Assembly (NCBI RefSeq): GCF_009930815.1
Contig: NZ_CP022222.1
Location: forward strand, 4,940,501-5,004,500
Reading direction: 5' to 3'
DNA: 64,000 nt
Source: Bradyrhizobium sp. CCBAU 051011
Lineage (GTDB): Bacteria; Pseudomonadota; Alphaproteobacteria; Rhizobiales; Xanthobacteraceae
Shown here one piece after another: positions 1 through 64,000 of the stretch. A program made the translations under genes and the position numbers. Position 1 is the stretch's first letter, and every line of letters starts with the position of its first letter. The notes below the pieces were generated by a model. That model was not told where the DNA came from, ran no database searches, and was given only the letters and a program-made list of their open reading frames with translations.

Positions 1-206
1 TATTTCAGCCGCGGTTCGCCGCTGCCGCTGCGGTCTAGCTGCCTGGAAAGCCAGACCTGGCTGACACAGCCATTGACCTTGTTCTCGGCGGAATGCTCGG
101 CTTCCGGCATCGGATCGAGCGTACGGCCGAGTTCGATGACGTACCGGTAGCGGTCGTCCCACTCGTCCAGCAGCTCGAAATTGTCCCTGATTTCGTCGAT
201 CGTCAT
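1..206 (-). CDS. sufE: SufE-family sulfur acceptor, partial (3' end outside window)
   Basis: Reading the minus strand from an ATG at 206 gives 68 residues that run off the window. SufE proteins accept persulfide sulfur from the cysteine desulfurase SufS and pass it to the SufBCD Fe-S scaffold in the cytoplasm. The visible part starts MTIDEIRDNFELLDEW and contains NKVNGCVSQVWL, the segment around the conserved acceptor cysteine (Cys47 here). The start is preceded by an AAGGAAA-type ribosome site. Roughly half of a normal 140-residue SufE is present. The next gene on the same strand (DUF5330) lies about 80 bases upstream. The family call rests on the N-terminal half only. Confidence 0.85.
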   Translation of the reverse strand, partial: MTIDEIRDNFELLDEWDDRYRYVIELGRTLDPMPEAEHSAENKVNGCVSQVWLSRQLDRSGSGEPRLK

Positions 207-287
207 CTTGGCCGCGTCCGTTTCCTTAAAGTCTTATATAGGACGCGGACTGGACGAAAGCGACGGAAATGGAACCGGTTCCGTGGC

Positions 288-716
288 CTATTTTGCGGCC
301 AACGGCGTCCGCGGCATCCGCCATTCGATCGCCATATCGCCATCCGTCAGCGCGTCAGGGGGCGACGTGTTCGCGACAACGGCCTCGGCGTCGGTGCCGA
401 CCGAGCTGGTATGGTCGGGCTTCTTGTCGGGGACCTTGGGTTGCTCGGGCTTCTTGTCGTCGGTGATGATCTTGTACAACTGGCGGGCGCCATCCTGGGC
501 GCGCTGGCCGATAGCCGTCGCGGCCTGGCCGCCGACCTCGCAGGCCGCCGGCTGGCGCTTGCAGAACTGGCCCATGTCGGAGGCGGCTGCGGTCGCAGCC
601 GATACAGCTTCGGACGCGCTGATCTGCGGCACCTTGTCCGATTCAGGCGTCTTTTCCCTGGGCAGCAGCACGAGCACGAGCCCGAGCCAGAACGCCATGC
701 GAAGCATAAAAAACAT
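288..716 (-). CDS. DUF5330-family exported protein
   Basis: This encodes 142 residues. The N-terminus (MFFMLRMAFWLGLVLVLLP) is a single hydrophobic segment that acts as a signal or anchor, followed by an Ala-rich helical stretch with FCKRQPAACEVGGQA (two cysteines that could pair) and a Lys/Pro/Asp-rich tail. The pattern matches the DUF5330 family, small rhizobial envelope proteins of unknown function. It sits directly upstream of sufE on the same strand. No enzymatic motif is visible. The start at 716 gives an intact signal-like segment. Confidence 0.7.
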   Translation of the reverse strand: MFFMLRMAFWLGLVLVLLPREKTPESDKVPQISASEAVSAATAAASDMGQFCKRQPAACEVGGQAATAIGQRAQDGARQLYKIITDDKKPEQPKVPDKKPDHTSSVGTDAEAVVANTSPPDALTDGDMAIEWRMPRTPLAAK

Positions 717-1138
717 CTCGCGATCCCGGTCGTCTTTTGGTTGTGCTGCGGTTAACCCGCAGCTTCGTTTCTAACTAACAGTCGTGGATAAATCCTAAGT
801 GTTTGCATTGAAGTAAATTCGGCGAAAACTCGCAGAAAATTTGAAAGATGCGATTCGGCGTAAATTTTCGATTGATGGTGATGAGTACGGGAGAAAGCAA
901 CCGTCAGCAGCGCGTCCACCATTTCGAAACCATAGAACCTCAGTGCTGGAAACCTATCGTTCACCATCCGCGCCGAATGGAGCTCGCGCGAGGCGCGAAA
1001 TCCCTGCCAAGACGCGGTGCCGGGCACCAATCCGCATCGCCTTAGCGTTCGCTTAAGTTCGCTCTGACACGGTGGCGTCAAGGATAATGGGGGCGTTCCG
1101 GCGCGTCTGTCTGACGAGCAAGCCGAAGCGCGAGAGCC
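717..1138. other. Intergenic region between divergent genes
   Basis: About 420 bases separate the DUF5330 gene from the histidine kinase. The left part (about 775-900) is clearly AT-richer than the surroundings and is the likely promoter zone for the divergent genes. The frames open here lack family resemblance, a ribosome site or the local codon bias. No repeat or RNA gene was recognised. Confidence 0.5.
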
Positions 1139-2950
1139 GTGATTGTTTTGAGTATCATCCGCGATTGTCTCGATGCGTTGCTGCATCCCTCGGCACGATA
1201 TGATGCGCTGACGCGTGCGCGTCATCGCGCGTTCATGGCGCCGCGGCTGCTGGGCAGCCTGGTAGCGCTTGCGGCTTTTCCGATCTATCTGGCGATGCGC
1301 GGGGCGCCCACCGCGCTCGAGGTTGCGGCCTTCGCCTGGCTGATCGCTCCCATTCTGTTGTCCTGGTTCCTGTCGCGCACCGGCCGCTACGAAGGCGCGC
1401 ATATCCTTTCCGCGCTGGCGCTGGCAGGCCTCGTCATGATGGTCGCCGTGACCACCGGCGGCATCGAATCCTTCGCCGCGGTCTGGCTCATCGTCGTTCC
1501 GCTCGAAGCTGCGCTATCGGCCTCGCGCCGCGTGGTCGCGTTCGCTTCCGCGCTGGCGCTGTCATGCGCCGCCTTGCTGATCGCGCTCGGACATTTTCAT
1601 CTGCTGCCGGTGGCGGAGCCGAACGCGGCACTGCACGGCGTCCTGATGGGGGCGGGCGTCGCCTCGGCGACGCTCTACGCGGCGGGACTCGCCGTCAGCG
1701 CCGAATCGCTGGCGCGCACGTCCGTGTCGCTGCTCTATCTCGAAGAGGACCGTTACCGCCTGCTGGCACGAAACATGAGCGACGTGATTTCGCGTCACAA
1801 CCGCAATGGCGCTGTGGGGTTCATTTCACCGGCGGCGGAAGCCATGCTCGGCACGCCCTGCACCCGGCTCACCGGCCATGGCCTGTTCGACCGCGTCCAT
1901 GTCGCCGATCGGCCGGCCTATCTTACGGCGTTGTCGGATGCCGCGGGGGGGAGCGAGCAGCGCAGCGTCGAATTCCGCCTGCGCCGCGATGCGGTGCGCG
2001 GCCAGAACAGTTCCGCCGATTTCATCTGGGTCGAAATGCGCTGCCGGCCGCTCGAACAGGCTTCCCCCGAGGCCGAGGTTGTCGCCGTGATGCGCGACAT
2101 TACCGACCGCAAGCTCCAGGAGCAGGCTCTCGAAACGGCGCGTGCCGCCGCCGAGCAGGCGGATGCCTCCAAGACGCGCTTCCTCGCCACCATGAGCCAC
2201 GAACTGCGCACGCCGCTGAACGCGATCATCGGTTTCTCCGAGATGATCGTGCATGAAGAGGCGATGATGCTCGATACTGCGCGCCGACGCGAGTATGCGC
2301 AGTTGATCAACGATTCCGGTCAGCATCTGTTGTCGGTCGTCAACGGCATCCTCGACATGTCCAAGATGGAAACCGGCAATTTCGAAATTTCGCCGGAGCC
2401 GTTCGCGCCGCGCGCGGCGCTGTTGCACTGCTGCAATCTGCTGGCGCTGAAAGCGCGCGACAACGGCGTCGATCTGATCACCCGCGCGGCGGAGGATTTG
2501 CCTGTCATGAACGGCGATCCCCGCGCGTTCAAGCAGATCGCGCTGAACCTCATCACCAATGCCATCAAATTCACCGAGCGCGGCGGCAGCGTGACGGTTT
2601 CCGCCGCGGTCGAGGGATCGCGGCTGATGCTCAGTGTCACCGACACCGGGGTCGGTATCGCGGCCGAGGACCTCACGCGGATCGGCGATCCATTCTTTCA
2701 GGCCGGCAAGACCTATCAGCGCAAGCACGAAGGCACCGGCCTCGGCCTGTCGATCGTGAAGGGGTTGGTCGCATTGCATGATGGCGAGATGAATGTGCAG
2801 AGCAGCGTCGGCGAGGGCACCACGGTAACCGTTACCTTGCCGCTTGACTTTGCGCCGTCGCTGGCGCCTTCAAACAACATCGCGACGCTGAAACCGGCGC
2901 AGCGACCCGAAACTCAGGACGAAGCCCATCAGGTGAAGAAGCGTGCCTAG
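1139..2950 (+). CDS. Membrane PAS sensor histidine kinase, DivJ/PleC type
   Basis: This 603-residue kinase starts at a GTG. About six hydrophobic segments lie within residues 30-190, a PAS-like domain at about 205-325, then HisKA with the phospho-acceptor His354 in FLATMSHELRTPLNAIIGF, and a HATPase domain with NLITNAIKF and DTGVGIA plus GTGLGLSIVKG. The HELRTPLNAIIGFSEMI signature is characteristic of the DivJ/PleC/PdhS kinases that act on DivK and PleD in alphaproteobacterial cell-cycle control. The length and six-TM layout fit DivJ (about 600 residues in Caulobacter). That assignment is inference; other PAS kinases share the core. The next gene overlaps its end by 8 bases, suggesting co-translation. 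Confidence 0.85.
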   Translation: MIVLSIIRDCLDALLHPSARYDALTRARHRAFMAPRLLGSLVALAAFPIYLAMRGAPTALEVAAFAWLIAPILLSWFLSRTGRYEGAHILSALALAGLVMMVAVTTGGIESFAAVWLIVVPLEAALSASRRVVAFASALALSCAALLIALGHFHLLPVAEPNAALHGVLMGAGVASATLYAAGLAVSAESLARTSVSLLYLEEDRYRLLARNMSDVISRHNRNGAVGFISPAAEAMLGTPCTRLTGHGLFDRVHVADRPAYLTALSDAAGGSEQRSVEFRLRRDAVRGQNSSADFIWVEMRCRPLEQASPEAEVVAVMRDITDRKLQEQALETARAAAEQADASKTRFLATMSHELRTPLNAIIGFSEMIVHEEAMMLDTARRREYAQLINDSGQHLLSVVNGILDMSKMETGNFEISPEPFAPRAALLHCCNLLALKARDNGVDLITRAAEDLPVMNGDPRAFKQIALNLITNAIKFTERGGSVTVSAAVEGSRLMLSVTDTGVGIAAEDLTRIGDPFFQAGKTYQRKHEGTGLGLSIVKGLVALHDGEMNVQSSVGEGTTVTVTLPLDFAPSLAPSNNIATLKPAQRPETQDEAHQVKKRA

Positions 2951-3683
2951 GCGTATTGACGACGACGAAGACGAGATGCCGCGCCGCCGCCGCCGTGGCG
3001 CCAAAGCGGTCGCGATCGAAGCAGAGGAAGAGCGTGGCCTCGTGATGCGCATCTTCCTGCACAGCCCGAAGGACATGATTGCGGGCCTGCTCGCGGCCGC
3101 CGCGATCTGCGCCATCGTTGCCAATGCGTTGTTCCTGCAGGCCGGCCGCCATCCCTCGCCGATGTTCGGCTCGGTCGTGACGCTACCGGCGCCGCAAGCT
3201 GCCGTCGTCAGCCCGTTGCCGCGTCCACGTCCGGTCGAACTGACCGGAAGGCCGGTCGATTCCGATCCGCCGGAAATCCGGCCGGTCGAGGTGAGGAGCG
3301 CTGAGCCCAAAAGCTCTGATCCCAAGAGCTCTGATCCCAAGAGCGCCGACCCCAGGAACGCCGACCCCAGGAACGCTGACCCCATGGCCAATCTGGTGGT
3401 CAAGTCGACCGGCGCGCCCGCCGCGGCGCCTTCGAATGTCGCGCGGCCGCCGGCGCCGATTCCGGCCACTACGCAAAGCGCCGGCGCGCGCCGCGTGGCG
3501 GCGGTGCAGCGCGCGCTCACGCAATATGGCTACGGCCAGTTGAAGCCGACCGGGGCGGTCGGTGCGGACACCCAGGCCGCGATCTCCAAATTCGAGCGTG
3601 ACCGCAAGCTCCCGGTGACCGGGCAAATGTCCGATCGGCTGGTGAAGGAACTCACGGCCATGATCGGGCACCCGATCGACTAG
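2943..3683 (+). CDS. Single-pass membrane protein with C-terminal peptidoglycan-binding domain
   Basis: This encodes 246 residues from a GTG that overlaps the kinase stop; an in-frame ATG at 2976 is an alternative start. The N-terminal about 40 residues are very charged (MPRRIDDDEDEMPRRRRRG) and cytoplasmic. One membrane segment follows at about residues 45-65, then a long Pro/Ala-rich periplasmic spacer with six tandem five-residue repeats, and a PG_binding_1 fold at about 180-242 (VAAVQRALTQYGYGQL, then TQAAISKFERDRKLPVTGQM). Such proteins tether envelope functions to the cell wall. Its overlap with the sensor kinase suggests a common transcript, but no functional link can be proven from sequence. 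Confidence 0.8.
   Translation: MPRRIDDDEDEMPRRRRRGAKAVAIEAEEERGLVMRIFLHSPKDMIAGLLAAAAICAIVANALFLQAGRHPSPMFGSVVTLPAPQAAVVSPLPRPRPVELTGRPVDSDPPEIRPVEVRSAEPKSSDPKSSDPKSADPRNADPRNADPMANLVVKSTGAPAAAPSNVARPPAPIPATTQSAGARRVAAVQRALTQYGYGQLKPTGAVGADTQAAISKFERDRKLPVTGQMSDRLVKELTAMIGHPID
3297..3386 (+). repeat. Six tandem 15-bp units encoding five-residue repeats
   Basis: Six in-frame 15-base units encode SAEPK, SSDPK, SSDPK, SADPR, NADPR, NADPM in the periplasmic spacer of the peptidoglycan-binding protein. Units 2 and 3 are almost identical at the DNA level, as are units 4 and 5. This suggests recent slippage and a length-variable spacer. Confidence 0.9.
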
Positions 3684-3716
3684 CGTCCGCCCGGTCGCTG
3701 GCCTATCGTCTGAAAC

Positions 3717-4061
3717 ATGCGATTGAAATCAAGCATCTGGGTGGCCGCTTACCTGCGCCGCTGCCAGAATGAGGGAATCTTTGGCGCTGTGCGCAAGCGC
3801 GGGGCGGAGGAGGCAGGGGCGGTGTTTATCAAGGTGGCGCTGCTTGACGGCAACGCCATGCTGTATGCGCCCGCGCCGCAGACCGTTTATGACGAGAGCC
3901 GGCCGGCCGAGCGGCTGTTTGCGCCGGCTTCGCCGCAGCCGGTGCCGGAGCAATCGGTGGAGGAGCGCCTCGCCAAGGAACTCCGCTTCGATCCCGACGC
4001 GTGGATCGTCGAGACCGAGGACCGGGCAGGGCGGCATTTTCTGGATCTGGCGAAGGCCTAA
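3717..4061 (+). CDS. DUF1491 family protein
   Basis: This small cytoplasmic protein has 114 residues. It starts MRLKSSIWVAAYLRRCQNEG, continues with a GAVFIKVALLDGNAMLY strand region, and ends with DPDAWIVETEDRAGRHFLDL. This order matches DUF1491, a conserved alphaproteobacterial family of unknown biochemical function. There is no signal peptide, membrane segment or catalytic motif. It lies 33 bases after the peptidoglycan-binding gene on the same strand and may share its transcript. Confidence 0.85.
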   Translation: MRLKSSIWVAAYLRRCQNEGIFGAVRKRGAEEAGAVFIKVALLDGNAMLYAPAPQTVYDESRPAERLFAPASPQPVPEQSVEERLAKELRFDPDAWIVETEDRAGRHFLDLAKA

Positions 4062-4074
4062 AGCGTGATGATTT

Positions 4075-4190
4075 TTCTTCGGATCGTCATCCCGCTTTAG
4101 CTTTTTGTTTGAGCATGATCTCCGCGCAAACGCGTTCCGCGTTTGTCGCGAGGGAAAACCGCTACCCACTTTTCCGGATCATGCTCTAGC
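4075..4190. repeat. Bradyrhizobium-type palindromic intergenic repeat (copy A)
   Basis: The element begins near GAGCATGATC (4112) and closes with GATCATGCTC (4177-4186), giving complementary ends. The interior palindrome AAACGCGTTCCGCGTTT is flanked by a GAAAACCGCTACCCACTTTTCC segment, split here as GAAAACCGCT and ACCCACTTTTCC. A degenerate relative with the same order of blocks lies at 16390-16508. The IS481 element inserted at its right edge. Confidence 0.75.
4185..4190. repeat. Left target-site duplication of the IS481 element (TCTAGC)
   Basis: TCTAGC directly abuts the left terminal inverted repeat and matches the right copy at 5239-5244. On the minus strand it supplies the TAG stop codon of the transposase. 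Confidence 0.88.
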
Positions 4191-5154
4191 TGTGGGGCCT
4201 CAACAGGTTGTTCCCGGTTAGAGCGAGTCTGCTGATGGGTGGCATCGCGCCGATACTGCCATGAGGGCGATGCCAATTGTAGCGGTGAAGCCATCTTGGC
4301 AGTTCGGCGGCGCGTTCTCTTGAGGTGTTGTAGGCGCGGGCATAAGCCCACTCGCGCAAGCTGGTCTGAATGAAGCGTTCGGCCTTACCGTTGGTCTTCG
4401 GCGTGTATGGCTTGGTGCGAATGTGCTTGAGGCCGAGGCGCTGGCAGGCTTTGCGGAAGGCGCGCGATTTATAGCAAGAACCGTTGTCGGTCATCACCCG
4501 CTCGACCCTGACGTCCAGGCTGGCGCAGTAAGCGATCGCAGCTTTGAGGAAGGCCACGGCGCAACCCTGCCGTTCGCTCTTCATGACCTTGCTGAAGGCG
4601 ATCCGGGAAGCATCGTCGATACAGACGTGGACGTATTCCCAGCCAGGCCCTTCGCCGCGGGCACGCAGGTTGCTCTGACCGGTTCGATCGCCGGTGATGC
4701 GATGGCCTACCTGGTTGAACTTGCCGAGCTTTTTGATGTCGATGTGGATCAGTTCGCCGGGATGTTCACGCTCGTAGCGCCGCACCGGTTCGGCCGGTTC
4801 CAGGTCGCGCAACCGGTTCAATCCCAGTCGCCGCAGGACACGACTGACAGTCGCCGGAGAGATGCCGAGTTCGGCCGCGATCTGCTTGCCCGTGTGGCGC
4901 TGTCGGCGCAGCGCCTCGACCGCAGCGCATGTGGCAGGCAGGGTTTGGCCTGGCAATGAATGGGGCCGTGAGGAGCGATCACGCAACCCATCAACACCTT
5001 CCTCCCGGAAGCGCTTGACCCATTTGGCGACCGTCTTCGCTGTGACGTTGAACCGGAGCGCGGCTGCGGCCTTCGTCAGGCCGCCCTCGACCACGCTCCG
5101 CACCATGGCCTCTCGACCTTTCGGCGTCAGAGGCGCATTCTTATGGGTGTCCAT
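4186..5154 (-). CDS. IS481 family transposase
   Basis: This intact transposase has 322 residues. An N-terminal helix-turn-helix region (KAAAALRFNVTAKTVAKWVK, then GKQIAAELGISPATVSRVL) is followed by an integrase-like core with the three acidic residues visible in IHIDIKKLGK, VMTDNGSCYKS and TNGKAERFIQT. The C-terminus ends RPHS; the last serine codon straddles the left end of the element and the TAG stop lies wholly in the target duplication. No frameshift or internal stop is seen. Confidence 0.95.
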   Translation of the reverse strand: MDTHKNAPLTPKGREAMVRSVVEGGLTKAAAALRFNVTAKTVAKWVKRFREEGVDGLRDRSSRPHSLPGQTLPATCAAVEALRRQRHTGKQIAAELGISPATVSRVLRRLGLNRLRDLEPAEPVRRYEREHPGELIHIDIKKLGKFNQVGHRITGDRTGQSNLRARGEGPGWEYVHVCIDDASRIAFSKVMKSERQGCAVAFLKAAIAYCASLDVRVERVMTDNGSCYKSRAFRKACQRLGLKHIRTKPYTPKTNGKAERFIQTSLREWAYARAYNTSRERAAELPRWLHRYNWHRPHGSIGAMPPISRLALTGNNLLRPHS

Positions 5155-5238
5155 TCGGTCCTCCGGGGATTGGCTAAAGCTTCGACAACTTCAGCTTCCT
5201 CGTTCAGGACTGGATGGACAACCTCCTGAAAGCTCACA
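4191..5238 (-). mobile_element. Complete IS481-family insertion sequence
   Basis: This 1048-bp element is bounded by imperfect terminal inverted repeats. The left end (4191-4213) and the reverse complement of the right end (5216-5238) agree at 16 of 23 positions, both starting TGTG and sharing AGGTTGT. It is flanked by a 6-bp direct repeat TCTAGC on each side. Bordetella IS481 inserts at NCTAGN with 6-bp duplications, which this fits exactly. It contains one intact transposase, so the copy may still be active. Confidence 0.9.
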
Positions 5239-5244
5239 TCTAGC
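5239..5244. repeat. Right target-site duplication of the IS481 element (TCTAGC)
   Basis: This is an identical copy of 4185-4190. On the minus strand its TAG is the stop codon of the DUF2336 gene, so the insertion left that gene's reading frame complete. Confidence 0.88.
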
Positions 5245-6217
5245 GCTTCGAGCCGTCGGTGCCGGTGCGAACCGCCGGCGCGGTTCCGGGCTGAACCGCG
5301 GGACGCGTTTGCGAATTCGCCACGCGCGCGCGATGCCGCTCGTCATCGTACAGCGCGGCGCGATATTTGGCGCGGCTGACTGCCATGGTCGAGCCGCGCC
5401 AAGCCGCCAGCATAACCAGCGCGGATCGCTCGCTCAAACGGTCGTAAAGTCGTGACAAGCGATAGACGTTATGCACGGACGAGCCGAACTCGGGATTGAG
5501 GAACAGCAGCACGCGCTGGAAGGCCGCGCTCGGCATGTCAAGCGCGCGTGCCGCACAGGCCAGCGGCTCGCCGCCGGGGTCGTTGACGACCTGCGCAGCG
5601 ATCCGCGATGGCAGGATTAGAGCGTCGCCGAGTTCGAGTGTGAAGTTTTCGGCATCCTCGGCGAAGGCGGCCATCTCCAGGATATGGAGCGCGCGGGCGG
5701 CGCGCGCCGCGGAAATTCGCGGCGCGGCCTTCAGCGGCGTGTCGTAGAGATTGTGCAGGATCTGCGCGCGCTCGCTCGGACCGGCTGTGAAGAACATGTC
5801 GGTGATTTCTGCGGCATCATTGGGCCGCATTGCGAGACTGGATGCCATCCGCAACTGCGCTTCGCTCAGTGGCTTCACTGTCGGCGCATCGGCTGGAGCC
5901 GCGGCAATCGCAGCCGCGACCGGCAGGGCTTCGCCGGACTTCGAACGCCGCAGGCCAAGCTTGTCCATGATCTCGGCCGGTGTCGCCGGATAGATCGCAA
6001 GCCGCGCTCGTACGGCGGCGCGGGTGGCGTCGTCGACCTGGTCGATCAGGCGGGACGTCAGTTCCACGAACTGACGTTCCTCGTCGGCAGAGTGGGCGCT
6101 GGCCTGGACATAGAGGTCGGTCAGCACGCGCAGCAAGGTCGGGCGGATATCGACGCCCTCGCGGCGCGAGAGCGTCATCAGCCCGTCGAATCCCGGAAAC
6201 AATGGAGCTGCCGTCAT
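5240..6217 (-). CDS. DUF2336 domain-containing protein
   Basis: From ATG 6217 this gives 325 residues (MTAAPLFPGFDGLMTLSRREG); the frame is open further upstream to 6271, but that extension lacks family resemblance. The helix-rich body with LRVLTDLYVQ, LAMRPNDAAEITDMFF and a repeated alpha-helical pattern matches DUF2336, an alphaproteobacterial family resembling HEAT-like repeat proteins, of unknown role. The C-terminal about 30 residues are Pro/Thr-rich and disordered. The stop codon lies inside the IS481 target duplication. A consensus CtrA box sits 56 bases upstream of the chosen start, so cell-cycle control is plausible (inference). Confidence 0.8.
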   Translation of the reverse strand: MTAAPLFPGFDGLMTLSRREGVDIRPTLLRVLTDLYVQASAHSADEERQFVELTSRLIDQVDDATRAAVRARLAIYPATPAEIMDKLGLRRSKSGEALPVAAAIAAAPADAPTVKPLSEAQLRMASSLAMRPNDAAEITDMFFTAGPSERAQILHNLYDTPLKAAPRISAARAARALHILEMAAFAEDAENFTLELGDALILPSRIAAQVVNDPGGEPLACAARALDMPSAAFQRVLLFLNPEFGSSVHNVYRLSRLYDRLSERSALVMLAAWRGSTMAVSRAKYRAALYDDERHRARVANSQTRPAVQPGTAPAVRTGTDGSKR

Positions 6218-6272
6218 GTGAGGTTGTACGCGACTTCGGTAATTCCCTTCGCGGCAGCCTACGCAGGGCACT

Positions 6273-6287
6273 TTAAGAGTTGGTTAA
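6273..6287. promoter_or_regulatory. CtrA-type box TTAA-N7-TTAA
   Basis: TTAAGAGTTGGTTAA matches the full CtrA consensus (TTAA, seven bases, TTAA). It lies 56 bases upstream of the DUF2336 start on the minus strand, and about 180 bases before the small gene starting at 6465 on the plus strand. Position and exact spacing support a real site; binding is not shown. Confidence 0.6.
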
Positions 6288-6464
6288 GGAAAACAGCCCC
6301 TGAAGAAATCCGATAAAATTTGAACTTTCGGTGCGCTGATGGAGCGCCGTGGCCCGTAACTGTACCGCCTGCACAAATTAAGATGCCGTTAACCACGTTC
6401 TGTTCTGAATAATGGCATGTCGCCGGTCAAATCGTGTCCGCGCGGCAACCAGAGAGAACAGAAC

Positions 6465-6665
6465 ATGGGCACCATCATTGAATTTCCGGCGGATGCGGCT
6501 TCGCGGCGGCCGGGCTCAGCCATGGATGGCGCTCCACGCGATGGTCTGGGAACCGTGCTGATCCTTCCTGTTGTCCGTATCGAGCGTAAAGCCGGCGAGA
6601 CCGGCGATGGGCGCGGACCGGAAGAGGGCACTGCGCCCGGTCGCCGTCGCCGTCGGCGCCCCTGA
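6465..6665 (+). CDS. Small hypothetical protein
   Basis: This encodes 66 residues from ATG 6465 (MGTIIEFPADAASRRPG), preceded by a GAGAGAA ribosome site about 8 bases away. The body is Gly/Arg-rich and likely disordered, ending in RRRRRRP. No domain is recognised. It is followed within 20 bases by a lipoprotein gene on the same strand, so the two may be co-transcribed. An upstream in-frame ATG at 6417 would add 16 residues but has no better ribosome site. Confidence 0.6.
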   Translation: MGTIIEFPADAASRRPGSAMDGAPRDGLGTVLILPVVRIERKAGETGDGRGPEEGTAPGRRRRRRP

Positions 6666-6681
6666 ACGACGGACGTTTGAA

Positions 6682-7455
6682 ATGCCGGAGAAGTGCCTCC
6701 CGATCCGGACCACCGGGCTTCGGTCGCTCCCGGCTCTCATGCTGCTCGTGGCAAGTGCTGTGCTCGGCGGCTGCAGCGGCGGCGATTTCGGCCGCACCCG
6801 CGCCGACATGCGCAACGACGACATGCACCGCTGGCTGGGCGCCGAGGCCACGGCAAGCGTCGGCCTCAAGCCCTCGCACTTCCAGCTCACCGAAAGCGAA
6901 CGCCAGCTTCGCGATCTAGCCTATCCCCTGATCGAGCCGCCGCATTCGCGGCCCGCATGGAAGAGCGTGTTCGGCGATTACCAGCCGCTGCCCTCGCCAT
7001 GGCGGCAGAAGGTCGTGTTCGACCGCACCACCTACGGGCGGGCCTTGATCGACGAGCCGCACCGCTCGCACACCTCGCGTTATCAGCAGATCATCGAGGA
7101 CGTCCGCAACGACATCACGCGGTTCGAGCCGTTCTTTGCCTCCGCCGTGCGGGTCATCGAACTCGACCGCAAGCGCAGCGCCAGCCTGAGCATGGTGTCG
7201 GAACTGTCGCCGCGCGAGCAGGCCGATGCGATCGCCCGCATGGAAGAGAACACGCTGATCGTGCAATGGGTCCAGCAATGCCTGGAGCGGCGCATCTCTT
7301 CATACCGCTGGGCGCTGGAGCGGCTGGTGATCCACGCGCCCGACGGCATCGCGGCCGACGCCGACCGCCTGATCGGCGAACTCGCGGCGCAAACCGCCAA
7401 TCCGCCGGTAGCCGCGCAGCCCGTGATCGGACGTGCCGTGACCGTAAAAGGCTAG
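6682..7455 (+). CDS. Putative outer-membrane lipoprotein
   Basis: This encodes 257 residues from ATG 6682 (MPEKCLPIRTTGLRS). A lipoprotein signal ends in ASAVLGGC, with Cys31 as the expected lipidated residue. The mature part is mostly helical (RYQQIIEDVRNDITRFEPFF, VQQCLERRISSYRWALERLV) with no known catalytic motif. An upstream start (6571) would bury the signal peptide and is rejected. It is a conserved Bradyrhizobium-type protein of unknown function. A GC-rich hairpin follows the stop in the convergent gap before the amidohydrolase gene. Confidence 0.75.
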   Translation: MPEKCLPIRTTGLRSLPALMLLVASAVLGGCSGGDFGRTRADMRNDDMHRWLGAEATASVGLKPSHFQLTESERQLRDLAYPLIEPPHSRPAWKSVFGDYQPLPSPWRQKVVFDRTTYGRALIDEPHRSHTSRYQQIIEDVRNDITRFEPFFASAVRVIELDRKRSASLSMVSELSPREQADAIARMEENTLIVQWVQQCLERRISSYRWALERLVIHAPDGIAADADRLIGELAAQTANPPVAAQPVIGRAVTVKG

Positions 7456-7500
7456 GGCCGCGGTTCATTAGCGAACCTACGCGGCTGCAGCTGTTGGCAC

Positions 7501-9009
7501 CTAGGCGGCACGAACGTAGCCGTAGCGGAGGTTCGAGGGCTGCTTCGCAGCTTGAGCGTACTCGTTCTTGAGCGCCGCGAGGCGATCCTCGGAAAAGGTT
7601 GGCATCCTCGTGTTTTCAGCCGCCCTGAGCTTGATCTTGTAAAACCTGACTGCGTTGCCGGAGAAGATCAACTGCTTGGTGGCGCTATTGGCGTCGCCGA
7701 GCGGTGCAAAGCCGTATTTCTTCTGCATATCCTCCGGAATTTCGAGGCGGCGCAGCGCCTCGATCTGCCACTGCGGTGAGCCGTACCAGACCGAGTCAGT
7801 GCCCCACATGACGTGATCGACCCCCATGCCCTTGATCAACGTGCCGACCAGCGCGGCGCAGAATTTGGGATGCGCCACCGCCGAGTTGGCAAAGGAGGTG
7901 CCGAGCTCGGCATAGACATTGGTGACGCCGAACTTCTGCGGGATTTCCGCGAGATCCGTGGCCCACTGGATGCGGCCGGTCTGCTCGAACTCCGCCCAGG
8001 CCTTGTCCGGCAGCTCGAGGAACGCCCGCAGCGCCGAGTGATAGATCACGAAGTTCATCTGAGGCCAGTCCTTCGCCGCCTTTCCGATGTCCCATGCGGT
8101 TGCGTATTCCCACACGCCGGCGAACGACTTCTCGTAATCGGGCGGCAGCAGCCCCTTGTGGATGCACAGCGTATTGATGCCAGCCTTCACCGCTTTTTCG
8201 TAGAACGGATACATCACCTGCTCGTCATCGAGGCGCCAGGGGAACTTGGAGGGCGCCAGCGGATCGCCAATCGTGTAGGACTTCCAGGAATCCGGCTTGT
8301 AGACCTCGATCGCCTTGTCGACCTCCTCCATCCAGCCGGGCTGCTTTGGAGTGATGACGCTGTGTGCCAAGAGGCGGCGCGAACCGGCGAAGTCGTTGAT
8401 GAGTTCGCGTGCCTTGACGATCTGCTCGTTGGAAAGAAGCCACCAGCTCGGATCGTCGAACGGCGCTCCGCTCAAGAGCGCCACGTTGGTGTCGCTGTCG
8501 TAGTAGATCTCTTTTACATAATTCTGGAACTTGTAGCGGGCGAGCGAGGAGACGCCTTCTTCCTTCATCTTCGGATTCCAGTGCTGGCTTGCAAAGTCGG
8601 CCAGCCCCAAGAGCTCCTTGTGATCGAAGTCGTCGCGCACGAAATGGGTCTGAACGTCGAAGATGAACTGGCTGGAGAGGCCTTGCGCGCGCGCCAGCAT
8701 CAATTCAGGCTCTCGAGCCTCCGCGGGCGCGACCTGGAAAACATTGCCATAGACGTCGTTCATGGCGAGGAATGCCGCCGCCATGCCGCAACTCGTGTGC
8801 AGGAACTGCCTGCGGCTCAAGCCGAGATGCTTGCCATTAACGTCGGCGAGTTCGTTGATCCGTGCCTCGACCTTCTTTTGCACAGCGCTCTGCGGAGGCG
8901 GCAAATACTCGCCGTTGGAAACAATCTGAGTGGGAATAGGGGTTGCCGCTGATGCTGCCTCCGCGCCTGCGACAAGACGTTGCTCTCGCTCACTAAGCCA
9001 GGTGCTCAT
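7501..9009 (-). CDS. Amidohydrolase-family (amidohydrolase_2) metal-dependent hydrolase
   Basis: This encodes 502 residues from ATG 9009, chosen for its GGAGAAG ribosome site; the frame continues upstream to 9081 without a good site. Residues about 60-85 contain a twin-arginine-like sequence (LSRRQFLHTSCGMAAAFLAM) well inside the protein rather than at its start. The TIM-barrel amidohydrolase part follows: FDVQTHFVRD (metal-binding H-x-H region altered to QTH), CIHKGLLPP, FVIYHSALRAF, and GVDHVMWGTDSVWYGSPQW, typical of the amidohydrolase_2 family that includes ACMSD-type decarboxylases. The substrate is unknown. The gene stands alone between the convergent lipoprotein and a long gap. Confidence 0.8.
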   Translation of the reverse strand: MSTWLSEREQRLVAGAEAASAATPIPTQIVSNGEYLPPPQSAVQKKVEARINELADVNGKHLGLSRRQFLHTSCGMAAAFLAMNDVYGNVFQVAPAEAREPELMLARAQGLSSQFIFDVQTHFVRDDFDHKELLGLADFASQHWNPKMKEEGVSSLARYKFQNYVKEIYYDSDTNVALLSGAPFDDPSWWLLSNEQIVKARELINDFAGSRRLLAHSVITPKQPGWMEEVDKAIEVYKPDSWKSYTIGDPLAPSKFPWRLDDEQVMYPFYEKAVKAGINTLCIHKGLLPPDYEKSFAGVWEYATAWDIGKAAKDWPQMNFVIYHSALRAFLELPDKAWAEFEQTGRIQWATDLAEIPQKFGVTNVYAELGTSFANSAVAHPKFCAALVGTLIKGMGVDHVMWGTDSVWYGSPQWQIEALRRLEIPEDMQKKYGFAPLGDANSATKQLIFSGNAVRFYKIKLRAAENTRMPTFSEDRLAALKNEYAQAAKQPSNLRYGYVRAA

Positions 9010-9439
9010 TGTTCTTCTCCATCCTTGGGCGCCATCGACGATGCTGGTCGGTGCGCGCATGAGGCCCGCGCGTTTGGCCACTGCCGATCAGTTAGATGGA
9101 CGAAATAGCCGTACCCTCCCGTTCAGCTACGCGCCGGCGGGTCTCTTCATCATTTCGTGCTGCGAGAGTACGGACGCACTTGAAAAGCTACTTGCGGTAG
9201 TGGCGGCATCGAAGGCGAATTCAATGCTCAAACTTCCATTGGCGCAAGCAAGTTATCCGACAGTCACACTGTCCCAACGCACCGCGACTGGCAGGGTTTT
9301 GCCAGAGCGAGCGGCAACGTACTGCCGTGGTCGTCGAGCAAAGGCGTGACGTCGCCCTTTGGCCGATATTGTTGCAGAAGTCTTTTTGGGGTGGCGACCA
9401 AAATTCTAAGAGCCGCTGATGCGCTTTACGCGCGGCAAC
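9010..9439. other. Intergenic region upstream of the amidohydrolase
   Basis: This gap of about 430 bases has a lower GC content than the genes to its left. It holds a short perfect hairpin (CTGGCA, six-base loop, TGCCAG at 9288-9305). No intact coding frame or RNA gene was recognised. Its left part presumably contains the amidohydrolase promoter. Confidence 0.4.
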
Positions 9440-9603
9440 GTGAGGGGGCGCCTTCTTGAGGAGGCTGCGCACGCGGCGGATGACTTCGGTGGCGCGCCGA
9501 TCATCCTGTGGAATATCGCCGACCATATCTTCGAGTTGATATCGGGACGGGTAGACTTAAGCAGTGCTAGTGCCGCTTCGGCATTCACGTGCATAGGCAT
9601 TTT
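9440..9603 (-). pseudogene. Remnant of a PAS/HisKA sensor histidine kinase, frameshifted
   Basis: On the minus strand, one frame reads VNAEAALALLKSTRPDIN and another, shifted near 9525, reads LEDMVGDIPQDDRRATEVIR followed by RVRSLLKKAP. Together they match the dimerisation helices just after the phospho-acceptor histidine in rhizobial kinases (pattern ANAEAALRLL..RPDL...LEDIVADDRRAGEVIRRLR, written here as a family memory). The phospho-acceptor segment, the joining stretch and the whole ATPase domain are missing, so this is a decayed fragment. Confidence 0.7.
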
Positions 9604-9604
9604 A

Positions 9605-11512
9605 TTACTGATTGAAATCAGGTTGCGGAAAGAGACTTCTCCTTATCCGCTCGATCAGGAAGTTTGAGCCGGCGTCCGATAGATGAACTCTATCGGTAGT
9701 TATCACGTCACTTGGCGCAGGGCCGACGCGCGTCATACACCCTTCCGAGTTACACAGGGTGTGCCATGCTGAGATGTATTCCACCCCGGCGGACTTGCTG
9801 AATGCTTCCATTCTTTCATCGTCCTGAGGTCCGGACATGCCGGTCGTTATCCTCTCGGCGATTGCGTGCCGCAATCGGTAGAAATTCACCAGCGAATGAG
9901 GAAGCGTGCGCTTCCAAACCGGTACCGGCCCCAAAATGACGATCCGTTTAATGCTGAGAGCCTTTAGCTGCCCGATCGTTTCCCGGAGCTTCTCGAGGTC
10001 CTTGACGCCACCCCACCACGCGTGCAGCAGCACGATCTCGGGATGTGACGATCTTATAATGCCAAACACGATGTCATTGGCCGCGTCACACCTGGCATCG
10101 GTTCCGGCCGCCAATATCGGCGCGCAAGCTGAGGCCGTGAAGCGAGCGAGGCGAAACGGAACAGTTGCCTGAGCATTCTTCAATCCCGGGTAAAGGGCTG
10201 CCGCGGTGGAATCTCCCCATAGAAGCATGACGGGCCTATCGCCCTCTTCGATGCAGCTCGAGTTAAATTCAGATCCCGGTGTGTCCAGGAAGCACTTGTC
10301 ACTGAGCCCAGCATTACTGTGCGGCGCAAGCTGCGCGATATCGCGAATTTCCGAGGGAAAGCGAAATCCAAAGCCGGAAGCAATAACAGTCACGATCCCT
10401 GCCACGCCGACCGTGACCAATCCGAAAGCTAATTTCGGCGCTGTATTTTTCCGCTGGCGGAGCGGAATTTCTACAAAACGATATGTCAGCCACGAGAGGA
10501 GCACCGCACCGAGAACGACAGCCCAAATCTCGATGGCGGTTGGCATTCCGTTCCGCACAATCCCGAGATAAGACAATAGCGGCCAGTGCCAGAGATATAG
10601 CGGATAGCTGATCAGTCCGATCAGGACCATCTGCCGATTCGACAAAAAAGTCCTGTTCACCGGGGAGTTTGGCGAGAGGATAATCAGCACCGCGCCAAGC
10701 ACCGGCAGCAGGGCATAAAGGCCCGGAAATGAACTTTCCTTGTTTAGCGTTATCGCAGCGAAGATAATTGCTGCAACGCCGAGCATTGCCAGCACGTTCT
10801 CAAGTTTCGCAAAACGTCGTTTTTCGCGTTCCGGAGCGTCGGTGTAGTAGGCGACAATGCCGCCGGCCAATAACTCCCAGGCTCTCGGTATTGGCGAGTA
10901 AAAGGACCAGTCTTTGTAGCCGAAAAAAATCATCAGGCTGAAGCCGAACGACGCGGCGGCGATGGCTGGCATCCACACTCCGCGCCGCTTCGACCCGAAC
11001 ACGAACAAAAGAGCTGGTGGCCAGAAAATGTAGAACTGTTCCTCAATACCTAACGACCAAAGATGCAAGAGAGGATTTTCGGCCGCGTCCGGCGCAAAAT
11101 AACCGACCTGCCTGAGTTGAAACAGATTGGATACAAACGCAACGCCGGCGGCAATGCTCTTCCCAAGCATGGAAAAGCCATCGGGCAATAGAACAAACCA
11201 ACCGATCAGGTAGGTCACGGCCAAAACGACGATGAGTGCCGGAAATATCCGCCGAATCCGGCGAGAGTAAAATTCCATGAACGAAAAGGTATTGGCCTTG
11301 ATCTGCGAAAGAATGATGCGAGTGATCAGGAAGCCGGAAATAACGAAAAAAATATCAACGCCGATAAATCCGCCGGGGACGAGCCAAGGCTGAGCGTGAT
11401 AACCGACCACCAGCAGAATGGAGATAGCTCGCAGACCATCGATATCGGGGCGATAGGCACCCGTCTTGCTTTGGTGATCCAGCCGAGCGATTGGCAATAT
11501 CGTGTTCCCCAA
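9605..11512 (-). CDS. Acyltransferase-3 / SGNH-fused membrane acyltransferase (OatA-like)
   Basis: This encodes 635 residues, probably from a TTG at 11512. The N-terminal about 360 residues form an acyltransferase_3 domain with roughly ten membrane segments, opening with YRPDIDGLRAISILLVVGYH and GGFIGVDIFFVISGFLIT. The C-terminal part (about 400-635) is an SGNH-like domain with LLWGDSTAAALYPGL (nucleophile Ser) and TTDRVHLSDAGSNF (Asp/His). Such enzymes O-acetylate lipopolysaccharide, capsule or peptidoglycan on the periplasmic side. The gene is AT-richer than its neighbours and sits next to a kinase remnant, which suggests transfer. No polysaccharide genes adjoin it. Confidence 0.88.
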   Translation of the reverse strand: MGNTILPIARLDHQSKTGAYRPDIDGLRAISILLVVGYHAQPWLVPGGFIGVDIFFVISGFLITRIILSQIKANTFSFMEFYSRRIRRIFPALIVVLAVTYLIGWFVLLPDGFSMLGKSIAAGVAFVSNLFQLRQVGYFAPDAAENPLLHLWSLGIEEQFYIFWPPALLFVFGSKRRGVWMPAIAAASFGFSLMIFFGYKDWSFYSPIPRAWELLAGGIVAYYTDAPEREKRRFAKLENVLAMLGVAAIIFAAITLNKESSFPGLYALLPVLGAVLIILSPNSPVNRTFLSNRQMVLIGLISYPLYLWHWPLLSYLGIVRNGMPTAIEIWAVVLGAVLLSWLTYRFVEIPLRQRKNTAPKLAFGLVTVGVAGIVTVIASGFGFRFPSEIRDIAQLAPHSNAGLSDKCFLDTPGSEFNSSCIEEGDRPVMLLWGDSTAAALYPGLKNAQATVPFRLARFTASACAPILAAGTDARCDAANDIVFGIIRSSHPEIVLLHAWWGGVKDLEKLRETIGQLKALSIKRIVILGPVPVWKRTLPHSLVNFYRLRHAIAERITTGMSGPQDDERMEAFSKSAGVEYISAWHTLCNSEGCMTRVGPAPSDVITTDRVHLSDAGSNFLIERIRRSLFPQPDFNQ

Positions 11513-11777
11513 CTCGCTTATTGAGTGCTGCCATTACCACTAGAACCTCGCATCTAGAAGCTAAAATGGTGGCTTGGGTCGAACTGGTAGATGCAGAAAC
11601 GGAGAGCCAACCCAGTAATCCGTGCCGCAGATAGCGATGGCAGACATTCGAGGCTGTCATCATACTTCCGCTCGCGTTGATGTTCGCTTCGGGTCCAAAA
11701 GGCGAAATTCCGGAGTGACCAGCGCATGTCTGCTTTTGCCTCAAAAGCAAACATCTCTCGTCCGGTGAGTACACGCC
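11513..11777. repeat. Intergenic remnant of a rhizobial repeat (MSAFGGKAD type)
   Basis: The part at about 11660-11757 contains a palindrome of ATGTCTGCTTTTG and CAAAAGCAAACAT around a CCT loop (11726-11754). It resembles the Bradyrhizobium intergenic repeat whose spurious translations begin MSAFGGKAD or MSALGQKRT. No credible gene is present. The stretch separates the acyltransferase from the LysR gene. Confidence 0.5.
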
Positions 11778-12638
11778 CTAGCGCTCGGTCTTGCCCGCCG
11801 ATTTAGCGCGGCCAGCTTTGGGCCGTTGCCCCTGCAGTTTGGCGATGAAATTCTGCAGCACCTCCGAAGGCGGCCGCGCCGCGCCGTAGGCGAGGCCGAC
11901 TTCGCGCTTCACGTCGACATCGATCTCGCGCACGGCGACATCTGAATTGGCCCGCGCCACGCCTTCGGGAACGATGGCAATTCCGACGCCGGCGGCAACC
12001 AGTGCCATCGCCCAATCTTCCGACTCGGCGATCGCCGCCGGTTGGCGGGGCGCCGATGCGGCGCGGCCGAAGAATTCGCTCTGTTCGCAATGGCAGCGAT
12101 CGACCATGGCGACGCCGGCGAGATCCGTCGTGCGCAGCCGCTCCTTCAGCGTCAGCGGATGCGATGGCGGCAGCGCTGCGACGTAGCGCTCGACCCAGAG
12201 CGGAACGAAATGCTCGTCTTCGCGCAGCAGGTTTTTGGAGACGATCCGCGCGTCCGCAGTATCGTCAACGCCGACGAGGCGGAGCGCAACGTCGGACGTT
12301 CCGGTCAGCGGCTTCAGCAGCGCGATGGTTCGGGGACGATCGAGCGTGCGCATCAGGCCGAGCGTCAGCGAATTCCGCTTCGCCGGTTTTCGGAACAGGT
12401 TTTTTGCGGCGTCCGCTTCGTCGATGATGCGGCGGGCCACCGTGTGGAATTGTTCGGCCGCTTCCGTTGGCGCCACTCCCTTCTTGTGCCGGATGAACAA
12501 CGCCGTGCCGAGCTCGGCCTCCAGATTGGTGATCGCCGCCGAGATCGAGGGCTGCGAGATGAAGCAGCGCTTGGCCGCCGCCGTGAGGTTGCGCTCCCTG
12601 AACACGGCGGCGAAATAGCGGAGCTCGCGGATATCCAT
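11778..12638 (-). CDS. LysR family transcriptional regulator
   Basis: This encodes 286 residues. The winged helix-turn-helix spans residues 1-60 (MDIRELRYFAAVFRERNLTA, then RCFISQPSISAAITNLEAEL) and is followed by a periplasmic-binding-protein-like effector domain (about 90-260) with VPEGVARANSDVAVREI. The C-terminus is Lys/Arg-rich. It is divergent from the metallo-beta-lactamase-fold gene at 12732 with about 90 bases between starts, the classic arrangement in which a LysR protein controls its neighbour. The effector is unknown. Confidence 0.92.
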   Translation of the reverse strand: MDIRELRYFAAVFRERNLTAAAKRCFISQPSISAAITNLEAELGTALFIRHKKGVAPTEAAEQFHTVARRIIDEADAAKNLFRKPAKRNSLTLGLMRTLDRPRTIALLKPLTGTSDVALRLVGVDDTADARIVSKNLLREDEHFVPLWVERYVAALPPSHPLTLKERLRTTDLAGVAMVDRCHCEQSEFFGRAASAPRQPAAIAESEDWAMALVAAGVGIAIVPEGVARANSDVAVREIDVDVKREVGLAYGAARPPSEVLQNFIAKLQGQRPKAGRAKSAGKTER

Positions 12639-12658
12639 AGTCCAATCCTATTGATGTT

Positions 12659-12671
12659 ATCGAATATCGAT
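12659..12671. promoter_or_regulatory. Candidate LysR operator (ATCGA-ATA-TCGAT)
   Basis: A 5-bp inverted repeat ATCGA/TCGAT lies in an AT-rich patch in the middle of the divergent LysR / MBL-fold promoter region, 20 bases from the LysR start. LysR proteins often bind T-N11-A dyads in this position. Support is positional. Confidence 0.4.
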
Positions 12672-12731
12672 ATTTTACCTATGATGCCGAGCATGGCAAG
12701 CAAGGCGCCTGACCTTGGAGGAGACATCGTC

Positions 12732-13589
12732 ATGCGCGTCCATCATCTCAACACCGGCACCATGTGCCCGATCGGCCGGCGTCTGGTGAACGGCAGCGGC
12801 AGCATTTTTCAGCGCGCCCGCATGGTCTGTCACTGCCTGCTGATTGAGACCAATGACGGACTGGCGCTGGTCGATACCGGTATCGGCCTGGACGATATCG
12901 CCAACCCGCCGCGGCTCGGACCGAAATGGGTCCGGCAGACCACGCCGCGGCTCGACCCGGCCGAGACCGCCGTCCGGCAAGTGGAGGCGCTTGGCTACTC
13001 GCGCAACGACGTGCGGCATCTGTTGCTGACGCATCTCGATCGCGATCATGCCGGCGGCATTCCGGATTTCCCGAACGCCAGGGTGCACGTCCATCGCCGC
13101 GAGCACGACATGGCGGTGGCGCGGACGGCACCGGCACCGAAGGGGCGTTACGTCACCGATCAGTGGAAGCATGGTCCGCAATGGGCATTCTACGGGGAGG
13201 GTGGTGAGGACTGGTTCGGGTTCAAGGGCGTGCGCGCGCTTGGCGACCGCGAGCCCGATATCCTGATGATCCCGCTACACGGCCATACGCTCGGTCATTG
13301 CGGCATCGCCGTGCGGAGTGGCGACAAATGGCTCCTGCACGCGGGCGATGCCTATTTCTTCCATGGCCAAATGCAGGCGTCGCCGCGAATGCCGCTGGTG
13401 CTCGGCCTGTTTCAGCGCCGCGCCGACATGGACCGCGCCATGCGCATTGAAAATCAGGAGCGGCTGCGAGCACTCAAGAAAGATCAGGGCGATGCCGTGA
13501 CCATCTTCAACAGCCACGATCCCATCGATTACGACAACTGCCGTTGCGGTCAACAACACCAGGCCGGACCATCCGCCACACAGTGTTGA
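12732..13589 (+). CDS. MBL-fold metallo-hydrolase (AHL-lactonase-like)
   Basis: This encodes 285 residues from ATG 12732, with a strong GGAGGAG ribosome site 8 bases upstream; the open frame extends much further left but overlaps the LysR gene in antisense. The metal site is visible: LLLTHLDRDHAGG (HxDxDH instead of the usual HxHxDH), then HGHTLGHCGI, HAGDAYFFHG and a late FNSHDP histidine. The overall order resembles N-acyl-homoserine-lactonase-like hydrolases, but the substrate cannot be deduced. It is probably regulated by the divergent LysR. Confidence 0.85.
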   Translation: MRVHHLNTGTMCPIGRRLVNGSGSIFQRARMVCHCLLIETNDGLALVDTGIGLDDIANPPRLGPKWVRQTTPRLDPAETAVRQVEALGYSRNDVRHLLLTHLDRDHAGGIPDFPNARVHVHRREHDMAVARTAPAPKGRYVTDQWKHGPQWAFYGEGGEDWFGFKGVRALGDREPDILMIPLHGHTLGHCGIAVRSGDKWLLHAGDAYFFHGQMQASPRMPLVLGLFQRRADMDRAMRIENQERLRALKKDQGDAVTIFNSHDPIDYDNCRCGQQHQAGPSATQC

Positions 13590-13634
13590 TGTCCCCGCGC
13601 ATCATCCATATTCCGCGATGCCAAGCGGCTGGCG

Positions 13635-13665
13635 TTGACGCCTGAGCGTTTTACCGCCATATACG
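13635..13665 (+). promoter_or_regulatory. Candidate promoter for the thrS leader
   Basis: TTGACG (13635-13640) and TATACG (13660-13665) resemble -35 and -10 hexamers, though the 19-base spacer is long. The expected transcription start falls at or next to the ATG of the leader peptide (13670). This would make the leader mRNA leaderless, as is known for the trpL leader of Sinorhizobium. Confidence 0.5.
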
Positions 13666-13669
13666 GCGC

Positions 13670-13747
13670 ATGAATAAGCTTCTGTCAGCCGCATTGACCA
13701 CCACCGCGACCGCTCACGGCGGATCGCCTGCTGGTTGCGCGCGCTAA
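13670..13747 (+). CDS. Threonine-rich leader peptide (attenuator peptide)
   Basis: A 25-residue frame starts MNKLLSAALTTTATAHGG and stops with TAA at 13747. Four of five consecutive codons (ACC ACC ACC GCG ACC) specify threonine, exactly what an attenuator for a threonyl-tRNA synthetase would need. The stop lies 18 bases before the left arm of a strong intrinsic terminator, so a ribosome that finishes the peptide would favour termination and a stall at the Thr codons would favour read-through. No Shine-Dalgarno sequence is evident, consistent with a leaderless start. It is too short for normal gene calling. Confidence 0.7.
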   Translation: MNKLLSAALTTTATAHGGSPAGCAR

Positions 13748-13765
13748 AGACAAGCGTACTTCACC

Positions 13766-13809
13766 AGAAAAGGCCCCGCCGGCGACGGACGGGGCCTTTT
13801 CTGTTTTTG
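13766..13809 (+). terminator. Rho-independent terminator / attenuator before thrS
   Basis: A perfect 13-bp stem (AGAAAAGGCCCCG at 13766-13778 and CGGGGCCTTTTCT at 13790-13802) surrounds an 11-base loop and is followed by GTTTTTG. It lies between the threonine-rich leader peptide and the synthetase start at 13854, the layout of a transcription attenuator. Confidence 0.85.
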
Positions 13810-13853
13810 ATGGTCCCCGTCCGCGCTTTTTCCCATCACAAGGAACTTAAGCC

Positions 13854-15056
13854 ATGGACGATCTCGACCACAGAAATCTCGGTGTGCAGCTCAAGCTCTG
13901 GCACCTTCAGGAAGATGCGCCGGGCATGGTGTTCTGGCATCCGCGCGGCTACGCGATCTACCGGATGCTGGAGGACTATCTCCGACTCAAGATGCGCCGC
14001 GCCGGCTATGCCGAGGTGCGGACGCCGCAGCTGCTGCCGCAGGAGTTCTGGGGCCGCAGCGGCCACTGGGACAAGTTCGGCGAGCATATGTTCCGGGTCG
14101 ACGATGGCGAGCTGGCGATGGCGCTGAAACCGATGTCGTGCCCGTGCCACGTGCAGATCTTCAACAAGGGGCTACGCTCGTGGCGGGAGCTTCCGATCCG
14201 CTATGCCGAGTTCGGTGCTTGCCACCGCAATGAGCCTTCCGGTTCGCTTCACGGCATCATGCGGACGCGCGCCTTCGAGCAGGACGACGCCCATGTATTC
14301 TGCCGCGAGCAGGACGTGGAGGATGAAGTCGCGCGCTTCATCGCCCTGCTGGGCGAGGTCTACCGAGACCTCGGTTTTCCCGACTATGAGGTGGCGCTGG
14401 CGACGCGTCCGGCGGTGCGCGCCGGCGACGATGCGACGTGGGACTGGTCGGAGGCCAAGCTCGGCGATGCCGCGCGGCAATGCGGCCTCGTGCCTCACAT
14501 CAATGCCGGCGAAGGCGCGTTCTACGGACCGAAGCTGGAATTCGCGCTGCGCGACCGGCTGGGACGATCCTGGCAGTGCGGCACGGTGCAACTCGATGGC
14601 GTCCTGCCGGAGCGGCTCGAGGCGTCCTACGTCGCCCCCGACGGCAGCCGCGCGAGGCCCCTGATGATCCACCACGCCATCTTCGGATCGCTAGGCCGCA
14701 TGATGGCGATCCTGCTCGAGCACCATGACGGCGTGCTTCCCTTCTGGCTGTCACCGGACCAGGTCGCGGTCGCGCCGATCTCGAAAGACCAGGCCGGATA
14801 CGGCGCCGACGTGCTGGCAGCATTCGAGGATGCCGGGATCAGGGCCGTTGCCTATGACGGCGCCGATACGCTTTCGCGGCGCATCGTGGCGGCTCATGAA
14901 ATGGCGGTGCCGGTGATGGCTATCGTCGGCGGGCGCGAGATGAGGGAGGGCCGGGTGACCTTACGCGAGCGCGACGGCTCACAGGCCGACGTTCCACTGG
15001 CCGAGGCGGTGTCCCGCCTGCAGGCGAGGGCCCGGCCGGGCGGCCCTTGTGGCTGA
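13854..15056 (+). CDS. thrS: Short threonyl-tRNA synthetase lacking TGS and editing domains
   Basis: This 400-residue class II synthetase starts right at the catalytic domain (DHRNLGVQLKLWHLQEDAPG), with an AAGGA site before the ATG. Full bacterial ThrRS has about 640 residues, with an N-terminal TGS and a Ser-tRNA(Thr) editing domain; both are missing here. The zinc ligands are present (Cys96 in KPMSCPCHV, His147 in DDAHVF, His273 in MIHHAIFG), as is motif 2 (Arg125 in FGACHRNEPSG). In motif 3 the usual SxER has become GSLGRM, with Gly281 where Glu is normal and Arg282 kept. The anticodon-binding domain fills about residues 300-395. It is probably a second ThrRS beside a full-length one elsewhere (inference). 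Expression appears to be attenuated by threonine supply. Confidence 0.88.
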   Translation: MDDLDHRNLGVQLKLWHLQEDAPGMVFWHPRGYAIYRMLEDYLRLKMRRAGYAEVRTPQLLPQEFWGRSGHWDKFGEHMFRVDDGELAMALKPMSCPCHVQIFNKGLRSWRELPIRYAEFGACHRNEPSGSLHGIMRTRAFEQDDAHVFCREQDVEDEVARFIALLGEVYRDLGFPDYEVALATRPAVRAGDDATWDWSEAKLGDAARQCGLVPHINAGEGAFYGPKLEFALRDRLGRSWQCGTVQLDGVLPERLEASYVAPDGSRARPLMIHHAIFGSLGRMMAILLEHHDGVLPFWLSPDQVAVAPISKDQAGYGADVLAAFEDAGIRAVAYDGADTLSRRIVAAHEMAVPVMAIVGGREMREGRVTLRERDGSQADVPLAEAVSRLQARARPGGPCG

Positions 15057-15169
15057 AGCCCTGTAAAACCTGCCTCAGGCGCGCTCCGATCAGTGGACCC
15101 CTAGCGGACGTGCGCAGCGCCCGCGGACGCAGTGACCTTAGGAGTTGTCGTTCGTCAGGAACCCCCTGA

Positions 15170-15784
15170 TCAGCGCTTGGAGCGCGGCGCGGGGGGTGGT
15201 GCGGGCGCTGGCGGCTCGGGCTGCTTGGCCGGTGGCGGCTCGGTCTCGATCGTGCAACGCGATGCCGCGAGCGAGGCCTGTGCCTGCGGCATCAGGCCGG
15301 GCTCCGGCGCCAGCGCCTTCAGCACGATCAGCCCGGTGACGGTCGGGGAGTCGATGATCAGCCGGTCGGCGGCGGTGACTTCCTCATCCTCCGGCAATTC
15401 GGAATGCTGCGCTTCCGTCATCAGGTCGAGCTCGATCACCTTGCGGCCGGCGGAGCGGTCGTTGATGGCGTAATAGGCGACCTCGTTGCGCGTGTAGAAC
15501 GACACCGAGGTATAGGCCTGGCTGACCGGTACCGTGAGTTTCAGCGGGCCATCCTTGAGGTCGTAGCGGCAGATCGCCACCGCAAAGGCCGGGTCCATGA
15601 ACGGCATCGGCGCATTGTTGGGCTCGGCCAGCGGCAGCGCCGTGACGGCATTCTCCTTCGTCATCGGCGTCAGCCGCGAATAGGCGTCCTGGGTGGCAAT
15701 CCGCGGCAGCGCCAGCACGCTGACGAGGTGCACCACGCCGCCCAGCAGCACGCCCGCAATGATGGTGAACACCAGCCGGATCAT
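15170..15784 (-). CDS. DUF1254 family membrane-anchored protein
   Basis: This encodes 204 residues. An N-terminal membrane segment (MIRLVFTIIAGVLLGGVVHL) is followed by a DUF1254 domain with QDAYSRLTPMTKENAVTALP, MPFMDPAFAVAICRYDL and SVSFYTRNEVAYYAINDR. The C-terminal 30 residues are very Pro-rich (PPPAKQPEPPAPAPPPAP). DUF1254 and DUF1214 normally occur in one polypeptide; here they are two adjacent genes overlapping by four bases, so the products probably act together in the envelope. The biochemical role is unknown. Confidence 0.82.
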   Translation of the reverse strand: MIRLVFTIIAGVLLGGVVHLVSVLALPRIATQDAYSRLTPMTKENAVTALPLAEPNNAPMPFMDPAFAVAICRYDLKDGPLKLTVPVSQAYTSVSFYTRNEVAYYAINDRSAGRKVIELDLMTEAQHSELPEDEEVTAADRLIIDSPTVTGLIVLKALAPEPGLMPQAQASLAASRCTIETEPPPAKQPEPPAPAPPPAPRSKR

Positions 15785-16359
15785 GGGCAGTTCACCGTGG
15801 ATATCGAGGGCATCGGCGCGTCCCGCTGCGTCCGCGTCGCAACGCCAACCGGCGTATCGTACAGCCGCAGCATCAACGCGTAGCGTTCGATGCCGCCGGT
15901 CGGCAGCCAGTTGCCGGCGCGCGAGCGCGCGGCTACGCGGATCTCGAACCCGCCATCGGAGCCGCGCACGATTTCCTGGCTGGTGAAGCCGTAGCGTTGC
16001 AGCGAGTTGGCGACCAGATGCCCCTTGCGGTCGAACAGCGTCAGCGTCCAGAACCGGGCGGCCGGCGTCACCCCGCTGACGACGACATCGCAGCGCCCGT
16101 CGAGCGGTTTGTTCTTGTCGTCGGTAGTGGCCGTAAAGGCGATGCCGTCGCCGGTGCCTACCGGCAATTCGCCGCTGCGGGCAATCGAGGCACGTGAGTA
16201 GGGATCGATTTCGGAGGTGCCGGCCTTGGGACGTGCGGTCCAGGCGCCGATCGTGAGCGTGCCGAGATCAGTGCCGCGCGTCGCCGTCATATAGGTCGAG
16301 CCGAGGCCGACGGCCGTGGCAAGCGCCAACGCCAGCAAGGTGATGAAGATCAGCCGCAC
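15781..16359 (-). CDS. DUF1214 family membrane-anchored protein
   Basis: This encodes 192 residues with an N-terminal membrane anchor (MRLIFITLLALALATAVGLG). The DUF1214 core shows IGAWTARPKAG, DPYSRASIARSGELP, a long beta region with FWTLTLFDRKGHLVANSLQR and GNWLPTGG near the C-terminus. Its stop overlaps the start of the DUF1254 gene (ATGA), indicating translational coupling. These paired domains have no established activity in this setting. Confidence 0.82.
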   Translation of the reverse strand: MRLIFITLLALALATAVGLGSTYMTATRGTDLGTLTIGAWTARPKAGTSEIDPYSRASIARSGELPVGTGDGIAFTATTDDKNKPLDGRCDVVVSGVTPAARFWTLTLFDRKGHLVANSLQRYGFTSQEIVRGSDGGFEIRVAARSRAGNWLPTGGIERYALMLRLYDTPVGVATRTQRDAPMPSISTVNCP

Positions 16360-16389
16360 GGGCCAGTGCTCCGAAATCTCACTGCATCA

Positions 16390-16508
16390 GATTCCGCTTG
16401 AACCGGCTTCATCCGAAACCTGAAGCGCATCTTTCTGTTTGAGCATGTCGGCACAGGCGCTTCGCATCTGTTCCGAGGAAAGCCGGTTAAGGTTCTGCCG
16501 GATCATGC
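16390..16508. repeat. Degenerate copy of the palindromic intergenic repeat (copy B)
   Basis: The block order matches copy A at 4075-4190: a CTGTTTGAGCATG start, an interior GCGCTTCGCATCTGTTCCGA palindrome-like core, a GAAAGCCGGTTAAGG segment and a GCCGGATCATGC end. It fills the gap between the PBP1A stop and the DUF1214 start and is clearly diverged. Confidence 0.6.
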
Positions 16509-16511
16509 CTA

Positions 16512-18830
16512 TTAATTCTTCCGCTGCGCCGGTGCAGGCTGGTCGCCGGCGGCTGCGATATAATTCTCCGGAAACGCCAGCGCGCCGGAATTGACCGGCT
16601 TCGCCGGCTGCTTCTGGTCGTTGGACGAGGTCTTGCCCGCGGCCTTGCCGGCCTCGTCGAGCAGCTTTTCGACGCGTACCAGAATATCCGCGCCGCGCTT
16701 GGTCAATACCGGCGGCGGTCCCGGCTTGGTGTCCAGCACCCGTGCCGCGCCGTTGGCCGCGGCGTTGGCGGACAAAGCGGGCTGCGGCAGCTTCGTGCCC
16801 ATGCCAATACCCGGGATTTCCTTCACCTCGACGCCCTGATGCGCGACGACCATGATGTCGTGCCAGGTTTGTGCCGGCAGCGAACCACCGGTCATGCGGT
16901 TGGTCGGCGAATAGTCGTCGTTGCCGTACCAGACCGCGCAGGTGAAGTTGCCGGTGAAACCGACGAACCAGGCATCGCGATAGGCATTGGTGGTGCCGGT
17001 CTTGCCCGCGGTCGGGATGCCGTCGATCGCGGCGCGGCGGGCGGTGCCTTCGCTGACGACATGGCTCATCATTTCCGACATGTCGGCGGCGACGGAGGCG
17101 GGGATGGCTTGCACCGGCTTCTTGCCGTCGCGGTCGAAGCGCCAGACCAGGTCGCCGGCGCCGGTGCGCACTTCCAGCACCGCGTGAGGTTTTGGTGCCT
17201 TGCCCTTGTTCGGGAAGGTCGCGTAGGCGACCGCGTGTTCGAGCACGGTGACCTCGTCCGAGCCGATGGGCATCGACGGCGTATCCGGCAGGGGGGCGGT
17301 GAGGCCAAACTTCCTCGCGACCTCGGTGATCTTGGCGCGGCCGGCCTTGGCAGGGTTCGGCGTCTTGCCGCCGAGCGCAATCGAGAGCTTCACCGGCACC
17401 ACGTTGATCGAGCGGGTGATCGCCTGGGTCAGCGTCACCGAGCCGGAATAATTGTGGCCATAGTTCTGCGGGCACCAGTTGCCGATGCAGACCGGGCCGT
17501 CGACCACTTTCGAGTTCGGGGTGTACCCGTTCAAAAGCGCGGTGGTGTAGACATAGGGCTTGAACGACGAACCCGGCTGTCGATAGGCGTCGGTCGCGCG
17601 GTTGAACTGGCTGGCCCCGTAGTCGCGGCCGCCAACCATGGCGCGGACGCCGCCGTCGAGATCCGCGACCACGACGGAAGCCTGGGTCGCGTGGTAGTCG
17701 CGGCCGAACTGGCGGAGCTGGTTTTCAACCGTTTCCTCGGCGGCGCGCTGCACATTCATGTCGATCGCGGTGCGGACCACGAAGACGCGCTCGGTATAGG
17801 ATTTCGGGAAGGTATCGACCAGCTTGCGCATTTCCTCAAAGGCGTAGTCGAGATAGTAGTTCGGCGAGTTTTCGTCGCGGCGATCGACGGCGAAGGCCGG
17901 GTTGCGCCGGGCGCCGAACACCTGGCCTTCGGTCATGAAGCCGGCATCGACAAGGTTGTCGAGCACGATGTTGGCGCGGGCGCGGGCGGCAGGCAGGTTG
18001 ATGTGCGGGGCGTATTTGGTCGGCGCCTTGAACAGGCCGGCGAGCATGGCCGATTCCGCCAGAGTGACGTCGCGCGCCGACTTGTTGAAGTAGAAATGCG
18101 CCGCGCCGTCGACGCCGAAGGTGCCGCCGCCCATATAGGCGCGGTCGAGATAGAGTTTCAGGATCTCGTTCTTGGTCAGCCGCGTCTCCAGCCAGATCGC
18201 CAGGAACGCTTCCTTCACCTTGCGCTCTATGGTGCGCTCGTTGCTGAGGAACAGGTTCTTCGCCAATTGCTGCGTGATCGACGAGCCGCCCTGGCGCACG
18301 CCGCCGGCTTGCGCGTTGGTCACGAGGGCGCGCGCGGTGCCGGGGATGTCGATGCCGAAATGATCGTAGAAGCGGCGGTCCTCGGTAGCGAGCGTCGCCT
18401 TGATCAGGTTGTCCGGAAAATCTTCCAGCGGGATCGAGTCGTTATGCTTGATGCCGCGGCTGCCGATCGGATTGCCGTAACGGTCGAGGAACGACACTGC
18501 CAGATCGGACTTCTTCAGCCAGTCATCGTCGGCGGTTTCGCGAAACGCCGGGATCGCCAGCGCCAGCATCAGGATCAGGCCGCCGAGGCCGATGGTGGCG
18601 GCCTCCGAAAACGGCTCGATGAAGACCCAGCGCTTCCAGCGGCCGACATAGAAGCGGTCCATGAAGGTGGAATAGCGCTCGTACAGCTCGCGCAGGCCCT
18701 TGCCCGACGAGAACAGCGTCGAGTCGATACGTGCGTCCAGATCCAGAAGGAAGTTCCGGATCTTCTGCTTCACATCAGGAGGTACGATTTGGCGCACCGG
18801 GACCCTTGGTCGTTCGAAACGCTCACGCAC
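16512..18830 (-). CDS. Penicillin-binding protein 1A (bifunctional transglycosylase/transpeptidase)
   Basis: This encodes 772 residues. A cytoplasmic N-terminus of about 75 residues precedes one membrane anchor ([17 protein letters not shown]). The GT51 glycosyltransferase domain shows [17 protein letters not shown] and [16 protein letters not shown]. The penicillin-binding transpeptidase domain has the catalytic serine in [10 protein letters not shown], the SxN motif as [10 protein letters not shown], and KTGTT. The tail is Ala/Pro/Lys-rich. It polymerises lipid II and crosslinks peptidoglycan in the periplasm. PBP1A-family class A PBPs are present in several copies in rhizobia, so a specific symbol (mrcA or pbpC-like) is not given. 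Confidence 0.95.
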
Positions 18831-19090
18831 CCGCGCGGGCGCTGTCGAGACGTCTTGCTTTCATGTTGCGGCAAACCCAAGGCGCTTTTACGGCTCGCTC
18901 TCGCGCCCTGGGGACTCACATTCGTTCTATCCGAGCGGGGACCATAAACCAATGCTCCCGCTCACCATTTTGGTGGCCAGCCCTAACGCCGTCCCACCTT
19001 TTTTGCTCCCGCAGCCGGCCCGCTTGCGCCTTGGTTGCCGGACCCACTAGATGTGCCACAGCCGAACCCGACCCGGAAACAACCGACTTC

Positions 19091-19606
19091 ATGACCGCGC
19101 CGCCCAAGCGACCCTCGGCCCAAGAGGGATTCTTCTGGAAAACCAAGACGTTGGAGGAGATGTCCAACGCCGAATGGGAAAGCCTGTGCGATGGCTGCGC
19201 GCGCTGCTGCCTGGAAAAGCTCGAGGACGAGGACACCGGGAAAATTTATTTCACCCATGTTTCCTGCAAGCTGCTGGATTCGGGGCTGTGCGCCTGCAAG
19301 GACTACCAAAACCGTTCCGACAAGGTTCCGGATTGCGTCCGCCTGACGCCCGAGAACGTCCGCACCCTGAACTGGCTGCCGCCGAGCTGCGGCTACAAGC
19401 TGGTCGCCGAGGGGCGCGATCTCTACTGGTGGCACCCGCTGATTTCGGGTGATCCCAACACCGTGCATGAAGCCGGAGTTTCCGTCCGCGGCCGGGTGCA
19501 GGGCACCGAGAACGAGATCCCGGATGAGGATCTGGAGGATCACATCGTGCAATGGCCGGCACTGTTGCCGAAGCGGGCGCGGCTGAAGAAGCGGCCGAAA
19601 GTCTGA
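19091..19606 (+). CDS. YcgN-family cysteine cluster protein (UPF0260)
   Basis: This encodes 171 residues from ATG 19091. The conserved cysteines occur as [36 protein letters not shown], and DCVRLTP, with a final [10 protein letters not shown], the pattern of the YcgN/UPF0260 CxxCxxCC-type family. The cysteines suggest a metal or Fe-S cluster; function is unknown. The open frame to the left (from 18731) lacks resemblance to the family. It is divergent from the PBP1A gene with about 260 bases between starts. Confidence 0.88.
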
Positions 19607-19768
19607 CCGTAAATCCCTGAACGCTTCACGGAAACGCGATGGTCCCTGCGCGGGATGCTCCCATGCGCGCAAGGTGCTGCCGCGGGGGAAGTTTGCCCTC
19701 TAGAGTGCATCGCATATGGCGATTCCATCTCGGCGGCTTTGGCCGCGCAGAAGAATATTACGTCCGAC

Positions 19769-21343
19769 ATGAACCAGCACCAGCGGCTGGGCCGCGAGCC
19801 CGCCGACCAAACGACATTGCCGGAAGGTATTGAACGCGAGCTTTCGGACATCACGACCGAAGTCATGGATGTCAGCGATGCGCCGCCGCTCGCGCCGCCC
19901 GCGCCGCTGAGTCAGGACGAGGTCCGCACCATCCTGATGAGTCTGCTGCTGACGATGTTCCTGGCCGCGCTCGACCAGACCATCGTGGCGACGGCGCTGC
20001 CGACCATCGGCCGCCAGTTCAATGACGTCAGTAACCTGTCCTGGGTGATCACGGCCTACCTTTTGGCCTCGACGGCGGTAGCCCCCGTGTTCGGCACGCT
20101 GAGCGACATCTATGGCCGCCGCGTCATGATCACCGTTTCGCTGGTGCTGTTCACCGCCGGCTCGATCTTGTGCGCGGTGGCGCCGAACATGGCGGTCTTG
20201 ATCGTCGCGCGCGGCCTGCAGGGGCTGGGCGGTGGCGGCATCATGCCGGTCGTGCAGACCGTGATTTCGGATGTTGTTAGCCCTCGCGAGCGCGGCAAAT
20301 ATCAGGCCTATTTCAGCGGCGTCTGGATGGCGGCGGGCCTGATGGGTCCCGTGCTCGGTGGCGTGTTCGCCGAGCATCTGCACTGGTCGATGATCTTCTG
20401 GATCAACGTGCCGCTCGCCGTCGGCGCGCTGTTCCTGCTGCTGCCGAAGATGGGCAAGATTCCGGTCTTCCACCGCCGCCGCAAGGTCGACTGGCTTGGC
20501 GGGCTGTTGCTGATGGCCGCCGCCGTCGTGGTCATGCTGGTGCTCACCTGGGGCGGCAACCGTTACGCCTGGCTGTCGCCTGCGATCATGGCGATGATCG
20601 GCGCATCGGTCGCGCTGGCGTTCGCCTTTGTCTGGCATGCGCGCAATGCCGAGGAACCGTTCCTGCCGCTGTCGCTGCTGGGCGGAACGGTGGTGCCTTA
20701 CGCCATCGTGGCCGGCGCCTGCGCGCTGGGCGCCATCACCGGGCTGACCGTGCATCTGCCGTTGTATTACGAGGTGGTCTACCATCTCACGGCCAGCGAG
20801 GCGGGACTGGCGCTGATCCCGCTCGCCGCGATCTCCACCTGTGGCGCGGCGATCGCCGGACGGACCATGGCGCGCGCCAAGCACTACAAGCGCGTCGCGA
20901 TTGCCGGAACGTTGACGGCGACCATCTTCGGCGTCGTGCTGACCGTGACGACGCTGCCGCTGTGGGGTTTGCTGATCGTCTTGTCCCTGTTTGCGCTCGG
21001 GCTCGGCACGACTTTCCCGGTCAGCGTGGTTTCGCTGCAGAACTCGGTGGCGCGCCCGCAAATCGGCACCGTCACCGGTGCGATGAACTTCTTCCGCGCG
21101 CTGATGTCGTCGTTCGCGGTCGCTACCTTCAGCGCGATCCTGTTGATGTCGCTGGGCGCGGGCATCTCGCTCGGCGAGCATCGGGGACCGGCGAATGCCA
21201 TTCCCGTCGCCGACATGATCACCGCGTTCCGCTATGTCTTTGGCGCCGCCGCCGCGCTGCTCGCAACGGCTGCGGTATGCATCCTCGCGATGGAAGAACG
21301 GCCACTGGCCGGCCCCTCGACGCCGGCGGAGATGGCGGAGTAG
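19769..21343 (+). CDS. MFS multidrug exporter, DHA2 (14-TMS) type
   Basis: This encodes 524 residues from ATG 19769; 19655 and 19865 are other possible starts. After a charged cytoplasmic N-terminus, the transporter begins ILMSLLLTMFLAALDQTIVA, including the DQTIV motif typical of drug:H+ antiporters of the DHA2 group. GTLSDIYGRR (motif A) and RGLQGLGGGGIMPVVQT (motif B/C region) follow. About 14 membrane segments are visible. It is an inner-membrane proton-coupled exporter of unknown substrate. No regulator or membrane-fusion partner adjoins it. Confidence 0.88.
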   Translation: MNQHQRLGREPADQTTLPEGIERELSDITTEVMDVSDAPPLAPPAPLSQDEVRTILMSLLLTMFLAALDQTIVATALPTIGRQFNDVSNLSWVITAYLLASTAVAPVFGTLSDIYGRRVMITVSLVLFTAGSILCAVAPNMAVLIVARGLQGLGGGGIMPVVQTVISDVVSPRERGKYQAYFSGVWMAAGLMGPVLGGVFAEHLHWSMIFWINVPLAVGALFLLLPKMGKIPVFHRRRKVDWLGGLLLMAAAVVVMLVLTWGGNRYAWLSPAIMAMIGASVALAFAFVWHARNAEEPFLPLSLLGGTVVPYAIVAGACALGAITGLTVHLPLYYEVVYHLTASEAGLALIPLAAISTCGAAIAGRTMARAKHYKRVAIAGTLTATIFGVVLTVTTLPLWGLLIVLSLFALGLGTTFPVSVVSLQNSVARPQIGTVTGAMNFFRALMSSFAVATFSAILLMSLGAGISLGEHRGPANAIPVADMITAFRYVFGAAAALLATAAVCILAMEERPLAGPSTPAEMAE

Positions 21344-21353
21344 GGCTGCCTGG

Positions 21354-22601
21354 CTATTCAAGCTGCATACGGACACCCTTCGCGCCGTTGAGCAGTCGCT
21401 TCAGGTGAAAGTTGGCCAGAGGATCCTCGGCGTGCGCGCCGACGAGCGCGGCAAAGGCCGGCATTGCGCTGCTATCGCCAGCCTCAAGCTTGGCGAAAGC
21501 TTCGCCATACAGCGTTGTCGCCGGCGCCCCGAAACTGGCTGTCGATAAGGGCTCGTAGGCGCGCAATGGTTCGCTGCGCCCACGCAGCACGAGATCGCCG
21601 ACCGGTCGGCCCCTGAAATTCTTCGCAGCGTTTGCAATTGTCGCGCTGACGCAGATCCGGGTGCCGAGAATCTTGTTCGCCGCTTCAAGCCTCGCCGCCG
21701 TGTTGATGGCGTCGCCATACGCAGTGTAGTCGAAGAAACGGCCGCCCCCGAAATTGCCGACCAGCGCAGGACCGGCGTGAACGCCGATGCGGGTGGCGCC
21801 GAAATTCACGCCTCTCGCCTTCCACCGTTCGCGAAACGCCTCCGCCCAAGCGTCGAGCTCGCCCGCGCAGGCGACTGCGCGCGCTGCGTAGTCGGGCTGG
21901 TCGCTGGGCGCATTGAACAGTACCTCGATCGCATCGCCGATCACCTTTGCCACGGTCCCCTCATGCGCGAAGACGACGTCGGTCATTCCGGCCACATATT
22001 CGTTGAGCAGTTCTCCAAGGAGTTCGGGCGGGGCAGTCTCCACGAGCGAGGTAAAGCTGGTTATGTCGGTGAAGATGACCGCAACGTCGCGCCAGGCCAC
22101 CTCCATGCTGTCGCCCACGCTGGACGCAAGCCGCTTGGCGAGTTCGGGCGAGAAATAGCGGGAGAGCGAGGCATGGGCGCGCTCGGCTTCCGCCTGGCGG
22201 CGCCGCGTCTCGCGCAGCATTTCGATGTGCCGCAGGGTCTTGTCGATCGTCGCTTCGAGATCGACGAAATCGATCGGCTTGGTCACGAAGTCGAACGCGC
22301 CGCGATTCATCGCAGTGCGGATGTTGCTCATGTCGCCATAAGCCGACACGATAATGGTCGATTTCTTGTCTTCGGATTCCTGCAGCCTGGCGAGCAGCGA
22401 CAGGCCGTCCATTCGCGGCATGTTGATGTCGGAGACCACGAGGTCGACGTGCGGATGCGCTTCGAGCGACTGCAACGCCTCGAGCCCGTCACGCGCGAAC
22501 ATGAAACTGACCAAACCCTCGCGAACCTGCCGGCGGAATTTCTGAAGGATCAGCGCCTCCAGATCCGGCTCATCATCGACCACGAGGATGGTTGCGGTCA
22601 T
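21354..22601 (-). CDS. Response regulator with class III adenylate/guanylate cyclase output
   Basis: This encodes 415 residues. The receiver domain (1-120) has the acidic pocket (VVDDEPD), the phospho-acceptor Asp in [13 protein letters not shown], and TKPIDF. A coiled linker (125-155) leads into a class III nucleotidyl cyclase domain (165-340): [14 protein letters not shown] (first metal Asp) and [15 protein letters not shown] (second metal Asp), then [11 protein letters not shown]. It should make cyclic AMP (or cGMP) when phosphorylated. Its start overlaps the end of the lone receiver by four bases and both follow the multi-GAF kinase, so the three form one signalling operon. Confidence 0.92.
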
Positions 22602-22987
22602 GCGGCTTGCTCGAGCCTGGCATCGATCTCCTGACGTAGCGCCGCGAAGTCGATCGGTTTGGTCAGAAGGTCAGTTGCGCCGTTCTCGAGCGCCTTGCGC
22701 TTGGTGTCGGCATCGCCATAGGCCGTGATCATGATGACCGGCACCTCGGGCCGCATTTCCTTCACCTTCGGCAGCATTTCCAGCCCTGTCATGCCGGGCA
22801 TGTTGATGTCGGACAGGATCAGGATCAGCGAATGCTCGGTGGGGGAGCCGACGCGCGCCAGCGCGTCCGGCGCGGAACTGGCGAAGTCCATGACGAAACG
22901 CTGCGCGCGCAGGTCGCGGCGAAATTGCTGGCGGAACAACGCTTCCACGTCGGGCTCGTCATCGACGACTAGAACCAGAACACTCAC
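22598..22987 (-). CDS. Single-domain response regulator
   Basis: This encodes 129 residues, a complete receiver and nothing else. The acidic pair is in [16 protein letters not shown], the phospho-acceptor Asp in [13 protein letters not shown], the Thr/Ser site in VIMITAYGD, and the conserved Lys in LLTKPIDF. It closely resembles the receiver of the downstream cyclase, as if one arose from the other. It lies 2 bases after the kinase stop. It may be a phosphate sink or an intermediate between the kinase and the cyclase. Confidence 0.93.
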
Positions 22988-22989
22988 GG

Positions 22990-25900
22990 CTACCCTCTAG
23001 ACCTTTCTGCAAAATTGCTTGCTCGCGGCAACAAGATGCGGAATTCGGTGAAATGGCCCGGCTGGGTATCCACGTCAATTGTGCCGCCATGTTGTTTCAC
23101 GATGATGTCGTGGCTCATGGATAGGCCCAACCCGGTGCCTTCGCCGGCCGGCTTGGTGGTGAAGAAGGGGTTGAACATCTTCTCCTTTACCTCGGGCGGA
23201 ATGCCGGTGCCGTTGTCACGGATGCGGATTTCGACGCTTTCGCCCAGGTTTTTCGTGCTCGCCCGCAGCCTCGGCTCAAAGCCGGGCTCGCCGCCTTCCT
23301 TGTTGCGCTTGGTCACGGCGTGGAATCCGTTGGAGACCAAGTTGAGGAACACGCGGGTAATCTCTTGCGGGAAAACGTCGATCTGGCCCGCGGCGGGATC
23401 GAAGTCGCGCTCCAGCGTCACATTGAAGCCGGGCTTCTCGGCGCGGGCGCCGTGATAGGCGAGGTTGAGGCTCTCGTCGATCAGGGCATTGATGTCAGAC
23501 AGCCGGTGCTCGCCGCCGCCCTCGCGCGAATGCAAGAGCATGTTCTTGACGATGGAATCAGCACGCTTGCCGTGCTGCACGACTTTTTTAAGATTACCCT
23601 TAAGGAGTTCCGTAAGCTCATCCACTTCGGCGCGGATCTTCTCGCCTACCTCGGCTTGCCCGAGCGCATCGTGCAGCTCCTCGGTCAACTCGGCTGAAAG
23701 GGCGGCAAAATTGTTGACGAAGTTGAGTGGGTTCTTGATCTCGTGCGCAATGCCTGCGGTGAGCTGGCCGAGCGAGGCAAGCTTTTCGGTCTGCACCAGG
23801 CGGTTCTGCGCGGTGCGGAGATCGTCCAGCGATTGGGACAGGTCGCTGGTGCGTTGGCGGAGTTCATTAAGCAGGCGAGCATTTTCGATCGCGATCACGG
23901 CCTGGGCAGCAAAGTTCTGCACCAGAGCAATCTGTTTTTCGGTGAACGGCCGGACCTCCTGACGATAGAGGCCGATCGTTCCGACGAGTTGATCCTCCTT
24001 GAGCATGGGGACCTGCAGCAGCGTGCGGCCGCCGCCGATTTCCGCGAGGGCGATCATGCCCGGATAGCGCTCAAGGTAGGCCTCATGCTGCAGGACATCA
24101 TGGACGTGAACAGGCTGCTTTGTAGTGACGACGCGGCCCAGCGGAAGCTTGGGGTCGACGCGGATCGGAGTCTGCGCAAGAAATTCGCTGAAGGCGGGAG
24201 GCAAATTCCACGCGGCGACGCCGTGAAATTGGTCGCCTTTCAATAAGCGCAGCATCGCAAATTTCGCCTCGCAGAGTCGTCCAGCGTTTTCCAGCATGGC
24301 GTGGAACACCGGCTCTAGTTCTCCGGGCGAAGCGCTGATCACCCTGAGTACATCCGCGGTCGCGGTCTGCTGCTGCAGCGATTCCTCCAGATCGCGCGTC
24401 TTGGCCTGCACCTCCTCAAATAGCCGGACATTGCCGATGGCGATCACGGCTTGGTCGGCGAAGGTCTGCAGCAGGCTGATCTGTTTGTCGGTAAACGGGT
24501 GCACCTCCGTACGCCTGAGCAGGATCGCGCCGATGCTTTCGTTCTCGCGCAGCATCGGCGCGCATAGGATGCTGCGAATGCCTAGGCTTTGCGACAATTC
24601 CCGCGCTTCCGGAAACTCAGCGCCTTCCTCCGAAAACACGTCGCGCACATGTACCGGCGTCCTGTCAACAACCGAACGTCCGGCGACATAGTCGCGATTG
24701 ATGGCGCGTTTCTCGCCAAAAACCACGGGTATTGGGCCATGATGTGCTTCGTAACTAAGATGATCGCCTTCTTTCAGGTAAACGATGGCGTCATTGGCGT
24801 CGCAAAGCTCGCAGGCACTTTCCACGATGGCAGTGAGGACAGGCGCGACGTCGGTTGGAGAGGAAGCGATTACCTTCAGAATGTTGGCGCTGCCGGTCTG
24901 ATAGGTGAGGGCTTCGGAAAGCTCACGCGTCTTAGCCTGCACCTCCTCAAACAGCCGCACGTTACCGATGGCGATTACCGCCTGGTCGGCAAAGGTCTGC
25001 AACAGGCCGATCTGCTTGTCGCTGAAGGCGACGGGTTCCAGACGGCGAAGCACGATCGCGCCAATTGCTTCTCCCTCCCGCAACAACGGTACGCTCAGCG
25101 TACAGCGGTGACCCTGTTCGCGCGACTGCCGCTGCCCTTCGGGAAATTCGGCCGCCTCCGGCGCCTGGAAATCGGACACCTGCACCGGTACACGATCGAC
25201 GACTGAACGACCCGTTGCCCAGTCCCGATTGATCGGGCGGGCCTCTTGGCCCGTCGGAATGGGTCCGTGATGCGCGCTGAAATGCAAGTCGTTGCCGATC
25301 TTCAGCAGGACGTTGGCATCGTAGGCGTCGCAGAACTTGCAGGCGCTCTCAACAATCGCCTGCAGCGCCGGTCTGACCTCGGTCGGCGATGAGGCGATTA
25401 CCTTTAGCACCTCTGCGGTGGCGGTCTGCTGCTGCAGGGCCTCGCTCAAATCCTCGGTGCGCTGCTGTACCTCGTTGAACAGTCCGACATTCTTGATCGC
25501 GATCACGGCCTGGTCGGCGAACATCTGCAGCAAGCGGGTGTGTTGTTCGCCGAACGGGCCCGGCGCGACGCGGGTGACGGTGATGATGCCGACGGCCTCA
25601 CCGTCATTCATCAGCGGCGCGAACAGCATGCTGCGATAGCCGCGGGCCCGCGCAATGTCGCGCGCCGCCGGCTCGAGTTCGGTATCAGGCAATTCCGCCG
25701 GCGCGCCCTTGCGCGTCAATTGGTAGGGCGGAAACTTGTCCAGCGGGACCGGGAACGCAGATTGCAGGACGGCATCGCCGGCCGCGTCGGTCGGTGTAAA
25801 GGCGGCCAGATGAATCCTGCCATCGGTGTAGCGGAATACAGCGGCCGAAAAGCCGCCGATCAACCGGTTGGCGCTATACGCAATGGCGTCGAACACCGGC

Positions 25901-27696
25901 TGCACGTCAGAGGGCGAGGAGGCTATGACTTTCAGGATGTCGGCGGTGGCGGTCTGCCGTTCCAGCGCTTCTTTCGTCTCGTTGAACAGCCGCGTGTTCT
26001 CGATCGCGATCACGGCCTGGTCGGCAAACGTTTGCAACAGTTGCACGTGATGGGGCGCAAACGCGCCGGGCTCGGCGCGGGTGACGCTGATGATACCAAC
26101 CGGGGTGCCCTGGTTCATCAGCGGGGTGAACAGCACACTGCGAAAGCCGCGCAGCCGCGCCAACTCCCTGTTGGCGGGGGGCACGTCATCGGCCTCGGTG
26201 TCCGGGAACTGGATCGTTTCCCCGTTGCGGACCAGTGCAAATGTGGGGAATTCGGCCAGGGGCCGCGGAAATGACGATTGCAGAACCTCGTCGGCTTTGG
26301 GATCCGTCGGCGTGTAGGCCACAAGATGCAGTTCGTCGCCGATGAAGCGCAGCACAGTGGTCGAGAAGGCGCCGAGCAGCGTCTTGGCGCTCGACGCGAT
26401 GGCCTCGAACACGGGTTGCACGTCTGACGGCGAGCTTGCGATGACCTTCAGGATATCCGCCGTCGCGGTCTGCCGCTCCAGCGTCTCCCGGGTCTCATTG
26501 AACAGGCGCGTGTTCTCGATAGCGATCACGGCTTGGTCGGCAAAGGTCCTGACCAGTGTCAGCTGCTTCTCGGACAGCCTGAAGCCCGCTTGCGGGGTGG
26601 TCAGATTGATGGTTCCAATGCCTTCACCCCGATGGATCAGGGGCACAAATGTCGCGCTTCGGAAGCCACCGGCCGCCGCAACCCGGCGGGTCAACTCTGG
26701 CGTACCGGGAGCTTCGATATCGGGAATCTCTATGATCCGGCGCTCCATGATTGCACGGCATGACGGGGAGCGGTCCGGGTCGAACGGGATCGGATAGATG
26801 GACCTGGCCTTTTCGTGGTCAAAACTCGGTCCGCTTGCTGCGATGGCTCGCCAATGCAGCTTGCCATCCTGCAGTGTCGTGATCACCGCGGTGTGCGGTG
26901 CGAACAGCTCGGCGGCGCTGTTCACGATGACATCCAGGACAGGCTGCACTTCGGAAGGGGAGGAGGCGATGACCTTCAGAATGTCAGCGGTCGCCGTTTG
27001 CCGCTCAAGCGCTTCGCGCGTCTCATCGAACAGCCGCGCATTCTGGATGGCGATCACGGCCTGATCGGCGAAACTGTTCAGCAGTTCGCACTCCCTGTCC
27101 GTAAACGGCACCATCGAGGTGCGGCCCACGAAAACCGTGCCGATTGCCTTGTCTTCCCAGAGCATGGGTGCAATAGCCATCGAATAGTTTTGCCCGATCC
27201 TGCGAGCGGTCTCGCGCAGGTCGATCGGCACGTCCGGATCGTTCTGGACGTCGGCAGAGCGCACCAGCCGTCGCTCGCGAATCGCAAGCTCGCTTACGGT
27301 TCCTTCAATCGGAATCGGAAACCGCTCGCGCGCCGCCTCGGCGTTTGCGCCACGCGCGGCCGCAATTTGCAACAGGCCTTCTTCGCTGGTGAGGAAAATC
27401 AGGCTCTCCTCGCTGTCAAAAAGATGCTTGATGCTGGAGAGGATGCTTTCGAATACCGGTTTGGTATCGGCTACCGAACTGCTGATGACACTGAGGATGC
27501 CGGCGGAAGCCTTCTGCTGCTCACGCGCGAGGTTCAGTTCCCGACGCAGATTCGCATTCTCGATTTCGAGCTCGACCTGACGCGCCTTCGCCTCGTCGCG
27601 CTCGGCGCGAACAGATTCGAGGTGCGACTCCATCTCGGTGATGGCTGACCCCAGCTCATCGATCGCGACTGACATGTCCTCGGGAAGCGTCGCCAT
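22990..27696 (-). CDS. Soluble hybrid-less histidine kinase with seven tandem GAF units
   Basis: This encodes 1568 residues with no membrane segment. A coiled coil (about 10-62) is followed by seven GAF-type units of about 172 residues each (about 63-1270). Each unit opens with a near-identical linker, TADILKVIASSPSxVQPV or a variant, and closes with LLQTFADQAVIAIxNxRLF. The kinase domain is at the C-terminus: the phospho-acceptor His is in GIAHEIKNPLNFVNNFAALS, and the ATPase has NLVSNGFHAV, DNGTGIP and GTGLGLSMSHDI. GAF units 5 and 6 carry CDAYDANV / CDANDAIV segments. Two receivers, one with a cyclase, follow immediately. Seven GAF domains is far more than usual. The ligands are unknown. 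Confidence 0.93.
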   Translation of the reverse strand: MATLPEDMSVAIDELGSAITEMESHLESVRAERDEAKARQVELEIENANLRRELNLAREQQKASAGILSVISSSVADTKPVFESILSSIKHLFDSEESLIFLTSEEGLLQIAAARGANAEAARERFPIPIEGTVSELAIRERRLVRSADVQNDPDVPIDLRETARRIGQNYSMAIAPMLWEDKAIGTVFVGRTSMVPFTDRECELLNSFADQAVIAIQNARLFDETREALERQTATADILKVIASSPSEVQPVLDVIVNSAAELFAPHTAVITTLQDGKLHWRAIAASGPSFDHEKARSIYPIPFDPDRSPSCRAIMERRIIEIPDIEAPGTPELTRRVAAAGGFRSATFVPLIHRGEGIGTINLTTPQAGFRLSEKQLTLVRTFADQAVIAIENTRLFNETRETLERQTATADILKVIASSPSDVQPVFEAIASSAKTLLGAFSTTVLRFIGDELHLVAYTPTDPKADEVLQSSFPRPLAEFPTFALVRNGETIQFPDTEADDVPPANRELARLRGFRSVLFTPLMNQGTPVGIISVTRAEPGAFAPHHVQLLQTFADQAVIAIENTRLFNETKEALERQTATADILKVIASSPSDVQPVFDAIAYSANRLIGGFSAAVFRYTDGRIHLAAFTPTDAAGDAVLQSAFPVPLDKFPPYQLTRKGAPAELPDTELEPAARDIARARGYRSMLFAPLMNDGEAVGIITVTRVAPGPFGEQHTRLLQMFADQAVIAIKNVGLFNEVQQRTEDLSEALQQQTATAEVLKVIASSPTEVRPALQAIVESACKFCDAYDANVLLKIGNDLHFSAHHGPIPTGQEARPINRDWATGRSVVDRVPVQVSDFQAPEAAEFPEGQRQSREQGHRCTLSVPLLREGEAIGAIVLRRLEPVAFSDKQIGLLQTFADQAVIAIGNVRLFEEVQAKTRELSEALTYQTGSANILKVIASSPTDVAPVLTAIVESACELCDANDAIVYLKEGDHLSYEAHHGPIPVVFGEKRAINRDYVAGRSVVDRTPVHVRDVFSEEGAEFPEARELSQSLGIRSILCAPMLRENESIGAILLRRTEVHPFTDKQISLLQTFADQAVIAIGNVRLFEEVQAKTRDLEESLQQQTATADVLRVISASPGELEPVFHAMLENAGRLCEAKFAMLRLLKGDQFHGVAAWNLPPAFSEFLAQTPIRVDPKLPLGRVVTTKQPVHVHDVLQHEAYLERYPGMIALAEIGGGRTLLQVPMLKEDQLVGTIGLYRQEVRPFTEKQIALVQNFAAQAVIAIENARLLNELRQRTSDLSQSLDDLRTAQNRLVQTEKLASLGQLTAGIAHEIKNPLNFVNNFAALSAELTEELHDALGQAEVGEKIRAEVDELTELLKGNLKKVVQHGKRADSIVKNMLLHSREGGGEHRLSDINALIDESLNLAYHGARAEKPGFNVTLERDFDPAAGQIDVFPQEITRVFLNLVSNGFHAVTKRNKEGGEPGFEPRLRASTKNLGESVEIRIRDNGTGIPPEVKEKMFNPFFTTKPAGEGTGLGLSMSHDIIVKQHGGTIDVDTQPGHFTEFRILLPRASNFAERSRG

Positions 27697-27845
27697 TCCA
27701 ACGATCCATTGCGTTCGGGCATCAGCAGGGCCAATTGGGCCGTCTCGCCGCTGTTCCAGTCGGATTATTTCATCCCGGAAGCGTCAGAGCCAGCGCTCAT
27801 GGAGGTCTTACGGCAGCCTTTTCTCGCGCGGTCGCCCGTCTCACT

Positions 27846-28559
27846 TCACCTTGATCGCGTCAGGAAGCGCGCGATCGCGCCTCCGAGCCGCCCGCTGTCC
27901 AGCGGCTCGGCGAGCGAGGCCTTTGCGGCTGCGACGAGGCTGTCAGGTGCATGGCCCTTGGCATGCGCCATCTCGCAGCAGGCCAGCGCAAAGCCGACGG
28001 AGAATTCCGGGTGCGGCTGCACCGAGAGCGTGGTGCCGCCGGCGTAGAGCAGCCCGGCATGCGGCGTGAAATCCGAGGACAGAATGGTATTGGCGCCGGC
28101 CGGCGGCGTGATGACTTGATCCTGATGCGAGGCGGCGAGGGCGATGCGCATGCCTTCGATCACGCCATTATCAGGCGCAACGTCGTAGACATGCCGCCCG
28201 AGACCCCAGCCCTTCTCCGACTTGCGCACCGTGCCGCCCAGCGCCTGCGCGATCAATTGATGGCCGAAGCAGACACCGACCATCGGCACCTGATTGTCGT
28301 GGGCTGTGCGCACGAAATCCTCGAGCGGCGCGATCCAGTCCAGGGGATCGTAGACGCCCGCCGGGGAGCCGGTGATGAGGATCGCCGCCAGCCCTTCGAC
28401 ATCCGGCAGCGGCTGGCCGGCAGCAATGCTGACGGTCTCGAACGTGACGGTGGAGTCGGCGGCGCCGATCATCTGCTCGAACATCTGCGGATACGATCCG
28501 TGAAGTTCGCGGTTCTTGGCGCTGACGAGCCCGGTTTCGATGATAGTGACGCGCGGCAT
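27846..28559 (-). CDS. Class I glutamine amidotransferase-like protein
   Basis: This encodes 237 residues. The nucleophile elbow GVCFGHQLIAQALGG carries the catalytic cysteine and VQPHPEFSVGF the His/Glu pair, so the triad is intact. ILITGSPAGVYD marks the oxyanion region. Stand-alone class I amidotransferases of this type resemble YLR126C / GMP-synthase-like amidotransferases, which hydrolyse gamma-glutamyl compounds or donate ammonia. It begins 29 bases after the stop... of the TPP enzyme gene upstream on the same strand, so the two are likely co-transcribed. Substrate unknown. Confidence 0.88.
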   Translation of the reverse strand: MPRVTIIETGLVSAKNRELHGSYPQMFEQMIGAADSTVTFETVSIAAGQPLPDVEGLAAILITGSPAGVYDPLDWIAPLEDFVRTAHDNQVPMVGVCFGHQLIAQALGGTVRKSEKGWGLGRHVYDVAPDNGVIEGMRIALAASHQDQVITPPAGANTILSSDFTPHAGLLYAGGTTLSVQPHPEFSVGFALACCEMAHAKGHAPDSLVAAAKASLAEPLDSGRLGGAIARFLTRSR

Positions 28560-28588
28560 CGGTGACTGTCCGGTCGGTCGCTTCAGCC

Positions 28589-30223
28589 TCAGGTCCCCGG
28601 CCTCGACACCTCGGTCTCCTTGCTGGTGATGAATTCCAAGAGCACCGGGACGCCTTCCTGCGTCTTTGCAATGCCGCGCTTGATGGCCGGGATGATGTCT
28701 TCCGGCCTCAACACCCGCTCGCCATAGCCGCCGAAGGCGCGGGCCATCGCGGCGTAGTCGCCGGAAATGTCGGTGGAGCGGTATTTCTCTGTCGAGATCG
28801 GCATCACCTTCAATTCGATCGCCATCGAGAAATTGTTCAACAGGATCGACATGATCGGGATGCGCTCACGGACCGCGGTCTCGAAATCCATGCCGGTGAA
28901 GCCGATCGCGGCATCGCCCCAGACATTGATGCAGAGCTTGTCAGGCTTTGCCAGCTTGGCGCCCATCGCAAGCCCAAGGCCGTAGCCGAGCTGCGTGGTC
29001 TTGCCCCAGCCGATATAGGAGAGCGGCTCGACCGATTTCCAGAACGGGGACAGCTGGTCGCGCGGGCTGCCCGCATCGTGGGTGATGATGGTGTTGTTGA
29101 TGTCGACGGTGTGCTGCAGGTCCCACAACACGCGGTAGGGATTCAGCGGCGCGTCGTTATGGGTCAGCTTCGGCATCCATTTCGCCAGCCATTCCTTGTG
29201 GGAGGCGGCGATTTCGGCGACAACGGCCGTCGCATCGCGATCCGACGTGACCGTCTTGCCAATCTCTTCCAGCAAGGCATCGAGCACCAGGCCGGCGTCG
29301 CCGACCAGCCCGACCTTGGCCTCGACATCCTTGTTGAGATGGTTGGGATCGAGCGTCGAATGAATGATTGTCTTGCCCTTCGGCATGGCGATGCCGAAAG
29401 ACGTCTCGGTGAACGAGCAACCGATGCCGAAGATCACGTCGGCTTCGCCCAAAAATTTCGGCACCGCGCGCGGTACGGCGAGGCCGCCCGATCCCAGCGA
29501 CAACGGATGCGTTTCCGGAAATGACGATTTGCCGCCCAGGCTGGTCGTGACGGGAATCGCTAGGCGCTCGGCCAGCCGTTTGAGCTGTGGCCACGCCCTG
29601 GCGTAGTGCACGCCCTGGCCGGCATAGATCACCGGCCGCTTCGCCTGGACGAGGAGGGCCGCCGCTTCCTTCACATGGACCGGATCGGCGCCGTAGCGGG
29701 TGCGCAGCACCGGCGTGTAGTTCAGGGGTTCCGGCACTTCCTCGTTCCACATGTCGGCGGGGATTTCGACGATCACCGGCCCGCCGCGCCCGTTCTTCAG
29801 TTTGGTGAATGCTCTTCGAAAGATGTTGCAGACTTCTGCCGCGATGTTGATCGGCTCGGATGATTTCGAGAACGCCTTCATCGCCTGGGTGGAATTGAAA
29901 TTCGGGTCGATATTGGCAAGCCGGCGCGCATAGCCCATCGGCAGCACCAGCACGGGGACGGATTCACCGTAGCATTGCGCCACGCCGCCCATCGCGTTCT
30001 CGGCGCCGGGCCCATGCTGCATGCAGAACGCGCCGATCGACCGGCCTGAGGTGACGCGCGAGATCGCGTCCGCCATGTGAACGCCGATGCGTTCCTGGCG
30101 CACCATCACCGGGCGGATGTCGGCATTGGCCGCATATTCAATGAGATGATTGACTGGATAGCCGCAGAGGATCTCGATTCCCTCCCGCTTCATGATTTCC
30201 GCGATGGCAGCACCGAGCTTCAT
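28589..30223 (-). CDS. Thiamine pyrophosphate-dependent enzyme (acetolactate synthase-like)
   Basis: This encodes 544 residues from ATG 30223, which has a GGGGGAGAG ribosome site; the frame continues to 30376 without one. The catalytic Glu that activates TPP is in VRQERIGVHMADAISR. The central domain contains RPVIYAGQGVHYARAW. The TPP/Mg motif reads VWGDAAIGFTGMDF and ends with SILLNN, i.e. GDA rather than the usual GDG. This layout fits the acetolactate synthase / benzoylformate decarboxylase / oxalyl-CoA decarboxylase superfamily. No small regulatory subunit adjoins, so a catabolic lyase or carboligase is more likely than branched-chain synthesis. It is paired with a glutamine amidotransferase. 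Confidence 0.88.
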   Translation of the reverse strand: MKLGAAIAEIMKREGIEILCGYPVNHLIEYAANADIRPVMVRQERIGVHMADAISRVTSGRSIGAFCMQHGPGAENAMGGVAQCYGESVPVLVLPMGYARRLANIDPNFNSTQAMKAFSKSSEPINIAAEVCNIFRRAFTKLKNGRGGPVIVEIPADMWNEEVPEPLNYTPVLRTRYGADPVHVKEAAALLVQAKRPVIYAGQGVHYARAWPQLKRLAERLAIPVTTSLGGKSSFPETHPLSLGSGGLAVPRAVPKFLGEADVIFGIGCSFTETSFGIAMPKGKTIIHSTLDPNHLNKDVEAKVGLVGDAGLVLDALLEEIGKTVTSDRDATAVVAEIAASHKEWLAKWMPKLTHNDAPLNPYRVLWDLQHTVDINNTIITHDAGSPRDQLSPFWKSVEPLSYIGWGKTTQLGYGLGLAMGAKLAKPDKLCINVWGDAAIGFTGMDFETAVRERIPIMSILLNNFSMAIELKVMPISTEKYRSTDISGDYAAMARAFGGYGERVLRPEDIIPAIKRGIAKTQEGVPVLLEFITSKETEVSRPGT

Positions 30224-30577
30224 GACGGTCTCTCCCCCTTGATTGCAGGCCAGTTTGGTCCGGCCGCTTTGCAACAGTAGGAACAGGATTTTCCAGCCCG
30301 GTAAAGCGAGGGCGGCGCCTACGCGCGGAAGTGCTGATATGCGTTTTGTAACTTCGTGCCGGGATCGACCGTCCACCGGGCGAGAATATTGTTGCTGCGA
30401 ATGCGGATTGTCTGAATGAAAACTTTCGCCTGGCCTGTCGCTCGATCCCGCTGCGTTGCGAAAACATCACAGCTGCGATCCAAGTGAGGCGGCATCACAT
30501 CCTTGTCATTCCCGGTAAGAATTTTTGGATTACCTCTTCCACATGCAACTGCATGAATCGCAGGACAGGAGACTTAA
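30224..30577. other. Divergent promoter region (TPP enzyme / porin)
   Basis: These 354 bases separate the TPP enzyme start from the porin start. A palindrome CATGCA-AC-TGCATG (30542-30555) lies 23 bases before the porin ATG, in what is probably the 5' leader. A GGAGAC ribosome site follows. No gene is seen. Confidence 0.5.
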
Positions 30578-32173
30578 ATGATTACGGCGCGTTCACTCAT
30601 TCTCGGCTCGGCGGCAGGTCTGATGGCCCTGAGCAGCGCACAGGCAGCCGATCTGCCGGTCAAGGCCAAGGCAGTCGAATACGTGCGGATCTGTTCGCTT
30701 TACGGCGCCGGCTTCTTCTACATCCCGGGCACCGACACCTGCATCAAGCTGGGCGGTTATCTGCGTGTGGACACCACTTTCAACGGCGGCGCCCACGGCG
30801 CGCCGGCCTGGAGCGGCGATCTCGGCCAGCAAAATCGCTACCGCGATTACTTCCTTAGCCGCTCCCGTATGGCGTTGACCGTCGATACCCGCACCGCGAC
30901 CGAGTACGGCGTGGTCCGCACCTTCGGCCAGGGCGACTTCCAGTTCCAGAACTTCGGAAGCACCAACCCGGGTCTTGCGGTCGGATCGCAGGCTGGCCTG
31001 AATAGCGCGCTGCTCTCCACCGCCGGCGGCGGATACGTTGCGGTCGAGTACCTCTTCATTCAGTTCGCCGGCTTCACCTTCGGTAAGTCTTCATCGGCTT
31101 ACTCGACGCCCTGGAACGGCTTCCCGGGCAACATCACTTCGAACCTGCTCGGCGGCAACAATACCGACACCGGCGTGAACAACATCCAGTACACCGCCGA
31201 GTTCGGCAATGGCGTATCGGCCTCGATCGGTCTCGAGGATCCGACGGTCTGGAACCGCACCGCCGTCTACAATCTGGGCATCCCCTCAGCGATCGGCGCC
31301 AACGGAACCGGATCGAACGCCTATGCCGGGATGCACGCTCCCGACATCGTCGGCAGGATCCGGATCGATCAGGCCTGGGGTCTCTTTCAGGTTTCGGCCG
31401 CGGCCCATGAGGTCAGCGGTTCGTACAACACGCTGGCAGCCGGCGCTGTCCCGAACAACTTGTCCGAAATCAGCGGCCACCCCGAATCCAAGTGGGGCGG
31501 CTCGGTGATGGCGGCGTTGCAGATCAAGAACCTGCCGACCGGTGCGGGCGACGACATCAAGATCGACGCGTCCTACGCCAAGGGCACGACCAAGAACGTG
31601 ATCGCCACCAGCGGCACCTCGCCGAACTTTGCGATGTTCGGCAGCAGCGGCTTCGGCTACCAGAGCGTCGGCTTCGGCGCGACCACCGACGGCGTCTATA
31701 TGCCGGGCGCAGCCGGTACCGGCGGTATCGTCCTGACGACGGCCTGGGGCGTCCGCGGTGCGTTCAATCACAACTGGGATCCCTACTGGTCGACCAGCCT
31801 GTTCGGCAGCTACTCCGCGGTCCGGTATGACGGCGGCGCCAATGACAATCTGCTCGGTGCCGGCACCACCACGGCCAAGGGTGCTTATTGCGCCGCCTTC
31901 GCCGCCAGCCATTCGGGACAGGCGTTGAACGGAAACAATGCGGGCAACTACACCTGCAATCCCGACTTCAACGTCTCGCAGCTCGGCATCGTTACCCGCT
32001 GGACCCCGGTCAAGAACCTGACGTTCTCGGCCGAAGTCCAGTGGTTCCACCTTGACCAGAAGATGTCGGGTTCGTCGGTGTTCACGGCGACCGCTCCGAA
32101 GCCGAACGCGCTCTACGAGTTCAAGGACCAGGACACCGTCCTACTCCAGCTCCGCGCGCAGCGTAACTTCTAA
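30578..32173 (+). CDS. Alphaproteobacterial general porin (Omp2/RopA-like)
   Basis: This encodes 531 residues with a cleavable signal (MITARSLILGSAAGLMALSS, cleavage after AQA) and the mature start ADLPVKAKAVEYVRICSLYG typical of rhizobial porins. The conserved AGFFYIPGTDTCIKLGGYLR and YFLSRSRMALTVDTRTATEYG lead into a 16-strand barrel, ending in the aromatic terminus QLRAQRNF needed for BAM-dependent assembly. Porins of this family come in many copies per Bradyrhizobium genome. A strong terminator follows. The 3' end has been duplicated just after the stop. Confidence 0.95.
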   Translation: MITARSLILGSAAGLMALSSAQAADLPVKAKAVEYVRICSLYGAGFFYIPGTDTCIKLGGYLRVDTTFNGGAHGAPAWSGDLGQQNRYRDYFLSRSRMALTVDTRTATEYGVVRTFGQGDFQFQNFGSTNPGLAVGSQAGLNSALLSTAGGGYVAVEYLFIQFAGFTFGKSSSAYSTPWNGFPGNITSNLLGGNNTDTGVNNIQYTAEFGNGVSASIGLEDPTVWNRTAVYNLGIPSAIGANGTGSNAYAGMHAPDIVGRIRIDQAWGLFQVSAAAHEVSGSYNTLAAGAVPNNLSEISGHPESKWGGSVMAALQIKNLPTGAGDDIKIDASYAKGTTKNVIATSGTSPNFAMFGSSGFGYQSVGFGATTDGVYMPGAAGTGGIVLTTAWGVRGAFNHNWDPYWSTSLFGSYSAVRYDGGANDNLLGAGTTTAKGAYCAAFAASHSGQALNGNNAGNYTCNPDFNVSQLGIVTRWTPVKNLTFSAEVQWFHLDQKMSGSSVFTATAPKPNALYEFKDQDTVLLQLRAQRNF

Positions 32174-32193
32174 AGGCAGCGCAACTTCTAAAG
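32159..32193 (+). repeat. Near-perfect direct repeat of the porin 3' end
   Basis: CAGCGTAACTTCTAAAG (32159-32175), which contains the last codons and stop of the porin, is repeated as CAGCGCAACTTCTAAAG (32177-32193), with one difference. It looks like a small duplication or recombination scar. Confidence 0.85.
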
Positions 32194-32203
32194 AACGACC
32201 TTG

Positions 32204-32234
32204 CGGACCGGGCCATTGCCCGGTCCGTTTGTTT
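32204..32234 (+). terminator. Rho-independent terminator of the porin gene
   Basis: A perfect 10-bp stem CGGACCGGGC / GCCCGGTCCG with a CATT loop is followed by TTTGTTT, 30 bases after the porin stop. Confidence 0.92.
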
Positions 32235-32258
32235 AGCGCCGCGGCAGGGCGGGGGTAG

Positions 32259-32426
32259 CTACCTCGCTTCGCCGCAGCGGTTGAACATCGCGGCCACCAG
32301 GCTGAGTATCTGCTCCAGAATAGGGTACGTCGCGGTCGGCGATAGTTCGGCGACGCGCTGCTCCTCGGTCTCCTCGTGCAGGAGCCCGATGTAATTCTTT
32401 CCCGTTTCGCGCTTCTGCGCCGCCAT
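32259..32426 (-). CDS. Small hypothetical protein (55 residues)
   Basis: A short minus-strand frame from ATG 32426 reads MAAQKRETGKNYIGLLHEET at its start and ends AAMFNRCGEAR. A GGAGTGAG ribosome site lies about 9 bases upstream. The sequence is amphipathic and helical, with a hydrophobic ILEQILSLVAAMF stretch near the end. No family is recognised. It converges on the porin terminator. The other frame open here (32233-32436) has no similar support. Confidence 0.55.
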   Translation of the reverse strand: MAAQKRETGKNYIGLLHEETEEQRVAELSPTATYPILEQILSLVAAMFNRCGEAR

Positions 32427-32643
32427 GTGCGCTCACTCCGCAGGACGCCGATCAGGCGACGATGGACGGGTGACGGACAATCGATGGTAAATTTTCCGTA
32501 CCGTACGATCCCGGGGCACGGATTTCCTCGTCTGCCTTAATCAATCGTTCATGCTGTTCCTCAAGGCCTCTTCAACGGTTCCAATCTAGAGTTTAACCAG
32601 TATGGCGCGGGAGACCTCCGGGGAGCGTCGACAGGAGTTTTTT

Positions 32644-32808
32644 ATGCGTCGATTACTTGCACGATTTTTCGACGATGAGCGGGGTGCTACCGCCATCGAA
32701 TATTGTCTCATTGCGGCCGGTGTCAGCATCGTGATCGTCACCGCTGTCAACGGCGTCGGCAGCGCGCTCAGCACGAAATTCACCGACGTCGGCACCTCGA
32801 TCAAGTAG
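32644..32808 (+). CDS. Flp/Fap-type IVb pilin
   Basis: This encodes 54 residues from ATG 32644, with an AGGAG site 6 bases upstream. The charged leader MRRLLARFFDDERG is followed by ATAIEYCLIAAGVSIVIVTA, the Flp pilin signature: processing after Gly by a TadV/CpaA prepilin peptidase, Glu5 of the mature pilin in the ATAIEY motif, and one hydrophobic helix. The pilin is normally assembled by the Tad/Cpa machinery. No tad genes lie nearby, so this is an orphan copy. Such extra copies are common in Bradyrhizobium. Confidence 0.92.
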   Translation: MRRLLARFFDDERGATAIEYCLIAAGVSIVIVTAVNGVGSALSTKFTDVGTSIK

Positions 32809-32830
32809 CGGCAAGACCGCAAGCCGCATC

Positions 32831-33028
32831 ATGCTCGAGCTGTTGTTGGGGTCGCAGTTGATGACCTGGGGGCCGCCGATCCTGGCCTATGTCCAGCAAA
32901 ATCCGTGGCGCGTGTTCTCCGTGATATTGGTCGTAGCCCTGCTGATCGATTGGATGGTCAACGACCGGTCGTCTGGCAGTTGCGATGGCGGGCTGGACCT
33001 CGGGGACGGGGACGGCGGCGGGGATTGA
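32831..33028 (+). CDS. Small single-pass membrane protein with Gly/Asp-rich tail
   Basis: This encodes 65 residues starting MLELLLGSQLMTWGPPILAY. One hydrophobic helix (FSVILVVALLIDWMV) is followed by an acidic, Gly-rich tail ending GGLDLGDGDGGGD. It starts 22 bases after the Flp pilin stop and could be on the same transcript. No family is recognised and no clear Shine-Dalgarno is seen. Confidence 0.55.
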   Translation: MLELLLGSQLMTWGPPILAYVQQNPWRVFSVILVVALLIDWMVNDRSSGSCDGGLDLGDGDGGGD

Positions 33029-33035
33029 ACCGGCG

Positions 33036-33272
33036 TTATTTGTCTTTCCGGTCAGCATTGAGCGCCCGCAGCATCGCGATCCGCGCGAACATCAGCCAGC
33101 CGCCGCCGGTCTCCGCCGCGTTGATCAGATTTTCCACCGAAACCTGCCAATGCGCCTCGTGCTGCACTTTTTCCGGCAATGACATGATGTAGTCGGCGGC
33201 CTGCTGCAGCGTCGCCAGCCTGCCTCCGCCGCGAAGCGGTATCGGATCATCGAATGGGGCCGACCACGGCAT
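33036..33272 (-). CDS. Conserved rhizobial hypothetical protein
   Basis: This encodes 78 residues. It contains LRGGGRLATLQQAADYIMSL, HWQVSVENLINAAE and a final MFARIAMLRALN. This resembles a family of small rhizobial proteins with the pattern GR.L.TL.dAa.YI..LP ... MFARI..MRAL. It is cytoplasmic and probably helical. Function unknown. It is convergent with the preceding small membrane protein gene (7 bases between stops). Confidence 0.7.
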   Translation of the reverse strand: MPWSAPFDDPIPLRGGGRLATLQQAADYIMSLPEKVQHEAHWQVSVENLINAAETGGGWLMFARIAMLRALNADRKDK

Positions 33273-33308
33273 CGCGCGCTAGATGATGCTATCGCGCTCC
33301 TTACCCGG

Positions 33309-34292
33309 TCATCCGGCCTTCTTGGTGCGGGCGGCGGTACGTACCGGCTTCTCCGCCTTCTTCGGCGCTTCCTTTACCGTTTCCTTGGCCGTCTCCTTGG
33401 CGGCACGCTTGCCGCTGCCGCTGATTGGCAACAGCATCTCGCGCTGGCCGGCGGCGGCTTTCTTCGGCTTCTTGCCTTTGGCCTTTTCCTGGGCTCGGGC
33501 AGGGGCGGCTTCTTTTTCGCTGGCGAGGCTGCGCTTGAGCGCGTCCATCAGGTTGATGACGTTGCCGGTGGTCTTCGGCGCCGCCTTGGCCTTGGTGCTC
33601 AGGCCGTTGCGCTTCTGGTTGATCAGGTCGATCAGCGCCTGCTCGTAGCGGTCCTCGAACAGCTCGGGCTCGAATGAAGCGGATTTCTGCTCGACGATAT
33701 GCTTCGCCAGATCGAGCATATCCTTGGTGATCTTCACGTCCTGGATATCCTCGAAATATTCCTTCTCGCTGCGCACTTCATAGGGGTAGCGCAGCAGCGT
33801 TCCCATCAGGCCCTTGTCGAGCGGCTCCAGCGCGATGATGTGCTCGCGGTTGGTCAGCACCACGCGCCCGATCGCGACCTTGTCCATGTTGCGGATGGTT
33901 TCGCGGATCACCGCGAACGCGTCGTGGCCGACCTTGCCGTCCGGCACGAGATAATAGGGGCGGATCAGATAGCGGCCGTCGATGTCGGATTTCGGAACGA
34001 ATTCGTCGATCTCGATGGTGCGGGTCGATTCCAGCGCGATGTCGTCAAGCTCGTCCTTCGACACTTCGATGTAGGTGTCGGTGTCGACTTTGTAGCCCTT
34101 CATGATGTCGTCGTTGGCGACTTCCTCGCCGGTCTCGGCGTCGACCTTGGCGTATTTTATGCGGTGGCCGGTCTTGCGGTTGATCTGGTTGAACGAGACC
34201 TTCTCGGTATCCGACGTCGCCGGATAAAGCGCGACCGGGCAGGTCACGAGCGACAGGCGCAGAAAACCCTTCCAATTGGCGCGGGGGGCCAT
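33309..34292 (-). CDS. ku: Ku protein (non-homologous end joining)
   Basis: This encodes 327 residues. Prokaryotic Ku forms a homodimer that encircles DNA ends and recruits the ligase LigD. The start MAPRANWKGFLRLSLVTCPV and the body with ETGEEVANDDIMKGYKVD and LDLAKHIVEQKSASFEPELF are typical of the Ku core (about 1-255). The remaining about 70 residues are Lys/Ala-rich (KAKGKKPKKAAAG; KETAKETVKEAPKKAEKPV), the basic C-terminal extension implicated in DNA binding and threading. No ligD lies in this window. Rhizobia often have several ku genes. Confidence 0.95.
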   Translation of the reverse strand: MAPRANWKGFLRLSLVTCPVALYPATSDTEKVSFNQINRKTGHRIKYAKVDAETGEEVANDDIMKGYKVDTDTYIEVSKDELDDIALESTRTIEIDEFVPKSDIDGRYLIRPYYLVPDGKVGHDAFAVIRETIRNMDKVAIGRVVLTNREHIIALEPLDKGLMGTLLRYPYEVRSEKEYFEDIQDVKITKDMLDLAKHIVEQKSASFEPELFEDRYEQALIDLINQKRNGLSTKAKAAPKTTGNVINLMDALKRSLASEKEAAPARAQEKAKGKKPKKAAAGQREMLLPISGSGKRAAKETAKETVKEAPKKAEKPVRTAARTKKAG

Positions 34293-34543
34293 GGGCTACT
34301 CCGAAAAACGCAACAGACAACCAGCGAGAATACCATCGGATCATCCCGTCTCAAATATGCCGGAGCGGGGAATCGCGGAACGGCGTTAACCGTTGGACCG
34401 CCTTTTCTGCCGGCCTGCGACCTTTGCACGCTGCCATCGGGCACCGCCGAAGTCCGGAACATCATCTCCGATCAAGCGTTGCTTTAACGGCCGGTGTCGA
34501 AGCATTCGCTGGCATTTACAGGCACTTACTTGAAGAGGTCACC

Positions 34544-34696
34544 ATGGCAACGCAACGACATGGCCAGATCATCGAAACCCCGACCGAGGCGCGCCAGGCC
34601 GAACCCGGACCGTCGGTGCTCGCACTGCTGTCCGTTTCGACCGGGCTCGCAATTCTCATCCTGGGCATCGTCTGGTTCGTATTCTTCCGGACGTAA
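34544..34696 (+). CDS. Small single-pass membrane protein
   Basis: This encodes 50 residues from ATG 34544 with a GAAGAGGT ribosome site. A soluble N-terminus (MATQRHGQIIETPTEARQ) is followed by one membrane helix (LLSVSTGLAILILGIVWFVF) at the C-terminus, a tail-anchored layout. It matches small Bradyrhizobium proteins of unknown function. The frame is open to 34424 but only this start has a good site. Confidence 0.65.
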   Translation: MATQRHGQIIETPTEARQAEPGPSVLALLSVSTGLAILILGIVWFVFFRT

Positions 34697-34852
34697 GGGC
34701 TGAAGCCTGCCCTTTTTTGCGAGTTGTGGCGCGCGAGCGCCTGCCGGGCGCTTGGGGCATTCGATCGGGTATGTTAGCCGTTCGGCCTGCGGTTTGCGGG
34801 CATGATCCCGGCTGCGAAGGTCGTATAACGAAAAAGTAACATTGCACCGTGT

Positions 34853-34872
34853 GCCCGTTCATGGCCCGTTCA
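34853..34872 (+). promoter_or_regulatory. Direct repeat upstream of feuP, candidate FeuP/OmpR-type site
   Basis: GCCCGTTCA occurs twice with an 11-base period (34853-34861 and 34864-34872), about 60 bases upstream of the feuP start. OmpR/PhoP-family regulators bind tandem half-sites one helical turn apart, so autoregulation is plausible. Confidence 0.5.
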
Positions 34873-34929
34873 CGCGGGTCGGCCTCATCATGGGATCTGA
34901 TATCGTAGGGCTCATTTTTGGAGGCCAGC

Positions 34930-35601
34930 TTGCGCCTGCTTGTTGTTGAGGACGATCCGGATCTCAACCGTCAGCTTACGACGGCTTTGACGGATGCCGG
35001 TTATGTGGTTGATCGCGCGTTCGACGGCGAGGAGGGGCATTATCTCGGCGACAGCGAGCCCTACGACGCCATCGTGCTCGATATCGGGCTGCCCAAGATG
35101 GACGGCATCTCGGTGCTGGAGGCGTGGCGCCGTAACGGCCGCGGGATGCCGGTGTTGATCCTCACCGCCCGCGACCGCTGGAGCGACAAGGTGCAGGGTT
35201 TTGACGCCGGCGCCGATGATTACGTCGCAAAGCCGTTCCACCTCGAGGAGGTGCTGGCGCGCATTCGCGCGCTGCTGCGCCGCTCCACCGGTCATGCGCA
35301 GTCGGAACTGACCTGCGGTCCGGTGTCGCTGGATACGCGGACCGGCCGCGTCAGCGTCTCCGGTAACCCGATCAAGATGACCTCGCATGAGTACCGGCTG
35401 CTGGCCTACCTGATGCATCACACCGGGCGCGTGGTGTCGCGCACCGAACTGGTCGAGCATCTCTACGACCAGGACTTCGACCGCGACTCCAACACCATTG
35501 AGGTTTTCGTCGGCCGCATCCGCAAGAAGCTCGATGTCGACATCATCCAGACCGTGCGCGGGCTCGGCTATCTCCTGACGCCGCCATCGCCCGGCACCTG
35601 A
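34930..35601 (+). CDS. feuP: OmpR-family response regulator, FeuP type
   Basis: This encodes 223 residues from TTG 34930; the GGAGG at 34920-34924 is its ribosome site, so the alternative TTG at 34918 is rejected. The receiver has LLVVEDDPDLNRQL, the phospho-acceptor Asp in AIVLDIGLPKMDG, and YVAKPFHLEE. The winged-helix output has TSHEYRLLAYLMHHTGR and DSNTIEVFVGRIRKKL. The GEEGHYLGDSEPYDAIV and TARDRWSDKVQGFDAG segments closely match FeuP of Rhizobium/Sinorhizobium. FeuP/FeuQ responds to envelope osmotic or cation signals and controls cyclic glucan export in Sinorhizobium. It is followed by feuQ. Confidence 0.85.
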   Translation: MRLLVVEDDPDLNRQLTTALTDAGYVVDRAFDGEEGHYLGDSEPYDAIVLDIGLPKMDGISVLEAWRRNGRGMPVLILTARDRWSDKVQGFDAGADDYVAKPFHLEEVLARIRALLRRSTGHAQSELTCGPVSLDTRTGRVSVSGNPIKMTSHEYRLLAYLMHHTGRVVSRTELVEHLYDQDFDRDSNTIEVFVGRIRKKLDVDIIQTVRGLGYLLTPPSPGT

Positions 35602-35621
35602 TGAGCCTTGCTCTTTTATTC

Positions 35622-35682
35622 GAGCATGATCTTATCCGAAAGCAGGCCCCGATCCGGCGGATCGGAGCCTTGGGATATGCTC
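35622..35682 (+). repeat. Palindromic repeat between feuP and feuQ (copy C)
   Basis: GAGCATGATC (35622-35631) and GGATATGCTC (35673-35682) form the outer arms. A perfect 7-bp hairpin CCGATCC-GGC-GGATCGG lies inside (35649-35665), extended by AGGC / GCCT. It looks like a relative of copies A and B. It could form an RNA structure separating the two cistrons. Confidence 0.55.
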
Positions 35683-35699
35683 TTCGGGATCTTGCTCTG

Positions 35700-37073
35700 A
35701 TGCGCGGAAGCTCGCTCGCCACGCGGTTGTTCCTGTCGGCGACCGCGTGGGTGGTCGTGATTCTGGTCATAACAGGCGTGATCCTGTCGTCGGTCTATCG
35801 CAACGCGACCGAGCGCGCCTTCGACCGTCGCATCAACCTCTATCTCCGCACCCTGATCGCCGAAGTCGCAACCCCCGACGAGCCGCCGGAGCATCAGTTC
35901 CAGTCGCTCGGCGAGCCGCTGTTCGAACTGCCGCTGTCCGGCTGGTACTGGCAGATCGTCCGCACCGACGAGAAGGCCGAGACGAAGGCGTCGCGTTCGC
36001 TGTGGGACAAGAAGTTGCCGAAGCTGGAGGATATCGGCGCGGATCTGACCCCCGCCGGCATCCGTCTCGGCTATATCGACGGGCCCGAGGGCCAGAGTCT
36101 GCGGGTCGTGGAGCGGCCGGTCGATCTCGGCGCCGACGGCAAATTTCTGGTCAGCGTGGCGGGCGACGCCTCCGAGATTTTCGACGAAATCCGCGCCTTC
36201 GACTATTATCTCGGCGGCACCTTCGCAGCGCTCGGCATCGTGCTGCTCCTGACCACGATCTTCCAGGTCCGTTTCGGTCTGGCGCCGCTCAAGCGGATTT
36301 CGGAATCGATCGCCGACATCCGTTCCGGCCGCGCCGAACGGCTGGAAGGCGAGTTTCCCGTCGAGATCGCGCCGCTGGCGCGCGAGACCAACGCGCTGAT
36401 CGATGCCAACCGCGAGATCGTCGAGCGCGCGCGCACCCATGTCGGCAATCTCGCCCACGCCATCAAGACGCCGCTCTCCGTCATCGTCAATGAGGCTGCG
36501 GCCCACGCGGTAGATCCCTTTGCCAGCAAGGTGTTGGAGCAGGCCGATGTGATGCGGGATCAGGTCGCCCATCATCTCGAGCGCGCACGTATCGCCGCGC
36601 GCGTCACCATCGTCGGCACCGTTACCGAGGTCGCGCCCGCCATCGAGGCGCTGCGACGGACCATGGAAAAAATCCATCGCGATCGCGCCATCACCATCGC
36701 GGTCAGGGCCGACCCGCAAGCGAAGTTCCGTGGCGAGCGCCAGGATCTCGAGGAGATGGCCGGCAACCTGGTTGACAATGCCTGCAAATGGGCGGCCTCG
36801 CAGGTCTTCATCGAGGTGCGGGCAGAGCCGCCGACCTCGGCCGGCAGCGGACCGCGGCTGCGGATCATCGTCGATGACGATGGCCGCGGATTGTCCGCCG
36901 CTGAGCGCGCGCAGGTCTCCCGGCGCGGCCAGCGGCTGGATGAATCCAAGCCGGGTTCCGGGCTCGGGCTTTCGATCGTGGTCGATCTGGCCAGCCTCTA
37001 TGGCGGCAGCCTTGTCCTGGGCGACGCCCCGATCGGAGGACTGCGGGCGGAACTGGTACTGCCTGGGATATGA
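35700..37073 (+). CDS. feuQ: Sensor histidine kinase, FeuQ/PhoQ type
   Basis: This encodes 457 residues from ATG 35700 (MRGSSLATRLFLSATAWVVV). An earlier ATG at 35601 overlaps the feuP stop, but the 33 residues it adds are encoded by a palindromic repeat and do not resemble the family. First membrane helix about 10-32, periplasmic sensor about 33-165, second helix about 170-192, HAMP, then the phospho-acceptor His in VGNLAHAIKTPLSVIVNEA and an ATPase with NLVDNACKWA, DDDGRGLS and GSGLGLSIVVDLA. It should phosphorylate FeuP in response to periplasmic conditions. Confidence 0.83.
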   Translation: MRGSSLATRLFLSATAWVVVILVITGVILSSVYRNATERAFDRRINLYLRTLIAEVATPDEPPEHQFQSLGEPLFELPLSGWYWQIVRTDEKAETKASRSLWDKKLPKLEDIGADLTPAGIRLGYIDGPEGQSLRVVERPVDLGADGKFLVSVAGDASEIFDEIRAFDYYLGGTFAALGIVLLLTTIFQVRFGLAPLKRISESIADIRSGRAERLEGEFPVEIAPLARETNALIDANREIVERARTHVGNLAHAIKTPLSVIVNEAAAHAVDPFASKVLEQADVMRDQVAHHLERARIAARVTIVGTVTEVAPAIEALRRTMEKIHRDRAITIAVRADPQAKFRGERQDLEEMAGNLVDNACKWAASQVFIEVRAEPPTSAGSGPRLRIIVDDDGRGLSAAERAQVSRRGQRLDESKPGSGLGLSIVVDLASLYGGSLVLGDAPIGGLRAELVLPGI

Positions 37074-37227
37074 AGGCGACATCCGGCTGAAGGGTTGAAG
37101 GCGGTACCCGGCACAGCCCGGAGGCGATTTCATTATTCCTAAACGCCTTCTTAACGCGCCCCCTCCTAAGATCGACGGCGGACGTGTTTTGCCGTCCGGA
37201 TGACACACGCATATCCACACCAGGCGA

Positions 37228-38634
37228 ATGAGCCAGACATCGACCGAGCGGCTGAGGGACTATCTTGCGCAGCTCCCGCCTCAATCGCAGGCGCTGCTGA
37301 TGCGCGAGTTCGAGCGCGCCATCGAGCGCGGGGAAGACCTCGCCGTCGCCAATTTCGTGCTCGAGCAGTTGCGCGAGGTCGTGCGCGGGACCGAGGAAGA
37401 CGATGAGGCGCGCCCGCGGACCGACGATCCGGCGCGCCTGTTGTACGGTCCGCTCGAGCCGTTTCTGGTCGAAAGTAATTTTCCGGTGCGCGCCGGCCAG
37501 ATCCGGCGCGCGTCATTGCTGCCGGTCTGGCAATGGCTGGGCCGCGACGGCGCGCCCGAGGCCGTGCGCGCGTTCGAAACGACGCTCAACGAGATCAGGC
37601 TGAGCGGCTCCACCGCAGGTCTCGGAGCCGCCACCCGCAAGTTTCAGCTCGCCGCGGCCGAAGCGATTGTCCAGGTCGCAACCCCGGCGCAGGGCGACGA
37701 CCGGCACCGTGCGCTTTCGCGGATCGGTGCGCCGAGCGTCGTCGAGGACCTGCTATCGATCGGCGCGGTGCTGCGGGCCCGTGAGGCGATCGATACGCTC
37801 GGCAGCAGGCTTCCCGGCCAGCTGCGGGCGCTGACGCCTTCCCAGCTCGAGATGGTGACGGCGGCGCTTAACGTCCCCTCGTTGCAGACGCCGCAATTGC
37901 TGCCGTTCGCGCTGTCGCTGATCATGCAGCGGCTGGCGGCGCCGTGGCAGATCATCCGTCTCGCGATCAAGATGGCGGCTTCCGACGACGAGATTCGCGT
38001 GGCGGCCACGCCCTATGGCATCGCCGTCACGATCGCGTTGCACGATCTCTCCTTCCTCACGGCCTGCCTGCGTACGGACATCCGGCGCGGCCATTTCGAT
38101 AATGTCGGCGACCAGCTGAAAGTCCTGCACGACGGCCTGCGGGGCCTGCGCACCGAGCTCGATCTGCGCAACGATTCCGCGTGGGGCCGTCAGCTCACGT
38201 CGATCCGTGCCGACATTTCCAACTCCCTGCAGTCGGAAATCGAGAGCGTGCCCGGCCGCGTCCGCCGCATCTTGCGCCAGCGCGCCGACAAGGATATCGG
38301 CTCGGCGCCGAAGATCGACGCCTCGGAGGTCGAGGAGATCGCCGCCCTGATCGACTTCGTGGCGGTGTGCCGCACCTATGCAAGCGAACTCGCCATCAAC
38401 GAGGTCACCTTGCGGACCTATTCCGACCTGCAGCATTACGTCGAGCATTCCACCGAGAGCCTGGTGCAGACGCTGCGCGGCGGCGATACCAAGGCGCGTG
38501 CCTACCGGCAGATGCAGGCCAAGGCCGCGATCCGCTTCTGCGAAATCCTGTTCGGCCATGACTATGCGTCACTGATGAACCGGGCGGCCGAAAATGCCAT
38601 GACCGGCGAGCGCAAGACGAGCAAGGCCGGGTAG
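37228..38634 (+). CDS. Conserved hypothetical protein, alpha-helical
   Basis: This encodes 468 residues with no signal peptide or membrane segment. The sequence is strongly helical: MSQTSTERLRDYLAQLPPQS, then FERAIERGEDLAVANFVLEQ, and later DNVGDQLKVLHDGLRGLRTE and QRADKDIGSAPKIDASEVEE. I do not recognise the family. It begins 155 bases after feuQ on the same strand and ends before the convergent mntR. Its codon use matches its neighbours, so it is a real core gene. No catalytic motif is evident. Confidence 0.8.
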   Translation: MSQTSTERLRDYLAQLPPQSQALLMREFERAIERGEDLAVANFVLEQLREVVRGTEEDDEARPRTDDPARLLYGPLEPFLVESNFPVRAGQIRRASLLPVWQWLGRDGAPEAVRAFETTLNEIRLSGSTAGLGAATRKFQLAAAEAIVQVATPAQGDDRHRALSRIGAPSVVEDLLSIGAVLRAREAIDTLGSRLPGQLRALTPSQLEMVTAALNVPSLQTPQLLPFALSLIMQRLAAPWQIIRLAIKMAASDDEIRVAATPYGIAVTIALHDLSFLTACLRTDIRRGHFDNVGDQLKVLHDGLRGLRTELDLRNDSAWGRQLTSIRADISNSLQSEIESVPGRVRRILRQRADKDIGSAPKIDASEVEEIAALIDFVAVCRTYASELAINEVTLRTYSDLQHYVEHSTESLVQTLRGGDTKARAYRQMQAKAAIRFCEILFGHDYASLMNRAAENAMTGERKTSKAG

Positions 38635-38656
38635 GGAGCGTTTCGATCCTATCGCG

Positions 38657-39130
38657 TCACGCCTTGCGTCGATCCTTGGCATGGCGAAGAAATTCGGCGA
38701 AGGCCTTGAGGGTCACATCGGAAACATGATGTTCGATGCCCTCGGCGTCAGCCTCAGCGGCTTCCTGGGGAACGCCGAGCGCCAACAGGACATCAACCAC
38801 CAGACGGTGACGCGTGCGGACTCGCTTGGCGAGCGCCTCGCCCTTTTCGGTCAGGAATACCCCGCGATAGGGGCGGGCTGTCACCAGATCTTCGCGCTTC
38901 AATCGCGCAATGGTGTCGATCGCCGTTGGGTGCGACACGCCCAGCCTGCGCGCGATGTCGGTAGGACGCGCTTCGCCGGTCGTTCCGAGGAGGTCGGAGA
39001 TCAGTTCGACGTAATCTTCCAGAACCGCCGTCGACCGCGCCGATCGCGCCTTGCCAAAGCGGCGCGCCTGCGTCTGTTCCGCAGGCAGAGGCTGCATCGG
39101 TTTGGCCCGATCTGTCGAGGGCTTGCGCAC
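38657..39130 (-). CDS. mntR: Manganese transport regulator MntR (DtxR family)
   Basis: This encodes 157 residues from GTG 39130, chosen for its GGAAGG ribosome site; a longer frame to 39193 and an ATG at 39097 are alternatives. The N-terminal winged helix has ARSTAVLEDYVELISDLLG and TDIARRLGVSHPTAIDTIAR. The metal/dimerisation domain has GVFLTEKGEALAKRVRTRHR and AEGIEHHVSDVTLKAFAEFL, including the metal-binding His/Glu positions of the DtxR/MntR group. The SH3-like third domain of DtxR is absent, as in MntR. It represses Mn uptake genes when Mn is ample. It is divergent from a TonB-dependent receptor. Confidence 0.9.
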   Translation of the reverse strand: MRKPSTDRAKPMQPLPAEQTQARRFGKARSARSTAVLEDYVELISDLLGTTGEARPTDIARRLGVSHPTAIDTIARLKREDLVTARPYRGVFLTEKGEALAKRVRTRHRLVVDVLLALGVPQEAAEADAEGIEHHVSDVTLKAFAEFLRHAKDRRKA

Positions 39131-39261
39131 CACTGCACCTTCCAGGCGAATCCATCCAGACGAGGCGCGACCATGGCGTGGTGCCGACCACATTGCAAGT
39201 TGGCGGCCTGTCGCCGATCAGCAACAGGCCGTCACTGCATTTGCGAATCGTTCGCAGCATC

Positions 39262-39289
39262 TTGACAGTTAATGGCTCAGCATTAACAT
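39262..39289 (+). promoter_or_regulatory. Promoter with internal operator upstream of the TonB receptor
   Basis: TTGACA (39262-39267) is a consensus -35 and TAACAT (39284-39289) a fair -10, spaced 16 bases apart. The spacer holds a perfect inverted repeat GTTAATG / CATTAAC around GCTCAG (39268-39287, overlapping the -10). A dimeric repressor bound there would block polymerase. MntR, encoded just to the left, is the obvious candidate, though a Fur-family protein is possible. Confidence 0.6.
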
Positions 39290-39359
39290 GTAGCCTAACC
39301 TACGTTTTTGACGTCGCGGCATTATCAGAGGCTGTTTGCTGAAGCGCGATCGGTTGGGG

Positions 39360-42300
39360 ATGAATATGCGTGCGACGCGAATGGCCCTTCTGGGCACATC
39401 GGCACTGGCCGTGGTTTGTTTGAGCGAGAGCGCGGCGCTGCCGCAAACGGCAGCGCCCGCGCCGACGGCGCCGCAGGTTGCGCCGGCAGCCGAACCATCC
39501 GCTCCGGCACCTCCGGCTGCGGGGCAGCCCTCGGCGGAGTCGGCACCGCCGCAAACCCCGCCTGCACCGGCCACGGCGGCCGGTCCGCCAACGACGTCGA
39601 ATGCGCCGGCGGAAATCGACATGCCGCAAGTGACGGTGGAGGGGCGTCAGCCCAAGCCGGCACGGCGGACCACGCGCAGCGAGCCTGGTCGGGCTTCGAG
39701 AACAGTCGCGGCGCCACCGCCAGGCCCGCCGCCAGCGACCACGCCGACGTCACCCTTCAATCCGCCGTTCGCCCCGCTGTCGACGCTCGGAAGCAATCAG
39801 GTCCAGACCGGCAGCAGCAATGGTGGATTTGGCAGCCTGTTCACCAACATGCCCGGCGCGACGTCTGCAGGCCTTGCCACGGAATCGTCGCGCCCCGTTC
39901 TGCGCGGCCTGACGGACGCGAAGGTTCGTATCCAGGAGAACGGCGTCGGCGCGGTCGACGTGTCTGACATCGCCCAGGACCACGCGGTGCCGATCGACCC
40001 TCTCGCCATCCAGAAGGTCGACGTCGTTCGCGGACCGGGTGCGCTCCGTTTCGGCTCGCAAGCCGTCGGTGGTGTCGTCGACGTCAACAACAACCGGATT
40101 CCGACTGCTGCGCCGCTCGGGGGAGTGGCTGCCGAACTGAGGTCGGGTGTGACAAGCGTCAACAGAGGGTGGGAGAGCGGGCTTTTGCTGGATGCAGGCG
40201 GCCGCAACGCCGCCGTTCACGCTGACATCTACGGACGGTCTTCCGGCGATTATAGCATCCCGAGCTACCCCTATCTCGTGCCGCCGAACCCCGCACCTGC
40301 TTTCAACGGCAAGCAGCCGAATTCGGGTTCGAAGAGTGCCGGTGCGGCGATCGGCGGATCCTATCTTTTCGATGGCGGTTATGCCGGCATCGCTGTGTCG
40401 CGCTTCACGAGCGACTACTACGTCCCTGGTATCGCGACCGCGGACGCGCGCCAGCACAACGACCTCGAGCAAACCAAGCTCAGCTCCAAAGGCGAGTATC
40501 GTCCTGACGCGAGCGCGCTGGCGGCCGTCCGGTACTGGACCGGATATTCGGAGTACCGGCACGACGAGACGGTGCTCGCTACCACCGGATTCCAGGAGAT
40601 TACCGCCACCTTCAAGAACAAGCAGACCGAGGGCAAGCTCGAGTTCGAACTCGCGCCGTTCGCCACGCCGCTGGGGGCGCTGACCAGCATCGTCGGCGCG
40701 CAGGGCGCCTATCAGCAACTGGATACGGCGGGGCAGGCGATCTTGCTTCCGGCCCAGACAAGGACGGCGGCAGCGTACTTCCTCAATGAAGTCAGGCACA
40801 CCGATGCGCTGCGCACGCAGTTGGCGGGGCGCATCGAGGGGGTCGATGTCGCCGGAACGGCGTTCACCTTCCCGCCGAATTTTCTGCCGCCGCCGAATGA
40901 GCCGGGCAGGGCCGCCGCCAAACTCGACTTCATGCCGAAGAGCATCAGTTTCGGCATCATCAAGGATCTTCCATCCTCGCTGGTCGCAAGCCTGACATTG
41001 CAGCGCATCGAGCGTGCACCGCGCGCTCTCGAACTGTTCGCCCAGGGGCCCGACGGTTCGGAGAAGACGTTCAAGATCGGCAATCCGAATCTCGGCATTG
41101 AAACCGCGCAGACTGCGGAAATCGGCTTGAAGCGCACGGACGGCGATTTCAGGTTCGCCGCCAATGCCTACTACACGTCGTACAACAAGTTCATTTTCTC
41201 GCGCGCCACCGGCATCTTTTGCCAGGAGACGTTTGCAACATGCGGAACCGGCACCGATTACATCCAGGTCAATTACGATCAGCGCGACGCAACCTTCCGC
41301 GGTGGCGAATTGGCCTGGCAATGGGACGCGGCTCAGCTCGCCAACGGCACGTTCGGTATCGATGGTCAATATGACCTGGTGCGGGCGACGTTCACCGACG
41401 GCAGCAACGTACCGCGCATTCCTCCGATGCGGCTCGGCGGCGGCGTCTACTGGCGCAACGACAACTGGTTTGTCCGCGCAGGCTGGCTGCATGCATTTGC
41501 GCAGAATGACATTCCGCAGTTCGACACGACAACTCCCGGATATGATTTGGTCAAGCTGCAGATCGAACATCGGAAGTTCTGGAAGGACTCGCCGTGGGGC
41601 GCGGTCGAGGTCGTGACCGGGCTGGTCGGCGACAATCTGCTCAACGCCAACATTCGTAACTCCGTTCAATTCCACAAGGATGAAATCCTGCAGCCCGGGC
41701 GGGGCTTCAAGCTGTTTCTCAATGTCAAATACGGTGTTGATCGGCCGAGTGGACCTCCGGGCACCTGGATCGGGACGGCAAACCGGCCGGCCGGCATTGG
41801 CTTCTACAAGAGCCCCGCACTCGATGCCGGCTGGAATTGGGCAGGCATCTATGCCGGCGGCAATGTCGGATATCTGAGGGGTGAGGGCGTCACCAACACG
41901 GCCTTCAACGACGCTGGCACAGGTCTTTCGCTTGCCGGAGACCGCCTGTCGGCTACGCAGGATACCGCGAGCTTCGGCCTCCAGTCCGGCTACAACTGGA
42001 CATCGGGCCGGATTCTGGCCGGCATCGAAGGAGATTTCGAGTATCGCAATCAGCACGGAAGTAGCGCTGCCGCATGCCCCGGTAACGTCTGCAACGCGGC
42101 GCTGGCTCCGCTCGACGCAACCGTGAGGGCAGATCTGGACTATCGTTTGGGATGGGTCGCCTCGGTTCGAGGCCGGGTCGGAACGCTCGTGACGCCGGAC
42201 CTGCTTGCCTACGCCACCGCGGGTGTTCCATTCGGCAGGATCACGACGTCGACGTCCGTCGCAGGCTTCGATAACGCGGGTGTCGCGACGACGGCGTCCC

Positions 42301-42536
42301 TGGATCGGCACCTGTATCGGGTAGGCTGGACCGTGGGCGCCGGCGTCGAGAGGCGGTTGACGGGGAACTGGACCGCAAAGCTCGAATATCTGCACATGGA
42401 TTTCGGTTCGGTGCGTTCGACGCCGCCGGTGGCAGCCAACACGACGGTGGCGTTTGACGCCAACACCCGCGTGACCAGCGATGCAGTCAGGGTCGGGGTG
42501 AACTACAAATTCAGCGGAGCGATCGTCACGGACTGA
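39360..42536 (+). CDS. TonB-dependent receptor (ZnuD-like) fused to a C-terminal Omp25-type barrel
   Basis: This encodes 1058 residues from ATG 39360 (MNMRATRMALLGTSALAVVC, a signal peptide). A Pro/Ala-rich periplasmic linker (about 30-80) leads to a TonB-box-like IDMPQVTVEG, a plug domain (about 130-250, with RPVLRGLTDAKVRIQENGVG and VVRGPGALRFGSQAVGG) and a 22-strand barrel to about 793. IERAPRALELFAQGPDGSEK and GNPNLGIETAQTAEIGL, then DNLLNANIRNSVQFHKDE, resemble ZnuD-type metal receptors. Beyond the usual end, residues about 815-1058 form a second, Omp25/OmpA-like small barrel (WNWAGIYAGGNVGYLRG; LEYLHMDFGSVRSTPP; DAVRVGVNYKF). Neighbouring mntR and tonB-exbDB suggest manganese, zinc or iron uptake. 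Confidence 0.88.
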   Translation: MNMRATRMALLGTSALAVVCLSESAALPQTAAPAPTAPQVAPAAEPSAPAPPAAGQPSAESAPPQTPPAPATAAGPPTTSNAPAEIDMPQVTVEGRQPKPARRTTRSEPGRASRTVAAPPPGPPPATTPTSPFNPPFAPLSTLGSNQVQTGSSNGGFGSLFTNMPGATSAGLATESSRPVLRGLTDAKVRIQENGVGAVDVSDIAQDHAVPIDPLAIQKVDVVRGPGALRFGSQAVGGVVDVNNNRIPTAAPLGGVAAELRSGVTSVNRGWESGLLLDAGGRNAAVHADIYGRSSGDYSIPSYPYLVPPNPAPAFNGKQPNSGSKSAGAAIGGSYLFDGGYAGIAVSRFTSDYYVPGIATADARQHNDLEQTKLSSKGEYRPDASALAAVRYWTGYSEYRHDETVLATTGFQEITATFKNKQTEGKLEFELAPFATPLGALTSIVGAQGAYQQLDTAGQAILLPAQTRTAAAYFLNEVRHTDALRTQLAGRIEGVDVAGTAFTFPPNFLPPPNEPGRAAAKLDFMPKSISFGIIKDLPSSLVASLTLQRIERAPRALELFAQGPDGSEKTFKIGNPNLGIETAQTAEIGLKRTDGDFRFAANAYYTSYNKFIFSRATGIFCQETFATCGTGTDYIQVNYDQRDATFRGGELAWQWDAAQLANGTFGIDGQYDLVRATFTDGSNVPRIPPMRLGGGVYWRNDNWFVRAGWLHAFAQNDIPQFDTTTPGYDLVKLQIEHRKFWKDSPWGAVEVVTGLVGDNLLNANIRNSVQFHKDEILQPGRGFKLFLNVKYGVDRPSGPPGTWIGTANRPAGIGFYKSPALDAGWNWAGIYAGGNVGYLRGEGVTNTAFNDAGTGLSLAGDRLSATQDTASFGLQSGYNWTSGRILAGIEGDFEYRNQHGSSAAACPGNVCNAALAPLDATVRADLDYRLGWVASVRGRVGTLVTPDLLAYATAGVPFGRITTSTSVAGFDNAGVATTASLDRHLYRVGWTVGAGVERRLTGNWTAKLEYLHMDFGSVRSTPPVAANTTVAFDANTRVTSDAVRVGVNYKFSGAIVTD

Positions 42537-42570
42537 TCGTGGCGAAGTCCGAGAGCAGACGATCAGTCCG
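42529..42570. terminator. Bidirectional hairpin between the TonB receptor and tonB
   Basis: CGGACTGATCGT (42529-42540, containing the receptor stop codon) pairs perfectly over 12 bp with ACGATCAGTCCG (42559-42570) across an 18-base loop. It lies in the 47-base gap between convergent genes and can serve both transcripts. No clear U-run follows on the plus strand. Confidence 0.6.
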
Positions 42571-42583
42571 GCCCGCCAGCCGG

Positions 42584-43336
42584 CTATTTTACGGTGAAAC
42601 GGATCGGCTGCCTCACGACAACGAATTCGCTGGGGATCGTTGCGGGCGGCGCAGGAAAGGGTTGCGCGCGCTTGAGAAGCGCGAGCGCTTCCTCGTCAAG
42701 GGCAATGGATCCCGAACTTTGGGTTACGCGCCCGCCGACAACCATTCCCTTGCGATCAAGCGTGAACGACACTTGCGCCGTTCCCTGTTCGCGCCGCGAC
42801 CGAGCGGCCTCCGGGTATCGCTTGTTCTTTTCGACCAGGGCGAGGACCTGCGTTCGCCAGGTCACCACGGCTTCGGAATTCTTGTCGTTCGGCACGCCCT
42901 GGTTCGGCGCCACGGCGACCGGGGCGATCCGCTCGTTGATCGCCGGCGGTGCCGATGTCGCGGCGGCCGCCGCCTGCTGCGGCGTCACGTCCGGCTGCGG
43001 CTTGGTCTGCAGCGCCACGGCGGCGTCCGGATTGGGAGCGGGCGGCAATTCGGGTGTTTCGTCGGGCGGCGTTTCCGCAGGCTTCGCCACCGGCTGCGCT
43101 TCCGACATCACCTGTTCCGGACCGGGCGCAATGTCGCTCGGCGTGGTCGCCGGTGCCGCGGTCAGCGGCGCCAGATCGACCACGATCGCTCCCGAAGGTT
43201 CGGCGGCCACGGTATCGTCCGCGGAGTGCCAGGTGGCGAGCGTGGCAGTCAATCCGGCGTAGACCGACAGCACCGCGAGGCCGCTGAACATCCATCGTCG
43301 CAGGTCGGAACGATCTTCGGCCGCAAGTTGCATCAT
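42584..43336 (-). CDS. tonB: TonB energy transducer
   Basis: This encodes 250 residues. A short cytoplasmic N-terminus and one membrane helix (WMFSGLAVLSVYAGLTATLA) are followed by a long Pro/Ala-rich periplasmic spacer and the C-terminal TonB domain (about 155-245), with VEKNKRYPEAARSRREQGTA and VVGGRVTQSSGSIALDEEAL, the classic YP..A and SSG..LD signatures. It transmits proton-motive energy from ExbBD to outer-membrane receptors. Its start overlaps the exbD stop by four bases. The nearest receptor is the convergent ZnuD-like one. Confidence 0.93.
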   Translation of the reverse strand: MMQLAAEDRSDLRRWMFSGLAVLSVYAGLTATLATWHSADDTVAAEPSGAIVVDLAPLTAAPATTPSDIAPGPEQVMSEAQPVAKPAETPPDETPELPPAPNPDAAVALQTKPQPDVTPQQAAAAATSAPPAINERIAPVAVAPNQGVPNDKNSEAVVTWRTQVLALVEKNKRYPEAARSRREQGTAQVSFTLDRKGMVVGGRVTQSSGSIALDEEALALLKRAQPFPAPPATIPSEFVVVRQPIRFTVK

Positions 43337-43758
43337 AGCGGTGAAGCTTGCTCCATGCCGACCAGCGCGACCTTCAGATAGCCGGCGGCGCGTAACAGGT
43401 TCATGACCTGCATCACCTCACCATAGGGAACGAGCTTGTCGGCGCGCAGGAAAATACGGGTGTCCTTCTGGCCGCTGGTGCTCGCATCGAGCACGCCGGG
43501 CAGGGCGCTGCGGCCGACGGTTTCGTTGCCGACGGAAAGCGAGAGGTCCGGCTTCACCGTCAGATAGACCGGCTTGTCCGGCCGGGGCTGCGGCTGTGCG
43601 TTCGAGGCCGGAAGATCGACGGCGATATCGACGGTCGCGAGCGGTGCTGCGACCATGAAGATGATGAGCAGAACGAGGATGACGTCGATGAACGGCGTCA
43701 CGTTGATTTCATGGACCTCGGAGAGGTCGCCGTTGCCCTGGTTCAGACTGGCGGCCAT
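43333..43758 (-). CDS. exbD: Biopolymer transport protein ExbD
   Basis: This encodes 141 residues. EVHEINVTPFIDVILVLLII, with the essential membrane aspartate in FIDV, is the diagnostic ExbD/TolR motif. The periplasmic domain follows (VDIAVDLPASNAQPQPRPDK; TRIFLRADKLVPYGEVMQVM). It forms the inner-membrane motor with ExbB and TonB. It lies between exbB (5 bases upstream) and tonB (4-base overlap). Confidence 0.95.
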   Translation of the reverse strand: MAASLNQGNGDLSEVHEINVTPFIDVILVLLIIFMVAAPLATVDIAVDLPASNAQPQPRPDKPVYLTVKPDLSLSVGNETVGRSALPGVLDASTSGQKDTRIFLRADKLVPYGEVMQVMNLLRAAGYLKVALVGMEQASPL

Positions 43759-43763
43759 GGCTG

Positions 43764-44591
43764 CTACTCCGCCGCCGTGAGATGCCGCCGGACGAGCAGG
43801 TTGCCGCTGTCGAGGTCGCGTCCGACGAGCCGTGTGATTTCCGCCGACCCGTCTCCGAGCAGCGCGCGGTATGAGGCGATCTGGCGGGCGAACAGGTTGT
43901 AGATCACGACAGCTGGGATCGCCGCCACCAGCCCGAGCGCCGTCGCCAGCAGCGCCTCGGCGATTCCAGGCGCGACCACCGCAAGGTTGGTGGTTTGCGA
44001 TTTCGAGATCCCGATAAAGCTGTTCATGATTCCCCAGACCGTTCCGAACAGCCCGACGAACGGGCCGGTCGATCCGATGGTCGCAAGCACGCCGGTGCCG
44101 AGGGCGATTCGCCTGCTTGCCGCCGCCTCGATCTGTTGCAGCCGGGAGGCGATCCTCACCTTGATCCCTTCCTTGTCCATTCGATCGGTGCTCAGTCTGA
44201 GTTCGGTCATGGCGCCGTCGATCAACTGGGCAACCGTGCCTTCGGGGATCTGCCGCACGGCGTCATCCACGCTTCGGGCGTTGGCGAGTGCGCGCAAAGC
44301 GATGCCGGCTTGCCGCCGCGCTCTGATCAGTTCGATGGTCTTCGAGAGCCACACCGTCCATGTCACCGCAGTCGCGAACAGCAGACCGACCATCACCGCT
44401 TTGACGACGATGTCGGCCTGCATGAACATGCCCCAGGGGCTGAGATCCCGGGGGAGCAACGCGGCTGCGACCGCGGTCCGTTCCGTTGCGTCCTGGGCAG
44501 AGGCCGGAAAGCAGAGCAACAACAGCGGAAATGAGAGAAACGGAGCGGCGCCGCGACGAAGTTCGCGTCGAAAAGCATTCCAGGCTCGCAT
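43764..44591 (-). CDS. exbB: Biopolymer transport protein ExbB
   Basis: This encodes 275 residues with a signal-like N-terminus ending SFPLLLLCFPASAQDA, as in the periplasmic-extended ExbB proteins. Three membrane segments follow: VVKAVMVGLLFATAVTWTVW, the pair around IGSTGPFVGLFGTVWGIMNS, and ALLATALGLVAAIPAVVIYN, the MotA/TolQ/ExbB core. It forms the pentameric channel of the TonB motor. First gene of the exbB-exbD-tonB operon. Its promoter lies in the 300-base gap shared with ccmI. Confidence 0.95.
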   Translation of the reverse strand: MRAWNAFRRELRRGAAPFLSFPLLLLCFPASAQDATERTAVAAALLPRDLSPWGMFMQADIVVKAVMVGLLFATAVTWTVWLSKTIELIRARRQAGIALRALANARSVDDAVRQIPEGTVAQLIDGAMTELRLSTDRMDKEGIKVRIASRLQQIEAAASRRIALGTGVLATIGSTGPFVGLFGTVWGIMNSFIGISKSQTTNLAVVAPGIAEALLATALGLVAAIPAVVIYNLFARQIASYRALLGDGSAEITRLVGRDLDSGNLLVRRHLTAAE

Positions 44592-44891
44592 CGGTGACCT
44601 CTGAAGGGGGGAATTAATGTCTTTACCTCATTTTGTAGCATCACCTACGACTTGGTGTAAATACTAACAGAGGACACCGCCTTTAATTGTGCGATCATTC
44701 AGGTACAATTTGAGCGAGCTGGCGTTCGCCCGTGCCGACCTGCGGCGAAGCGGGCCCGACTGATGATGCCCTGTTCCCCGGATTTTCTGCCGCAATTGTC
44801 AATTGCCGGGCTTGCTGCCGGTGGTGTAAAGCGGCGCATCGACGGCGCTTAGTCCAATTCTAAGAATGCCGTTCCGTCCGGGAACCGCTTG
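44592..44891. other. Divergent promoter region between exbB and ccmI
   Basis: This 300-base gap holds the promoters of exbB (minus) and ccmI (plus). Its left third is AT-rich. It contains the 7-1-7 palindrome at 44792-44806 and a weaker CTTAG / CTAAG dyad at about 44849-44865, just upstream of ccmI. No coding frame is credible. Confidence 0.5.
44792..44806. promoter_or_regulatory. Perfect 7-1-7 palindrome GCAATTG-T-CAATTGC
   Basis: Two perfect 7-bp arms are separated by one base, the geometry of sites for Fur-family dimers. It lies 86 bases upstream of ccmI and about 200 bases upstream of exbB. Rhizobial Fur-family proteins (Irr, Mur) control TonB/ExbBD and haem functions, so this is a candidate metal operator. 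The binder is not known. Confidence 0.5.
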
Positions 44892-45995
44892 ATGGCATTG
44901 TGGTTTGTGTTCGCGCTGATGACCGTCGCGGCGATCTTCGCCGTGCTCTGGCCGTTGAGCCGCGGCTCTTCTGCACAGGCCGGCGGCAGCGAGGCGGCGG
45001 TCTACAGGGATCAACTCGCCGAAATCGATCGCGATGTCGCGGCGGGTCTGATCGGCGTGTCCGAGGCCGAGGCCGCGCGTGTTGAAATTGGCCGCCGGTT
45101 GCTCGCCGCCGCGGATGAAGAGCTCGGCCCGCCGGCGCGTGCCAACCTGGGCCTGCGCCGTGGCTCGGCCATTCTGGCGCTGGTGGGGCTACCGATCGCA
45201 GCGGTGACGTTCTACCTCGCGGTCGGATCGCCGCGTCTCGGCGATTTTCCGCTCGCCGAGCGCACCCGCACCGCGGACCCCAGCCAGCCGCTCGACAATA
45301 TGGTGGCGCAGGTCGAAGCGCATCTGGAGAAAAACCCGACCGATGGCCGCGGCTGGACCGTGCTGGCGCCGGTGCTGGCACGGCTCGGCCGTTACGATGA
45401 TGCGGTCCGCGCCTACCGCAATTCGATCACCCATGCCGGTGACAGCGCCGAGCGTCGCTCCGATCTCGGCGAGGCGCTTGCGGGCGCGGCGGGTGGCGTC
45501 GTCACGGCCGAGGCCAAGGCCGAATTCGAACGCGCGGTGGCGCAAAGCGCCGACGATCCGAAGGCCAATTATTTCCTTGGGCTCGCCGCCGAACAGGATG
45601 GCCGCAAGGGCGACGCCGCGACGATCTGGCGGGGCCTGCTCGCCAAGTCGCCCGCCGACGCGCCATGGCGCCCGTTGCTGGAGGCGGCGCTGGCCCGGGT
45701 CGGCGGATCTGTCGCGCCGGCTCTTTCCAACGATGCGATGGCGGCCGCCAAGGACATGAATGAGGATGACCGTGGCGCGATGATCCGTGGCATGGTGGAT
45801 CGGCTTGCGACGCGGCTGAAGCAGAGCGGCGACGACGTCGAGGGATGGTTGCGCCTGGTGCGGGCTTATCTGGTGATGGGCGAACGCGACAAGGCGGCGA
45901 GTGCGGTCCTTGAGGCGCGGCAGGCGGTCGCGGGCGATGCGGAACGCTTGCGCCAGCTCAATGCGGGGCTGAAGAATCTCGGGCTTGATGGATGA
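44892..45995 (+). CDS. ccmI: Cytochrome c maturation protein CcmI/CycH
   Basis: This encodes 367 residues from ATG 44892. Two membrane segments are present ([20 protein letters not shown] and [19 protein letters not shown]) with a cytoplasmic leucine-zipper-like loop between them ([19 protein letters not shown]). A periplasmic TPR domain follows ([40 protein letters not shown]). CcmI holds unfolded apocytochrome c C-termini for haem ligation. First gene of the cycHJKL operon. Confidence 0.93.
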
Positions 45996-46035
45996 ACAGG
46001 GCGGCGGGACGCGCAAGGGAAGACAGAGGACGGAA

Positions 46036-46527
46036 ATGACGCGCAAGCAACGGCGTTTGACCATGATCGGCGGTTCGCTCGCGGTGCTCGCGATTGCGGC
46101 GGCGCTGGTGCTGAACGCCATGCGCGATTCCATCGTGTTCTTCTCGACGCCGACGATGGCGGCGGAGAAGCAGATCCCGCCGGGCAAACGGTTCCGCCTT
46201 GGCGGCCTGGTGCAGCCGGGCTCGCTGGTGCGCGGGGACAATCTCGCCGTGAATTTTTCCGTCGCCGACGGCAGCGCCACGCTGCCGGTCGCCTACAAGG
46301 GAATTTTGCCGGACCTGTTCCGCGAAGGGCAGGGCGTCGTCGCTGAAGGCGCGATCGACGCCTCGGGTGTCTTCAGGGCCGATACCGTGTTGGCAAAACA
46401 TGACGAAACCTACATGCCCAGGGATGTCGCCGACGCCCTGAAGAAGCAGGGGCACTGGAAGGACGATTACGGCGCCAAGCCCGGCGCCACGGCAGCGTCG
46501 GCGCCCGTGCAAGGTGTCTCGAAGTGA
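46036..46527 (+). CDS. ccmE: Cytochrome c maturation haem chaperone CcmE/CycJ
   Basis: This encodes 163 residues from ATG 46036 with a GAGGA ribosome site. One membrane anchor ([20 protein letters not shown]) is followed by an OB-fold ([37 protein letters not shown]). The haem-binding histidine is in [10 protein letters not shown]. CcmE covalently carries haem b in the periplasm from CcmC to CcmF/H. It is 40 bases after ccmI and overlaps ccmF by four bases. Confidence 0.95.
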
Positions 46528-48506
46528 TCGCGGAAGCAGGGCATTACGCGCTGGTGCTGGCGCTGGGACTGGCATTGATCCAGTCCACGGTGCCGATACT
46601 GGGCGCGCGCTGGGGCGATCATGCGTTGATGAATGTCGCGCGTTCCACCGCGCTCGCGCAATTGCTGTTCGTGGGCGCGTCGTTCGCGGCGCTGACGATG
46701 CTGCATGTCGTCTCGGATTTCTCCGTCGTCAACGTGTTCGAGAATTCGCACTCGATGAAGCCGCTGCTCTACAAGATCACCGGCGTGTGGGGCAATCACG
46801 AAGGATCGATGCTGCTGTGGGTGTTGATCCTGGCGCTGTTCGGAGGTCTGGTCGGCGCCTTCGGCAACAATCTGCCGCTGTCCCTCAGGGCGTACGTGCT
46901 GGCGGTGCAGGGCTGGATTGCCGCCGCGTTCTACCTGTTCATCCTGGCCACCTCCAATCCGTTCCTGCGCATCGCCAGTCCTCCGATCGAGGGCCGCGAT
47001 CTCAATCCGGTGCTGCAGGACATCGGTCTCGCCGTGCATCCGCCGATGCTCTATCTCGGCTATGTCGGATTTTCGATTTCGTTTTCCTTCGCCGTCGCCG
47101 CTCTGCTCGAAGGCCGCATCGATGCGGCCTGGGCGCGCTGGGTGCGGCCGTGGACGCTGTTGGCGTGGATCTTCCTCACGCTCGGCATCGCGATGGGATC
47201 GTACTGGGCCTATTACGAGCTCGGCTGGGGCGGCTGGTGGTTCTGGGATCCGGTCGAGAACGCTTCCCTGATGCCGTGGCTCGCCGGCACCGCGCTGCTG
47301 CATTCCGCGGTCGTGATGGAAAAGCGCAACGCGCTGAAGGTCTGGACCATCCTGCTGTCGATCCTGACGTTCTCGCTGTCGCTGCTCGGAACCTTCCTGG
47401 TGCGTTCCGGCGTTTTGACCTCCGTACATGCGTTTGCGACCGATCCGGCGCGCGGCGTGTTCATCCTGCTGATCCTCTGCCTGTTCATCGGCGGCAGTCT
47501 TTCGCTGTACGCATGGCGCGCGTCGGCATTGAAGCAGGGCGGGCTGTTCGCGCCGATCTCGCGCGAAGGCGCGCTGGTGCTCAACAATCTCTTTCTCACC
47601 TCGGCCTGCTCGACCGTGTTCATCGGGACGCTGTATCCGCTGGCGCTCGAGGTTCTGACCGGCGACAAGATCTCGGTCGGCGCGCCGTTCTTCAACCTGA
47701 CCTTCGGGCCGCTGTTCGTGCCGCTGCTGCTTGCCGTGCCGTTCGGTCCGCTGCTGGCATGGAAGCGCGGCGATCTCTTCGGCGCGGCGCAGCGGCTGAT
47801 GGCAGCCGGTATTGCGGCCTTGATCGCGGTGGCGGTGCTGTTTGCATGGACTTTTGGCGGTGCAACTCTCGCGCCGCTCGCGATCGGGCTTGCGGTCTTC
47901 GTCATCGCGGGCGCATTGACCGACCTCGCGGAGCGTACGGGACTGTTCCGCACTCCCCTTGCGGTCGCAATCGCCCGTGCGCGTGGCTTGCCGCGGGCAA
48001 CCTGGGGCACGGCGTTTGCCCATGCCGGCCTCGGCGTCGCCCTGATCGGCATCGTCTGCGAGACCACCTGGAATAGCGAATATATCGGCACGATGAAGCC
48101 GCGCGATGTCGCAACCGTCGCCGGCTATCAGTTGAAGCTCGACGACATCACGCAACGGCAGGGACCGAATTTCCGCGAAATGATTGCGCAGTTCACCGTC
48201 AGCCGTGACGGCGAAACGCTCCAGGTGATGACACCGTCGAAGCGCAACTTCACCACGCGGGGTTCTTCGACCACCGAGGCCGCGCTGCTGACCCGCGGCG
48301 CCAGCCAGCTCTATGTTTCGCTCGGCGATACCAATGCCGATGGTGCCATTGCGGTGCGCATCTATCACAAGCCGCTGGTGCTTCTGATCTGGTGGGGGCC
48401 CGTCCTGATGGCGTTTGGCGGCCTGCTGTCGCTCTCGGACCGGCGGCTGCGCGTCGGCGCGCCGAAGCCGGCCAAGGCCGCCCGTGCGCTGGCCCCGGCG
48501 GAGTAG
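46524..48506 (+). CDS. ccmF: Cytochrome c haem lyase subunit CcmF/CycK
   Basis: This encodes 660 residues from a GTG that overlaps the ccmE stop. About 14-15 membrane segments are present. The WWD domain reads [19 protein letters not shown] and the conserved histidines include [12 protein letters not shown] and [12 protein letters not shown]. CcmF with CcmH attaches haem from CcmE to CXXCH motifs of apocytochromes in the periplasm. Length is normal for the family. Confidence 0.96.
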
Positions 48507-48510
48507 GGCG

Positions 48511-49011
48511 GTGAAGCGCCTCCTCGCCTGCGTATTTGTCGCCGCAATGGTGTCAGCCACGCCGGCGGCTTATGCCGTGCAGCCCGACGAGATCATGGCT
48601 GACCCTGCCAAGGAAGCGCGTGCGCGCGACCTGTCGCGCGAGCTGCGCTGCATGGTGTGCCAGAACCAGTCGATCGACGATTCCGACGCGCCGCTGGCGC
48701 GCGACCTGCGGCTCCTGGTGCGCGAGCGGATCGCGACCGGCGACAGCGACAGCCAGGTGATCGATTTTCTGGTGGCGCGCTACGGCGAGTTCGTGCTGCT
48801 GAAGCCGCGCTTCACGCCGCACACACTGCTGCTGTGGCTGTTGCCGCCGCTCGCGTTGATCGGAGGCGGAGTGGCGCTCTGGTTCTACAGCCGCCGCCGT
48901 TCGCAATCATCAGGCGCAAACGATCCATCCTTGCTCAGATTGAGCGAAGAGGAGCAAGCCCGGCTGGAGCGCCTGATCGCGGCGGAGACCACATCGGAAA
49001 AGAAGAGCTGA
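48511..49011 (+). CDS. ccmH: Cytochrome c maturation thiol reductase CcmH/CycL
   Basis: This encodes 166 residues from GTG 48511. A signal peptide (MKRLLACVFVAAMVSATPAA) precedes a three-helix domain with the redox motif LRCMVCQNQSIDDSDAPLA (LRCxxCQNQ), then a membrane anchor (LLLWLLPPLALIGGGVALWF). It reduces apocytochrome cysteines for haem ligation with CcmF. It lies 4 bases after ccmF. A weak hairpin (CCGCCT / AGGCGG, 49012-49029) follows the stop. Confidence 0.95.
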   Translation: MKRLLACVFVAAMVSATPAAYAVQPDEIMADPAKEARARDLSRELRCMVCQNQSIDDSDAPLARDLRLLVRERIATGDSDSQVIDFLVARYGEFVLLKPRFTPHTLLLWLLPPLALIGGGVALWFYSRRRSQSSGANDPSLLRLSEEEQARLERLIAAETTSEKKS

Positions 49012-49092
49012 CCGCCTCATTGCAGGCGGGCAGGTTTCCGCTATGAAATCCCCTGGCTAGAAAAATAATATTGCCTTGGGAGAAAACCGGAC

Positions 49093-49614
49093 ATGGCCTT
49101 TTCACTCTACGACGCCAGTGTGGCGAATTATCTGCAGACCCTCGGTGCGGTCGGCGGCTTCCTCGAGCGTGGTCTCAAGCACTTTCGTGACAACAACATC
49201 GACCCGGAAACGATGGTCGAGGCGCGGCTCGCGCCCGACATGCTGCCACTGCGCTTCCAGATCATTTCCGTCGCCCAGCATTCGCGCGGCGCCATCGAGG
49301 GCGTGCAGAGCGGAGAATTTCGTCCGCCAGCGTCCAGGACGCCATACGACTACGCCGGATTGCAGGGGTTGGTCGCGCAGACCCGCGAGGCGCTGGAGGG
49401 CTGGACACCCGAGGCGGTCAACGCGCTCGGTGGCCGCGACGTCGTCTTTCATCTCGGCGAACACAAGCTGCCCTTCACGGCGGAGGGCTTCCTGATGTCG
49501 TTCTCGCTGCCGAACTTCTATTTCCACGCCACCACCGCCTACGACATCCTGCGCACCAACGGCGTGCCGCTGGGCAAGCGGGATTTCATGGGCCGGATGA
49601 AGATGAAGAAGTGA
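49093..49614 (+). CDS. DUF1993 domain-containing protein
   Basis: This encodes 173 residues starting MAFSLYDASVANYLQTLGAV. A helical bundle follows with RLAPDMLPLRFQIISVAQHS and MSFSLPNFYFHATTAYDILR, whose HxxxxYD-type segment matches DUF1993, a family related to the DinB/YfiT fold. Three histidines that could bind metal are present, but no activity is known. A GGGAGAAAA site precedes the ATG. It stands alone downstream of the ccm operon. Confidence 0.88.
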   Translation: MAFSLYDASVANYLQTLGAVGGFLERGLKHFRDNNIDPETMVEARLAPDMLPLRFQIISVAQHSRGAIEGVQSGEFRPPASRTPYDYAGLQGLVAQTREALEGWTPEAVNALGGRDVVFHLGEHKLPFTAEGFLMSFSLPNFYFHATTAYDILRTNGVPLGKRDFMGRMKMKK

Positions 49615-49655
49615 CCTCGGCGCGAGCTGGTTGCGGAAGATCAGATTGACGTCAT

Positions 49656-50171
49656 TCATCCCCGCAGAATGTTCCAGCCCGCCCAGGCGAGAATGCCGAT
49701 ATTGAGGTACATCGTCGCCGCCATGCCGAACGCCCGATAGAGCGGGTGGATCCGGTAGCCGATCCAGAATGCAAATCGAGCGACGATGAACACGATGGTC
49801 GCCGCAGCGATGACTTTCATCTGGCCCGGCGCCAGACTGACGCTCAGGGCCAATGTGCCGATCACGAACAGCACATATTGCTGCAGCGTGTTGTCGAGCA
49901 CACGTCCGTTGATCAGCGTTGCCTGATCCTCCTTGCGCAGCGTCGGATCGATCGCTTCGCTGAGGAAGCGGTTGTTGGCGACGGTGATGGTGCCGACCAT
50001 CAGCGGGATCGCGGCAAGGGCGTTTGCCTTCAGGGTATAGGCAAGCCGGCCGGCGACATCGGTAAGGGCCGAGGTGTCCGCCCAGATCATCGAGATGCCG
50101 GCGATTGCGGCCACCATGGTCAGGACGCCGCTGCCGGCGCCGACCGCAACGGTTTTTTGTTCATAAGTCAT
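49656..50171 (-). CDS. MAPEG family membrane protein
   Basis: This encodes 171 residues with four membrane segments. LTDVAGRLAYTLKANALAAI, then NNRFLSEAIDPTLRKEDQAT and NTLQQYVLFVIGTLALSVSL fit the MAPEG fold (membrane-associated proteins in eicosanoid and glutathione metabolism), with the characteristic N-T-xEQ/LQQ segment. Bacterial members are mostly uncharacterised; some act as membrane glutathione transferases. It precedes no obvious partner. The next minus-strand gene upstream lies 22 bases away. Confidence 0.85.
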   Translation of the reverse strand: MTYEQKTVAVGAGSGVLTMVAAIAGISMIWADTSALTDVAGRLAYTLKANALAAIPLMVGTITVANNRFLSEAIDPTLRKEDQATLINGRVLDNTLQQYVLFVIGTLALSVSLAPGQMKVIAAATIVFIVARFAFWIGYRIHPLYRAFGMAATMYLNIGILAWAGWNILRG

Positions 50172-50193
50172 GGCGCGTCTCCGCTATCGATAG

Positions 50194-50625
50194 TCAGACG
50201 AAATCGGATCGGCGCGAACCGCAGGACTGTCCCGGCATCCGGGCCGAGATCGCGGCAGACATCTGCAGCACGACAAACAGACCATGCATTGCCGTGGTGA
50301 CGTAACCGACCAGCAGCATGTCGGCCGCAATGAAGAGCTGCCAAAATACCAGATTGGCGGTCCCCAGCAGGACATGAATGGCGACCGCCGCGAGGTGCCA
50401 GCCGCGTGCCGGCTGTGCGCGCCACATCAGGATACCCAGGATGAACGCCAGTCCGTGCGCCTCGATGAACCCAATTCCGGCATAGGGGGCCTCGGCCACC
50501 ACACGTGCGACCGGCCCAAGGCCGAAGAAGATTCCGCGAACGTCGCTTGCAAAGCCGCCCGCGGACGCTGCCAGGAGAAACACTGCATTGGCGCGCAGGA
50601 GGATATGTCGGATTGCGATTGTCAT
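50194..50625 (-). CDS. Four-helix integral membrane protein, hypothetical
   Basis: This encodes 143 residues from ATG 50625. Four hydrophobic segments are visible (ILLRANAVFLLAASAGGFAS; GFIEAHGLAFILGILMW; HLAAVAIHVLLGTANLVFW; MLLVGYVTTAMHGLFVVLQ) with several membrane-embedded histidines, which could suggest haem or metal binding. No family is recognised. It lies 22 bases upstream of the MAPEG gene on the same strand, so the two are probably co-transcribed. Confidence 0.65.
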   Translation of the reverse strand: MTIAIRHILLRANAVFLLAASAGGFASDVRGIFFGLGPVARVVAEAPYAGIGFIEAHGLAFILGILMWRAQPARGWHLAAVAIHVLLGTANLVFWQLFIAADMLLVGYVTTAMHGLFVVLQMSAAISARMPGQSCGSRRSDFV

Positions 50626-50721
50626 TGGCGATCTCCAGTGTGACGGTGCGTATGAAGATGAAGACCTGAGGTGAACCGGCAGCGGGAACACCGACCATTC
50701 CGTCAATGTGCATAGCGCGAG

Positions 50722-51459
50722 TCACAACAGCACCACGCCTTGAATCAGATAGATGGTGGAGACCGCGCCGATCACGTACCGCGACCAGGTGCGGAATTGC
50801 GTTTCGCTGATGATCTCCAGCACGAACCGCGAGAGGTGCGTCCCGGCGACCGCAAGCGGGATCGCCACAACGATCGCGATCAGCGACAGGGCCTCGCCGC
50901 CGGCGAGCAGGTGACCGAAATAGACGGCCTTCAGAAAGTGCCCGAGCACTTGCACCGCGGCCTTGGTGGCGACAAGTTGCCGGCTGTTGAGTTGCGAGCG
51001 CACGAAGAAAACGTCCAGGATAGGGCCGGAGACCCCGGCCAGAAGCTGCAGCACGGTGCACAAGACGCCGCAGCCATGCGCGTGGCCGGGCTTTCCGATG
51101 TCGGGTGTGAGCCGGCCGGGAAGCAGCAGCCCCAACAGGGGGCTCACGCCAACAATAATTAGGGCTACCGCCTTGCTCGCCACGACCGCCATGACGCCGA
51201 CCACAGCCGCTGCGACCACCGCGCCGCCGGCGTAATGGGCGACGATCCGCCAATCGACATGCGAGCGCCACTGCCAGGCGCGCCAGCCGTTCGAGGCTAT
51301 CTGCACGAGGCCGTGCAGAACCATGGCCGGCGCCAGAGGCATGAAAGCCAGCAGAATTCCCATCAGGATCATGCCTCCGGCCATCCCGAAAATACCCGAG
51401 ATGAAGGAGGTCGACACAATGGCGGCGGCGAATCCGGCTGCGATCGGGAGGCTGAGCAT
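50722..51459 (-). CDS. TauE/SafE family sulfite exporter-like permease
   Basis: This encodes 245 residues with about eight membrane segments. FISGIFGMAGGMILMGILLA at the N-terminus and LAGVSGPILDVFFVRSQLNS in the middle are the repeated G-rich motifs of the TauE/SafE family, which exports sulfoacetate, sulfite or related anions. The protein is of normal length. It is divergent from a GcvA-like LysR gene (about 100 bases between starts), which may control it. Substrate unknown. Confidence 0.88.
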   Translation of the reverse strand: MLSLPIAAGFAAAIVSTSFISGIFGMAGGMILMGILLAFMPLAPAMVLHGLVQIASNGWRAWQWRSHVDWRIVAHYAGGAVVAAAVVGVMAVVASKAVALIIVGVSPLLGLLLPGRLTPDIGKPGHAHGCGVLCTVLQLLAGVSGPILDVFFVRSQLNSRQLVATKAAVQVLGHFLKAVYFGHLLAGGEALSLIAIVVAIPLAVAGTHLSRFVLEIISETQFRTWSRYVIGAVSTIYLIQGVVLL

Positions 51460-51563
51460 CGGCGTCGTCCGGTTAGATCCGATGCCGCTCCATGCGCGTT
51501 TGACAGCCGCTTCGCAAACGCGTTTAGTTCAGCCATAGGCCAAGTAAAAGTTAGCCTCGGAGG

Positions 51564-52454
51564 ATGTCCATGCGCCGCCTGCCTTCGCTGAACGGCCTGC
51601 GCGCCTTTGAGGCCGCGGCGCGCCATGGCAGCTTCGTGGCTGCGGGCCAGGAGCTGAACGTTACCCAGGCCGCGATCAGCCGCATGGTGCGGCTGCTCGA
51701 AGCGCGTCTCGGATTTCAGTTGTTCGAGCGGCTCCCCAACGGCCTTGCGCTCACTGCGCAGGCGAGGGCGCTGCAGCCAAATCTGACGAGCGCATTTGAC
51801 TCGATTGCATCGAGCGTCGCGCAGGTTTCGGCGATGCGCACCACGCCGGTTTTGACGATCGGTGTCGGCCCATCCTTTGCGACGCGCTGGATGATTCCGC
51901 GCCTTGCGAGCTTTTATCGCGCACATCCCGACATCGAGGCGCGGCTCGCTACCGGCGGCGCGATCAATCCGTTCAAGGACGACTGGACTTGCGGCATCCT
52001 TCTTGGCGGTGGCGACTGGCCGGAACTGTCGGCGGAGCCGCTGTTTTCGGCCGACCTTTTTCCGGTATGCGCCGCGTCGATTGCGCGGCGGCTCGGCAAG
52101 CCGTCGGACCTGATGCAGGAGAGCTTGCTGCAGGTGACTCATTCGCCGGAGGATTGGCCGTTATGGCTTTCCGCCGCAGGCGTGAAACGGCGTCGTGGCG
52201 CATTGGGGCCGAGCTTTGCCAATTACGGAATGGCGCTACAGGCGGCGCTCGACGGCGTTGGCGTGGCCATTGGCCTGCGCCCCTATGTCGAAGACGACAT
52301 CGCCATGGGACGTCTGGTCGCGCCGTTTTCGCTGTCGGTGCCGAAGGGCAGGGCCTGGTATCTCGTGTACCGTCCGTTCCGCGAGACCGATCCCGGCCTG
52401 ATCGCCTTCCGCGACTGGCTGAGGCACAATTTCACGGAAAAGCCGCAGAGCTAA
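51564..52454 (+). CDS. LysR family regulator, GcvA-like
   Basis: This encodes 296 residues; ATG 51564 follows a GGAGG site, and ATG 51570 is also possible. The N-terminus MRRLPSLNGLRAFEAAARHG with GQELNVTQAAISRMVRLLEA is the GcvA-type helix-turn-helix. The effector domain has IGVGPSFATRWMIPRLASFY and GVAIGLRPYVEDDIAMGRLV. It is divergent from the TauE/SafE gene and may regulate it. GcvA proper regulates the glycine-cleavage operon, for which there is no sign here. Confidence 0.92.
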   Translation: MSMRRLPSLNGLRAFEAAARHGSFVAAGQELNVTQAAISRMVRLLEARLGFQLFERLPNGLALTAQARALQPNLTSAFDSIASSVAQVSAMRTTPVLTIGVGPSFATRWMIPRLASFYRAHPDIEARLATGGAINPFKDDWTCGILLGGGDWPELSAEPLFSADLFPVCAASIARRLGKPSDLMQESLLQVTHSPEDWPLWLSAAGVKRRRGALGPSFANYGMALQAALDGVGVAIGLRPYVEDDIAMGRLVAPFSLSVPKGRAWYLVYRPFRETDPGLIAFRDWLRHNFTEKPQS

Positions 52455-52617
52455 ACGGCTGATTTGCCCGCGCTATTCTGCCGCATCCATAAGCCGCCGC
52501 ATTACAAAATTTTAATCCCCCAGCCAGCACGCGGTAAGGCGGCAAACACCATCTTCAGGCCCTGTCAGGTGCCCAGCCCCGCACCGTCGAAATTCAGGCT
52601 CTGGAGATTTTAGAAAC

Positions 52618-54216
52618 ATGACCGAACGTCCCGTCGATCTTTCCTCGCTACCGACCAACGGCGCGCCGCGCCGTTCTCTGTTCTCCGCGCGCAAGTTCGC
52701 GCTGATGGCTTCAGTCGTCGCCGGCCTCGGCGCCGCCGTCTACGGCTTCTCGCCGCAGCAGGGCCCGCTCGATGTCTTCGCCAGCGCGGCGCACGCGCAG
52801 GTCAACACCGAGGTCCGCAAGGTCGAGCGGCCGATCGGCTTTGCCGACATTGTCGAGCGCGTGAAGCCGTCGGTGATTTCGGTCAAGATCAACATCGCCG
52901 CCAAGACCTCGAAGGGTGACGACAGCGCCAACAAGGACGAGGACTCGCCGTTCCAGCCGGGCTCGCCGATGGAGCGCTTCTTCCGTCGCTTCGGCGGTCC
53001 GGATGGTCTGCCCCCTGGCCTGCGCGGCGGCCCGCGCGGTGGCCGTGGCCCGGTGACGGGTCAGGGTTCCGGCTTCTTCATCTCGCCTGACGGCTATGCC
53101 GTGACCAACAACCACGTGGTCGACGGCGCCGACAAGGTCGAGGTCACGATGGACGACGGCAAGACCTACACCGCGAACGTGATCGGCACCGATCCGCGCA
53201 CCGACCTCGCGCTGATCAAGGTCGAGGGCCGCAAGGATTTCCCGTTCGCCAAGCTGTCCGATAGCAAGCCGCGGATCGGCGACTGGGTGCTGGCGGTCGG
53301 TAACCCGTTCGGCCTCGGTGGCACCGTGACCGCCGGCATCGTCTCGGCCTCCGGCCGCGACATCGGCAACGGCCCGTATGACGACTTCATCCAGATCGAT
53401 GCGCCCGTGAACAAGGGCAACTCCGGCGGTCCGGCGTTCGACACCAATGGCGAAGTGATGGGCGTCAACACCGCGATCTATTCGCCGTCCGGCGGCAGCG
53501 TCGGCATCGCGTTCTCGATCCCCGCTTCGACGGTCAAGAACGTAATCGCCCAGCTCAAGGACAAGGGCTCGGTCAGCCGCGGCTGGATCGGCGTCCAGAT
53601 CCAGCCGGTGACGTCTGACATTGCCGACAGCCTCGGCATGAAGAAGGCGGAAGGCGCGCTGGTGGCGGAACCGCAGCCGAATGGTCCGGCGGCCAAGGCC
53701 GGCATCCAGTCCGGCGACGTGATCACCGCTGTCAATGGTGATCCGGTCAAGGATGCCAAGGAACTCGCCCGCACCATCGGCGGTCTCGCGCCGGGCGCCT
53801 CGGTCAAGCTCAACGTGCTGCAGAAGGGCCAGGACAAGGTCGTCAACCTGACGCTCGGCCAGTTGCCGAACACGATCGAGGCCAAGGGTTCGACCGACAA
53901 GGAAGACAAGGGCAGCCAGAGCAAGGGAACCGATGTGCCGAGGCTCGGCCTGACGGTTGCCCCCGCCAACAGCGTGGCCGGCGCCGGCAAGGAAGGCGTC
54001 GTCGTGACCGAAGTCGATCCGAAGAGCGCCGCGGCCGAGCGCGGCTTCAAGGAAGGCGACGTCATCCTCGAAGTCGCCGGCAAGAGCGTCGGTACTGCGG
54101 GCGAAGTCCGCGAGGCGCTGGATGCTGCGCGCACCGAGAACAAGAACAGCGTTCTCATGCGCGTGAAGAGCGGCGGTTCGTCGCGTTTCGTCGCGGTGCC
54201 GCTGGCGAAGGGCTAA
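52618..54216 (+). CDS. degP: Periplasmic serine protease/chaperone DegP (HtrA, Do family)
   Basis: This encodes 532 residues. An N-terminal membrane/signal segment (FALMASVVAGLGAAVYGF) lies at about 27-45. The trypsin-like domain carries the catalytic triad: His in YAVTNNHVVDGADKV, Asp in DPRTDLALIKV, and Ser in NKGNSGGPAFDTNG. Two PDZ domains follow (about 315-410 and 440-525; GALVAEPQPNGPAAKAGIQS and VVVTEVDPKSAAAERGFKEG). It degrades or refolds damaged envelope proteins. GGAGATTTTAG precedes the ATG. A strong terminator and a two-component pair follow. Confidence 0.96.
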   Translation: MTERPVDLSSLPTNGAPRRSLFSARKFALMASVVAGLGAAVYGFSPQQGPLDVFASAAHAQVNTEVRKVERPIGFADIVERVKPSVISVKINIAAKTSKGDDSANKDEDSPFQPGSPMERFFRRFGGPDGLPPGLRGGPRGGRGPVTGQGSGFFISPDGYAVTNNHVVDGADKVEVTMDDGKTYTANVIGTDPRTDLALIKVEGRKDFPFAKLSDSKPRIGDWVLAVGNPFGLGGTVTAGIVSASGRDIGNGPYDDFIQIDAPVNKGNSGGPAFDTNGEVMGVNTAIYSPSGGSVGIAFSIPASTVKNVIAQLKDKGSVSRGWIGVQIQPVTSDIADSLGMKKAEGALVAEPQPNGPAAKAGIQSGDVITAVNGDPVKDAKELARTIGGLAPGASVKLNVLQKGQDKVVNLTLGQLPNTIEAKGSTDKEDKGSQSKGTDVPRLGLTVAPANSVAGAGKEGVVVTEVDPKSAAAERGFKEGDVILEVAGKSVGTAGEVREALDAARTENKNSVLMRVKSGGSSRFVAVPLAKG

Positions 54217-54356
54217 ACGAGGACTAGATACCAGATGGAGGGTTTCGCCGGCATTCGTCGCCCCCGCCGACGTCTCCTTCCGGGGAGCGGGTCCAAAACT
54301 CGCTCCCTCTGGCAACCTTCCAGCGGAATACGCCCCCCTCCGTCGGAAGGGCCTAA

Positions 54357-54394
54357 GGGCGGTGAGGTCCCCCAGCCTCATCGCCCGCTTTTTT
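54357..54394 (+). terminator. Rho-independent terminator after degP
   Basis: GGGCGGTGAGG (54357-54367) pairs with CCTCATCGCCC (54376-54386) over 11 bp, with one G-U pair, and an 8-base loop. It is followed by GC and six T residues (54389-54394). Confidence 0.9.
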
Positions 54395-54413
54395 CACTTG
54401 ATCGCGAGCATCC

Positions 54414-54443
54414 GCGGCCGCCTTGCATGTGCAGGGCGGCCGC
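54414..54443 (+). promoter_or_regulatory. Strong GC hairpin in the leader of the response regulator gene
   Basis: GCGGCCGCCTTGC and GCAGGGCGGCCGC form a 13-bp stem with one G-U pair around an ATGT loop. It ends 25 bases before the GTG start of the next gene and has no U-run. It may tune translation or mRNA stability, or be a REP-like element. Confidence 0.5.
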
Positions 54444-54468
54444 GCCATGGTGAGAGAAAGCCATTCCC

Positions 54469-55170
54469 GTGACCGCAACTGCCCCGCAAATGCGCCTGTT
54501 GATCATCGAAGACGACCGCGAGTCCGCCGACTATCTGGTCAAGGCGTTCCGTGAAGTCGGCCACGTTGCCGATCTCGCCAGCGATGGCGAGGAAGGCCTG
54601 TCGATGGCCGAAGGCGGCGATTACGACGTGCTCGTGGTCGACCGCATGCTGCCCAAGCGCGACGGCCTCTCCGTGATCGGGAGCTTGCGCGAGAAGGGCA
54701 ACCGCACGCCGGTGCTGATCCTCTCCGCGCTCGGCCAGGTCGACGACCGCATCAAGGGCCTGCGCGCCGGCGGCGACGACTATCTGCCAAAGCCCTATTC
54801 CTTCGCCGAATTGCAGGCACGCGTCGAAGTGCTGTCGCGCCGCAATGTCGGCCCGGCGGAAGAAACAACTTATCGCGTCGGCGATCTTGAGCTTGACCGT
54901 CTGTCGCATCGCGTTGCCCGCGGCAAGGATGAGTTGACGCTGCAGCCGCGCGAGTTTCGCCTGCTCGAGTATCTGATGAAGCATGCGGGCCAGGTAGTGA
55001 CCCGCACCATGCTCTTGGAGAACGTCTGGGATTATCATTTCGATCCGCAGACCAACGTCATCGATGTGCATATTTCCAGGCTGCGCTCCAAGATCGACAA
55101 GGGTTTCGATCGGCCCTTGCTGCACACGATCCGCGGCGCCGGATACATGATCCGTGACGGCCTTCGGTAA
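54469..55170 (+). CDS. OmpR-family response regulator
   Basis: This encodes 233 residues from GTG 54469, with GAGAGAAAG about 10 bases upstream; ATG 54490 (MRLLIIEDD) is an alternative. Receiver: LLIIEDDRESADYLVKAFRE, phospho-acceptor Asp in VLVVDRMLPKRDG, and YLPKPYSFAEL. Winged-helix output: LQPREFRLLEYLMKHAGQVV and NVIDVHISRLRSKIDKGF. It overlaps the sensor kinase gene by 17 bases. Located behind degP, it is a candidate controller of envelope stress, resembling CpxR/TctD/QseB-type regulators. Confidence 0.92.
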   Translation: MTATAPQMRLLIIEDDRESADYLVKAFREVGHVADLASDGEEGLSMAEGGDYDVLVVDRMLPKRDGLSVIGSLREKGNRTPVLILSALGQVDDRIKGLRAGGDDYLPKPYSFAELQARVEVLSRRNVGPAEETTYRVGDLELDRLSHRVARGKDELTLQPREFRLLEYLMKHAGQVVTRTMLLENVWDYHFDPQTNVIDVHISRLRSKIDKGFDRPLLHTIRGAGYMIRDGLR

Positions 55171-56620
55171 GCTGATCCGCACCACGGCGTTCCGGCTGAC
55201 GCTGGTCTATCTGTTTTTGTTTGCGCTGTTTGCAGCGTCGCTGCTCGGCTATTTCGCCTGGAACACGCGGCGGCTGATCAACGAGCAGATCACCGCCACG
55301 GTGAACGTCGAAACCGCCGAGATCACCGACATCTATACGCGCCGCGGCCTGCGCGGCCTCGTCTGGACGCTCGAAAACCGGGCGCTGCGGCCGGGCGCCA
55401 ATCTCTATCTTGTCACCACGCCTGAAGGGAAAGCGATCGGCGGCAATGTCGGATCGCTGTCGCCGGGTGTGATGGCCTCGACCGGCTGGTCCGAGACCGC
55501 CTATCGCCGGCTCGACGAGCAGGACACCGCGGATCATCGCGCGCTGGTGCGCGTCACCGAACTCACCAACGGTTTTCGTCTCCTGGTCGGCCGCGACCTG
55601 GACGAGCGGCGGCGTCTGTTCGGCATCGTTGCCAACGCCGCGCAATGGTCGCTGCTGGTCGTCATCGTGCTCGGCATCGGCGGCGGCATTTTCGTGGCGC
55701 GGCGGGTGCTGCAGCGGATCGACGCCATGACCGGCACTACAAGGCGCATCATGGCCGGCGACCTTTCTGGGCGTCTGCCGGTCGGACGCAGCGGCGACGA
55801 GCTCGATCGCCTCGCGGAAAACCTCAACGCCATGCTGGAGCGCATCGAAGCACTGATGATGGGCCTGAAGGAAGTCTCCGATAACATCGCCCATGACTTG
55901 AAGACACCGCTGACGCGCATGCGCAACCGCGCCGAGGAGGCGCTGGCGAGTTCCGGCAGCGAAGCTGAATATCGCGCGGCGCTGGAACGCACCATCGAGG
56001 AATCCGACGGGTTGATCCGCACCTTCAACGCGCTCTTGATGATCGCGCGCGCCGAGTCCGGGCAGGCGCGCGGCAACATGGATGATTTCGACGCGGCCGA
56101 CGTCGCCAAGGGCATTCACGAATTGTATGAGCCGCTGGCCGAGGACGACGGCATGATCCTGCGCGTCAAGACCGCGAGCGCGCCGCTGCACGGCAATCGC
56201 GAGCTGATCGGGCAGGCACTCGCCAATCTGGTCGAGAACGCGATCAAATACGGCAAGCCATCGCCGGTGGTGCAGCCGATGGACCCCGTCATTGCGGCGC
56301 GCACGCGAGAAATTCTGATCGAGGCGCGGCGCGAGGCCAATCATGTGCTGCTCAGCGTCACCGACCATGGGCCCGGCATTCCCGAAGCCGATCGCAAGCA
56401 CGCGGTGGAGCGGTTCGTGCGGCTCGAGGCGAGCCGGACGCTGCCGGGTTCCGGGCTTGGCTTGAGTTTGGCGTCCGCAGTGGCGACCCTGCACGGTGGC
56501 GAACTCAGGCTAGGGGATTCCCATCCGGGCCTGACCGCGACGCTGGTGATCCCGGCGCTATCTGCCGCGGGTGACAGGCTTGCAGCCCAAACGCCGGATG
56601 TGCCACAGAAGGTGGCATGA
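55154..56620 (+). CDS. Sensor histidine kinase, EnvZ/QseC-like architecture
   Basis: This encodes 488 residues from a GTG inside the response regulator gene. Two membrane segments (LTLVYLFLFALFAASLLGYF at about 15-35 and WSLLVVIVLGIGGGIFVARR at about 165-185) flank a periplasmic domain. A HAMP linker (about 188-240, with DLSGRLPVGRSGDELDRLAE) precedes HisKA with the phospho-acceptor His in SDNIAHDLKTPLTRMRNRAE and an ATPase domain with LVENAIKYG, TDHGPGIPEADR and GSGLGLSLASAV. It overlaps glnE by four bases, so the regulator, kinase and glnE form an operon. Confidence 0.92.
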   Translation: MTAFGKLIRTTAFRLTLVYLFLFALFAASLLGYFAWNTRRLINEQITATVNVETAEITDIYTRRGLRGLVWTLENRALRPGANLYLVTTPEGKAIGGNVGSLSPGVMASTGWSETAYRRLDEQDTADHRALVRVTELTNGFRLLVGRDLDERRRLFGIVANAAQWSLLVVIVLGIGGGIFVARRVLQRIDAMTGTTRRIMAGDLSGRLPVGRSGDELDRLAENLNAMLERIEALMMGLKEVSDNIAHDLKTPLTRMRNRAEEALASSGSEAEYRAALERTIEESDGLIRTFNALLMIARAESGQARGNMDDFDAADVAKGIHELYEPLAEDDGMILRVKTASAPLHGNRELIGQALANLVENAIKYGKPSPVVQPMDPVIAARTREILIEARREANHVLLSVTDHGPGIPEADRKHAVERFVRLEASRTLPGSGLGLSLASAVATLHGGELRLGDSHPGLTATLVIPALSAAGDRLAAQTPDVPQKVA

Positions 56621-59553
56621 ATTCTTCCGCCTTGGCCGCGCGGTTCGTGTGCGGGCCGCATATCCCGGCCACCAGCAACGCCGAACAACGCCTGGGAGAC
56701 TGGCTCGCCGAACTGGAGCCGGAGCAATCGGCCGAGATCGGCGCGTGGCTGCATCGCCCATTCGCCAGAGCCATCCTGCTCGGCATTGTCGAGTTCTCAC
56801 CCTATCTGTTCGACCTGGTCCGCACGGATGCCGCGCGGCTGATCCGGCTCCTGTCCTGCGATCCGGAACAGCACCTCGCCTCGCTGATCGAGGGAACCTC
56901 GTGCGACGTGCTCGCCGCCGCTGATGAGGCTGATGTCATGCATCTGCTTCGCCGCATGAAGTCGGAGGCGGCGCTGATGATCGCGCTGTGCGACATCGGC
57001 GGGGTCTGGCCGGTGATGCGGGTAACGGCGGCGCTGACCGAGCTCGCAACCGTCTCCGTGCAGACGGCGCTGCGCTTCCTGCTGCGTCAGGAGATCGCGC
57101 GTGGCCGCATGACCGCCCTCAATCACGACAGGCCGGAGGAGGGCAGTGGGCTGATCGTGCTCGCGATGGGCAAGATGGGCGCGGGCGAGTTGAACTATTC
57201 CAGCGACATCGACCTGATCGTGTTCTTCGATCCGGCCGCAACCTCGCTGGCAGCAGACATCGAGCCGGCGCCGTTCTTCGTGCGCGTGACGCAGGCGCTC
57301 GCCCGCCTGCTGCAGCAACGCTCTGGCGAGGGCTACGTGTTCCGCGTCGACCTGCGCCTGCGGCCGGATCCCGCATCGACGCAGGTCGCGATTTCGACCG
57401 AGGCGGCGCTGCATTATTACGAGCGGGAGGGGCGGACCTGGGAACGCGCCGCAATGATCAAGGCGCGCGTTTGCGCCGGCGACGCCGGGGCCGGCGAGGC
57501 GCTGATCGCGGAGCTCTCGCCGTTCGTCTGGCGCAAGCATCTGGATTTTGCCGCGCTCGCCGATGTCCACGACATGAAGCGGCAGATGCAGACCTATCGC
57601 GGCCAGAGCGAGATCTCCGTCGAGGGCCACAACGTCAAGGTCGGCCGCGGCGGCATCCGCGAGATCGAGTTTTTCGCGCAGACGCAACAGCTCATAGCCG
57701 GCGGCCGCCATCCGGAATTGCGGGTGCGTCCCACGCTGCATGCGCTGCAGGTGCTGGCGACCAGCAACTGGATCACCTTTCAGGCCTGCGACGAATTGAC
57801 GGCGGCTTACGAATTCCTGCGCTGCGTTGAGCACCGGCTGCAGATGATCGCGGACGAGCAGACGCATGCGCTGCCCGAAGATGCCGAAGCGATCGAGCGT
57901 TTCGCGCACTTCTTCGGCTATCAGAGCCGCGCCGCCTTTGCCAAGGATCTGCTCGGCCACCTCAACATCGTGCAGGGGCATTACGGCAAGCTGTTCGAGG
58001 GCGATCCGACCGGCACGGTGAAGCTGCCGCAGCTCAATTACGCCGCCGGGCCAGAGGATGCGCGCCTGCTCGATCATCTGACGACGCTCGGCTTCAAGAA
58101 GCCGGTCGCGGTGGCTGGCACCCTGCAGCTCTGGATGGAAGGCAATTACCGCGCGCTCCGTAATGAGGCGACCAAGGCCGCCTTCATCGAGTTCGTGCCC
58201 GGCCTGATCGACGGCCTCGCCCATGCAGAAGATCCCGACGATGCCGTGACCGCGTTCGACCGTTTTCTCGGCGCGTTGCAGCGCGGCGGTCGACTGATTT
58301 CCTTGCTGAGCCAGAACCGCGATCTGGTCGCGCTGGTGGCGCTGATCCTCGGCGCGGCGCCGCGGCTCGGCGACATGCTGGCGCGCCAGCCGCAGATCAT
58401 GGACGGGTTGATCGACCCGCGCTTCTTCGGGGCAATGCCGGACCAGAAAGAGTTGTCGGCGCGGCTGGCAACGACGCTGAAGGACGCAGATTCCTACGAA
58501 GACTTTCTCGACCGTCTGCGGCTGTTCGGGCAGGAAAGCCTGTTTTTGATCGGCACGCGCATTCTCTCAGGCACGGTGTCGGCGCAACAGGCCAGCGTCG
58601 CCTTTGCCGATGTCGCCGAGGGCATCGTGCATACGGTTCACGGCCTCGTCACCGACCAGTTCGCCAGCCAGTACGGCCGCATCAAAGGGCAGGAAACCGC
58701 GATTGTTGCGATGGGTCGACTCGGCAGCCGCGAGATGACGGCATCCTCCGATCTCGACCTGATCCTGCTGTACGATTTCGACGCTGATAACCCGGATTCC
58801 GACGGCGAACGGTCGCTGCACGGCGCGCAATATTTCGCGCGGCTGACCCAGCGGCTGATCTCGGCGTTCACGACGCGGACCAATTACGGCGTGCTCTATG
58901 AAGTCGACATGCGGCTGCGCCCGTCGGGCCGCGCCGGGCCGGTGGCGTCGCGGATCGAGTCATTCGCCGACTACCAGGAACGCGAGGCCTGGACCTGGGA
59001 GCACATGGCGCTGACGCGGGCGCGGGTGATTTCGGCTACGCCGGCGTTTCGCGACAAGATCGAAGGCGTCATCCGCAGCGTGCTGACGCGGCCGCGCGAC
59101 GCAGCCTCTACCGCCGGCGACGTGGCCGACATGCGCCGGGCGATCGCGGCGGAAAAGGGCGAGGGCGACATCTGGGATCTCAAGCTCGCCGCCGGCGGCC
59201 TCGTCGACATCGATTTCATCGCGCAGTATCTGCAGCTCGTTCACGCCGCGGGAAAACCCGAAATCCTCAGCGTTTCCGCGCTGCAGGTGCTCGACAATGC
59301 CGCGCGTCTCGGGGTCCTGGCCCACTCCGACGCCGAGACGCTGCGCTCGGCCGCGCGGCTCTATCACGACCTGACGCAGATCCTCCGGCTTTGCGTTGTC
59401 GGCAAGTTCAATCCGGAAACCTCGGGCGAGAATTTGTTGCGGGTGATGGCAAGGGCGGGCGACACGCCCGACTTCTCGACGCTGGAGGCGCGGGTGCGCG
59501 AGACGCAGGGCGAGGTGAGGCGGGTGTTCCAGTCGCTGGTGGGCGGAGGGTAA
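56617..59553 (+). CDS. glnE: Bifunctional glutamine synthetase adenylyltransferase/adenylyl-removing enzyme
   Basis: This encodes 978 residues. Two nucleotidyltransferase domains are visible, each with the G-S/G-x-D-x-D site: GKMGAGELNYSSDIDLIVFF (adenylyl-removing) and GRLGSREMTASSDLDLILLY (adenylyltransferase). The GlnD_UR_UTase linker with GRGGIREIEFFAQTQQLIAG occurs once, and a related AAGGLVDIDFIAQYLQLVH follows near the C-terminus. The enzyme adds or removes AMP on GlnA in response to PII proteins. Length is normal for the family. It is translationally coupled to a two-component system, an arrangement seen in related alphaproteobacteria. Confidence 0.97.
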   Translation: MNSSALAARFVCGPHIPATSNAEQRLGDWLAELEPEQSAEIGAWLHRPFARAILLGIVEFSPYLFDLVRTDAARLIRLLSCDPEQHLASLIEGTSCDVLAAADEADVMHLLRRMKSEAALMIALCDIGGVWPVMRVTAALTELATVSVQTALRFLLRQEIARGRMTALNHDRPEEGSGLIVLAMGKMGAGELNYSSDIDLIVFFDPAATSLAADIEPAPFFVRVTQALARLLQQRSGEGYVFRVDLRLRPDPASTQVAISTEAALHYYEREGRTWERAAMIKARVCAGDAGAGEALIAELSPFVWRKHLDFAALADVHDMKRQMQTYRGQSEISVEGHNVKVGRGGIREIEFFAQTQQLIAGGRHPELRVRPTLHALQVLATSNWITFQACDELTAAYEFLRCVEHRLQMIADEQTHALPEDAEAIERFAHFFGYQSRAAFAKDLLGHLNIVQGHYGKLFEGDPTGTVKLPQLNYAAGPEDARLLDHLTTLGFKKPVAVAGTLQLWMEGNYRALRNEATKAAFIEFVPGLIDGLAHAEDPDDAVTAFDRFLGALQRGGRLISLLSQNRDLVALVALILGAAPRLGDMLARQPQIMDGLIDPRFFGAMPDQKELSARLATTLKDADSYEDFLDRLRLFGQESLFLIGTRILSGTVSAQQASVAFADVAEGIVHTVHGLVTDQFASQYGRIKGQETAIVAMGRLGSREMTASSDLDLILLYDFDADNPDSDGERSLHGAQYFARLTQRLISAFTTRTNYGVLYEVDMRLRPSGRAGPVASRIESFADYQEREAWTWEHMALTRARVISATPAFRDKIEGVIRSVLTRPRDAASTAGDVADMRRAIAAEKGEGDIWDLKLAAGGLVDIDFIAQYLQLVHAAGKPEILSVSALQVLDNAARLGVLAHSDAETLRSAARLYHDLTQILRLCVVGKFNPETSGENLLRVMARAGDTPDFSTLEARVRETQGEVRRVFQSLVGGG

Positions 59554-59618
59554 TGCCCGGTTTCTTACGGAGGAACTCATACGGCCGCTCGGAATTGTTG
59601 CGGATCAGGAGGCTGGGA

Positions 59619-59816
59619 ATGCATACCGAGATCAATATCTTCGAAAAACCCATCGAGCGCATCAGGAAGACCTGCGAATTGATGGGCCTGGGCGCGGATT
59701 TCGACCGCAAGCTGCCGGAACTTGAAACCCATCTGGAAGGGCTGGTGGCCGAAGGGGAGACCAGCGAAGAGCGGCTGACCGTGAGCGGCCTGACCTTCGT
59801 CAAGCAGGGGCGTTAG
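59619..59816 (+). CDS. Small hypothetical protein
   Basis: This encodes 65 residues from ATG 59619 with a consensus AGGAGG site 6 bases away. It starts MHTEINIFEKPIERIRKTCE and is helical, with THLEGLVAEGETSEERL near the middle. No family is recognised. It lies 65 bases after glnE and could be co-transcribed. A GGCCTC-AGTC-GAGGCC hairpin begins at its stop codon (59816-59831). Confidence 0.65.
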   Translation: MHTEINIFEKPIERIRKTCELMGLGADFDRKLPELETHLEGLVAEGETSEERLTVSGLTFVKQGR

Positions 59817-59884
59817 GCCTCAGTCGAGGCCGCTCCCACCCATCCTATGCGGGCTACGATGGCGCAGCGCCGGCAAAAACAGCG

Positions 59885-60106
59885 TCAGGAAATTTCGTCC
59901 GGAAGCTTCCAGGCGGGATCCGGCGCGCAGCCTTGCTCCCTGGTTTCCTTGACGCGATAGCCCGTCGGCAAAACCTGTCCGCCGGCTTCGTCGGAAACGG
60001 GAATATCGGAAATCAGGCCAGCCTGAAGCGCTTGCTTCCAGGCCTCCACCTCGGTCGGAAGGCCGGGGCCGATCTGCCTGTCGCCATCGAAAAGCGCGTA
60101 AGGCAT
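59885..60106 (-). CDS. Small hypothetical protein
   Basis: This encodes 73 residues from ATG 60106 (MPYALFDGDRQIGPGLPTEV), with a GGAGGGG site. The pattern of a short beta hairpin, a helix (EAWKQALQAGLI) and a charged tail with EQGCAPDPAWKLP is shared by small rhizobial proteins of unknown function. A terminator-like hairpin with a U-run lies directly upstream of its ribosome site on the same strand, suggesting premature termination control. Confidence 0.65.
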   Translation of the reverse strand: MPYALFDGDRQIGPGLPTEVEAWKQALQAGLISDIPVSDEAGGQVLPTGYRVKETREQGCAPDPAWKLPDEIS

Positions 60107-60116
60107 GAACCCCTCC

Positions 60117-60155
60117 AAACAAAACCCCGCCAGCTATCTAAAATAACTGACGGGG
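60117..60155 (-). terminator. Terminator-like hairpin in the leader of the 73-residue gene
   Basis: On the minus strand CCCCGTCAG and CTGGCGGGG pair (one mismatch) around a 13-base loop, followed by TTTTGTTT and then immediately by the GGAGGGG ribosome site. It would end an upstream transcript or attenuate the downstream gene. On the plus strand the same hairpin has only CTTTG after it. Confidence 0.6.
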
Positions 60156-60394
60156 CTTTGAGCTGATATTTCTGGTTGGATTTCTCCTTCCTGATCTACC
60201 TGCTCACACCTGTAACGCCGGACGATGGATGTCGTTCCCGATTTTTTTTGTTCGGCACGAAGAAATGGCGTCACTGCGATTGATGGGAACGGTGCGCAAA
60301 TGGCGCTTGTCGGCGGTCCGCCCCAATCGCGTGGAACTATTGCCGCTTTTTCCCGCTTGAAACCGGCACGTTCAACTCTGGAGCGGATGGCCCC

Positions 60395-60649
60395 ATGCGC
60401 AAACTGCTATTTGGAATCGCACTTACCCTACCGATCGCCTTTGTGCCCCCGGCGACAGCAATGCCCGGAGGCTATCCGTTGGTCCAGGACTCGCTGGTGA
60501 AGGGCGATCTGATCGAAGTAAAGGGCGGCCGAGGTCATGGATGGGGTCGCGGGCACGGGTATCGTCCGTTTGGTTGGAGCCGCGGCCGTAAAGTCGGCTG
60601 GCGCGGCCGTGGATGCCCGCCCGGTCACTGGAAAAAGGGCTGGTGCTGA
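60395..60649 (+). CDS. Small secreted Gly/Arg/His-rich protein
   Basis: This encodes 84 residues with a signal peptide (MRKLLFGIALTLPIAFVPPA, cleavage after ATA). The mature part has KGDLIEVKGGRGHGWGRGHG and ends GRGCPPGHWKKGWC. It recalls the rhizobial GCG_CRPN family of small exported proteins, in which a conserved VRGGCGWG-type prefix precedes a Gly/Pro/aromatic tail, but the first Cys is absent. The two cysteines could form one disulfide. The function is unknown. A poly-T run at 60243-60249 upstream may be a terminator of an earlier transcript. Confidence 0.65.
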   Translation: MRKLLFGIALTLPIAFVPPATAMPGGYPLVQDSLVKGDLIEVKGGRGHGWGRGHGYRPFGWSRGRKVGWRGRGCPPGHWKKGWC

Positions 60650-60682
60650 AACCGGACGGCCGGCACTTTCCCTCTGGGGCGA

Positions 60683-61435
60683 TTACAAGGCCCGTGCCGC
60701 GTTGCCCTTGAACAGGATTGGGCCGGTCGGCCGTCCGATGGGTGAGCCGCCTTCAGGCTCCAGCGTGATCTCGAACAGTTGATCCTGCACGGTTTCCGGC
60801 AACGACTCCAAATTCAGCTGCAGCGTGCGCGACTGACCGGTGAGGCCGATCGATTTCGGGCCCACCGCGCGATCCCACAAGGTCCAAACCTGTAGCGTGC
60901 GGCCGGCGGGAACCTCGATCGGCCGTAACGGTATCAGCTCGACGCGGCCATTCGAAAATGCGTTGACGATGGCTCCGGCCTCTTTGGTCGCGTCGTTCAC
61001 CAGCACGGCGACGTAGACGGGTTTACTCTGCGCCAGCGCAATCAGGTCGTTGCGAAGGTGACGCGACGTTGTCAATGCGCCGATCATGATCGTCGCAAAA
61101 AACAGCGCGGCGAAGGCGCTGCCGATACCGAGGCCGCGCCAGAACCGGATGTTGTCCCACAGTGTAGCGCCGCGCAGCGCGGCGCGTGCGGAGGGCAGGG
61201 CGTCGATCGGCGCGATTTTGGTTGCATCCGCGATGCGCTGCCAAAGTGCCGGGCTCGGCGGGGTTTCCTCGGCCGTGAGATCGAGGTCCGCAAGCCGTTC
61301 CCGCCACGCGCTGACGGCCTGAGCAAACGATTGGTCGGTTGCGATGCGCTGTTCGGCGGCGGCTTGCTCGGCACCGTCCAGCAGGCCCATCACGTAATCG
61401 GCCGCCATGGCGTTATCGGCGTCGTGCGGGTTCAT
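60683..61435 (-). CDS. Anti-sigma factor, RskA type
   Basis: This encodes 250 residues from ATG 61435. The cytoplasmic N-terminus (ADYVMGLLDGAEQAAAEQRI; VSAWRERLADLDL) is the sigma-binding anti-sigma domain. One membrane helix (IGSAFAALFFATIMIGALTT, about 130-150) leads to a periplasmic RskA C-terminal domain with RTLQVWTLWDRAVGPKSIGL. It should hold the ECF sigma factor inactive until an envelope signal triggers its proteolysis. Its start overlaps the sigma stop (ATGA). Confidence 0.9.
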   Translation of the reverse strand: MNPHDADNAMAADYVMGLLDGAEQAAAEQRIATDQSFAQAVSAWRERLADLDLTAEETPPSPALWQRIADATKIAPIDALPSARAALRGATLWDNIRFWRGLGIGSAFAALFFATIMIGALTTSRHLRNDLIALAQSKPVYVAVLVNDATKEAGAIVNAFSNGRVELIPLRPIEVPAGRTLQVWTLWDRAVGPKSIGLTGQSRTLQLNLESLPETVQDQLFEITLEPEGGSPIGRPTGPILFKGNAARAL

Positions 61436-62010
61436 CCCATGCACTCCTGCAACGCAAAGAGGCTGCGCCGTACCCAGCTTTTGACCGTACCGAGCGGAAC
61501 CTTGAGCCTTCCCGCCAATTCGCCGTGGCTCATGCCGTGGACATAGGCCAGCACCACCACGTCTCGGCGGGGGCGGTCGATCTGCTCGAGACACCGGCGC
61601 AGCGCGCTGGTCTCCGGCAGCCGCGACAGGGTGGCCTCGCAGTCGACATCCCCGGCGCTTTCATCCGATGCTTCATAGCGGTGCTCGTCGCGATGAATGC
61701 TCAGCGCCCGGTTGCGCACCACCGCATAGAGCCAGCCGCGCGCGCTGCCGCGGCGTGGATCGAACCCTGCCGCGCCGCGCCAGATCCGGATAAAGGCGTC
61801 GTGTACGGCCTCTTCCGCAAGGTCCTGCCGAAACAGGATGCGGCGCGCGATGCCGACCATGCGCGGCGCCTCGCTGTCGTAGATCACGCGCAATGCGGTG
61901 CGGTCGCCGGCCGCACAACGCGCCAGGGCTGCAGCAAGCTGCGCCTCGCGCTCCCGATCGAGCACGGCGGGAGCATGCGGGCTTGCGGTGATGGTGCCAT
62001 TTCCGGTCAT
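61432..62010 (-). CDS. ECF RNA polymerase sigma factor (SigK-like)
   Basis: This encodes 192 residues from ATG 62010; the frame continues to 62142 but the extension overlaps the divergent promoter. Region 2 shows RRILFRQDLAEEAVHDAFIR and GSARGWLYAVVRNRALSIHR. Region 4 shows VVLAYVHGMSHGELAGRLKV and GTVKSWVRRSLFAL. It directs RNA polymerase to stress promoters, probably including its own and the divergent DUF4394 gene. It is co-translated with its anti-sigma factor. Confidence 0.93.
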   Translation of the reverse strand: MTGNGTITASPHAPAVLDREREAQLAAALARCAAGDRTALRVIYDSEAPRMVGIARRILFRQDLAEEAVHDAFIRIWRGAAGFDPRRGSARGWLYAVVRNRALSIHRDEHRYEASDESAGDVDCEATLSRLPETSALRRCLEQIDRPRRDVVVLAYVHGMSHGELAGRLKVPLGTVKSWVRRSLFALQECMG

Positions 62011-62053
62011 GTCTATGCCTTTGCATAGCTGTCTACCTTGAGATGCGGCATTT

Positions 62054-62093
62054 GGATGCATGTGCCGAAAATTATTTTCGGTGTGCTGCATCC
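62054..62093. promoter_or_regulatory. Nested palindrome between the sigma gene and the DUF4394 gene
   Basis: A perfect CCGAAAA-TTA-TTTTCGG palindrome (62065-62081) is flanked by GGATGCA (62054-62060) and TGCATCC (62087-62093), a second inverted pair almost on the same centre. It is 44 bases upstream of the sigma start. It may be an operator, or part of both divergent promoters. Confidence 0.5.
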
Positions 62094-62163
62094 GTTTCGC
62101 CGCGCCCGCCGGTACCCGCTGTGTTGGTCCCGAGAGGATCATAGCAACACAGGGAGTTCACCG

Positions 62164-62940
62164 ATGAACTATCGTTCGATTTTCGCCGCCTCGGCCGCAT
62201 TATTGCTGTCATCCGCAGCCGCCAACGCCGCGCAGGTCGCAGCCCTGATCGGCGGCGATACCATTGCGATGGTCGATACCGCGCAGAAGAAGGCGACCGG
62301 GTCCGTCAAGGTAACCGGCATTTCCGGTGCATTGGTCGGCATCGACGTGCGTCCGGCCGACGGCTTGCTCTATGGATTGGTCGACGATGGCACCATTGTG
62401 ACCATCGCAATGGACGGCAAGGCCACGATGAAATCGAAGCTCGACACCATGCTTGCCAAGGGCGTGGCCGCGACGGTCGATTTCAATCCGGTGGCGGATC
62501 GCCTGCGCGTGATGGGTGCGGACGGGATGAATCTGCGGGCCAATGTCGATGACGGCAAGGTGACCAAGGACGGCGACCACAAGTTTGCCGACAGCGACAT
62601 GCACAAGGGCGAGAAGCCGAACATCGTCGCCGGCGCCTATACCAATTCGGTGAAGGGCGCAAAGGAGACCGCGCTGTTCGATATCGACGGCACCATCGGC
62701 GGCTTGATCAAGCAGGCGCCGCCGAATGACGGCGTGCTCGGTGCGATCGGCAAGCTCGGGGTCAAGGCGGATGCCGTCGCGTTTGATATCTGGTCCGATG
62801 GCGCCGGCAAGAACGAGGCCTGGCTGATGGCGGGCGGCACGCTCTACAGCGTAGACCTCGCTACCGGAAAGGCGACCGAGGCCGCCAAGATCGCCGGCGT
62901 CAACGGCACGGTGAAGGACATTGCCATCATGGGAATGTAG
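62164..62940 (+). CDS. DUF4394 domain-containing exported protein
   Basis: This encodes 258 residues from ATG 62164 with an AGGGAG site. A signal peptide (MNYRSIFAASAALLLSSAAA, cleavage after ANA) is followed by a repeated beta-propeller-like domain: GGDTIAMVDTAQKKATGSVK, GIDVRPADGLLYGLVDDGTI, DFNPVADRLRVMGADGMNLR and AFDIWSDGAGKNEAWLMAGG, typical of DUF4394. It is periplasmic or extracellular, with no known activity. It is divergent from the ECF sigma/anti-sigma operon, a linkage that suggests it belongs to that sigma regulon. Confidence 0.88.
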   Translation: MNYRSIFAASAALLLSSAAANAAQVAALIGGDTIAMVDTAQKKATGSVKVTGISGALVGIDVRPADGLLYGLVDDGTIVTIAMDGKATMKSKLDTMLAKGVAATVDFNPVADRLRVMGADGMNLRANVDDGKVTKDGDHKFADSDMHKGEKPNIVAGAYTNSVKGAKETALFDIDGTIGGLIKQAPPNDGVLGAIGKLGVKADAVAFDIWSDGAGKNEAWLMAGGTLYSVDLATGKATEAAKIAGVNGTVKDIAIMGM

Positions 62941-63258
62941 CCGACCGCTGCGATCTCCGGACGCCTGGGTTCTGCCGGTTGCTTGCGCGACCGGCGGAAT
63001 CTTGCGGCCAGTTCGCGTTCTCATCAGAGGTTGTGCGCTCCGATGAGTAGGGGAATCGCGCGGGATATCAATAAAGCTGTCTCATGAAAGCTGTCTCATG
63101 TTGCGATTTCAAAACGCAATCAAGACAAGGGCATAGGCAATGCCTATGGGCTGATGGCGGGCGAATTGGAGTTAACGCCCGATATCGTCACATTTGCGCA
63201 ATGGAACGCGCCCGTCAGGCATGCCGTGACGGGCGCGTCTTGCACGCTTAACCGTTGG
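62941..63258. other. Intergenic region with small repeats
   Basis: These 318 bases hold a perfect 14-bp tandem duplication AAAGCTGTCTCATG (63073-63100), a hairpin CATAGGC-AAT-GCCTATG (63132-63148), and a perfect 12-bp stem ACGCGCCCGTCA / TGACGGGCGCGT with a 9-base loop (63206-63238). The last lies 20 bases beyond the mddA stop and probably ends the convergent transcripts, although no U-run follows. No gene is seen. Confidence 0.55.
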
Positions 63259-64000
63259 TCAGAAAACGCCCGGCACCAGCATCGCCACCTTTTCGCGATA
63301 GCGCCGATACTGATCGCCAAACATCGCCACCAGATCGCGCTCTTCGAGATAGATGCCGACGAAAATGTAGGCCGTCGTCACTGCAGCGAACAGCAGATGG
63401 CCCAGCGTCATGGTCGGCGTGCACCAGAAGGCGATGATGAAGCCGAGATAGATCGGATGCCGGATCAGGCGATACAGCCCCGGCGTCTTGAACTTCATGG
63501 GCTCAACTACGCGTCCGGCAAAATGCGAGACCACTTGCGTCAATCCGAACAGCTCGAAATGGCTGATCAGGAAGGTGCTGTAGAGCACGATGAGCCAGCC
63601 TACAAAACCGCCTGAGGTCACGACGCCGGCGAGAGTTGGATTCTCGATACTCCAGACCACCGCGGGCATCGGCTGCCATTGCCAGAACAGCAGGATCAGC
63701 GAAAGGCTCGCCAGCAGCACATAGGTCGAGCGTTCGATCGCAGGCGACGCGAAGCGCGCGAACAGCTTCTTGAAGCCCTGCCGCGCCATGCCGCTGTGCT
63801 GCACGGCGAAGATCGACATCAGCACCAAATTGACCAGCAGGGCCGTCGTCAGCGAGGACGTCGAACCAGTATCGACGGTCTTGGGTACGACAAACCCCGA
63901 GACGAAGCCGACCGCGTAGAGAAACGTGCCGAAGAAGATCAGGTAGACGATGCCGCCGTAGCAAAGGGTGAGCAGCCTCGTTGCAAGAGAGGCGACGGCG
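63259..64000 (-). CDS. mddA: Methanethiol S-methyltransferase-like membrane protein (MddA), 5' end outside window
   Basis: The frame is open to the window edge, giving 246 visible residues, with the start just outside. The visible N-terminus reads LTLCYGGIVYLIFFGTFLYA, then SIFAVQHSGMARQGFKKLFA, IERSTYVLLASLSLILLFWQ, and LISHFELFGLTQVVSHFAGR. RHPIYLGFIIAFWCTPTM and EERDLVAMFGDQYRRYR close the isoprenylcysteine-methyltransferase-like core. This matches MddA, which methylates methanethiol to dimethyl sulfide using S-adenosylmethionine and has been described in Bradyrhizobium. NnrU-type relatives are a less likely alternative. Confidence 0.85.
   Translation of the reverse strand, partial: AVASLATRLLTLCYGGIVYLIFFGTFLYAVGFVSGFVVPKTVDTGSTSSLTTALLVNLVLMSIFAVQHSGMARQGFKKLFARFASPAIERSTYVLLASLSLILLFWQWQPMPAVVWSIENPTLAGVVTSGGFVGWLIVLYSTFLISHFELFGLTQVVSHFAGRVVEPMKFKTPGLYRLIRHPIYLGFIIAFWCTPTMTLGHLLFAAVTTAYIFVGIYLEERDLVAMFGDQYRRYREKVAMLVPGVF

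Follow-up and report, generated by a model that had tools for sequence, protein, structure and literature searches.

A short, editing-free threonyl-tRNA synthetase of Bradyrhizobium and its predicted threonine-codon attenuator

Duplicated aminoacyl-tRNA synthetases are common and their triggers are rarely known; in the case considered here, the trigger appears to be readable from the DNA. Bacillus subtilis possesses a second threonyl-tRNA synthetase (ThrRS) gene, thrZ, which encodes a full-length enzyme and is governed by transcription antitermination, as is predicted for the gene described below. However, several T-boxes, i.e., riboswitches, stand before thrZ (PMC2494555), whereas the short ThrRS gene appears to have a translated leader peptide. 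In Anabaena, an accurate housekeeping ThrRS (T1) is accompanied by an inducible, poorly proofreading second one (T2), an arrangement much like ours, and the housekeeping enzyme provides editing in trans for the editing-impaired T2 (Rubio et al. 2015, PMC4787780). T2 differs in having kept a degenerate editing domain and in being freed from Zur in low zinc (PMC4787780), whereas the short ThrRS has neither TGS nor editing domain and is predicted to be controlled by Thr codons of its leader. The control region resembles rhizobial trpL, with its leaderless leader peptide, control codons and terminator/antiterminator (PMC7298713, PMC10117765); in Sinorhizobium meliloti, the trpL RNA is leaderless and begins at the ATG (PMC7298713). 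The difference is that trpL reads Trp and controls biosynthesis, whereas here Thr codons precede a synthetase.

As for the protein, the engineered truncated ThrRS of E. coli (residues 242-642; 1EVK) agrees with it in domain content and begins at almost the same point, at 46% identity, but it is a laboratory construct, whereas the short ThrRS is a natural gene carrying the changes N333S, V376T and R512H (E. coli numbering). Yeast mitochondrial MST1 (4yye, TM 0.91) and Aeropyrum pernix ThrRS-1 (3a31, TM 0.86) are natural and of similar size, but share 26-32% identity with it and belong to other lineages; we know of no leader-peptide control for either MST1 or the archaeal ThrRS-1. Neither a ThrRS leader-peptide attenuator nor this editing-free bacterial ThrRS family appears in the titles and abstract openings retrieved from the open-access literature, outside of which most subscription papers lie. 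In their accessible parts, a 2010 survey of premature terminators mentions no thrS leader peptide (PMC2965389), and a 2022 review has only T2 and ThrRS-L as duplicated ThrRS entries (PMC9437257).

The gene was noticed in a 64-kb stretch of Bradyrhizobium DNA, the whole of which is hereafter called the window; its features are as follows.

13854..15056, + strand: short, editing-free threonyl-tRNA synthetase, 400 aa (open reading frame list, Pfam, TIGR00418, AlphaFold2 model)
14100..14726, + strand: class II catalytic core, Pfam tRNA-synt_2b (PF00587), residues 83-291 (Pfam)
14760..15026, + strand: anticodon-binding domain, Pfam HGTP_anticodon (PF03129), residues 303-391 (Pfam)
13840..13845, + strand: Shine-Dalgarno sequence AAGGAA of the ThrRS gene, 8 nt upstream of the ATG (sequence)

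Pfam recognizes these two domains in the 400-aa protein and no other. The match to TIGR00418 (thrS), 441.7 bits against a curated cut-off of 383.65, covers model positions 172-563 of 565, so that the absent portion is N-terminal; the archaeal-type ThrRS model NF003068 scores 168.4 bits, below its threshold of 484. An earlier note on this DNA had claimed a clean loss of the TGS and editing domains behind a proper ribosome site, and this holds: besides the two-domain composition and the AAGGAA 8 nt from the start, the frame of 13854-15056 is open just one codon upstream of the ATG, which means that there is no in-frame editing domain, which the note had named as a finding that would refute it, and that nothing was clipped off. 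Truncation in the assembly was ruled out by the same one-codon upstream frame and by the recurrence of the 400-aa type in many genomes. The AlphaFold2 model of the protein (mean pLDDT 90.9) matches the truncated E. coli ThrRS 1evk with a TM of 0.94. Judged by its domains, the protein is a ThrRS core without the TGS and editing domains, and not a canonical bacterial ThrRS. Its named relatives at 92-95% identity belong to Bradyrhizobium. In 11 pairs, dN/dS is 0.08-0.23. The search of the 64-kb window for tRNA genes found none.

The earlier note did not mention what lies just upstream of the gene, namely a leader peptide and a terminator, with the following elements.

13635..13640, + strand: -35 element TTGACG, with the leader ATG 35 nt further downstream (conserved TTGAC spacing)
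13658..13665, + strand: -10-like element (CATATA or TATACG), inferred from sequence and spacing
13670..13747, + strand: leader peptide MNKLLSAALTTTATAHGGSPAGCAR, ATG...TAA, probably leaderless (sequence, conservation)
13697..13711, + strand: control codons ACC ACC ACC GCG ACC (Thr Thr Thr Ala Thr) (sequence, conservation)
13717..13735, + strand: arm 2 (CGGCGG ATC GCCT G CTGGT), predicted to pair in the stalled state with 13763-13781
13763..13781, + strand: arm 3 (ACCAG..AGGC..CCGCCG), common to antiterminator and terminator (predicted folds)
13766..13802, + strand: terminator hairpin AGAAAAGGCCCCGCCGGCGACGGACGGGGCCTTTTCT, with a T-rich tract on to 13808 (folds, conserved core)

The conservation of this region was followed over other loci of the same short type. 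Initially, 76 loci were classed as short; removal of L031 (contig edge) and L141 (a copy of L001) and merging of 5 identical stretches left 69 distinct ones, many of which come from a single genus and are near copies of each other (34 are more than 85% identical to the window), so that the counts are not independent. The partial loci L011, L020, L023 and L104 were left unclassed. With a fixed criterion (an open reading frame of 8-70 codons, no more than 450 nt away, in which a stretch of 7 residues includes 4 or more Thr), a Thr-rich leader lies upstream of 64 of the 69 short-type genes, as compared to 29 of 1380 dinucleotide-shuffled upstream regions and 4 of 119 full-length ThrRS loci (those of 123 with enough upstream sequence, the upstream window being set by a fixed offset and not by a called start). 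In the five exceptions (L039, L049, L053, L178, L206), a leader reading frame is in place but contains 2 or 3 Thr. Examples from afar include TTTTTTT in both Acidocella (L068) and Paraburkholderia (L071), and STTTATTSTTT in the myxobacterium Citreicoccus (L081).

Among the 66 loci with a pattern-matched terminator, to which the subsequent leader analyses apply, TTGAC is found 35-41 nt 5' of an in-frame leader ATG in 64, versus 2 of 1475 ATGs within genes, which predicts a transcription start at or near the leader ATG; a strict consensus promoter scan listed no promoter at the leader. Rfam gives three matches for 13500-15300 at E values of up to 1, and no T-box is among them. One of them, RF00506 (Thr_leader), scores 26.2 bits (26.4 on the opposite strand), below the gathering cut-off of 55, so that the leader is not to be filed under the Thr_leader family, and the match to ctRNA_p42d is far below its own cut-off.

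The terminator core is recovered by pattern in 66 of the 69 short-type loci, 17-36 nt past the leader stop; L055, L064 and L065 have one-base variants of it. At least 6 T occur in the 14 nt after the core in 64 of the 66, the weak T tracts being those of L081 and L200. In the window, the stretch 13660-13815 is more stable than all 200 of its shuffles (z -4.57). A consensus terminator scan did not list the hairpin 13766-13802, its T's being counted as stem. The conservation and the controls given above rule out both a chance leader and a terminator that belongs to the upstream gene.

When folded in the stalled state, 65 of the 66 leaders pair at least 4 of the 7 terminator-core bases with the 3' part of the leader, and the fold of L068 departs from the prediction. 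In a swap test with 26 diverse leaders, arms kept with their own partners reached -31.7 kcal/mol as compared to -29.1 (sd 0.6) for swapped ones, with 0 of 2000 swaps doing as well; with one arm reversed, the counts were 184/2000 and 680/2000, and a control that pairs an arm with its own reverse is uninformative. The swap test fails once the invariant core is left out (1219/2000; 67/2000 for the last 20 nt of the spacer), and it also fails for arm 1 with arm 2 (253/2000). When arm 2 is paired with the core, the mean z relative to shuffled versions of the arm is only -1.2. RNAalifold on the leader alignment (A1, 36 diverse loci) returned the terminator only and no antiterminator. The outer antiterminator helix is paired in 88.4% of cells, without covariation, because the partner strand is invariant. 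In L149, L179 and L181, GGCGG is retained in another frame of the leader (CGG CGG or TGG CGG replacing GGC GG.), and such retention despite the frame change points to RNA pairing rather than to the peptide. Accordingly weighed, the predicted attenuator appears well supported by its anatomy and modestly by covariation; counted against it are the misses of the scans, the terminator-only RNAalifold result, the failed swap tests, the L068 fold, the weak T tracts and the five leaders low in Thr.

The short enzyme is not the only ThrRS of its genome. The earlier note had advised a search of the genome for a second, full-length thrS, and such a gene, a 684-aa frame, is indeed located at G000:C1:6048214-6049926(-) of the same single-contig 9.1 Mb genome. 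An editing-domain ThrRS was found alongside the short type in 59 of the 59 carrier genomes tested; its match spans the whole query in 56 of them, begins at residue 46 or 58 in G315 and G380, and is split over two contigs in G1053. The short enzyme as the sole ThrRS is thereby ruled out, both in its own genome and in all 59 carriers. A search with the editing-domain profile PF07973 gave two matches in the own genome, one in the full-length ThrRS and the other in a 900-aa frame, which we take from its length to be AlaRS, and no free-standing PF07973 editing protein. This raises the question of what purpose an editing-free synthetase serves alongside an accurate ThrRS. The earlier note had left two ways out, namely help in trans or a use other than in bulk translation; the first fits better, given the attenuator, the coexistence in 59 of 59 genomes and the lack of a free-standing PF07973 protein. 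Editing in trans by the housekeeping ThrRS is, in our analysis, the simplest proposal for the short enzyme.

We consider it quite probable that the gene, which we denote thrS2, encodes an emergency ThrRS under ribosome-mediated transcription attenuation that is switched on when Thr-tRNA(Thr) is short. Transcription would begin at or near the leader ATG. As long as Thr-tRNA(Thr) is ample, the ribosome would pass the Thr codons and reach the leader stop, and the terminator would end transcription. When Thr-tRNA(Thr) is low, either through threonine famine or because the housekeeping ThrRS fails or is inhibited, the ribosome would stall on the Thr codons, and pairing of arm 2 with the terminator's 5' arm would let RNA polymerase continue into thrS2, the product of which would charge tRNA(Thr). 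The sequences themselves show the anatomy of the control region and its conservation, as well as the coexistence with an editing-domain enzyme and the low Thr content, whereas attenuation in cells, the charging activity and the editing in trans are inferred. With the editing domain gone, any Ser-tRNA(Thr) would be either tolerated or cleared by the housekeeping ThrRS. Counted against the emergency reading is the consideration that, in a pure famine, a second ThrRS cannot make threonine, as well as the dispensability of the gene, the changed anticodon-domain residues and the depletion of K and N, which exceeds that of Thr (see below).

A bolder scheme is that famine itself programs a substitution: the attenuator would turn on a non-proofreading ThrRS, tRNA(Thr) would be charged with serine, ribosomes would keep moving, and threonine would be replaced by serine proteome-wide until threonine returns. 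This scheme, which leans on the missing proofreading and on the altered neighbours of the zinc site (N333S in 64 of 64 and R512H in 62 of 64 rows), seems to us rather unlikely; if it were true, the enzyme's own Thr-poor sequence would shield the enzyme. It raises the question whether bacteria relax threonine/serine accuracy as threonine runs short.

An attenuator of this kind would answer ThrRS inhibition as well as famine, which is why self-protection by an inhibitor-tolerant second ThrRS, similar to ObaO, is to be weighed, too: a natural inhibitor would lower Thr-tRNA(Thr), the attenuator would open, and the short enzyme would take over. Resistant variants of ThrRS do exist, as exemplified by ObaO and the Streptomyces parvulus enzyme (PMC11252418, PMC4389257). 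However, the positions described in these sources for obafluorin/borrelidin resistance are unchanged in the short type (Y462, G463 and H309 in 64 of 64 rows, L489 in 63 of 64), and the flanks examined hold no widely shared neighbour gene, which makes this possibility unlikely in our estimate.

The residue counts refer to 64 of the 69 short-type loci, with five truncated-looking copies left out. By alignment, C96, H147 and H273 correspond to C334, H385 and H511 of E. coli, which we take to be the zinc ligands, and R125 corresponds to R363, presumably the motif 2 arginine; R137 is also kept. The claim of the earlier note that zinc ligands and motif 2 are preserved is borne out far beyond the window, since the zinc ligands and the arginine R125, together with the active-site residues Q381, D383, Y462 and Q479 (E. 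coli numbering), are present in 64 of 64 rows. The note was also right about Gly281 in motif 3, where all 123 full-length rows have Glu; residue 281 is G in 38, E in 22 and S in 4 of the short-type rows, and the motif 3 arginine (R282) is retained in all 64. Within this alignment, Gly281 is a variable trait and not a family rule. The signatures of the short type are, instead, N333S (64/64) and R512H (62/64), which adjoin zinc ligands, and V376T (58/64), which adjoins a motif 2 arginine; nearly all full-length rows are without the N333S and R512H states.

Because the altered residues N333S and R512H sit beside the zinc ligands, the short enzyme could be viewed as a low-zinc spare like T2 of Anabaena, where a duplicated, editing-poor ThrRS likewise stands beside a full-length partner (PMC4787780). 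Yet all three zinc ligands are retained, the control region reads Thr codons, whereas T2 is under Zur (PMC4787780), and there is no widely shared neighbour gene, so that we hold this to be very improbable.

In the anticodon domain, E600 is kept in 57 of 64 short-type rows and replaced by D in the other 7, and R609 is kept in 62 of 64, whereas N575, R583 and H585, which are conserved elsewhere, are mostly changed; all five are presumably anticodon-domain contacts in E. coli ThrRS. Such changes might indicate an enzyme outside translation, either an amino acid:carrier-protein ligase or another tRNA-independent threonine-activating enzyme. Bradyrhizobium has a SerRS-like amino acid:carrier protein ligase, and the ligases of this kind known to us are without a tRNA-binding domain. 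That synthetase-derived enzymes of this sort exist is documented by the SerRS-like ligases (PMC9437257). Nevertheless, the short ThrRS does have its HGTP_anticodon domain, with E600 and R609 largely in place, no neighbour gene is widely shared, and a leader that senses Thr-tRNA would be an odd control for such a function, which renders it most improbable. The emergency ThrRS remains our preferred reading.

The coding sequence itself bears on the emergency role. The short gene contains 7 Thr codons in 400 (6 ACG, 1 ACC), as compared to 20 Thr in the 418 codons (14 ACC) of the catalytic part of the full-length thrS of the same genome. Over the sets, Thr makes up 1.7% in 31 Bradyrhizobium-type and 2.3% in 24 distant short genes (55 of the 69 loci; the remaining 14 are 5 truncated copies and 9 loci with identities of 68-73%), versus 3.8% (n=20) and 3.9% (n=103) in full-length catalytic parts. 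The difference holds for representatives below 70% identity, some of which come from those 14 excluded loci (0.022 in 17 short versus 0.043 in 16 full-length ones, p 4e-6). In the short representatives, K and N are depleted beyond Thr, and I is depleted, too; the depletion of K, N and I can be explained by the GC difference between the sets, whereas Thr codons are not AT-rich. ACC accounts for 71% of Thr codons in the leaders (224/317, mostly near copies), where it is the commonest one, for 54% (420/784) in the 28 other long open reading frames of the window, and for 28% and 21% in the two short-type gene sets. Being poor in both Thr and ACC, the product would be translatable while the respective tRNA is starved. 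Leader codons that would sense a shortage and a gene body that avoids them fit a gene expressed during that shortage, and the low Thr and ACC content of the coding sequence suggests selection for translation while Thr-tRNA(Thr), which the enzyme would itself produce, is scarce.

The short type is found in 40 of the 265 genomes of the genus (matches with E 1e-130 or better) and is absent, at this cut-off, from 225; it is present in at least 9 of 398 phylum genomes and at least 13 of 385 class genomes. The carriers are Bradyrhizobium, other Alphaproteobacteria, Burkholderiaceae and one myxobacterium. In a tree built by a quick method from 32 short rows, 42 full-length rows and the E. coli sequence, the earlier note having advised a ThrRS phylogeny, all 32 short rows form a clade of their own, split from the full-length enzymes with an SH-aLRT of 100. 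The note's remark that editing-less ThrRS are not usual among bacteria needs correction in this respect: the short enzymes are an accessory bacterial clade, spread over several lineages and 40 of 265 genus genomes. Within the clade, some deeper branches of which are below 95, Acidocella groups with Burkholderiaceae (98), the Burkholderia pair L072 and L147 stands apart from its kin, and so does the Bradyrhizobium copy L206, which branches next to L146, a locus from a different family. Among the 40 genus copies, five look frame-broken or truncated (G200, G305, G320, G337 and G383; loci L058, L207, L204, L205 and L203, respectively), with the leader upstream still present; their broken look may be due to assembly error. 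Absence from 225 of 265 congeners and breakage in 5 of 40 copies indicate that the short gene is dispensable.

The flanks examined, which extend over 1.5 kb at most loci and over 4 kb at 15 of them, contain no widely shared neighbour gene, and the neighbours in the window recur at just 3-5 loci, the window included. Just upstream there are a LysR regulator gene (11778-12638, - strand) and, divergent from it, a gene of the metallo-beta-lactamase fold (12684-13589, + strand, start uncertain); most other short-thrS loci share neither of them. Plasmid cargo was considered and rejected: the best three among 102 plasmid records have about 56% identity and lie on Burkholderia and Caballeronia replicons of 2.0-3.5 Mb, and the next 17 (the best 20 of 102 being considered) have 46-49%. 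Phage cargo was rejected likewise, the best 10 of 25 phage records being at or below 49% identity. Sinorhizobium phage Phosso (PV764938.1) encodes a ThrRS homologue of 41% identity, which, by this identity, is not a short-type relative. From its distribution and sequence, the locus may be described as a selected accessory cassette of roughly 1.4 kb that seems to move horizontally. Leader peptide, predicted attenuator and editing-free ThrRS together make up a portable unit, which occupies differing sites in the genomes of Alphaproteobacteria, Burkholderiaceae and a myxobacterium.

Related leaders occur elsewhere. A covariance model of the leader matched in 48 of 289 alphaproteobacterial genomes. 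Among 32 model-matched loci (L208-L239), 7 are located before a short thrS, 13 before a homologue of asd (aspartate-semialdehyde dehydrogenase; L239, L215-L218, L222, L224-L226, L228, L229, L231, L233) and 12 before neither. The asd leader of the own genome, MTISTKATAKTKAPSGGWGAVRA (L239, G000:C1:7077530-7077641), precedes an asd gene that was confirmed by profile. The asd leaders contain Thr and Lys and, in some cases, Met codons, followed by a terminator in the style of that of the short thrS, and Thr, Lys and Met are all products of the aspartate pathway; the asd leaders are likely to act as a multi-amino-acid attenuator of that pathway. In S. meliloti, a translated small open reading frame containing six Thr and three Lys codons lies upstream of an 'aspartate dehydrogenase' gene and is proposed to encode a leader peptide (PMC10117765). 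Together with the asd leaders, it indicates that leaders with Thr codons are nothing foreign to these bacteria. It is in front of the short ThrRS that such a leader takes its pure Thr form.

Searched against 53 full-length ThrRS loci, the covariance model gave one clear match, at L084:3145-3241, a Thr leader, MHKSASTTATTTATTFWGP, that precedes the gene for a full-length ThrRS in a Rhodospirillaceae MAG. Three further matches, L219, L220 and L221, comprise peptides with TRSGG or SRSGG and lie before genes that are neither thrS nor asd.
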